Shown here piece after piece: positions 1 to 27,672 of a stretch of DNA of 27,672 bases. The position numbers and the translations under genes are program-made. Position 1 is the first letter of the stretch; each line of letters starts with the position of its first letter. Location of the stretch: the IMG/VR virus record IMGVR_UViG_3300011258_000831, positions 1 to 27,672 of that record; one strand, written 5' to 3'. The notes below the pieces were generated by a model, which saw only the letters and a program-made list of their open reading frames with translations, was not told the DNA's origin and did no database searches. The DNA is from a virus.

Positions 1-511
1 ACCATACACGCCAGTAATAACGCCTTAATGTGCCTAGCAGCGTTTGAGCGTTGTACTCATCCATCGTGAAGTTATCCCAATCATCCTCATCAGAATATAG
101 CGCCCAATAACCCTCATCGGCTGCATTGTCGTGCGTATTCCACCATCTGAATAAGTCGATTAAATACTCGCGCTCCATTGTGTAAGCGTAGTCATTAGGA
201 TCAATTCTTTTAACGCGATCAGTGCGCTTTTCTTTGCAGATAAACATACAAGCAATAGGCACGATAAATAAGCTGTAATACTCGAATAAAACAGACATTA
301 CTAAACGGCTTTCCCATACTTCACGCATATCTTTAGGCACTTCTAATTTATACAATGGGAACTTGTTTAAATTAACTTGCTTAACGTGAGAAGCTAGGCC
401 AAATGGCACTATCACAAACAAAAATACAGCCAACGCAATAGCCCATAACGGAAAGAATATAGCTAGCAATAGCTCTAATATGACTAAGCCCCAAAATGCG
501 AAAACTATCAT
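1..511 (-). CDS. Phage membrane protein, cut by the left edge
   Basis: The reading frame is open from an ATG at 511 to the window edge, giving 170 residues without a stop. The ATG overlaps the TGA of the upstream fibre-like gene (ATGA), so the two are translationally coupled. The N-terminus is strongly hydrophobic, with about two membrane spans in residues 3-40. A second hydrophobic stretch lies near residues 80-97 (VLFEYYSLFIVPIACMFI). The part after that is polar and rich in Trp, Tyr and Asp. It resembles the membrane proteins of unknown function often found at the end of phage structural operons, but I cannot name it. A role in lysis or virion exit is possible but unsupported. The C-terminus lies outside the window. 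Confidence 0.8.
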   Translation of the reverse strand, partial: MIVFAFWGLVILELLLAIFFPLWAIALAVFLFVIVPFGLASHVKQVNLNKFPLYKLEVPKDMREVWESRLVMSVLFEYYSLFIVPIACMFICKEKRTDRVKRIDPNDYAYTMEREYLIDLFRWWNTHDNAADEGYWALYSDEDDWDNFTMDEYNAQTLLGTLRRYYWRVW

Positions 512-1344
512 CTAAGTTCTGCCCAATCAGTAATGGTTGTTGATCCGTTCACTCTATAAAAGTGACCAATAGGGACTATAAATGAAAAGCTGCCAACAGC
601 AGCGCCACTTGTTCTACCTATATTCACCCATGTTGATTCATCGGTGCTAACTTGTGCATAGTTAGCACTACTATAAGTGAGGCTAACCATAATAGGCTTG
701 CTTGTTGTATTTTCGTATGAGGTGCTATGCGCCCTTAAGCCTGACAAGTCTTGCCAAGTTTGGCTAACACCTATTGCATAATCTGTAGCTGCGTTCTCGT
801 CAATAGCCTGCTTCACTCGCAACGCGGTCATGTAGTTATCATTATCTGTGCCTGCTTCTGCTTCTACTTGGCTTGCTTTGGCTGAGACATCTAATTTACT
901 AGAATCAGCGCCGGCAATAACCAGCGCCGAACCGTCTTGCTTTGTGTAGCTAATACACTTCCAATTGCCAGAGCCTAACGACCTGAATATGGCTGTGTCG
1001 CCATTAGCTGTGGTTATGTTCGCACTAGAAGGCAATATCAAGCTTGATGCGTTATGCGTTAATGTTAATGCCCCTGTGAAACGTACCGTCCTTGTGATTC
1101 CAGCAGCTATAGTGCCTAAACTGGTAATTGTTGTCGTTCCTGTTACGTCTATAAATTCACCAGTAGCGGCGCCTATGTCCGTGGTTCCACTTGATGCTAT
1201 ATCAGCACCTTTTGCATTTGTTCTTCTTACAATAGCGCCTATGGCTCTTAAGTGGTTGTCAGTGCTAACAGGGTTTTCGCTGCCTGATGGGGAATTTGCT
1301 GACTCAGTAGTGCTTAAATCCTGCATGTTGGTTGGTACTGTCAT
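508..1344 (-). CDS. Tail fibre / appendage-like virion protein
   Basis: A 278-aa protein with the low-complexity Thr/Ala/Ser/Gly-rich composition of phage fibre proteins. The N-terminal segment (DLSTTESANSPSGSENP, then a conserved-looking stretch with LRAIGAIVRR) is typical of the virion-anchoring end of short tail appendages. The middle (residues 60-125, TSLGTIAAGITRTVRF) reads as short beta repeats of the kind used in fibre shafts. The C-terminus (SKPIMVSLTYSSANY to the WAELR end) looks like a compact beta-rich tip. The start ATG has an AGAGGT Shine-Dalgarno six bases upstream. It lies after the ejection-protein genes and before a membrane protein gene, and is preceded by a terminator. The role in receptor contact is inferred from composition and position. 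Confidence 0.7.
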   Translation of the reverse strand: MTVPTNMQDLSTTESANSPSGSENPVSTDNHLRAIGAIVRRTNAKGADIASSGTTDIGAATGEFIDVTGTTTITSLGTIAAGITRTVRFTGALTLTHNASSLILPSSANITTANGDTAIFRSLGSGNWKCISYTKQDGSALVIAGADSSKLDVSAKASQVEAEAGTDNDNYMTALRVKQAIDENAATDYAIGVSQTWQDLSGLRAHSTSYENTTSKPIMVSLTYSSANYAQVSTDESTWVNIGRTSGAAVGSFSFIVPIGHFYRVNGSTTITDWAELR

Positions 1345-1382
1345 GGATAACCTCTTTTATGTTATATTTATGTTTCACACAC

Positions 1383-1404
1383 AAAAAAACCAGCACTAGG
1401 CTGG
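1383..1404 (-). terminator. Intrinsic terminator before the fibre-like gene
   Basis: Read on the - strand, the stem CCAGC/GCTGG closes a 5-nt loop and runs into seven Ts (the + strand A run at 1383-1389). It separates the ejection-protein genes from the fibre-like gene. Its stem resembles those of the terminators at 10834, 15529 and 20052. Confidence 0.75.
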
Positions 1405-1411
1405 CTTATTT

Positions 1412-1549
1412 ATGAACTCTGCTTATGTTGCAATGGCTATGCCATTTGTGTTCTTTGTGATGCTATTAATTGCTCGCCCTTTTAAGATGTACGTCATTAA
1501 AAAGATGAGGCATGGCAAAATCAGAGATTTTTTATTAATTAGTTGGTAG
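1412..1549 (+). CDS. Putative small membrane protein encoded against the late operon
   Basis: A 45-aa frame starting at ATG 1412. Residues 5-22 (YVAMAMPFVFFVMLLIAR) form one hydrophobic span. A basic tail follows (KMYVIKKM, then HGKIRDFLL). Small phage proteins with one N-terminal span followed by an RP-basic-'GK(L/I)+.FLL'-like tail occur in many phage genomes, and this reads like one. It is the only candidate gene on the + strand in the structural region. Its stop overlaps the stop of the converging - strand gene by 11 bases. No clear Shine-Dalgarno is present; a TAGG lies about 14 bases upstream. The similarity is from memory of the general pattern, so it may be chance. Confidence 0.45.
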   Translation: MNSAYVAMAMPFVFFVMLLIARPFKMYVIKKMRHGKIRDFLLISW

Positions 1550-3038
1550 CTGTTAAAGCCCCTCCCATAGTGCCAACATAAGGCAATAGTGGTGATATTC
1601 TGCTCGCTGCGTTTAAAGCTTTCCCACCGTATATAGGTGATTTCTGCATCACACTGGAAAGCGCCATTGACCTAGCGGGGCTTCTGAGCATTGGAATGCC
1701 AGCCGCTAATAGTCCAGTAGGGTTCCCCGTGACGGCGGAACCTAAAGCGCCATAACCTGCCCCCGCCAACGGGTCTAATGCGCTTATTCCAGCACCAGCA
1801 CTCATTTGCGATGGTTGAGCCGCTTTAGGGAATGCTGCCGCGAACTGTCCAATATCTTCTAACCCGCCACTTAACGGCTTGCCCTTGTCAAACATTCTGC
1901 CAATAACGCGCCCGTTAATATCCCCCGTGGCTTGATTCATTGCCCTTTCGACAGTATAAGTTTTAGCAATCATCTTTCTAGCGTCCTTCAACTGCTGGAC
2001 TAACTGCGGCTTGCCTGCTTGATTGGCATAATCTTCTAAAACCGCCTCTGCTATGTCTGCTGTTTGTTTCAAGTCTTGGGCTTTAGATAGGTGTTCTGGA
2101 TTGGCTGACCTATTGTAAGAGTTAAACCACGCGCTTGAGTCTGATCGAGCCTGTTTCAAATCTCTTAGTGTATTTTTAGCTCCCGTGTTAATCGCCGCTA
2201 TTTCTTCATAAGGTTTATAGTTTTGCTTTCTAACGCGCTCGACAGCCGTTACTGACAAGGCTGTATCTTCTGGCAAATCTAATGCTTGCCTAGCCTTGTT
2301 ATTAAAAATAGCTTGGTTTTTCGCTGACGCTTGTTGCAATGTGCCAGCCTTTCCGCCGAAAGTCTCTAATGTGTTGCTAGCTCTTGACGGGTTGTATAAA
2401 GATCGTGGCAATTTAAAACCAGCGTCTTTAGCTGCTTTAGCTGTTGCATCCCTTGTCGCATTCTGCGCTTGAGCCAACTTATTAGCCGCCACCCTCTTAG
2501 TAATGACATTGCCAATCGCGCGGCCTCCTGCTTGTCCTAATAACCCACCACCAGCACCTAAAGCTGTATTCACGGCTCTAGACTCACCCTCACTTACAGG
2601 CTGAGTCATGCCAATAGCGCCACCAGTCATAGAAGCGCCTAAGTAGGTATTAGCGCCTGGCACAAACATAGCAGGGGAAGCCAGTGCAGCTTGTCCTACA
2701 ACACTCCCCACCTTCCCTGCGCCAGTATCTAAAATAGGCTTGTCAAGAACTTTTGCCCTATCAATATCAGCTTGCGTTTTCACTCCAATTCTTTGACTTT
2801 GCGGAATGGCTAACGCTGGAAATGTCTCGGCCTGCGCGTCATACTGCTCATTTCTCAATTGCCCAATTCCACGACCAATACTAGACATCCCTTGACCAAT
2901 GCCAACCATGAGCTTGTTATAGGTAGACATTCCATCTGTTATGCTTGGGATTTCTTGTTTTGCTGATGGCGATGGTTGCTTAAAGTTTTCCCACGGTTTA
3001 GCATTTGACGTTGCAAACGTTTCCCACGGTTTAGCCAT
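1539..3038 (-). CDS. Probable DNA ejection / internal virion protein
   Basis: A 499-aa protein. The start is the ATG at 3038, which has GGAGG eight bases upstream and forms TAATG with the upstream stop; a longer reading from a TTG 15 bases earlier runs through that Shine-Dalgarno. The N-terminus carries a duplicated AKPWE motif (residues 2-6 and 13-17), often seen in phage virion proteins of this position. Residues ~105-195 are rich in Gly and Ala (GKVGSVVGQAALASPAM onward), which suits a membrane-active segment. The middle is predicted helical and charged, and the C-terminus is again Gly/Ala-rich. It is the last of four consecutive genes whose products look like the ejected proteins of P22-type phages, which form a conduit across the cell envelope. 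No enzyme motif was seen. Confidence 0.65.
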   Translation of the reverse strand: MAKPWETFATSNAKPWENFKQPSPSAKQEIPSITDGMSTYNKLMVGIGQGMSSIGRGIGQLRNEQYDAQAETFPALAIPQSQRIGVKTQADIDRAKVLDKPILDTGAGKVGSVVGQAALASPAMFVPGANTYLGASMTGGAIGMTQPVSEGESRAVNTALGAGGGLLGQAGGRAIGNVITKRVAANKLAQAQNATRDATAKAAKDAGFKLPRSLYNPSRASNTLETFGGKAGTLQQASAKNQAIFNNKARQALDLPEDTALSVTAVERVRKQNYKPYEEIAAINTGAKNTLRDLKQARSDSSAWFNSYNRSANPEHLSKAQDLKQTADIAEAVLEDYANQAGKPQLVQQLKDARKMIAKTYTVERAMNQATGDINGRVIGRMFDKGKPLSGGLEDIGQFAAAFPKAAQPSQMSAGAGISALDPLAGAGYGALGSAVTGNPTGLLAAGIPMLRSPARSMALSSVMQKSPIYGGKALNAASRISPLLPYVGTMGGALTATN

Positions 3039-4429
3039 TAAATAGCCTCCCAATTATTTTCATCTGCTGGATCGCCGCCTTTAAATTTATAGCCATCCAT
3101 GACCTGGCCTTTCATTACTTTATTGTTTGAACTTGAATTGCTAGATGGCTGCTTCCCAGCTTTCCCTTTAGCCCTATCTACACCCGCCCTAATAACGGAC
3201 TGAAAATCTCTAGCAGCCTCTACATACTCTTTTTCACTCAATGATTTATTCATCCGTTGAATGGCCTGAGTTGCCTTTTTCCCTTCGACTTCAGTGATTT
3301 GACCGCCGCCCTTTAAGGATTCAAACGCCTCTAAGAAAGCCGCGCCGCTTAGCTGATCTTCTCTCGTTTTAAAATCGGCGGCATCAGTGCCATCAATATT
3401 GCTCGCCCACGGGAGTAGTGTTGCCCCTACATAATCACTAAACCCAGCATGGGGCTTTATCGTTCCATCTTCACTCCCTACCATTTCATCAATATACCTG
3501 AGAGCGTTTTCTGCTTTTGATACTAGTGTCGGCAATTCTGATGATGCTTCAGCCGTGTTTTTAGCGCCTAACTTTGCCGCTTCAACACTTGCCGCTTCTT
3601 CTGCCTTAGTAGGCACTTTAATACCAATAGGGGCAGGTTCATTGCCTAGTTCTTGATTTAATAAGCCGATATTTCGCTCATGTGTTTGCACTTGCTCTGG
3701 TGTTGTTGCCGCCGCTAAAGCTTGTGTCTCTGCTTCTAGCTCGCTTTGTAAGATAGCATCACGGCCTTGGTCGCGCTGTGCTTGCACTGCTGCTGGAACT
3801 TGCATAGTGCCAGTTGCTTGGTTAACCACTTGAGTTTTGGTTAACACTTTTCCAGGTATCATATCTGTAGGCGTAACATCATTAGTTCCGATAGCTTTAT
3901 TTCTTGCAAGGTCTTTTGTTAGGCCTGTAGAGTATTGAGCGCCCGTTATTGGTGCGCCATTCATCAGGATTGGTGTTGCAAACTTAGAGGGGTCTGTTTC
4001 TCTGCGATTAATCATAAACCCGCGCCCCTGCCCGTCAAATTTCAAGTCGGTTGATGGAACGCCATTTTGCATTGTTGGATTAGCCGCTTTAAGGGCAGCA
4101 GAAGGGCTAATATCCATTAAGCTGGCTTGTTCAGGATTGTCTATTTTCCATTTCTCTATCGCTGCGGCTTGCTTTGCGTCACGCTCTTGCTGTCTTTTAA
4201 ACTGATCACTTCTAAGACCTATCATTTCAGTCTGATTTTTAATCTGCTCTTGCCTAATAGCATTTTGTAAGTCTAATTGTTTAAACCTTTGCGCGGCTGC
4301 AATGCCTTGTTGTGCGCCACGGCCTAAAACTTGGCCTGTATTTCTACTATTGTTATTAGCTAATATGCCTAATCCAATCTGCACTAATGGGCTAGAAAAA
4401 GCTTTGTTTAAATCATATTGATCTGCCAT
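3038..4429 (-). CDS. Probable internal virion / ejection protein
   Basis: A 463-aa, mostly helical and polar protein. An N-terminal Gly/Asn-rich part (residues 14-45) is followed by a Gln/Lys-rich helical stretch (~46-100). The C-terminal third holds a segment (SGAAFLEAFESLKGGGQITE, then EGKKATQAI) of a kind that recurs in structural proteins of podovirus-like phages. The last ~25 residues (VMKGQVMDGYKFKGGDP) form a tail also common in such proteins. No signal peptide, transmembrane span or catalytic motif was found. It is coupled to the next gene by TAATG and follows the 116-aa gene by three bases. The assignment rests on position among ejection-type genes and on the recurring C-terminal motif, not on a defined domain. 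Confidence 0.65.
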   Translation of the reverse strand: MADQYDLNKAFSSPLVQIGLGILANNNSRNTGQVLGRGAQQGIAAAQRFKQLDLQNAIRQEQIKNQTEMIGLRSDQFKRQQERDAKQAAAIEKWKIDNPEQASLMDISPSAALKAANPTMQNGVPSTDLKFDGQGRGFMINRRETDPSKFATPILMNGAPITGAQYSTGLTKDLARNKAIGTNDVTPTDMIPGKVLTKTQVVNQATGTMQVPAAVQAQRDQGRDAILQSELEAETQALAAATTPEQVQTHERNIGLLNQELGNEPAPIGIKVPTKAEEAASVEAAKLGAKNTAEASSELPTLVSKAENALRYIDEMVGSEDGTIKPHAGFSDYVGATLLPWASNIDGTDAADFKTREDQLSGAAFLEAFESLKGGGQITEVEGKKATQAIQRMNKSLSEKEYVEAARDFQSVIRAGVDRAKGKAGKQPSSNSSSNNKVMKGQVMDGYKFKGGDPADENNWEAI

Positions 4430-4432
4430 CTT

Positions 4433-4783
4433 TTAGCCCTTCATCCATGCGCGATTGCCGAATAATCCACCCTCTTGGCCTTGCATGGCTGATTGTAAGT
4501 TGAATTGAGGTGCGGTTGTTTGTATCGCCTCGCCGCCAGCATCGCCTGAAAATAAAGATTGTGGCTGATACCCTTGCAAACCACCATACAATGCGCTAGA
4601 GGCGTTATTAGTCATCCTGTTGACATAAGGCTGTAAAGCCTCTGGTAATTGTGAAGGCTGAAAGTTTGAAGATGGCGCTTGCGCCTGCTGTGGTGCTGCA
4701 TATGACTGATAGCCACCTACGCCGCCTTGTGACTGTGGCAAGAACATCCCAGCTAATCCTAAAGAATTGTTAATGTAGTTCAT
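4433..4783 (-). CDS. Small Gln/Gly-rich structural protein
   Basis: A 116-aa protein of low complexity, rich in Gln, Gly, Ser, Ala and Asn (for example GGVGGYQSYAAPQQAQAP). It has no recognisable domain. The start ATG follows a GGGG-containing purine stretch. The gene is packed between two larger ejection-type genes with gaps of only 10 and 3 bases, so the product is probably a virion component or assembly factor of the ejection apparatus. I do not recognise the family. Confidence 0.6.
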   Translation of the reverse strand: MNYINNSLGLAGMFLPQSQGGVGGYQSYAAPQQAQAPSSNFQPSQLPEALQPYVNRMTNNASSALYGGLQGYQPQSLFSGDAGGEAIQTTAPQFNLQSAMQGQEGGLFGNRAWMKG

Positions 4784-4793
4784 ATTTTTCCCC

Positions 4794-5660
4794 TTATCCC
4801 AATAAGCCTAATAAAGCACCAGCACCAGCGCCCCACGGTCCGAAACCAGCGCCTAAAGCATTACCAATGCCATAACCTGTAGCAGCGCCACCCAATGCGC
4901 CAGCAATAGGGCTTGAGCCGCCACCATCTGCGCTAACTGTTGTGGTTCCGCCTACGCCTTGCCCTGCTCGAACAACATCGCCATAACGGTTTAATTGGTC
5001 GAACTTGAATTGATTGGCTTGGTCAAATTGGCCTGAAGCTTCATTTAGGTAGCTTTGTGCTAGTCCTTGGCGCTGTGCGCCAATGCCTTGAAGTGCTGCG
5101 CCGTCCATGTAATCAGCATTAGCTAGTGTTGGTGCTTGTGTTGATGCTTGCAATTGTCTGCCACGCTCTTGAGAGTAGTTATCGCCATACATGTTATTAG
5201 CAACCTCACCTAAACCACGCTGTAATGTTTCTTGATTTGCCGAGCCGCCAAAGTTACTGTTATTAAATTGGCTATTAATTCGGCTCTGTACATCACCCAT
5301 TGCTTGGTCAACATTACCTTTTAAGAATGGGTTGGAATCTGGTGATAAGTAGTTTCCATTAAGCGTATCAGTAATATTCTGATTAGCTGAGTTTAGCGTT
5401 TGGCTGCCAGCTAATGCTCGCTGCGTATTAAGGTTCATTCCAGCTTCTTGCTCTGGGCTAAAGCCTGCAATCTTATCGCCGTTATAGAACTGATATGGTG
5501 AGTTTGTTACATCTTGGCCTTTACGCAAATAATCAGTAATGTAAGGCTGAACGCCCGACCACGGATCAGCCTTTTGAACGGTTGTTGTATCACCGCCGCC
5601 ACTACCACCGCCCAAGCTAAAGCTAAACAGCCCTAGATACTTCTGAAACCAGTTAATCAT
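4794..5660 (-). CDS. Probable DNA transfer / ejection protein
   Basis: A 288-aa protein. A Gly-rich N-terminus (residues ~16-24) is followed by DPWSGVQPYITDYLRKGQDV (32-51), a motif seen in many podovirus virion proteins. Residues 60-235 are Gln/Asn-rich and helical, built of heptad-like stretches. The final ~40 residues (ALGGAATGYGIGNALGAGFG onward) form a Gly/Ala zipper-like hydrophobic end suited to membrane insertion. The start overlaps the stop of the GNAT-like gene (ATGA), with GGAG upstream. Composition and location fit an ejected protein that crosses the envelope ahead of the DNA. This is an inference from family resemblance. Confidence 0.65.
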   Translation of the reverse strand: MINWFQKYLGLFSFSLGGGSGGGDTTTVQKADPWSGVQPYITDYLRKGQDVTNSPYQFYNGDKIAGFSPEQEAGMNLNTQRALAGSQTLNSANQNITDTLNGNYLSPDSNPFLKGNVDQAMGDVQSRINSQFNNSNFGGSANQETLQRGLGEVANNMYGDNYSQERGRQLQASTQAPTLANADYMDGAALQGIGAQRQGLAQSYLNEASGQFDQANQFKFDQLNRYGDVVRAGQGVGGTTTVSADGGGSSPIAGALGGAATGYGIGNALGAGFGPWGAGAGALLGLLG

Positions 5661-6067
5661 AGTCTTTTCTCCACTATATGCGCTATTTTATTAAATCCAT
5701 ATTGCTTTTTCCAAAGCCTTGCGACCGCCTCTTGTGCCGCACCTCTAACAGAAGTTGCCCCGCTTGCTTTCGCCCACTGGTACATTGCTTCCACATGTTC
5801 TTGTGTTGTTTTACCGCCTATTGCATTGATAAACATAACCCTGTCGTTAGGGTAATTTATCCATTCAAATATCAATGCGCCTACTATCTTTCCATCATCA
5901 ACATAAACCATCAAAGGCCATGCGCCATCAATTGCCCTGACCTGCATTTGCTCTATTGTCATTTCACCTGTTGACCGCTTCATACAAGGGGCTAACATCG
6001 GCAAAACAATAGGCCATATCTGTGCAATATGGTTAGGATGAATAATATCTATTAGATGACTAGCCAT
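5657..6067 (-). CDS. GNAT-fold-like protein in the virion module
   Basis: A 136-aa protein reading like a small acetyltransferase fold. It has an N-terminal helix pair, then strands (AWPLMVYVDDGKIVGALIFEW, residues ~49-69) and a helix (TTQEHVEAMYQWAKASGA). A conserved-looking end follows (VRGAAQEAVARLWKKQYGF) where GNAT proteins place the last helix and strand. The usual acetyl-CoA pyrophosphate loop (R/Q-x-x-G-x-G/A) is not evident; GGKTTQEH sits roughly where it would be. The product may therefore be a structural relative rather than an active enzyme. It overlaps the fibre-like gene upstream by 16 bases and is coupled to the ejection gene downstream. GNAT-like genes in this position are common in podovirus-type genomes, with unknown role. 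Confidence 0.65.
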   Translation of the reverse strand: MASHLIDIIHPNHIAQIWPIVLPMLAPCMKRSTGEMTIEQMQVRAIDGAWPLMVYVDDGKIVGALIFEWINYPNDRVMFINAIGGKTTQEHVEAMYQWAKASGATSVRGAAQEAVARLWKKQYGFNKIAHIVEKRL

Positions 6068-6444
6068 TGCGCCCCGTCTGACATAATTCTAAGTGTCTCC
6101 CATTGGCTGCTTAATGCGCTTGTAGTCGCGCCATCTATTGTTTCGCTACCATTGCCATCAACTGTTACGGCGTTTGCACTAGCATCAGTCTTTTTAACAA
6201 TAACCATTTTTTGCTTACATTCTTCAGCAGGCTTTAATGTTACCGTTACCACGCCACTAGCCGCATTAACTGGAATTAAGCAGTCATTTAAATTCATGGT
6301 GTAGTTAGCCGTAATAGGCATAACAGGGAATAAGTAGCCATCTGCTGCTTGATTAATTGATGATTCTATAGAGTTGGCTATTTCTTGCTGTGTTTGCCTG
6401 TTGTACTCATTAAGAATACGTCCTGTTAAGCTAATCTTATTCAA
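6052..6444 (-). CDS. Small fibre-like virion protein
   Basis: About 130 aa. I prefer the TTG at 6444, which has AAGGTG six bases upstream. A GTG at 6453 lies directly on that purine run, so it has no usable spacing. The N-terminus is helical (TGRILNEYNRQTQQEIANSI). From residue ~45 on it is beta-rich, with alternating Thr/Val/Ala (ASGVVTVTLKPA, then VTVDGNGSETIDGA) and a WETLRIMSDGAQWLVI end. The VDGNGSETIDG segment is a pattern often found in phage fibre and spike tips. It overlaps the hub gene by eight bases. A tail appendage role is inferred. Confidence 0.6.
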   Translation of the reverse strand: MNKISLTGRILNEYNRQTQQEIANSIESSINQAADGYLFPVMPITANYTMNLNDCLIPVNAASGVVTVTLKPAEECKQKMVIVKKTDASANAVTVDGNGSETIDGATTSALSSQWETLRIMSDGAQWLVI

Positions 6445-7900
6445 AGCTTTCACCTTGCAAAAATACGTTTACATCACTAACAACACAATCACCAACTAAA
6501 TTAAATCTAAACCTATGTATTCTTGCCGACCTAAACAAATCAAATCTAGACTCATTCATAGTGGTTTCAACATCTTCAATCAAATTATCGCCTTGATTGT
6601 ATTTATAGAAATTAACCATTGATGCTGATGTTGGCTTTCCTAACCAAACAGGCTTAACTCTACTTAACAAGTTATATGTCGTATCATCGCCAATATCGTG
6701 CATAGTAAATGAGCTATTGACAGCCGCACCGCTTAATGTCTGCAATACGTGGCTGCCATTGAACACTGCTGGCGCTTCTGCGCCTGATGTCCAAAAAGGT
6801 GAATCAAAGGTTAGCCCAGCATCGTAGCCGTCATAAGTTGCTGATATGTCGCCTAGCGTGTCATAAGTAACGCCGCCACCGATAAATTCCATAGCAGCTT
6901 CAACCGTTCTATCATCACGCCCCCATTGATTCTTGCGGTAATGGTACACAACGCATTTATCAACAGCACCGCCACCTGTTTTAGATGGGTAATAGAAATA
7001 AACACGCTGGTTAATGCGATCATGTAAAGACTTAATCTTGTATGAAAGTTTAGCGTCTAATTCTTCGTACACTGTTTTTCTTAATGTCGATCCAATAGGT
7101 GAAGGTCTAGCACCATCAAAGCGCCAGAAGTCATCAACACCCATGAAAATATGTACTGGATTATCAGCCGAACCGATATTAATAACGGCTTCATTTGAAC
7201 TACATCCAGCCTCGCCAGCTATTTGTCTAAAATCCCATATAACAGGAGCGCCAACATAAGTGCCTATATACATGGCACGTTCTTTATATACTACAATCTG
7301 CTCGCCAAATCTTTTCCCTGCTGTAAGACGTCCACTAGCAGAAGGTAATGTGTTTGTAGCTGATTGTGTTGAAATTGATGGTGTCCAATCAGTATGATCT
7401 CTTAATGCACTGCACCACCATCTATTAGGGCTGTCGCCATAAGTGCCTTCATTCGTATCAAACAAGAACACCTGATTACTAACTGTTTCAACAATTGATG
7501 CTGATGGTGCGCCTGATACATCAGCAAAAGCACCAGCTCCACTCGCTTGCAATGTGTCTGTTTTAGCTACTGCTAACATAGTGTTGCCGAATTGAGCAAA
7601 GCGCCAATAGCTATCCGCCCCTAGCGTGTAATCACCACCGCTTACCCTTGTTATATCCGTCCATGATGAGCCTGATAGCTCATATAGCTTAGTCGCTGTG
7701 CCAGCAAACACTCTAAAACTATCATCTAAGTCACGACCATAAGCACCACCAAAGCAAACAGCCGCTAAAGCCGCCGCGCCTGCACTTTCAGCCGTTGGCG
7801 CTGCTTGCATTCCCTTTTCAGTAGGGATAAAAGCTTCACAGTCAACAATCACGCCTTCAACTGTTTGATCTACATCTGGCGCGTATCCTAATAGCTTCAT
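6437..7900 (-). CDS. Tail hub / DNA-stabilisation protein, P22 gp10-like
   Basis: A 487-aa protein, close to the size of P22 gp10 (472 aa). It is beta-rich throughout and shows repeated blade-like segments with aromatic and Gly turns (for example FRVFAGTATKLYELSGSSW, residues ~62-80, and AMYIGTYVGAPVIWDF, ~209-224). This fits the propeller-containing hub that closes the portal after packaging and carries the tail appendages. The start ATG overlaps the stop of the adaptor gene in TAATG, with a TAGGGTT Shine-Dalgarno. The order portal, capsid, adaptor, hub is that of P22-type tails. The assignment is by fold pattern, size and gene order; sequence similarity to P22 itself is not obvious. Confidence 0.7.
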   Translation of the reverse strand: MKLLGYAPDVDQTVEGVIVDCEAFIPTEKGMQAAPTAESAGAAALAAVCFGGAYGRDLDDSFRVFAGTATKLYELSGSSWTDITRVSGGDYTLGADSYWRFAQFGNTMLAVAKTDTLQASGAGAFADVSGAPSASIVETVSNQVFLFDTNEGTYGDSPNRWWCSALRDHTDWTPSISTQSATNTLPSASGRLTAGKRFGEQIVVYKERAMYIGTYVGAPVIWDFRQIAGEAGCSSNEAVINIGSADNPVHIFMGVDDFWRFDGARPSPIGSTLRKTVYEELDAKLSYKIKSLHDRINQRVYFYYPSKTGGGAVDKCVVYHYRKNQWGRDDRTVEAAMEFIGGGVTYDTLGDISATYDGYDAGLTFDSPFWTSGAEAPAVFNGSHVLQTLSGAAVNSSFTMHDIGDDTTYNLLSRVKPVWLGKPTSASMVNFYKYNQGDNLIEDVETTMNESRFDLFRSARIHRFRFNLVGDCVVSDVNVFLQGESFE

Positions 7901-8484
7901 TATCTAACCCTAGCCGATAGTGGGCCGCCTGAGATTAATTGAGCATTACTTTTACTTTGTATGTCTTGAATAATTGATTGTGATAACGCTGCATACTGAG
8001 CCGCATCATTCGCATTCTTCATGTAAATGTTAGCGTGTCGTAACGCTTCATATAAATACACATCAGGGCGCGACTCATACAGCCAATTAGTGTCGTTATC
8101 TGCCATGTTTGGAATTGTCTGATAATAAATACCTGCAACACTTCCACCAGAAGGCCAGCAAATTAAATTACTATTTTCTAGTCCATAATAAATAGGCGCA
8201 TTAGTGTTGCTTGGCCTGGCTCTTATATATTCGTTTGTAGCCGCTTTTAACGTCCTATTGCCGTTTGTGGTAGTCCATACCACCTTCCACGATTCAAAGT
8301 CGCTAGGCAGGGCTACAGCACCATCTGTGAGGGCTGTTTCTGCAAAAGCTGTCTCCATATCACGGGTTTTCAGTTTGTTGTTAAATTCCGCTTCAGCACT
8401 CTTAATAAATGTAGGAATAACCGCCGCTAAATCTGCTCTATGAGTAAAATTAGCTATGTCTGTTTGTAGCTGTGCAAAACTCAT
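7900..8484 (-). CDS. Head-tail adaptor, SU10/P22 gp4 type
   Basis: A 194-aa protein with the layout of the phage adaptor family. An N-terminal helical part begins SFAQLQTDIANFTHRADL and continues to FIKSAEAEFNNKLKTRDME. A beta-rich middle follows (VALPSDFESWKVVW, then IYYGLENSNLICWP). A C-terminal helical bundle closes it (RPDVYLYEALRHANIYMKN). The pattern 'F...AE..fn..L..r.me....LP.Df' is characteristic of adaptor proteins that bind under the portal ring and join it to the tail. The gene starts within GGATGA, overlapping the stop of the upstream 103-aa gene. Confidence 0.78.
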   Translation of the reverse strand: MSFAQLQTDIANFTHRADLAAVIPTFIKSAEAEFNNKLKTRDMETAFAETALTDGAVALPSDFESWKVVWTTTNGNRTLKAATNEYIRARPSNTNAPIYYGLENSNLICWPSGGSVAGIYYQTIPNMADNDTNWLYESRPDVYLYEALRHANIYMKNANDAAQYAALSQSIIQDIQSKSNAQLISGGPLSARVR

Positions 8485-8792
8485 CCTTTAGCCCCTGTTT
8501 TTAAGAATTTACTGAAAGTTACATATTCTGGATTTTTCTTTAGCCACTTATGTAGCTCTTGCTTTGACACATCATCATGCCGCATCATTTTTGATAGTTC
8601 AGCCATAGGAATAATGCCTATTTGCCTAAATTCACCCCATCTTTGGCCTTCTGACTCAATTCGCATTGTTTTAGCGTGTTCCACCATATCAGTGGGATCG
8701 TAAGTTTTCTCAATAGAAAGCTTATTGCCTACGTCATGAACCTTAGTGATAATGCCTGTGGTTCTATCAATGTCTTTATGTATGATTGCCAT
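8481..8792 (-). CDS. Small conserved-type phage head/tail gene product
   Basis: A 103-aa protein with a beta-rich start (GIITKVHDVGNKLSIEKTYD, residues ~13-32). A helical, charged C-terminal half follows and ends HKWLKKNPEYVTFSKFLKTG. No domain is recognised. Small proteins of this kind, with a WGEFRQIGIIP-like motif and a WLK-P end, sit between major capsid and adaptor genes in comparable phages. A head-completion or tail-assembly role is plausible but unproven. The start has GGGG five bases upstream. The gene follows the terminator that closes the capsid gene unit. Confidence 0.6.
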   Translation of the reverse strand: MAIIHKDIDRTTGIITKVHDVGNKLSIEKTYDPTDMVEHAKTMRIESEGQRWGEFRQIGIIPMAELSKMMRHDDVSKQELHKWLKKNPEYVTFSKFLKTGAKG

Positions 8793-8804
8793 TTTTACCC
8801 CATT

Positions 8805-8830
8805 AAAAAGGGCAGCCCGAAAGCCGCCCT
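8805..8830 (-). terminator. Intrinsic terminator after the major capsid gene
   Basis: On the - strand AGGGCGGC pairs with GCTGCCCT (8 bp, one G-U) around a 6-nt loop and is followed by TTTTT. It lies between the capsid stop and the next gene. It could protect the capsid message or lower expression of downstream tail genes. Confidence 0.85.
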
Positions 8831-8846
8831 ATTCATTACCAACTAC

Positions 8847-9818
8847 TTAAGCTGTTAAGTTATCAACTTTTGCTTGTGATTTCTCATCTTTAACCACCAG
8901 GCAACATTCAGCGCTAATCAATGCTTTTTCAGAGTGACCTGTTTTAGCAAGAGCATCAGATTTGAACTGTTGACGATAAGCAACCGCCAAGCCTTCAGGG
9001 TTAAGCACATAAGCTGCGTTAGCGTTAGCAGAAGCTTGTACATAGTTAGGTACAACCATGATCTCACCAAAGTCTGACATGTAAACATCAGCACCGCCAA
9101 CAATCACGCCTTGCTTGCCTTTAGATACTTGATGGCGATTAGCCGCAATACCTGTGAAAGCTGAGAATGCACCTTTATGAGAAGGTGTTAAAGTTAACAT
9201 TGATGGAACGTCAGAGCTATTAGTCGCTGCTGATTCCATAACGCCTTTTAACAACGCTTCAGTAAATGTACGATTAGTACCAGCAGTATTAGCAGTAGTT
9301 GCCGCACCTGAGTTGTGCGCTGTTGTAGCACCTGAACCACCATGTGATACGTTGGTGAAAATCATAGTACCTAAACCTGCTGATTTACGGGCTGTAGTGC
9401 TGTTACCTGCAACGGCTGGATTTTTAGACAAAATCATAGCCTCAATATCACGCTTAAGCTCTTTCATTTTCTTAGCTTTTTGATAAGCCATTTCTTTACC
9501 GCGACCTGCTTTTTTAACAGTATTAACATCTGTAGATACAACAACAACTTTATCAAACAGTTGTGTATAGTTACCAACGCGCTGCGTAGGTGTTACCGCT
9601 TCACCCGTTACGTCATCGCCTTCAATTGCCGCGTTATCAGCATCAGGTGCAGCTAGTGAATCACGTTGCCATTCATGTAAAGTATTAGTAGCTGTTAAGC
9701 GACCAATGCTAGAAAGAACTGGTGTTGATTCTGGTGATGTGTTGTAAATCTTATCTTGTAAATCTTCACGTGTGCCTACGTTATCATAGGTGTCATGTGT
9801 ATTGGTTGGTTGTGCCAT
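8847..9818 (-). CDS. Major capsid protein, SU10/DUF5309 type
   Basis: A 323-aa protein with the signature start of the DUF5309 (SU10-like) capsid family: a short N-terminal arm (NTHDTYDNVGTREDLQDKIY), then STPVLSSIGRLTATNTLHEWQRDSL. The middle has VVVVSTDVNTVKKAGRGKEMAYQ (~93-115), typical of the HK97-fold spine region of this family. The last third contains the PSMLTLTPSHKGAFSAF segment and the end in which such proteins carry the P-domain strands. AAAAGGAT precedes the start with good spacing. It directly follows the scaffold gene and is followed by a terminator, as expected for the most abundant late product. Family membership is from motif recognition. Confidence 0.85.
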   Translation of the reverse strand: MAQPTNTHDTYDNVGTREDLQDKIYNTSPESTPVLSSIGRLTATNTLHEWQRDSLAAPDADNAAIEGDDVTGEAVTPTQRVGNYTQLFDKVVVVSTDVNTVKKAGRGKEMAYQKAKKMKELKRDIEAMILSKNPAVAGNSTTARKSAGLGTMIFTNVSHGGSGATTAHNSGAATTANTAGTNRTFTEALLKGVMESAATNSSDVPSMLTLTPSHKGAFSAFTGIAANRHQVSKGKQGVIVGGADVYMSDFGEIMVVPNYVQASANANAAYVLNPEGLAVAYRQQFKSDALAKTGHSEKALISAECCLVVKDEKSQAKVDNLTA

Positions 9819-9830
9819 TTTATTATCCTT

Positions 9831-10808
9831 TTATAAAAATGCAGCCAAATCTTCAACACGACCATATTTCTTAAGACGTTCTTCTGCCTTACGATTGCGA
9901 CTAGCTTTAGGCTTGGGCGCTTTTGGTCTGATGATTTTTGGTGCTGCTTTAACTTTCTTCATTTGTATAGGTTTCTGAGTCTCAAGACTACGAAACTTCA
10001 TAGCGTCATGAAGCATATGCACTAACTTGCCACCATCTAAAATACCGCCCGCTTTAAATACAGGCGCGGATGTTAGAAATGCCAAATCTTGTTGTGTAAT
10101 GCCATAAGTTTTATGGGCAAAGTCTGTCATTTTCGACTGATATTCCTTGTCTTTAAACTCTGGTATATGCTCTACTATATATGCCTTGTCCTGCTCTTGC
10201 CTTTGACCTCTAGCTTGCATTTCAACTTGTTCAGACTGTGCCATAGTTTCGGTCTTGGTCTGGTCTAACTGTGAAAGCGTTTGCTGTACCGATTCATACT
10301 TCGCTTGTAGCGCTACGTATTTGGATGGGTCTGTGGCGGCTAGTTGTGGCGTTAGTTCTGCTAGTTCTGGCGCTGCATTCTGAATCACAAAAGCCTTTAG
10401 CTGCTCTATTTGCTCGGCTGATTGCGTTTGTGTCTGAATGAATGCGTTTTGATACTCAACTTCTTTTTGCCTTACCGTTTCCGCTTCGGCCTGTCTTTTC
10501 CGCGTGTAATCACTTGAAAGCATGTAGCCTTCTGCAAGCTCTTCTAGTGTTAGTTCTTTTTCTTCATCCTCACCACGTTCGTTCTTTACAGTAAGTTTGA
10601 ATTTTTCACCATCACTTGTCGCTTCTTCTTCTGGCTCTGTTTCTTCTTCATCTGCTTCAGACTCTTCATCCTCATCTTCTTCTTCGGGTTGTCCGTCCTC
10701 GTCATCTACTTGCTCATCTTCTTCTTTAAGCTCTTCGATTTCTTCAATTGGATCCTCAGAAAATGCATCTGCTAAGTCTTGGACTCCCTCATCAGGTTGG
10801 TCGCTCAT
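9831..10808 (-). CDS. Scaffolding protein
   Basis: A 325-aa protein. Residues 1-70 are extremely acidic (long runs of Glu and Asp). Then comes a short beta segment (EKFKLTVKNERGEDEEKELT), a helical coiled-coil-like Gln/Glu-rich stretch (~105-210) and a basic C-terminus (KPIQMKKVKAAPKIIRPKAP onward). An acidic helical body with a basic coat-binding tail is the usual plan of phage scaffolds. The gene immediately precedes the capsid gene. The LTLEELAEGYMLSSDYTRK motif recurs in scaffold proteins of related phages. AAAGGAG precedes the start. No protease motif was seen. Confidence 0.85.
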   Translation of the reverse strand: MSDQPDEGVQDLADAFSEDPIEEIEELKEEDEQVDDEDGQPEEEDEDEESEADEEETEPEEEATSDGEKFKLTVKNERGEDEEKELTLEELAEGYMLSSDYTRKRQAEAETVRQKEVEYQNAFIQTQTQSAEQIEQLKAFVIQNAAPELAELTPQLAATDPSKYVALQAKYESVQQTLSQLDQTKTETMAQSEQVEMQARGQRQEQDKAYIVEHIPEFKDKEYQSKMTDFAHKTYGITQQDLAFLTSAPVFKAGGILDGGKLVHMLHDAMKFRSLETQKPIQMKKVKAAPKIIRPKAPKPKASRNRKAEERLKKYGRVEDLAAFL

Positions 10809-10833
10809 GTGTATAACTCCTTTTTATAGACGT

Positions 10834-10857
10834 AAAAAAACCACCGCTAGGGTGGCT
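10834..10857 (-). terminator. Intrinsic terminator upstream of the scaffold gene
   Basis: On the - strand CCACC pairs with GGTGG around CTAGC and is followed by seven Ts. It sits between the 97-aa gene and the scaffold gene and belongs to the same look-alike group as the hairpins at 1383, 15529 and 20052. Confidence 0.8.
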
Positions 10858-10878
10858 ATATCCGTTACGTGCGGATAT
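10858..10878. repeat. Perfect 7-bp inverted repeat beside a terminator
   Basis: ATATCCG and CGGATAT are separated by 7 bases and abut the terminator stem at 10841-10855. The - strand transcript would meet this hairpin first. There is no T run, so it is not itself a terminator. It could stabilise RNA ends or be a processing site. Confidence 0.5.
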
Positions 10879-10895
10879 TCTTTAAAGCTTTTATA

Positions 10896-11189
10896 TTAAA
10901 ATGCTTGTTTAATCTTTGATACTAATGTTGGTTTAGGTGGCTGTAAGTTAGCTGTAGCCAATTTGCCTGTTTCGATATAGCCCGTTAGAACGCCTTTTAC
11001 TCTGCGCCCTACCTGTAAGGACATTAATAATATATCGCGCCCCTCTGTGTCTCTAACAGGGCAATTAGCTAGGGTTTCAATGACATCAGCCTCAAAGTCT
11101 GTAAAGATAGTTTGGAATAGCTCATTATCTAACAACTCTTTAGCTTGTTGCGCCTTGTCCTGGTCTAACCTTAATTTATCTTCATTCAT
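10896..11189 (-). CDS. Small helical phage protein of unknown function
   Basis: A 97-aa protein, helical throughout, starting with a charged DKLRLDQDKAQQAKELLDNE segment and containing LLMSLQVGRRVKGVLTGYIE. Small phage proteins with the pattern '..A+.LL.n.lf...F...........' followed by an R-rich helix are frequent near capsid genes and may act in head assembly, but no function is established. The start codon overlaps the stop of the 46-aa gene upstream (ATGA). A Pro-rich linker (LQPPKPTL) precedes a basic C-terminus. Confidence 0.65.
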   Translation of the reverse strand: MNEDKLRLDQDKAQQAKELLDNELFQTIFTDFEADVIETLANCPVRDTEGRDILLMSLQVGRRVKGVLTGYIETGKLATANLQPPKPTLVSKIKQAF

Positions 11190-11326
11190 TTTTTGGCTTT
11201 CTTTGGCTTCTCAGCAACAGCAAAACCCTGCTCGATCATTCGTTCTGCAATGTCTTTATCTTTCACGCTGTCACCTTGTTTAAAGAAAACACCCTCAAAT
11301 TTAACTGTCTTAGTAACTGTTGCCAT
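11186..11326 (-). CDS. 46-aa small phage head-region protein
   Basis: A 46-residue frame with an ATG at 11326. The protein begins MATVTKTVKFEGVFFKQGDS, continues with KDKDIAERMIEQGFAV and ends in a lysine-rich tail. The pattern 'beta strand - GD.v....iAE.li..G.A' followed by a basic tail is widespread among tiny phage proteins encoded near capsid genes. The stop overlaps the start of the 97-aa gene in ATGA, which strongly supports translation. Function is unknown. Confidence 0.7.
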   Translation of the reverse strand: MATVTKTVKFEGVFFKQGDSVKDKDIAERMIEQGFAVAEKPKKAKK

Positions 11327-11335
11327 AATCTATCC

Positions 11336-13504
11336 TTATGCTGCGGCTAACATAGCCATTATAAAAATCATATCGTCTGACTCGGCTGCCTGTTTCCGAG
11401 CTATATCTTCTAGTATGAATTGCTCTTTTGCGGCCTCAATTTCTGCTTGCTGCTTTCTTACCTGATATGCTGCTAGTTCATCGTGAGCTTGTTGCTCAAA
11501 GCTGCCAACTAAAGCTATCAGCTTTTCATTTAATTCATTAGCTTGCTGTGTTAATAGCGCCTCATAGACTCTAGACTTGTCTATAGCGGCCTGTGTAGCC
11601 TTATCTTTTGCTTTTGACTTACTTGTATCAGCAATTAACTTTTTAACTTTAGCGCGTTCTTTTTCGACCTTTTCTAGCTTACGTCTTAAGCGTTTAGACT
11701 TGCGTGTTTCTGTGGTCTGAAACGGCAGTGGAACTCTGCGCCCATGCCTAAACGATGAGCCGCTAGTCTCAAAGCCGTGAGAGCCTTCATTTTGATCTAC
11801 ACCGTTTAATAATAAACTAGCATCTTGGCCATCAATGTTGAAGCTTCCAGCCTCACAAACTAATGTGTAATTAACAGGTGCATTAGACACATAAACTAAC
11901 TCAGCATCTTGCCCGTCAATAACAAAGGCTCCTGCTTCACACTCTAATGTAAAGTTTTCCGCGCCTTCTGTGTAAGTTAGGTCTGCATCTTGTCCACCAA
12001 TTAAGAACGCGCCAGCTTCACAAGTTAATGTGTAGTTGGTTGCTAATGAGCCTATATTTAGTGTCGCATCTTGCCCTGTTATGGTGAATGCGCCAGCTTC
12101 ACAATCTAGCGTGAAATTCTCTGCGCCTTCTGTATAGTTTAGGGCTGCGTCTTGTCCTGCAATAGTAAACGATCCAGCTTCACAATCTAACGTGTATGCT
12201 GTAGCCCCTGCCGAATAATTCAGAGCAGCATCTTGGCCTGTTATCGCAAAAGAACCAGCGTCACATGTTAGCGTGTAGTTGGTTGCGCCAGCCGTATAGA
12301 CTAAATCAGCGTCTTGACCTGCTATAGAGAATGAACCAGCATCGCAGGTTAGTGCGTAGTCTGTTGCCCCTCCACCACCTGCTGCGGGATAAATAACCTC
12401 TCTTGCTTCAGCTATAGCCCAGTCAGCCGCGAAGCTTTCAGGCAAATCTAACTTAATGCGATACCTTATAGTTGATTGGCTACCGATCTCGGCTACAGAC
12501 AAATCAAACTCATCGTCCACCCATGCATCAGTAGCATTCATCGCAATGGTTGTTAAGGTTGTCCAGTCTGGCTCTGTTGGTGATGCAACAGTTGCATACT
12601 GAAATAGCATATTACCTGTGGCAATAGCATTTTTATTGTGCTTTACGAATACCTTTAAATCACCATCTGCGGTATTGTCAAATATTTTACTTCGCGTTAA
12701 CGCCCAAGTGTCAGAAGCCGTAGAGCCAGATGTCTCCGCGAAAACAAAGCCCGCATACCCTACTGGTGGCGCACTCGGTCCAGTGCCGCCAGTGCCAGTG
12801 CCAGACGTGGAGTAACACCATAAACCGCCTGAATTTTGTGACAGCTCTGCCTGGCTTGCACCGCTTCTATCTGTTAGAGCAAAGTTTTCTTCAAATAGAT
12901 TATCTGTCGTTATCAGTGATTCAATTGGCGTGTCTAAGATCGTAGCATCAACGCCGACCTCATCAACTGTGGATATTGCAAAGTCGTTACTAAATACCCC
13001 GTTAGTCTCAAACCTAAGTCTATACTTTAGGGTTGATGACTTTCTAACACCATTAGCTTGAGATAAATCTAAAACAATGCTTACCCATGTGTCTGTCGAT
13101 GTGCCATCAATAAGAGAGAGTGAATGCCAATCGTTTTCAGTTGGGCTTGCAACTGTTGTGTACTCAGGAATTATGTGAGAATTCGTATCATAATTCAGGT
13201 TCGTGCGTATTGTTATTGTTATGTTCTGTATAGTATTGTCGAATACTGCATCAGGCTTAAAATCAATTACATCTACTGCTGACGTACCTGATGCTTCAAA
13301 ATAAATATACCCACTTTCCCCTGCATCGGGTGCGCTTGGGCCAGTAGCACCGCCACCGCCAGATGGCGTGTTAGTGGTAGCTGTTCCCCATCCACCACTA
13401 GGCGCGCCGCCAGCAGATATACCAGCATCGGCTGTACCTGCTGCGTTAGTGACCGAAAAGTTAGCGTTTAACTGGTCATGGGTATATGAATTTGAAAAAG
13501 CCAT
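11336..13504 (-). CDS. Large mosaic surface protein: MAM-like pair, seven repeats, coiled coil
   Basis: A 722-aa protein with three parts. Residues ~5-190 and ~205-375 are a duplicated beta-rich domain. Both copies contain TGPSAP followed by a G-(F/Y)-x-(F/Y)-x-E/A-x-SG strand and a later TVASPTExDW, which recalls MAM/jelly-roll adhesive domains. Residues ~383-569 are seven tandem ~27-aa repeats of the form (Y/F)TLxC(D/E)AG(S/A)F-I-GQDAxL. Residues ~600-712 are highly charged and helical, a likely coiled coil rich in Lys, Glu and Gln. No signal peptide or catalytic motif was seen. It is coupled by TAATG to the DUF1996 gene. The position between portal and scaffold suggests a head-surface fibre or decoration that binds glycans or cells; that is inference. 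Confidence 0.75.
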   Translation of the reverse strand: MAFSNSYTHDQLNANFSVTNAAGTADAGISAGGAPSGGWGTATTNTPSGGGGATGPSAPDAGESGYIYFEASGTSAVDVIDFKPDAVFDNTIQNITITIRTNLNYDTNSHIIPEYTTVASPTENDWHSLSLIDGTSTDTWVSIVLDLSQANGVRKSSTLKYRLRFETNGVFSNDFAISTVDEVGVDATILDTPIESLITTDNLFEENFALTDRSGASQAELSQNSGGLWCYSTSGTGTGGTGPSAPPVGYAGFVFAETSGSTASDTWALTRSKIFDNTADGDLKVFVKHNKNAIATGNMLFQYATVASPTEPDWTTLTTIAMNATDAWVDDEFDLSVAEIGSQSTIRYRIKLDLPESFAADWAIAEAREVIYPAAGGGGATDYALTCDAGSFSIAGQDADLVYTAGATNYTLTCDAGSFAITGQDAALNYSAGATAYTLDCEAGSFTIAGQDAALNYTEGAENFTLDCEAGAFTITGQDATLNIGSLATNYTLTCEAGAFLIGGQDADLTYTEGAENFTLECEAGAFVIDGQDAELVYVSNAPVNYTLVCEAGSFNIDGQDASLLLNGVDQNEGSHGFETSGSSFRHGRRVPLPFQTTETRKSKRLRRKLEKVEKERAKVKKLIADTSKSKAKDKATQAAIDKSRVYEALLTQQANELNEKLIALVGSFEQQAHDELAAYQVRKQQAEIEAAKEQFILEDIARKQAAESDDMIFIMAMLAAA
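11792..12358 (-). repeat. Seven tandem ~81-bp repeats within the 722-aa gene
   Basis: The DNA encodes seven successive copies of a ~27-residue unit with an invariant GQDA and one conserved Cys. The copies differ at synonymous sites, so they are diverged rather than a recent expansion. Copies 3 and 5 share the TEGAEN end, which suggests duplication of multi-unit blocks. Confidence 0.85.
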
Positions 13505-15096
13505 TAGAACGTAGTTAAACCGCCACCGATTAGGTAGGCGTGACAGTTAGTGCCTTTTTTATGGCAATTGTTAAGTAAATGCTCTAGCGTTCCTGCTTCC
13601 CAACCATTAACCCAATCACCGTGGATTGAATAACCTGATGCTTCGCCAATCCTATCACTAGCTAAACGCCAGTTTTGTATTGGTGTACCTACACGATAGT
13701 CAATATTAAAAGTAACTTCAGGAATCATGACGGGGTGTGAAGCTGGACACGCAGACGAATAGCCACCAAAAGCCATGTGACTTGTATGATCAGGACTATC
13801 TAGGTTTATGCCATCCCAACAGTTAGGAAAGCTAAGCATGTACTGAACTGTGTCGCCAATATTACAATTAGGCAGACTGTCATATGTCCTACTTCCGTAT
13901 TGGTCGTTACAGGTATAGCGGGTTTGTCTGCCATAAACATGAGGCTTTACAATCATTCGTAAGCCTACTGGTGGTTTATTCACCAAATCAGGACGGTTTG
14001 TCTTGTAGTACACTCGCACTCGCATTGGCTTGATTGGCTTGTTTGTAGCCGTATCAATCATACTTGGCACCCAATAAGCTGAACGATTAGCGATGCCGCC
14101 AGCACATGTTGAATTGCCAAAGTTATGAAACTGACTTACATCCGCATTAGCGCTAGTCTCTGTGTTTCCAAAGAATGTGTGATGATGACTTACACCACCT
14201 TGATTCGGGAATACAATCGGGTCATCATTAGCCATGTGGCTAGGCTGGCAAACGAATCTAGCCTCACCTGACGAACGTCCAGCACCATTGCCGAAATCAC
14301 TAGTTGGTCTAATGTCCATAGTGCTTGAGCCTACTGCTGGTGCCATGTTAAAAGCTGTGTTAACTTCAGGCATCCCCATATTTCCACTATTAGGGTCATC
14401 ATGAACCATAGGTGGCATAGGGTCAGGTGCGTTAGGGTCAGGCTCTGTTGACTCTTCAGTATTAACTGGCTCAGTTGAATCTGTTTGTAGGTAGTAACAA
14501 GCCTTGCTAAATCCTACTGACGGGTCACTAGCACTAATGCCACCAACACGACAAGCAATAGTTTCACCGCCTGCAACATCTAACAACTCAAACCATTTAT
14601 TAGCGTCTGCGCTTCCGAATATAACCTTATAGCGACCGTCACTAGGCAAGGTAAACGTACCCCATTCACTAGCGCCAAGTGTGTAGTCTGCTATGTTGAT
14701 AGTTTCTACTGGTGTTTCAGGTGCGGCTGTGTCAACTGGTTCATCAGGAATAGCCACACAAGCATCACCTGTGCCGTTAGGCTCGAAGCCTGTATCACAA
14801 GTTAAGGGAACATCAACTACTGGTGGCGTATCAGCATCAGGCGTAACCGTAATCTCAAAGGTGTAATTGCGGATAGCTGTAATCGTTTCGCTTTCTGTAA
14901 GTGTTTTGGAATACTTAATCACCTTATCCATAAGCTGAATCTCATTAGTTGAACTTGCAACACCTTCTAACTCTTGACCATCAGCACCAATAAGCTTTAC
15001 ATTTGGCGATGTTGTTTTAATGTCAACTTCGGCCTTAAGCTCTAAAGACAGTGCAGCAATTCCGCATAGGAATAAAGATACTAGTAGTTTGTTCAT
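13504..15096 (-). CDS. Exported DUF1996-domain protein inside the head operon
   Basis: A 530-aa protein. Residues 1-22 form a type I signal peptide (MNKLLVSLFLCGIAALSL), probably cut after LKA. Residues ~100-120 hold a two-Cys EGF-like or linker element, ~130-205 a beta-rich segment, and ~205-245 a Pro/Asp/Glu-rich linker. Residues ~280-512 match the DUF1996 domain: RFVCQPSHMANDDPIVFPNQ, then SHHHTFFGN, SAYWVPSM, FPNCWDG, DHTSHMAFGG and IHGDWVNGW. This domain carries eight cysteines, as expected for a disulfide-bonded extracytoplasmic protein. DUF1996 is known from secreted fungal and bacterial proteins; its biochemical role is not settled to my knowledge. The gene starts 2 bases after the previous stop and is coupled to the 722-aa gene by TAATG, so it is co-expressed with virion genes. 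Confidence 0.85.
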   Translation of the reverse strand: MNKLLVSLFLCGIAALSLELKAEVDIKTTSPNVKLIGADGQELEGVASSTNEIQLMDKVIKYSKTLTESETITAIRNYTFEITVTPDADTPPVVDVPLTCDTGFEPNGTGDACVAIPDEPVDTAAPETPVETINIADYTLGASEWGTFTLPSDGRYKVIFGSADANKWFELLDVAGGETIACRVGGISASDPSVGFSKACYYLQTDSTEPVNTEESTEPDPNAPDPMPPMVHDDPNSGNMGMPEVNTAFNMAPAVGSSTMDIRPTSDFGNGAGRSSGEARFVCQPSHMANDDPIVFPNQGGVSHHHTFFGNTETSANADVSQFHNFGNSTCAGGIANRSAYWVPSMIDTATNKPIKPMRVRVYYKTNRPDLVNKPPVGLRMIVKPHVYGRQTRYTCNDQYGSRTYDSLPNCNIGDTVQYMLSFPNCWDGINLDSPDHTSHMAFGGYSSACPASHPVMIPEVTFNIDYRVGTPIQNWRLASDRIGEASGYSIHGDWVNGWEAGTLEHLLNNCHKKGTNCHAYLIGGGLTTF

Positions 15097-15098
15097 TG

Positions 15099-15515
15099 TT
15101 AAGATACCGTAAACACGCCATTAGCTGCGCTTAAGTCTGGTGCAAATGTGTCACTTGTAGCGCCGTCAACTAATTGGCTTGATCCATAATCCCACCATCC
15201 AAATAAAACATCTGCTGTTTGATTCCATAAAATAGCGTAGCGAACGGTAAAGCCTGCGCCTGTAGCCGTCCACGGTGTAGGGTCTGCTAAAACTAGTTTA
15301 GTTACGCCAGAAGCATTGGCTGATGTCGTCACAGCACAAGTATTGCCGTTTACTGTATAACCATTAGCTGTTGTTAGCTCAGAAGCTGATGCTTGGTTCG
15401 TGTCTGTTACATCAGGAGCCGTGTTGCTTAGAATAATGCGCCATGTGTCTGTTGCAATATTAACCCCTTTGACTAAAGCCTCTGATGCTGGTTGATATTT
15501 GTTAAAAGTTGCCAT
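15099..15515 (-). CDS. Small head-associated phage protein (fibre/decoration type)
   Basis: A 138-aa beta-rich protein with the recognisable phage pattern DTWRIILSNTAPD (residues ~23-35), then GYTVNGN, GAGFTVRYAILWNQTADVLF, GWWDYGSSQ and a Gly/Phe end. Proteins of this pattern occur in many tailed phages among head genes and are usually called structural. A head decoration or fibre-base role is likely. GGGAG precedes the start. It is the first gene after the terminator that follows it in the sequence and leads the accessory block of DUF1996 and the 722-aa protein. Confidence 0.7.
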   Translation of the reverse strand: MATFNKYQPASEALVKGVNIATDTWRIILSNTAPDVTDTNQASASELTTANGYTVNGNTCAVTTSANASGVTKLVLADPTPWTATGAGFTVRYAILWNQTADVLFGWWDYGSSQLVDGATSDTFAPDLSAANGVFTVS

Positions 15516-15528
15516 TTCTTACTCCCAT

Positions 15529-15550
15529 AAAAAAACCACCATAGGGCGGC
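15529..15550 (-). terminator. Intrinsic terminator after the portal gene
   Basis: On the - strand CCGCC pairs with GGTGG (one G-U) around CTAT, followed by seven Ts. It separates the terminase-portal unit from the head accessory genes. Confidence 0.78.
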
Positions 15551-15569
15551 TTGATAATTTGATTAAATG

Positions 15570-17744
15570 TTATTGAATACTGCCTGTTAATTGCTCTCCG
15601 TCTGAAGTCGCTACCTGAATAACGCCATTTTCAACAACGGCCTCGTAAACCTTGCCACTAGGCGCTTGCATTCTCATGACTTTGCGCTTCTTATCTCGAT
15701 CTAATACATTGCCCTCAATATCTACTTCTAAATTGCTGTTAGATAATTCACCACTAGCTTGAAGCATTACTTTTTCTAATTGGTGAATGCGAGCATCGAC
15801 AGACTTCTCAGCCTGTAACTGATTAACATCGGTTTTCTTAACTTCATTTTCAGACTTGAGCTTGTCGTTTTCTTCTTTAGTTTTCTGTAATTCTTCGCCA
15901 CCCTGTTTTAACGCCTCTTGCATCTGTTGAATTTGCTGCTGTACTTGTGGCGGGATTTGCGGCTGTGCTTCTTTATCTTCAGGGTCAGTAAAGAACTCAC
16001 CAACATCTTTAAAGCCTGAGTTTTCAGACATGCGGCTAGTCAAGTTATAAATGTTCTTATCGCTGACTAGGTTATTCTTACCACCAGCTAGCAACTTCTC
16101 TTGAGCCATAGCTATTTGTTGGAAAGCAAGCATATTCTGCTCTTTATCGCCTGTACCTAATCCAACGTTAATAACCATATCATAGCCGTCACGCCATTCT
16201 TGAGGATTGTACTTAACAAACTTATTACTTAGCTTAAAGCTGATTTCATCCATTGAATAATCAGATAGCGTTTTAAATATACCTCTAAACATTGGGGCAA
16301 CTAAACACTCAGCTAGTATGCGACTCATCAACTTCATGCGTTTCTGGCTGGCATTCATTATTAGGCTAACACCGCGAGCCGTTTGATTTAACGCATCACT
16401 GTCTAAGCCTTGTGAATATCTTGTGAAGCCTGTGCGGTTCTCTTTATTCTGGTCTAAGAACTCAAACATAGGGATGGTTTGACCGCCTAACCACTGGTGA
16501 TCCATTGGCCTAGCTGCACCTGCTACAGACTCACGAACTATTCCCCCTGGTCTTGGGTTCAATAAGTCGTCAATGTTTGCTTTTGGATTGCCGTTCTGAT
16601 CTGTTAATACAGCCGTGCGCTGGTTGTTTGTATATGACAAATTATCCATTGTTTGCCGCCAGATTTCAGATTTCATTTTCTGGATGTCTGTTACAAAGTC
16701 ATGAATAGATAAGCCATAGAATTGGTGCGTTAGTATTGTAGGTGTCCATGCTGCCAATGGCACATGTGAAACCTCTTGCACTTCTAGGATAGTGTCATTT
16801 AAACGATAAACACGTAAACGTTCTGCAATACCATCACCGTCTAAGTCGAATAATATATATTCTTCTTTAAGCCAGCCCTCTTGCATTTCATCATCACCAC
16901 GATGATCTAATTCGTCATCATCATAGCTGTCATTGCGTAAGTTTTCTGACTCATCATCATAATCACTCATTGAGGCTTTTAAATCTTCAACATCAACATT
17001 AAAGCCCATTTCCTGCATATCTGATAATGTCTTACGGCATACATGAGCCACATAAGGGCAGTTATCCAACAGAATGCTTGAGTGGTTGCGTGATACCAGT
17101 AATTCTTCTGGCGGGATGTTGTGTAATACAACTTTGCCTTTTGTTTTGACTATGCGTACTTTGCAATCATAAACAATCTGCTGGATTGGTTGGCCTTGCT
17201 CATCTTGTGTTTCTTCTTCTCGTTCTTCTTTTTCTAATATCTCGGCATCTTCATTTTCAGCTAAGTATTGAGCTATTTGTGCCTCTGTAACACCTTTATA
17301 AGTCGTAAAGTCTGGTGTTCTTTTCTCCTCCCAACCCCACTTAACGCCGCCAGTTTTCATCAACAAAGCGTCTTTAATAGCAGTGTATAGAATTAAAAAG
17401 CCATTATTCTGGCGATAGAAAACATAGTTACATGCTGTTGTTGCTTGCTCTGAACCCTCTGCATCTTCTTCGCTTTGAGGGTCAAACTGTACCGCTTTAT
17501 CACTAGACACAAATACATCCAAGATGTCAGGAATCATGCCCTCTACAGCGTCCATCACATCACTAGAGATAACACCGCTGCGGCCTTCTTCTTCATTACC
17601 GTAAGGCTCGCGAAGATACTCACTCATAGCATTCTCACGGTCTTGTGCCAACTTGCCGTGGGTATACTCAGCCGCGCTTTCTTCTTCAGCATTCAAAGCC
17701 GATAAAAGCTCATATTCCTGATCTTCGTTAATGTTAGATTTCAT
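15570..17744 (-). CDS. Portal protein, P22-like size class
   Basis: A 724-aa protein, essentially the length of P22 gp1 (725 aa). The N-terminus is acidic and helical (ENAMSEYLREPYGNEEEGRS). It is followed by the family's RSGVISSDVMDAVEGMIPDI segment (~55-74), which is characteristic of this portal type. Residues ~315-460 carry the wing/stem region with PLAAWTPTILTHQFYGLSIH (~332-351) and DQNKENRTGFTRYSQGLDSDALNQTARG (~428-455). The C-terminal ~120 residues are Gln/Glu-rich and helical, like a barrel domain, and end in a small beta segment. It forms the dodecameric ring through which terminase packages DNA. The start overlaps the upstream gene, with GAAGG as Shine-Dalgarno. Confidence 0.88.
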   Translation of the reverse strand: MKSNINEDQEYELLSALNAEEESAAEYTHGKLAQDRENAMSEYLREPYGNEEEGRSGVISSDVMDAVEGMIPDILDVFVSSDKAVQFDPQSEEDAEGSEQATTACNYVFYRQNNGFLILYTAIKDALLMKTGGVKWGWEEKRTPDFTTYKGVTEAQIAQYLAENEDAEILEKEEREEETQDEQGQPIQQIVYDCKVRIVKTKGKVVLHNIPPEELLVSRNHSSILLDNCPYVAHVCRKTLSDMQEMGFNVDVEDLKASMSDYDDESENLRNDSYDDDELDHRGDDEMQEGWLKEEYILFDLDGDGIAERLRVYRLNDTILEVQEVSHVPLAAWTPTILTHQFYGLSIHDFVTDIQKMKSEIWRQTMDNLSYTNNQRTAVLTDQNGNPKANIDDLLNPRPGGIVRESVAGAARPMDHQWLGGQTIPMFEFLDQNKENRTGFTRYSQGLDSDALNQTARGVSLIMNASQKRMKLMSRILAECLVAPMFRGIFKTLSDYSMDEISFKLSNKFVKYNPQEWRDGYDMVINVGLGTGDKEQNMLAFQQIAMAQEKLLAGGKNNLVSDKNIYNLTSRMSENSGFKDVGEFFTDPEDKEAQPQIPPQVQQQIQQMQEALKQGGEELQKTKEENDKLKSENEVKKTDVNQLQAEKSVDARIHQLEKVMLQASGELSNSNLEVDIEGNVLDRDKKRKVMRMQAPSGKVYEAVVENGVIQVATSDGEQLTGSIQ

Positions 17745-17991
17745 TTATAGCCTTCGGATATTTAATTTTGTAGCCCATGAATTTGTATGTATTGATAACT
17801 GCCTGGTTAATCTCTCTTGCGTATGCAAAGCCATTAGGCCATGTGTCAACAACAACACATGCAATCTTCATTGAAAAATCACCGCCTTTAGATACCAATG
17901 CTCTATGTATAGTCTTTTCTGTTGGCGGCTTTTTTGCAGCATCAGCACCGCCTTGCCAATTCCAGCAAACGCCAGCATCTACCCAACTCAC
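17734..17991 (-). CDS. Small phage protein of unknown function (85 aa)
   Basis: An 85-aa protein starting at GTG 17991, which overlaps the stop of the 55-aa gene (GTGA) and has AAGG eight bases upstream. Its C-terminal half contains IACVVVDTWPNGFAYAREIN followed by a helix and KIKYPKAINEI; the DTWPNG...A.EIN segment looks conserved-like. No domain assigned. It lies between terminase and portal and overlaps the portal start, so its expression is tied to packaging genes. Confidence 0.65.
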   Translation of the reverse strand: MSWVDAGVCWNWQGGADAAKKPPTEKTIHRALVSKGGDFSMKIACVVVDTWPNGFAYAREINQAVINTYKFMGYKIKYPKAINEI

Positions 17992-18155
17992 GGCAAAACC
18001 TTATAAGTGACAGATACAACCACGTCTTTCCCATCGCTTGTTTTAACTTTAATTTTCATGCCGACCTTTACTTCGCCGTAATGTTTGCAACTACTCGCCG
18101 CCTCGCTTTTAATAAGTTGGTAAGCCGCCTCTATATCATCTTGGGTTATTTTCAT
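17988..18155 (-). CDS. 55-aa small phage protein between terminase and portal
   Basis: A 55-residue frame with an ATG at 18155 that overlaps the terminase stop (TAATG) and a TGA that overlaps the next GTG start. It begins MKITQDDIEAAYQLIKSEAA and then forms a beta hairpin-like end (KVGMKIKVKTSDGKDVVV). It is too short to assign, but the tight coupling on both sides supports it as a real gene. Confidence 0.7.
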   Translation of the reverse strand: MKITQDDIEAAYQLIKSEAASSCKHYGEVKVGMKIKVKTSDGKDVVVSVTYKVLP

Positions 18156-19411
18156 TAAATTAGTGGCCTTACGTTATAGTTAATCTCTTTATAAGCCATG
18201 CCATTGCCCATTAAGTCAATTGCTAATGCTAGATACCTGAAAGCGTCTGCGCCGTGCGAAAACTCATCATGCTGTGGTTTACCCGCTTCACCTGTTTTAT
18301 TGCTTACGTTGCGCTTATATCGCTTCAAGCATTCGATTAATCTAGCCGTCTTAGTCTTGTCAAAATAAACTCTAGGGAATACCATGCGAGCAGCTTTAAT
18401 GCCGTTCTCTATATTCATTTCCGTTAGTTCTTCTCTTGTCGGAACGCTCCAACCTAAGCCGCGCATAATCTCTACTGCGCTATCAGCATTTACTGATTGG
18501 TTGTAACCATCGTGAGGCAATATCATATTTCCCCATGAATACGGCCTATCCTTAAGCATCTGTGAGTAATCGGTTAGCTTCTTATGGCTATCTTCTATGT
18601 AATCAATAACTCTAAGCTCTGAGCCGTTACGCTGCACCATGATGATTGACATCGCATCATTCCAGCCCAAGTCAACCACAACATGAACCAATAGCTTTGG
18701 ATCATATGGCGCATTACATAACCTGCCATCATCTTGAGCCTGTTGCATTTCATCGTAGTAGATAGCGCCTTCTGCTGCTGGCCTACACTTACCCTCCCAT
18801 ATGTTCGGGTAGTCTTTAGGCTGCGTCTTAAAGCAATGTAATCGCTCTTGCTCTAACACATCAGGGAACCATACATTTTCTGTATAGTTCATCACAACAT
18901 TAGTACAGTTGTCAGGAGGGTTAATAGTGAAGCGTTGGTGCGTTTCGTCTGTATCTAAGTCAGGATTGTATGTAATCCATATTTCAGAATTAGGCTTACG
19001 TATTGTTGGAATTAATATATCCCATGAACGCTTTGAAACATTTTGTGCCTCTTCACACCAAACAACATCAACACCTTCATAAGACTTTAAGCTGTCAACT
19101 GTCTCACTACTAAGCCCTGCAAAATAAAACTCCGTTCCGTTAATGCCGCGTATCTCAGTCTTTAATACTTCATAGAATTTAGATAAGCCTAATGTTTGTA
19201 TCTGATCGCTTAACAGTTGATGAACCGATTGCTGAATAGACTTTTGTATTTCCCTGGTACATAAGAAGCGTAGAGGCTCTTTGGTTCCTTTAATCAATAA
19301 AGCTCTTGCCACACTCCATGACTTAGCCGAACCTCGACCACCTCTTATTACTTTGTAGCGTTTTGGCTCAAACAGGAAAGATAAGCGGTCAGGAAACTTA
19401 ACATTAGCCAC
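18155..19411 (-). CDS. terL: Terminase large subunit, PBSX/Terminase_3 type
   Basis: A 418-aa packaging motor and nuclease. Walker A is RGGRGSAKS at residues 23-31 and Walker B is VDVVWCEEA at about 114-122, with the coupling region GTEFYFAGL just before it. The nuclease domain starts at VVVDLGWNDAMS (Asp247 and Asp252 as likely metal ligands). It ends with HDEFSHGADAFRYLALA, the conserved last acidic motif of this family. The start is GTG at 19411, overlapping the small subunit by 8 bases, with no strong Shine-Dalgarno (coupled translation). It pumps DNA through the portal and cuts concatemers. The motor and nuclease motifs are intact. Confidence 0.93.
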   Translation of the reverse strand: MANVKFPDRLSFLFEPKRYKVIRGGRGSAKSWSVARALLIKGTKEPLRFLCTREIQKSIQQSVHQLLSDQIQTLGLSKFYEVLKTEIRGINGTEFYFAGLSSETVDSLKSYEGVDVVWCEEAQNVSKRSWDILIPTIRKPNSEIWITYNPDLDTDETHQRFTINPPDNCTNVVMNYTENVWFPDVLEQERLHCFKTQPKDYPNIWEGKCRPAAEGAIYYDEMQQAQDDGRLCNAPYDPKLLVHVVVDLGWNDAMSIIMVQRNGSELRVIDYIEDSHKKLTDYSQMLKDRPYSWGNMILPHDGYNQSVNADSAVEIMRGLGWSVPTREELTEMNIENGIKAARMVFPRVYFDKTKTARLIECLKRYKRNVSNKTGEAGKPQHDEFSHGADAFRYLALAIDLMGNGMAYKEINYNVRPLI

Positions 19412-19709
19412 TAGTTACAAACTCAACTGTAAGGCTTGTTAATATCTCGCCGTTATCACCAGCGCCTATAACAGTTTGTGCTGGCTTACCCTCTAATCTA
19501 TCAAACACTGTATTAATTGCCCACACTTCACCATTGGCGAATGCGTCGGCTATCTGCTCAACACCATCCCTTAACCGCTTCTTATCGTTCTTACCTAGCG
19601 CTGCTTCAAGCATGGCTGTTACTTGCCTAGCCTTTGCCGCATTAGTGTTCCCTACTGGCGCGCCGCCTTTGTTGGTTGATTCAACCTTATCTTTTTGTCC
19701 TCTTTGCAT
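19404..19709 (-). CDS. terS: Terminase small subunit-like protein
   Basis: A 101-aa protein with the family pattern KGGAPVGNTNAAKARQVTAM near the N-terminus and a C-terminal half containing LRDGVEQIADAFANGE and VFDRLEGKPAQ. This 'GAPxGNxNA ... DRLxGKPxQ' plan is typical of small proteins that recognise phage DNA for packaging next to Terminase_3 large subunits. It begins at ATG 19709 with AAGGGAA upstream at a rather long spacing. It overlaps terL by eight bases. Confidence 0.8.
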   Translation of the reverse strand: MQRGQKDKVESTNKGGAPVGNTNAAKARQVTAMLEAALGKNDKKRLRDGVEQIADAFANGEVWAINTVFDRLEGKPAQTVIGAGDNGEILTSLTVEFVTSG

Positions 19710-19752
19710 TTTTCGTGAGTTCCCTTTGGATTATTCACCTGTTTAAAATTTG

Positions 19753-20037
19753 TTATTTCTTATGTTTTCCGCAATCTTCGACCACAATCGCTATCAATTT
19801 AGTTATGTCATCATCGGTAATGCGCGACTTCAGCAAAGTCTCAGCTTTCTTTCTAGCGCAGTCACTTAACACCAAGCCAATGCCATTAAGATAATTTTCT
19901 TTCATGTCATTTTTAAGCAGTTTTGCCGCTTGATACTTATCCTCTTTGCTAGGGAAAATATTGCTAAAGTTTTGTTTATATTTCTCTGTAGGCATACTGT
20001 GAATTAAGTCGCCTGTTATGTCGTTTCTAGTCGTCAT
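19753..20037 (-). CDS. Late-operon protein of unknown function (94 aa)
   Basis: A 94-aa, charged, helical protein (for example KYQAAKLLKNDMKENYL and ARKKAETLLKSRITDDDI). No domain recognised. It sits just downstream of the terminator at 20052-20073 and upstream of the small terminase gene, 43 bases away. A weak GGGCG precedes the ATG. It could take part in packaging regulation, but nothing in the sequence shows it. Confidence 0.6.
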   Translation of the reverse strand: MTTRNDITGDLIHSMPTEKYKQNFSNIFPSKEDKYQAAKLLKNDMKENYLNGIGLVLSDCARKKAETLLKSRITDDDITKLIAIVVEDCGKHKK

Positions 20038-20051
20038 ATGTAACGCCCATT

Positions 20052-20073
20052 AAAAAAGCCACCCTTAGGCAGC
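20052..20073 (-). terminator. Intrinsic terminator ahead of the packaging genes
   Basis: On the - strand GCTGCC pairs with GGTGGC (two G-U pairs) around TAAG, followed by TTTTTT. It lies between the 46-aa gene and the 94-aa gene, inside the path of late transcription. Confidence 0.75.
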
Positions 20074-20143
20074 TTGTGATTGTTTGTCGCGCTTCTCACA
20101 TCATCAGTGCGCTAAACTGTAATCTAGGGATGTATCGTTTAAT

Positions 20144-20166
20144 AGCTCTTTTCTTAATTGAGAGCT
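20144..20166. repeat. 6-bp inverted repeat AGCTCT/AGAGCT
   Basis: Two perfect 6-bp arms are separated by 11 bases in the short untranslated stretch after the 46-aa gene. No T run follows on either strand. Weak evidence of function. Confidence 0.35.
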
Positions 20167-20182
20167 AGACGAATTTAATTAG

Positions 20183-20323
20183 TTATTTGCTTGTCACCCT
20201 AATAGCGCCTAATGAGATCATTACACCCTCTACGCTAGAAACAGGGATAATGCCACTGTTGCTAAAATAGCCCCTGAAATAAGATATTCGAGCATCATCG
20301 AAATGGAAATTAACTTTATTCAT
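20183..20323 (-). CDS. 46-aa protein at the head of the late operon
   Basis: A frame of 46 residues beginning MNKVNFHFDDARISYFRGYF and ending GAIRVTSK. AAAGGA lies six bases before the ATG, one of the best ribosome sites in this region. It is the only frame of quality in the ~850-bp stretch 20050-20888. The sequence looks beta-rich and has no recognised motif. As the first gene past the terminator at 20456 it would report on late antitermination. Confidence 0.6.
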   Translation of the reverse strand: MNKVNFHFDDARISYFRGYFSNSGIIPVSSVEGVMISLGAIRVTSK

Positions 20324-20337
20324 ATCAAATCCTTTAA

Positions 20338-20415
20338 GTGACTTTTCGCGGTCTAGTCGTCTACTGGGCTAGTCGTACCCCGTCAGGTGAACACTCGCTG
20401 GCAGTGTACCGCTGT
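20338..20415. repeat. Repeat cluster upstream of the packaging genes
   Basis: This stretch is richer in GC than its surroundings and has no frame. CTAGTCGT occurs twice, at 20353-20360 and 20369-20376 (16-bp step). An inverted repeat follows, with arms GGT(GA)ACACT at 20386-20395 and AGTGTACC at 20403-20410. Such an arrangement just upstream of terminase genes is where cos or pac recognition sites are often found. Function is not shown. Confidence 0.35.
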
Positions 20416-20455
20416 TACTTACCTATCTACTCGAGAATATATAGGCGTAGTAATG

Positions 20456-20486
20456 AAAAAAGCCCACATCCGTTAAGATATGAGCT
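20456..20486 (-). terminator. Strong intrinsic terminator of the late leader
   Basis: On the - strand AGCTCATATC pairs over 10 bp (two G-U) with GATGTGGGCT around a 6-nt loop and is followed by six Ts. It ends the ~350-nt untranslated leader, in the position of lambda tR'. Confidence 0.88.
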
Positions 20487-20641
20487 TGTGTTGAATAAGT
20501 GTTATGACACGATTCTAACGTGCTAGCGGTTTACGACATCCATTACAGCATGCTTGCTTAAGGCATCTACCAAAAGAGGTCAATGGAGAAGAATAGTCAC
20601 ACCTATTAGCCTTAACACTTATACAGCTGATGACTAAATAA

Positions 20642-20710
20642 AAGTGATGGCTTACCTTACTCGCCGACCGAGGATATATTAACCCCTGCTCTACTCTGAG
20701 CTAATCACAC
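20642..20710 (-). other. tRNA-like segment with a good D-arm and no T-loop
   Basis: The 69-nt stretch has tRNA proportions. GTGTGAT can pair over five bases with ATCACTT at the ends. TA then GCTC-AGAGTA-GAGC makes a textbook D-arm at 20688-20701. An anticodon-like arm is poorer (GGGGT/TCCTC, 4 of 5 pairs, no U33). The T-arm region has only GGC/GCC and lacks TTCRA, and no CCA is encoded. It is not a functional elongator tRNA as read; it could be a decayed tRNA or a mimic inside the leader RNA. Confidence 0.3.
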
Positions 20711-20812
20711 ATCCAGTGAATGTTAATCATCATGTGTATAAATACTTAGTTATAGCTAATATTACTGTTTGTTAGTATAACCATTTCTTACTGGCGCACT
20801 TCCCCTACCCCA

Positions 20813-20840
20813 ATAATACCATAATCACAGCTTTGTGCAA
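20813..20840 (-). promoter_or_regulatory. Candidate late promoter
   Basis: On the - strand TTGCAC, 16 bases, then TATTAT matches sigma70 -35/-10 elements. Transcription would start near 20806 and run into the structured leader. It lies directly downstream of the Q-like gene, the place of lambda pR'. Confidence 0.6.
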
Positions 20841-20888
20841 CATATTGATAAAATAAATTCATATTATCTATATATTGTTGTTTTAATG

Positions 20889-21230
20889 TCACACCATCCC
20901 CCTTTTCTCCGCAAGCTTCAGCAATGACTCTAAAGCATCTGCATAATCCATCTCTTGTGTAGGCCAAGTCTTACTATTTCCTAGCCATTTATGTCGCATA
21001 GCATCCCTTTGAGGAAAGCTTAAACTGTCAATAAGCGCGTCAATATCCCTAACAACCTTACTATCAATCTCTTCGCACATGTGGTCGAACGTATCAGGTG
21101 AACTAGAACCTCCACATTGAACAACCAAAGACTCTTTAGGAAAGCCTAACCCGAACTCACTTTCAACATTGCTATGCTTGTAATAATCGCGCCATTCTTC
21201 TAAGCATTCATATAGACGTTCTAGTGTCAT
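20889..21230 (-). CDS. Putative Q-type late antiterminator
   Basis: A 113-aa protein. Its C-terminal part contains SFPQRDAMRHKWLG and WPTQEMDYADALESLLKLAEKRGMV. That resembles the region in short phage antitermination proteins where a HTH-like helix is followed by a Y-xx-AL-xx-L-x-x-A helix. No zinc motif is present. AAAGGAAT precedes the ATG. It is the last gene of the early operon, and its stop lies about 50 bp from a promoter that feeds a leader RNA ending at a terminator, exactly the lambda Q-pR'-tR' layout. Sequence similarity alone is weak; the call leans on position. It could instead be another late regulator. Confidence 0.5.
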   Translation of the reverse strand: MTLERLYECLEEWRDYYKHSNVESEFGLGFPKESLVVQCGGSSSPDTFDHMCEEIDSKVVRDIDALIDSLSFPQRDAMRHKWLGNSKTWPTQEMDYADALESLLKLAEKRGMV

Positions 21231-21243
21231 GTTATTCCTTTAG

Positions 21244-21735
21244 TTAAAATGCTGTGCTTAAAGTGCTGCCAGACGGGTAAGCTTTAGGTGATGGTGGCTT
21301 ACTGCTTCTTACCCTGAGATTTGACACCCCGTTTATTATTGTCCTGCCTGGGCTAATTTCTTCTCTAAGTGGCTTGGCCTTCTTCTCTACTTCATCTTTA
21401 AGAGTCCAGCCTGTCTTAGCAGTAGTTGCTGGCGCTCTCTCTGCTGCCTCTATTGCCGCCATTTCTTTAGCTTCTGAGCTTGCTTTTTTCTTCTCTTGCA
21501 CCTCTAGCCAATCCTCTAGCTTATCTATGCCGCCATCCGCTTGATAGTATCTTTTCTGATTGTGGGCGGTTTCACGAACAACCCTACCAACAAGAAAGCC
21601 ACGCTTAACCATCCTGCCAAGTGTAGAGCTTGCGCTGCTAGTAGATTGATCGCGTATGCCCTGAATCTCTCTAACTGATACACCCATTGCAGCCTTTGCA
21701 AAAATCAACCTGTAATCATCTAATTCAATATTCAT
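21244..21735 (-). CDS. Winged-helix DNA-binding protein with charged tail
   Basis: A 163-aa protein. Residues ~1-70 read as a winged helix: helix LDDYRLIFAKAAMGVSVREIQ, recognition part STSSASSTLGRMVKRGFLV and wing VVRETAHNQKRYYQ, like MarR-type regulators. Residues 75-163 are a charged, Ala/Lys/Glu-rich and then Pro/Ser-rich tail without a predicted domain. It overlaps ninG by 11 bases and has AAGGG before the start. Phage proteins with this plan occur between nin genes and the antiterminator. The role, perhaps transcription control or replication, is unknown. Confidence 0.65.
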   Translation of the reverse strand: MNIELDDYRLIFAKAAMGVSVREIQGIRDQSTSSASSTLGRMVKRGFLVGRVVRETAHNQKRYYQADGGIDKLEDWLEVQEKKKASSEAKEMAAIEAAERAPATTAKTGWTLKDEVEKKAKPLREEISPGRTIINGVSNLRVRSSKPPSPKAYPSGSTLSTAF

Positions 21736-22306
21736 TTTTTAACCCTTCCAACTCTTTACACTTTTGTTTATAAAATAATTCAATCGCTTGTATATCTTCT
21801 ATCGTGTAATTCTTAGCCTCGTTATCAGCTTCTAATGCTTCTGTGGTTTCTTCACCGATTCTAGAGATAAGCCCAAGTCTGTACTTTTGTTGATTTCCAC
21901 TAAGCCAGTTATTGCAGTGTGCACACTGTCCGTGACAATTACGCTCGTCAAATCTGAGATGGGGAGCGCTTCCAACACTGCGATAATGTCCTGCGTGTCG
22001 CTGTCCGTTGTGATTGCTTGATCCATCAGCACTAATACACCCTTTATTTTCATCTCTCAGCCTTATAAATTTATTGAACCAAAATTGTGCTTTCTTTAGC
22101 CAGTAGCTTTTAGGTTGAATCTTTGCTATAGCCTCTTTTGTTTTCTTACGCTCTATTACTGCCCGTTTCTTTTCTAATCGCTTTCTAGCCTTCTCTGCGT
22201 GTGTCTTAGCGCACTCTATGCCGTATGTTGTGCATACTTGGGTAGTGCTTGAGTAAGGCGTAAACAATGTGCCGCATACCTTGCATTTCTTCTGCTTAAC
22301 CTTCAT
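21725..22306 (-). CDS. ninG: NinG (Rap) recombination protein
   Basis: A 193-aa member of the lambda NinG/Rap family (Pfam NinG). The start is the ATG at 22306; a TTG three bases earlier is a weaker choice. The N-terminal zinc-like motif is C8-x2-C11 with C25 and C32. Residues ~35-70 are a basic helical stretch. The C-terminal half has the HNH-like core with HAGHYRSVGSAPHLRFDERN followed by CHGQCAHCNNWLSGN and a final helix. In lambda, Rap cuts D-loops and Holliday-type junctions in Red recombination. It overlaps ninB upstream and the winged-helix gene downstream. The cysteine and histidine residues look intact. Confidence 0.9.
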   Translation of the reverse strand: MKVKQKKCKVCGTLFTPYSSTTQVCTTYGIECAKTHAEKARKRLEKKRAVIERKKTKEAIAKIQPKSYWLKKAQFWFNKFIRLRDENKGCISADGSSNHNGQRHAGHYRSVGSAPHLRFDERNCHGQCAHCNNWLSGNQQKYRLGLISRIGEETTEALEADNEAKNYTIEDIQAIELFYKQKCKELEGLKNEY

Positions 22307-22658
22307 CAAAAATAAATCCCTGTTGTGCTGCTAATCTCTCTATGCGCTCTTGATAATCAGCCATTTCAGCCGTGTTAAGTTTTGTTGTTGATGGTATAAA
22401 TGTTCGTCTTAGCCCATCTCTGCATATCTTTTCATACCGTAAAAACTTGTAGCCCATCAATTGATGCATTTCGTCACGCTCATAACCTACATGCTCGCCA
22501 AACGCTGTTACCAGCTTCCAGTACCTTGCGTTTTGGTCTAAGCTTCGCTTGCTTTTCCACGGCTTCCAGCTAACCGCCCACCTCTCCGTAGGGTCAAGTG
22601 CTTCTAGCTGCTTGAATAGATGAGAGTGGTTGCCGTTAGTTAGAGTGTATTTATTCAA
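22296..22658 (-). CDS. ninB: NinB (Orf) recombination mediator
   Basis: A 120-aa protein with the NinB signature WAVSWKPWKSKRSLDQNARYW (residues ~32-52), the DNA-binding and dimer region of lambda Orf, followed by LVTAFGEHVGYERDEMHQLM and a C-terminal helix. In lambda it binds ssDNA and SSB to help load recombinases. The only usable start is TTG at 22658, which overlaps the previous stop (TTGA) and has GGGGA about nine bases upstream. Paired with NinG as in lambda nin regions. Confidence 0.9.
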   Translation of the reverse strand: MNKYTLTNGNHSHLFKQLEALDPTERWAVSWKPWKSKRSLDQNARYWKLVTAFGEHVGYERDEMHQLMGYKFLRYEKICRDGLRRTFIPSTTKLNTAEMADYQERIERLAAQQGFIFDEG

Positions 22659-22873
22659 GCCTCTAAGTCCCCATTGAGAAGCATCTTTTTAAACATTTCT
22701 ATAAGCCACAACAAATCACCGCCGTCTGATGTTGTGCTAGAAAAATAAGGTCGATTATCATGGTCATAACCAAGAATAAATACATCCGTCATTTCTCCCA
22801 TTGCCTCTTTCAATGCCTCATCAGGTGTTTTATTTATATTCTTATTTCCTCTAAATTCGACCACATCCCCCAT
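22655..22873 (-). CDS. Small phage early protein (72 aa)
   Basis: A 72-aa protein with a pattern seen often in phage early regions: VILGYDHDNRPYFSSTTSDG-like core (here VFILGYDHDNRPYFSS) followed by a hydrophobic helix with LLWLIEMFKKMLL. The family has no known function. AGGAGA precedes the ATG. It is coupled to ninB through TTGA. Confidence 0.75.
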   Translation of the reverse strand: MGDVVEFRGNKNINKTPDEALKEAMGEMTDVFILGYDHDNRPYFSSTTSDGGDLLWLIEMFKKMLLNGDLEA

Positions 22874-22875
22874 AG

Positions 22876-23130
22876 CTAAATCTCCTTAATCAATTTCAAA
22901 TCACGCAATGGCAATACAAATTCTTTGTCACTAGTTACGAATAACAAGCAAAGCCCCATTAAAAAATCAATAAATGATGTCCACAAAATAAATGGCTGGA
23001 ACTTACAAGCGACTCCAATATCTGCCTTATTTGGGTTTGCTACAAAAACACTTACGCCATAAAGTTTTGCTTTATGGGTTAACCCCGCCTCTAGCGCTTC
23101 CTCTGTCGAAACAAAAAAACTTTCAAACAT
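22876..23130 (-). CDS. Small early protein with one hydrophobic segment (84 aa)
   Basis: An 84-aa protein. Residues ~47-65 (FILWTSFIDFLMGLCLLFV) may be a membrane span or a buried core. The N-terminal half includes EALEAGLTHKAKLYGVSVFV. AGGAGAG precedes the start and the stop is two bases from the next gene. Function unknown; a small membrane-associated early protein or a compact host-factor inhibitor are both possible. Confidence 0.65.
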   Translation of the reverse strand: MFESFFVSTEEALEAGLTHKAKLYGVSVFVANPNKADIGVACKFQPFILWTSFIDFLMGLCLLFVTSDKEFVLPLRDLKLIKEI

Positions 23131-23150
23131 AACAAACTCTCCTATTAAAA

Positions 23151-23477
23151 TTAATACTTAGCTTCAAACTTATCTTGGTACAGCGTGTAATCAATAAAAT
23201 TACCGTCTAGCTCTAGATGTATTTCTACTACTGGCGGCATGTTTGGCACTTGCATACCCCTTATCCAACACCCTGCAGCCCTCTCACCCTTTTCATTCTC
23301 GGCATAAGCTGCCCATCCCTTTTTTACATTTGATGCGTCACACGGTTCAGGCTGTAGCACTATCTGCACATCATCGGTGTACTGATGAACGAATGTGCTT
23401 GGCATATCCTCCGCACTTGCTGCTAATGAAAAACCTAAGATAATTAAAGCCATTCCAGCTACTGTTAATCTAGTCAT
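23151..23477 (-). CDS. Exported small protein in the early operon (108 aa)
   Basis: A 108-aa protein with a clear signal peptide, MTRLTVAGMALIILGFSLAASA, likely cut at ASA-ED. The mature part has two cysteines (in EPCDAS and GCWIRG) that may form a disulfide, plus GWAAYAENEKGERAAGCW. This strand-turn pattern recurs in small exported phage proteins. A periplasmic role such as superinfection exclusion or envelope modification is conceivable but not shown. AGGGG precedes the start. Confidence 0.75.
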   Translation of the reverse strand: MTRLTVAGMALIILGFSLAASAEDMPSTFVHQYTDDVQIVLQPEPCDASNVKKGWAAYAENEKGERAAGCWIRGMQVPNMPPVVEIHLELDGNFIDYTLYQDKFEAKY

Positions 23478-23486
23478 AAAATTCCC

Positions 23487-23672
23487 CTAATGGATTAAAT
23501 GTTTAGTTTCTATTGCAACATCAATGTTGTGATGCTCTGCTAGACAATCGCCACATTCAGGTTTGAATGGGCTGTCATTTTTAGCGTACTTCGCCATCTG
23601 ATCTTCAACTTCATCAAAAAACTCTTGTATAGCTGGTTCAACCTTATTTCCGCATTTGTAACAATCTGTCAT
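23487..23672 (-). CDS. Small zinc-ribbon-like protein (61 aa)
   Basis: A 61-aa protein with two Cys pairs: DCYKCG at residues 3-6 and ECGDC near residues 40-44, with a helical acidic stretch between. The C-x2-C ... C-x2-C arrangement suggests zinc binding. AGGAGGT precedes the ATG, which overlaps the stop of the upstream TTG-started gene (ATGA). Function unknown. Confidence 0.7.
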   Translation of the reverse strand: MTDCYKCGNKVEPAIQEFFDEVEDQMAKYAKNDSPFKPECGDCLAEHHNIDVAIETKHLIH

Positions 23673-23839
23673 CGTTTAACCTCCTGTAAATGTCTAGCTT
23701 TCATACCCTCTACATCACCTCTATCAATACAGTTGCTACCGTGCCATAACTCATAAATCACCTTCTCACCTACGTTTACTTTGCATATCGTGTAAGCGCC
23801 GTTCTTTAGGTGATACTTGGATTGTTGTTGCCATTTCAA
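23669..23839 (-). CDS. Small early protein with TTG start (56 aa)
   Basis: A 56-residue frame filling an otherwise empty gap. It starts at a TTG that overlaps the upstream TGA (TTGA) and ends in ATGA with the zinc-ribbon gene. The sequence includes KYHLKNGAYTICKVNVGEKV and IYELWHGSNCIDRG, a pattern (Y-x-L-x-x-x-x-Y-x-I-x-K-x-x-V, then WHG) found in many small phage proteins. Both stop-start overlaps and the recurring motif argue for a real gene. No Shine-Dalgarno is strong, so it would rely on coupling. Confidence 0.6.
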   Translation of the reverse strand: MKWQQQSKYHLKNGAYTICKVNVGEKVIYELWHGSNCIDRGDVEGMKARHLQEVKR

Positions 23840-24099
23840 ATTAATTTATGCACCGTACTAGCGCCATTAACCGTTTTTAATCCTGTCGGCGTTTGTGTGA
23901 TTGACTTAACATCCGATGTAATGAATTTAGATTGACCACCACCATTAGCGCGAATGAAATCAACCTCGACCTTTGCGCTGTTAATAATTACTTGTGATAC
24001 ATCACCAATAACTTTTGCTTTTTCTGTGTCAATAGCGCCACTTTTCAAGCCTTGTAATGTTTCAAATAAGTGATCTCTAAGCGTATCTATGTTGCTCAT
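23836..24099 (-). CDS. Small helical early phage protein (87 aa)
   Basis: The ATG at 24099 is preferred because GGAG lies eight bases upstream; a longer frame to 24162 lacks such a site and covers the end of the HNH gene. The protein starts MSNIDTLRDHLFETLQGLKS and continues TEKAKVIGDVSQVIINSAKV, a helical pattern frequent in small phage early proteins. Function unknown. It overlaps the HNH-family gene by 23 bases. Confidence 0.7.
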   Translation of the reverse strand: MSNIDTLRDHLFETLQGLKSGAIDTEKAKVIGDVSQVIINSAKVEVDFIRANGGGQSKFITSDVKSITQTPTGLKTVNGASTVHKLI

Positions 24100-24691
24100 T
24101 TTGTTTACTCCGTTTGTTGATTTGTCTGGTAATTGCACCCTGTAGCTGAATAGCGAGTGCAATCTCTTTTGGATAGTTGTGCATAGTATTTCTCTGCATG
24201 TTCTGGACTCTGGTGTATAGGCTTAAGTTGGTTATTTTTATGTTTTGCTTATTACCATCAAGGAAAATTAAAACCATGCCCTTTGGAATCTTGCCGTTCA
24301 TGCGCTCCCACACCACTCGCTGCAATAATTTCCACTGATACAGACCCTCTGCCATCTTCATCATGACGTAGCCATCGCTTTGTATTCTTGTGCTGCCTAC
24401 GGGTTTGTAATTTGGCGGCTTTGTGCCTTTCTTAAATCGCGTTGCCTCCGTGCCTGTAGCACTCCAACCTTTCATGCCCTTATTCCAAGCTTGTTCACCT
24501 TTTTGAAAGAAACCAGTGCGGCCTGTTCTCCAGCTATTACGCTTTCTAAGTGCATTTAAATTAACAATGCTCACATCATCCCGCTTGAACTTCTTTACAA
24601 AGCTGCTATGTAATTCAGCAATAGGTAAGGTGCAATTGTCTTTAATGTAAGCAAGCTCATTTTTGCTGTAGTTGATTTTTACACCCCTCAT
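24077..24691 (-). CDS. HNH-family protein with altered active-site residue
   Basis: A 204-aa protein. Residues 1-60 are basic and HTH-like (ELAYIKDNCTLPIAELHSSF, then LNALRKRNSW). Residues ~60-100 have the RTGRTGFFQKGEQAWNKGMK linker typical of free-standing phage HNH proteins. The HNH_3-like core is at ~119-170: QWKLLQRVVWERMNGKIP, MVLIFLDGN and ITNLSLYTR. The first His of the motif, normally in 'LHR/KHR..WE', is Gln124 here. The central His is absent, as in the 'vxFxDGN' subtype. The enzyme may therefore be inactive. Its start overlaps the previous stop in TAATG. Confidence 0.8.
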   Translation of the reverse strand: MRGVKINYSKNELAYIKDNCTLPIAELHSSFVKKFKRDDVSIVNLNALRKRNSWRTGRTGFFQKGEQAWNKGMKGWSATGTEATRFKKGTKPPNYKPVGSTRIQSDGYVMMKMAEGLYQWKLLQRVVWERMNGKIPKGMVLIFLDGNKQNIKITNLSLYTRVQNMQRNTMHNYPKEIALAIQLQGAITRQINKRSKQNEQHRYA

Positions 24692-24807
24692 TAGTTGGCG
24701 CCCCGCTCAACCACTACACCATCAATCTCATCAGCAAAATGTAGCGTTACACCTAGCGCGATAAAAAGTAAGATTAAGCCTATGCCTAGCTTGGTTGTTG
24801 TGTTCAT
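24691..24807 (-). CDS. 38-aa single-span membrane microprotein
   Basis: Begins MNTTTKLGIGLILLFIALGV, a single N-terminal membrane span, with a short acidic tail (ADEIDGVVVERGAN). GGAGGT lies seven bases before the ATG. The ATG overlaps the stop of the upstream replication gene (ATGA) and its TAA overlaps the next ATG (TAATG). Such tight coupling makes translation very likely. Function unknown. Confidence 0.7.
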   Translation of the reverse strand: MNTTTKLGIGLILLFIALGVTLHFADEIDGVVVERGAN

Positions 24808-25454
24808 GCTGTAACCTCCCCTGTGTTTTTATTAGGCAGGCTCAATGTCTCGGATAGTGATTTAAATTGAAGGTTTGATTTCTTATTGCCGTTTGCTAAA
24901 ACAGCCATCGCCTGTTCGTGATTGCCAATTAATACAGGGTTGTCAGACTTGTGATAACCATTAACAAAGTTCTCTGATTCAGCGCGACCAATCATCACAG
25001 GCAGATGTTCTACAGACTCATTACGTTGCTTATAACCGCGATAGCGAGTTTCAAATTCTTTGGCAACAAAAGGCCATTCATCGCTCTGCTTCATTCCCAC
25101 AGCCAACCAGCCGCCCATGTCCTGCAAAACCTTGTGTATTAAGCCATCATCAAACACAACGCTAGACCATGTACCAACACCTCTAACTGCCTTATCAACC
25201 TTAGCCCATGCAATCATGGCGCTGTCTTGTGTACTGCCCTGCATCATCTTCACAAAGTCTGCAATCTTAGGCATAAACATACCGTTATCAGGGTTTTGCA
25301 AATGTCTACCCATTGTTTGCTTAACAGCATCAAAGTCGTATGAATCTAAGCCTTGCCAATAAAGCATTTTCAAGCCGTCTGATAATGTTTTGTTGTATTG
25401 TTCTGCAACTAAATCTAAGTGTTCGCAGAATGGTTTAAAGTCTTGCTGATTCAT
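24804..25454 (-). CDS. Replication partner protein, DUF6475-like
   Basis: I choose the ATG at 25454 (216 aa), which has AAAAGGA eight bases upstream; an upstream TTG frame ten codons longer lacks a site. The protein contains QDFKPFCEHLDLVAEQYNKT, then YDFDAVKQTMGRHLQNPDNG and FMPKIADFVKMMQG. That is the helical plan of lambda-P-like or DnaT-like loaders annotated as DUF6475, followed by a WAKVDKAVRGVGTW segment. It probably recruits or loads the host helicase at the origin bound by the Rep product. It overlaps rep by 20 bases. Confidence 0.7.
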   Translation of the reverse strand: MNQQDFKPFCEHLDLVAEQYNKTLSDGLKMLYWQGLDSYDFDAVKQTMGRHLQNPDNGMFMPKIADFVKMMQGSTQDSAMIAWAKVDKAVRGVGTWSSVVFDDGLIHKVLQDMGGWLAVGMKQSDEWPFVAKEFETRYRGYKQRNESVEHLPVMIGRAESENFVNGYHKSDNPVLIGNHEQAMAVLANGNKKSNLQFKSLSETLSLPNKNTGEVTA

Positions 25455-26181
25455 CTGTGATGTCCTTTTCTGACTGATTGCCAAATAGTTTTTCGTATGC
25501 TGCGTCTGTGTTTTGTTTGTTTTCAGTTGCTATATTTTTTACCGCCCTGCCTTTTGGCATGTAAACGTCTTTCCAGCTAGAGCGAATAGATGCTTGAATC
25601 GCCAGAGATGGGTCGTGTCCAGCGTCGCGTATTTTCTTAAGTTCGGTAATTAATGACTTGATTGCAGGAATGGTATTTTTGGCTTTTAAGCCTTTACGCA
25701 TTTCTAAAAAATCATTCCAAAGCTCGATTGGGATAAAGTCTGGAATTGGTAATTTTTCTACAGCGGATTTATCCGCGCTTTTTGTTTTGTTTTTATCTTT
25801 CTCTTTATCTACTTCTTTATCTATATCTATATCTACTTCTTGCTTAGAAGTTACTTGCAAGTTTTTAGTGTGGTTATCCCTATATTTCAATAGGTTAGGT
25901 ATTTTGATGGTGATGTTGTCAGAGCCACGTTGAACCAACATCAAGCCAACGTCAGAGCAACATTGGCATAGAAAAATGAATTTTTTAGACGTGATGTTTG
26001 CTTGACGACCCCACCTCGATAGGCTGTAAGTCACTTCATGTTTGTTAGAAGCGTCTATAACTAAAGCTACTATTTCTAACATTTTGAAATAAAAACCATA
26101 GCCTTCTAATCCTGCTTTATCTTCTAATAAAGCAATGCGTTCATCGTTGCGAGCGTTCGCATGGTGTTTAAACCACTTCAT
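25435..26181 (-). CDS. Replication initiator, DUF4373/Lin1244-type N-terminus
   Basis: A 248-aa protein. Residues 1-105 match the phage replication-initiator plan: MKWFKHHANARNDERIALLE, EGYGFYFKMLEIVA, an HTH part and IPNLLKYRDNHTKNLQ. A highly charged linker rich in Lys/Asp/Glu follows (~113-140), then a C-terminal helical domain with FIPIELWNDFLEMRKGLKAK. Proteins of this type bind the origin, often inside their own gene, as lambda O does. The start overlaps the stop of the CII-like gene (TGATG). The linker-encoding DNA is AT-rich and repetitive. Confidence 0.75.
   Translation of the reverse strand: MKWFKHHANARNDERIALLEDKAGLEGYGFYFKMLEIVALVIDASNKHEVTYSLSRWGRQANITSKKFIFLCQCCSDVGLMLVQRGSDNITIKIPNLLKYRDNHTKNLQVTSKQEVDIDIDKEVDKEKDKNKTKSADKSAVEKLPIPDFIPIELWNDFLEMRKGLKAKNTIPAIKSLITELKKIRDAGHDPSLAIQASIRSSWKDVYMPKGRAVKNIATENKQNTDAAYEKLFGNQSEKDITDESARL
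25763..25850. other. Candidate replication origin inside rep
   Basis: A perfect inverted repeat (GCGGAT TT ATCCGC, 25763-25776) abuts a ~70-bp AT-rich, strand-asymmetric stretch with repeated TTTATC/TATATC units (25790-25845), within the part of rep that encodes the charged linker. Lambda-type origins lie in the same place in gene O. The repeats may equally reflect the low-complexity linker codons. Confidence 0.3.
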
Positions 26182-26564
26182 CAGGCAACCGCAACCAACT
26201 TGTCTAATTCAGCTTGCAAGGTAGCTCTGCGCTCTAGATTGGGGTCTTTAACCGCTACATATCCATATTTACGGAGTAAGTATTGAAGAGGAATAATATT
26301 GCCTGTTTCGTTGATTAAATCCTCTATTGCATCGGCTGTAAGCCCAGCCGAGCCACCGACAAATTTAGTGACCTGCTCACGCCTTTTTCCAATAGCATCC
26401 CCGATTGAATCATGACTAAAGCCACTACGAGTTACAGATATTTCAAATGCACGTTTTAAGGAGCTTATGCCCTTTAATGTCTTGCTTGGCACCACTTCGA
26501 TAGCCTCGCTTTGTGCCTCTTCAGCAACATACATTTGCTTTGTTTGTGTGTCTTGGTGTCTCAT
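26181..26564 (-). CDS. CII-like transcription regulator
   Basis: A 127-aa protein. The central part (RSGFSHDSIGDAIGKRREQVTKFV, ~49-72) reads as a HTH of the CII/Xre type. It is followed by AGLTADAIEDLINETGNIIPL and the QYLLRKYGYVAV segment characteristic of phage CII-like or replication-linked regulators. It lies directly after a tR1-like terminator and immediately before rep, the position of cII between cro and O in lambda. The stop overlaps the rep start in TGATG. It could activate repressor or integrase promoters, but no target sites were identified. Confidence 0.65.
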   Translation of the reverse strand: MRHQDTQTKQMYVAEEAQSEAIEVVPSKTLKGISSLKRAFEISVTRSGFSHDSIGDAIGKRREQVTKFVGGSAGLTADAIEDLINETGNIIPLQYLLRKYGYVAVKDPNLERRATLQAELDKLVAVA

Positions 26565-26584
26565 GGTGTGTCTCGCTATTTGTC

Positions 26585-26615
26585 AAAAAATAAGAGTCAC
26601 GCTAAGCTGTGACTC
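26585..26615 (-). terminator. tR1-like terminator between cro and cII-like gene
   Basis: On the - strand GAGTCAC pairs perfectly with GTGACTC (7 bp, 8-nt loop), followed by TTATTTTTT. It would limit early transcription beyond cro unless bypassed. Confidence 0.85.
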
Positions 26616-26624
26616 ATGAATTAT

Positions 26625-26810
26625 TTATTCTTTACTTTTAAAATGATTGAATATAGGCGTGATAGTCGCGCTCCTAGGGTCAATCGTTTCTTGATAACGA
26701 ATGCGTTTAAGGGTATTGAAAGGAACTCCAACCTCTTGAGATATAGCTTCCATATCGGCAAGTGTTATCGCCTTCAGTTTTTCTTTTACATAAATAGTAT
26801 TTGTGTCCAT
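26625..26810 (-). CDS. Cro-like repressor
   Basis: The favoured start, ATG 26810, gives 61 aa beginning MDTNTIYVKEKLKAITLADM. Residues ~17-40 (ADMEAISQEVGVPFNTLKRI) are a HTH: helix 2 MEAISQEVG, turn, helix 3 PFNTLKRI. The size fits Cro. Longer readings from 26819 or 26846 would begin within or upstream of the promoter -10 at 26818-26823. Predicted transcription starts within a base or two of this ATG, so the message would be nearly leaderless; no Shine-Dalgarno exists. It is divergent from the repressor gene, under operator control and followed by a terminator. It probably binds the same operators to shut off repressor synthesis. Confidence 0.7.
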   Translation of the reverse strand: MDTNTIYVKEKLKAITLADMEAISQEVGVPFNTLKRIRYQETIDPRSATITPIFNHFKSKE

Positions 26811-26817
26811 GTCCAAC

Positions 26818-26846
26818 ATCTTATCGCATCCGATAAGAATATACAA
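26818..26846 (-). promoter_or_regulatory. Early promoter for cro and the - strand operon
   Basis: On the - strand TTGTAT, 17 bases, TAAGAT. The spacer contains operator 26821-26836, so repressor bound there would occlude RNA polymerase. Its layout is the mirror of the promoter at 27324-27352. Confidence 0.65.
26821..26836. promoter_or_regulatory. Operator 1, TTATCGCATCCGATAA
   Basis: A near-perfect 16-bp palindrome with arms TTATCG/CGATAA. It lies in the spacer of the cro promoter, 33 bp centre to centre from operator 2. Confidence 0.8.
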
Positions 26847-26853
26847 GTTAAAT

Positions 26854-26869
26854 CTATCGGATTTGATAA
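26854..26869. promoter_or_regulatory. Operator 2, CTATCGGATTTGATAA
   Basis: A degenerate copy of the 16-bp palindrome, just upstream of the repressor start codons and of the cro promoter -35. It could mediate autoregulation of the repressor. Confidence 0.7.
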
Positions 26870-26892
26870 ATAAATATATGTACTATTTAATA

Positions 26893-27240
26893 ATGGATAG
26901 CAAAAAGATATTAAAAGCCAATGTTGAGGCGTTAATGATTCACAGATATGGGAAAATAAACCTTAATAAAACGCATCTTGAATCTAAAGCTCGCAATAAA
27001 GATATGGCTATCAGCATCGGCTCATTGCAAAGGTTATTAGATGCTGTTAACTCTACAGGCATTGATGTCGTTGATAAGATTGCTTATTTCTTTGATATGC
27101 AATCATGGCAATTGCTATCCCCTGTCTTTGATGCAAGCAACCCGCCAGCCATTAAACAGCGATCTAAAACCGAAGATGATTTATACGAAAAACTAATGAA
27201 AGCAGCAGAAGATTTAGAAGAGTATAAAACAGGAAAGTAA
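26893..27240 (+). CDS. Short phage repressor, Xre-like, without peptidase domain
   Basis: 115 aa from ATG 26893 (MDSKKILKANVEALM); an in-frame ATG at 26878 would add five residues. Neither has a Shine-Dalgarno. The core matches the Xre plan: ANVEALMIHRYG, then a HTH with ESKARNKDMAISIGSLQRLL, IDVVDKIAYFFDMQSWQLL, and the SPVFDASNPP tail that often follows such HTHs. A charged helical C-terminus follows (~90-115), perhaps for oligomerisation. There is no LexA-type peptidase domain, so RecA-driven self-cleavage is unlikely. The gene is divergent from cro, flanked by two operator pairs and followed by its own terminator, so it is the likely immunity repressor. Confidence 0.75.
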   Translation: MDSKKILKANVEALMIHRYGKINLNKTHLESKARNKDMAISIGSLQRLLDAVNSTGIDVVDKIAYFFDMQSWQLLSPVFDASNPPAIKQRSKTEDDLYEKLMKAAEDLEEYKTGK

Positions 27241-27258
27241 TACATACTTATAAATAAG

Positions 27259-27282
27259 GCCAGCTTAATTGCTGGCTTTTTT
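27259..27282 (+). terminator. Intrinsic terminator after the repressor gene
   Basis: GCCAGC pairs perfectly with GCTGGC around TTAATT and runs into TTTTTT. It insulates repressor transcription from the promoter at 27324. Confidence 0.88.
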
Positions 27283-27300
27283 ACGTCTATCGCAAATTAT

Positions 27301-27316
27301 TTATCGAATATGATAA
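27301..27316. promoter_or_regulatory. Operator 3, TTATCGAATATGATAA
   Basis: Third copy of the 16-bp palindrome, upstream of the + strand promoter -35; 33 bp centre to centre from operator 4. Confidence 0.75.
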
Positions 27317-27323
27317 TAAGTGC

Positions 27324-27352
27324 TTGACTTGTCTTATCGCATTCGATAAACT
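27324..27352 (+). promoter_or_regulatory. Early + strand promoter (pL-like)
   Basis: TTGACT, 17 bases, TAAACT, with operator 4 inside the spacer. Transcription would start near 27359 and lead to the gene at 27483. Confidence 0.68.
27334..27349. promoter_or_regulatory. Operator 4, TTATCGCATTCGATAA
   Basis: Best match to the palindromic consensus, located between the -35 and -10 of the + strand early promoter. Confidence 0.8.
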
Positions 27353-27443
27353 TATAAACATCGACAAAGCAACACTTCGCCGCACTCCAATAGGACAGGC
27401 TTGATATGGCGCTAAGTTGAAATGATTACTTGCAGTAGGTTTA

Positions 27444-27467
27444 TAGGGCGGTTCATTGCCCTACTTT
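27444..27467 (+). terminator. Terminator-like hairpin in the leader of the right-edge gene
   Basis: TAGGGC pairs with GCCCTA (6 bp, 8-nt loop), followed by CTTTTTA. It stands between the early + strand promoter and the gene at 27483, directly before the ribosome site AAAGGA, so it may act as an attenuator. Confidence 0.55.
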
Positions 27468-27482
27468 TTAAAGGATATGACG

Positions 27483-27672
27483 ATGAATATACCAGATCAA
27501 ACAATTGATAGATTAGAAGCGATATTAGGTGAAACTCGCCACGGCTTTGATTTTGAACAGCTAATAGAAGCTACAGGTAATGATGACGATTCTAGAATTG
27601 CTGGCTGTATTTATCGCATCTTATTTGGTGATGAGTCACAAATTATTGCCAACAAGAAAGAGGCGTTACTAG
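27483..27672 (+). CDS. Early + strand gene, cut by the right edge
   Basis: The ATG at 27483 has AAAGGA seven bases upstream; an in-frame ATG at 27477 is too close to it. The visible 63 residues begin MNIPDQTIDRLEAILGETRH and contain FEQLIEATGNDDDSRIAGCI, with no recognised motif. It is the first gene behind the operator-controlled + strand promoter, so it should be an early function repressed in the lysogen. Confidence 0.65.
   Translation, partial: MNIPDQTIDRLEAILGETRHGFDFEQLIEATGNDDDSRIAGCIYRILFGDESQIIANKKEALL

Follow-up and report, generated by a model that had tools for sequence, protein, structure and literature searches.

What, if anything, does a phage gain from some 350 nt of untranslated RNA placed between a promoter and a terminator, beside a gene resembling that of the late antiterminator Q? 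The question is raised by a viral contig of 27,672 bases (IMG/VR virus record IMGVR_UViG_3300011258_000831, positions 1 to 27,672), the whole of which was analysed and is here called the window; its features and those of related loci are collected in Table 1. Late transcription under Q control is held up at a leader terminator: only polymerase that has taken up Q close to where transcription starts reads past it. In such units Q binds an element lying between −35 and −10, and a pause element resembling a −10 occurs among the first bases transcribed. The minus strand of the window carries, in order, an O-like replication gene, NinB, NinG, the Q-like gene and terminase, which is the order of lambdoid phages; a 163-aa gene on the same strand lies between NinG and the Q-like gene. 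The leader (20840–20456) sits at the place of lambda pR′ and tR′: the 113-aa gene, probably Q, ends at 20889, the promoter follows directly at 20840, and an untranslated leader with an intrinsic terminator precedes the late genes, terminase lying downstream. No DNA similarity to the leader region was found in phage and plasmid collections, and searches of bacterial genomes with the terminase and the Q-like protein found no relatives. Between the leader terminator and a 94-aa gene lie a further ~400 nt (20040–20455), with a sole frame of 46 aa (20183–20323, minus strand) and a second terminator-like site at 20075–20056.

Table 1. Features of the window, and RNA elements in the same interval of relatives (loci prefixed L).
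Feature	Position	Strand	Basis or remark
O-like replication gene	25435-26181	-	
NinB	22296-22658	-	
NinG	21725-22309	-	
113-aa gene, probable late antiterminator (Q-like)	20889..21230	-	weak similarity and neighbourhood
-35-like hexamer TTGCAC	20835..20840	-	segment aligned with L028
-10-like hexamer TATTAT	20813..20818	-	seen across relatives
Conserved transcript start GGGGAAGTGCGCC AGTAAGAAATG	20782..20805	-	5′-end hairpin in relatives, weak in window
Lineage-specific untranslated insert, conserved start to terminator	20488..20781	-	absent in most relatives, unrelated in L028
Long imperfect hairpin, 5′ side (about 40 pairs)	20724..20783	-	pair probabilities 0.95-0.99
Long imperfect hairpin, 3′ side	20594..20636	-	pair probabilities; segment z
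tRNA D-arm-like stretch GTGATTAGCTCAGAGTAGAGCA	20687..20708	-	apical loop of long hairpin; not a tRNA
14-nt strand of the sequence-only reading ATAAGTGTTAAGGC	20609..20622	-	exact complements 20558-20564, 20495-20501; fold disfavoured
Intrinsic terminator (tR′-like)	20456..20487	-	form common to L028 and L130
Terminase large subunit, first late gene recognised downstream of leader	18155..19411	-	
Portal	15570-17744	-	
Scaffold	9831-10808	-	
Pseudoknot RNA	L139:6503-6626; L038:6267-6388; L048:3355-3484		
Pseudoknot RNA, further loci	L173, L178, L191, L192, L155, L146, L132, L159, L162, L170, L174, L203		
~330-nt module	L038:5860-6290; L048:2895-3305; L041:5590-5995; L045:5955-6350; L124:3530-3925		

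Neighbourhood and weak similarity make the 113-aa protein a probable Q. The protein itself gave no significant match to any Pfam or PHROG family, the Phage_antitermQ model PF06530 included; a public relative at 30.9% identity is annotated as antitermination protein Q. Relatives were gathered by searches with the protein and with alignments built from it. The closest, L028, encodes a Q-like protein of 51% identity, followed by those of L038–L048 and L124–L131 (36–49%) and by several dozen more at 33–39%. PF06530 was matched by 3/23 relatives (best E 0.0029) and the sigma-70 region 4 model, weakly, by 8/23 (best E about 1e-3). The 21Q-type fold is sigma region 4 plus an added N-terminal helix, and domains of sigma region 4 were the first PDB matches of the predicted structure of the 113-aa protein (pLDDT 69.6), at E about 1. 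Phage 21 Q itself is described as having a fold like sigma region 4 (PMC6606751), a likeness that the predicted structure of the window protein may extend to it. Together with the neighbourhood, these weak resemblances suggest that the 113-aa protein works as a Q.

The promoter TTGCAC-16-TATTAT proposed in an earlier sequence-only reading was found on the minus strand (20840–20835, 16 nt, 20818–20813). It was unlisted by a simple scan because its −35 agrees with the consensus at only 3/6 positions; the call is supported because L028 (68% over 94 nt, E 9e-7) and other relatives keep the segment. A search for the promoter pattern common to the window and L028 recovered L028 alone. In ~50 viral contigs, a count that includes many near-identical ones (29 rows are displayed in the alignment), a Q-like gene (33–52% identity) is followed in the same order and on the same strand by a promoter, a 5′ hairpin and an intrinsic terminator. 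The transcript starts with GGGCAGAGTTGCGCCCAAAGAAACGTAA in the nearer group of relatives and with GGGATAGTCTCGCCC...CTCCGTA in the farther group; in the window (GGGGAAGTGCGCC AGTAAGAAATG) the motif is kept and the hairpin is weak. The hairpin arms vary together: GGG/CCC, GGA/TCC in L104 and L112, GAG/CTC in L048, AGG/CCT in L114 and GAGGG/CCCTC in L028 (pairs taken from aligned rows and single folds, the MAFFT alignment having put the arms out of register). The unit is not seen behind the Q-like gene in some distant contigs, among them L049, L050, L056, L059, L070 and L037; a row for L049 in the unit search was a false match, inside a gene and far from the Q-like gene. As to the terminator of the window, stem and T-run are both present, but the stem has 12 pairs (20487–20476/20471–20460) and not the 10 bp first described.

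It is in length that the window departs from most relatives. From hairpin start to T-run there are 348 nt in the window and 468 nt in L028, compared with 44–71 nt in the other relatives, giving ~290 nt of extra RNA in the window and ~400 nt in L028; the leader is indeed as unusually long as had been proposed. The window and L028 have the promoter segment and the form of the terminator in common, and their interiors are unrelated, matching neither each other nor any locus compared; the window interior also showed no antisense match to other genes of the contig at E 0.05. Unrelated sequence at this place in relatives, which the sequence-only reading had named as evidence against itself, was thus found in part: both ends are held in common, but the interior is absent or unrelated. 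No homologue of the interior was found. At the level of sequence, then, direct comparison of the contigs yields the gene order, the unit of promoter, hairpin and terminator, and the absence of the insert elsewhere. The leader had also been said to contain no frame above ~12 codons, which is incorrect, as a stop-free stretch of 61 codons is present at about 20700–20518 on the minus strand; start-to-stop ORFs lying wholly within the leader on that strand do not exceed 22 aa.

Taken whole, the leader folds a little more stably than expected by chance (z −2.35 and −2.4, with 0/54 background 351-nt windows as low); z is only −1.1 without the terminator, and the 3′ part (20488–20600) shows no folding excess (z +0.6). 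The leader of L028 folds strongly (z −4.7). The best-supported fold of the window leader is a long imperfect hairpin, absent from the sequence-only reading, in which 20783–20724 pairs with 20636–20594 (10+8+4+9+9 pairs). For the segment 20594–20783, chosen after the fold had been seen, z was −3.6 and 4/1000 shuffles were as good, other 190-nt segments of the contig attaining z −3.0 to −3.8. The fold proposed earlier was a multi-branch junction, in which the 14-nt strand 20622–20609 (ATAAGTGTTAAGGC) pairs perfectly with CACTTAT (20501–20495) and GCCTTAA (20564–20558). Both 7-nt pairings are exact, but they are weak evidence: perfect 7+7 complementarity in nested arrangement was present in 6.7% of 2000 dinucleotide shuffles. 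Forcing the junction gave −80.9 kcal/mol, compared with −95.3 kcal/mol for the best fold, in which the 14-nt strand lies inside the long hairpin; at a cost of 14 kcal/mol and a frequency near chance, the junction is not sustained.

Comparison with known RNA families gave no match to Rfam 15 at gathering score across the whole window, and a further comparison gave nothing above chance level. A tRNA reading of the interior was rejected: neither ARAGORN nor the Rfam model gave a cloverleaf, stretches elsewhere in the contig scored equally with the tRNA-like one, and no viral contig searched held the exact pattern taken from it. Relatives do have conserved non-coding modules in the same interval, past the terminator and ahead of the first small gene. 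One is a pseudoknotted RNA family of ~125 nt with 19 covariance-model matches at E 3e-17 or better (16 distinct sequences), in which 95.2% of cells are paired (0/500 shuffles as high) and 16/29 pairs show changes on both sides, three such pairs being in the pseudoknot helix. It lies mostly just upstream of the start or ribosome-binding site of differing small genes, in some contigs before a terminator, and has no Rfam match. With default filters its covariance model, R1, found nothing in either the window or L028, and with filters off the scores were at chance level; the family is absent from both, and therefore provides no explanation of the window leader. It does make the interval more credible as a site of RNA elements. 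A by-eye likeness of window positions 20312–20445 to this RNA was supported neither by the model nor by folding (z +0.55). Also in this interval of relatives is a conserved non-coding module of ~330 nt, probably structured; the loci scanned for it gave no match to Rfam. In L003, a distant relative, the Q-like gene is separated from a terminator-like hairpin by genes for tRNA-Met and tRNA-Thr (2429–2587).

We consider it likely that 20840–20456 on the minus strand is the late-control leader of the phage, consisting of a promoter, a Q-responsive terminator and, as cargo, an insert of ~290 nt. RNA polymerase would start at the pR′-type promoter just past the Q-like gene, make the leader RNA and halt at the tR′-type terminator unless the Q-like protein had been loaded near the transcript start, in which case it would go on into the head genes. 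What the family conserves is the promoter together with ~30 bases at the 5′ end of the transcript, which suggests that the Q-like protein loads there. The insert, mainly one long hairpin, would be transcribed cargo and, being absent from most relatives, would not be needed by the basic switch itself; we infer both this role and the loading site from the pattern of conservation. The 5′ hairpin, for its part, may pause the polymerase, be bound as RNA by the protein or shield the 5′ end. The sequence-only reading had proposed an unusually long late-control RNA next to a Q-like gene; place and length are both supported, but not the junction that went with it.

Some observations weigh against a late-control leader: the window has a poor −35 and a weak 5′ hairpin, the 113-aa protein has no family match and PDB matches only at E about 1, and some distant contigs lack the unit after the gene. 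The poor −35 and the want of a significant family match would equally suit an unrelated intergenic region, in which a promoter-like sequence happens to precede a terminator and the 113-aa gene is no antiterminator; yet promoter, hairpin and terminator follow the gene in ~50 contigs, with covarying hairpin arms, and we hold such a coincidence to be very unlikely. That the leader RNA suppresses termination by its own structure, with the junction as the active fold, is barely conceivable. HK022 put, as described in PMC9378689, works on early transcription without a phage protein and resembles the window leader in being a folded RNA within a phage control leader, and both exact 7-nt pairings are present; however, the junction is energetically disfavoured and close to chance, a Q-like gene adjoins, and relatives have the promoter-hairpin-terminator unit without the interior, which is dispensable in them. 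Antitermination by structure alone, part of the sequence-only reading, accordingly found no support.

Two further readings concern the insert. Its interior may be decayed or neutral material without present function, derived from tRNA genes, from other genes or from the RNA modules found past the terminator in relatives. The interiors of the window and L028 are dissimilar, 20488–20600 folds no better than chance, a D-arm-like stretch persists without a cloverleaf where L003 has real tRNAs, and the alignment of the window terminator in L130 is to the second terminator there, which lies beyond RNA modules; but the long hairpin is stabler than nearly all shuffles, and phage genomes tend to shed useless DNA, so that we regard a remnant as possible, if rather unlikely. 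Alternatively, and as an addition to the late-control reading, the terminated leader could be a working small RNA like StxS, which binds Hfq and target mRNAs; it would be a stable RNA, made constantly from the late promoter while the switch is closed, with host or phage mRNAs as its targets. For this there is the precedent of StxS itself, a small RNA from the pR′–tR′ interval of Shiga-toxin phages, which processing by RNase E leaves as a stable RNA (PMC7873438). The window leader occupies the same interval of a late region, and its anatomy, known here from sequence alone, is compatible: it is long, folded and ended by an intrinsic terminator, and the unrelated leader of L028 is strongly folded. 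Its sequence, however, is kept in no homologue and has no Rfam match, and its folding excess is modest, all of which leaves a working small RNA unlikely.

In anatomy the window leader is that of ordinary late control, in an unusually long version. As in lambda and phage 21, a Q or probable Q gene is followed by a promoter, by an untranslated leader that ends at an intrinsic terminator, and by the late genes; unlike in those phages, the window protein matches no Q family model, the leader is about 350 nt long, and in the Q-like family the transcript begins with an RNA hairpin whose arms covary. The tRNA genes of L003 are similarly RNA cargo between a Q-like gene and a terminator, although the window interior is no tRNA by any test. 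GOLLD, ROOL and OLE are likewise large non-coding RNAs of bacteria and phages, but neither the window nor the relatives tested gave an Rfam match. What the locus adds is a family of Q-like proteins, identified by where its genes lie, whose partner of promoter, hairpin and terminator is clearly conserved; a template of ~100 bases would therefore suffice for testing where this unstudied antiterminator loads. It also indicates that a late promoter-to-terminator interval can contain hundreds of extra untranslated bases, as with StxS and the tRNA genes, and suggests that interval as a place to seek unknown phage RNAs. More specifically, the stretch from late promoter to first head gene might be a site for RNA cargo and the hairpin RNA of the window a new working non-coding RNA, a proposal we hold as decidedly doubtful; were it true, different phages would hold different structured RNAs there, and that of the window would be made whenever the late switch was closed.

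Elsewhere in the window, several palindromic TTATCGNATNCGATAA-like sites occur at 26819–27354, around a regulator-like gene (26803–27240), and are perhaps candidate repressor operators. The lowest minus-strand folding z of the contig (−3.6 to −3.8) was found at about 27198–27482, adjoining the same gene and near the contig end.
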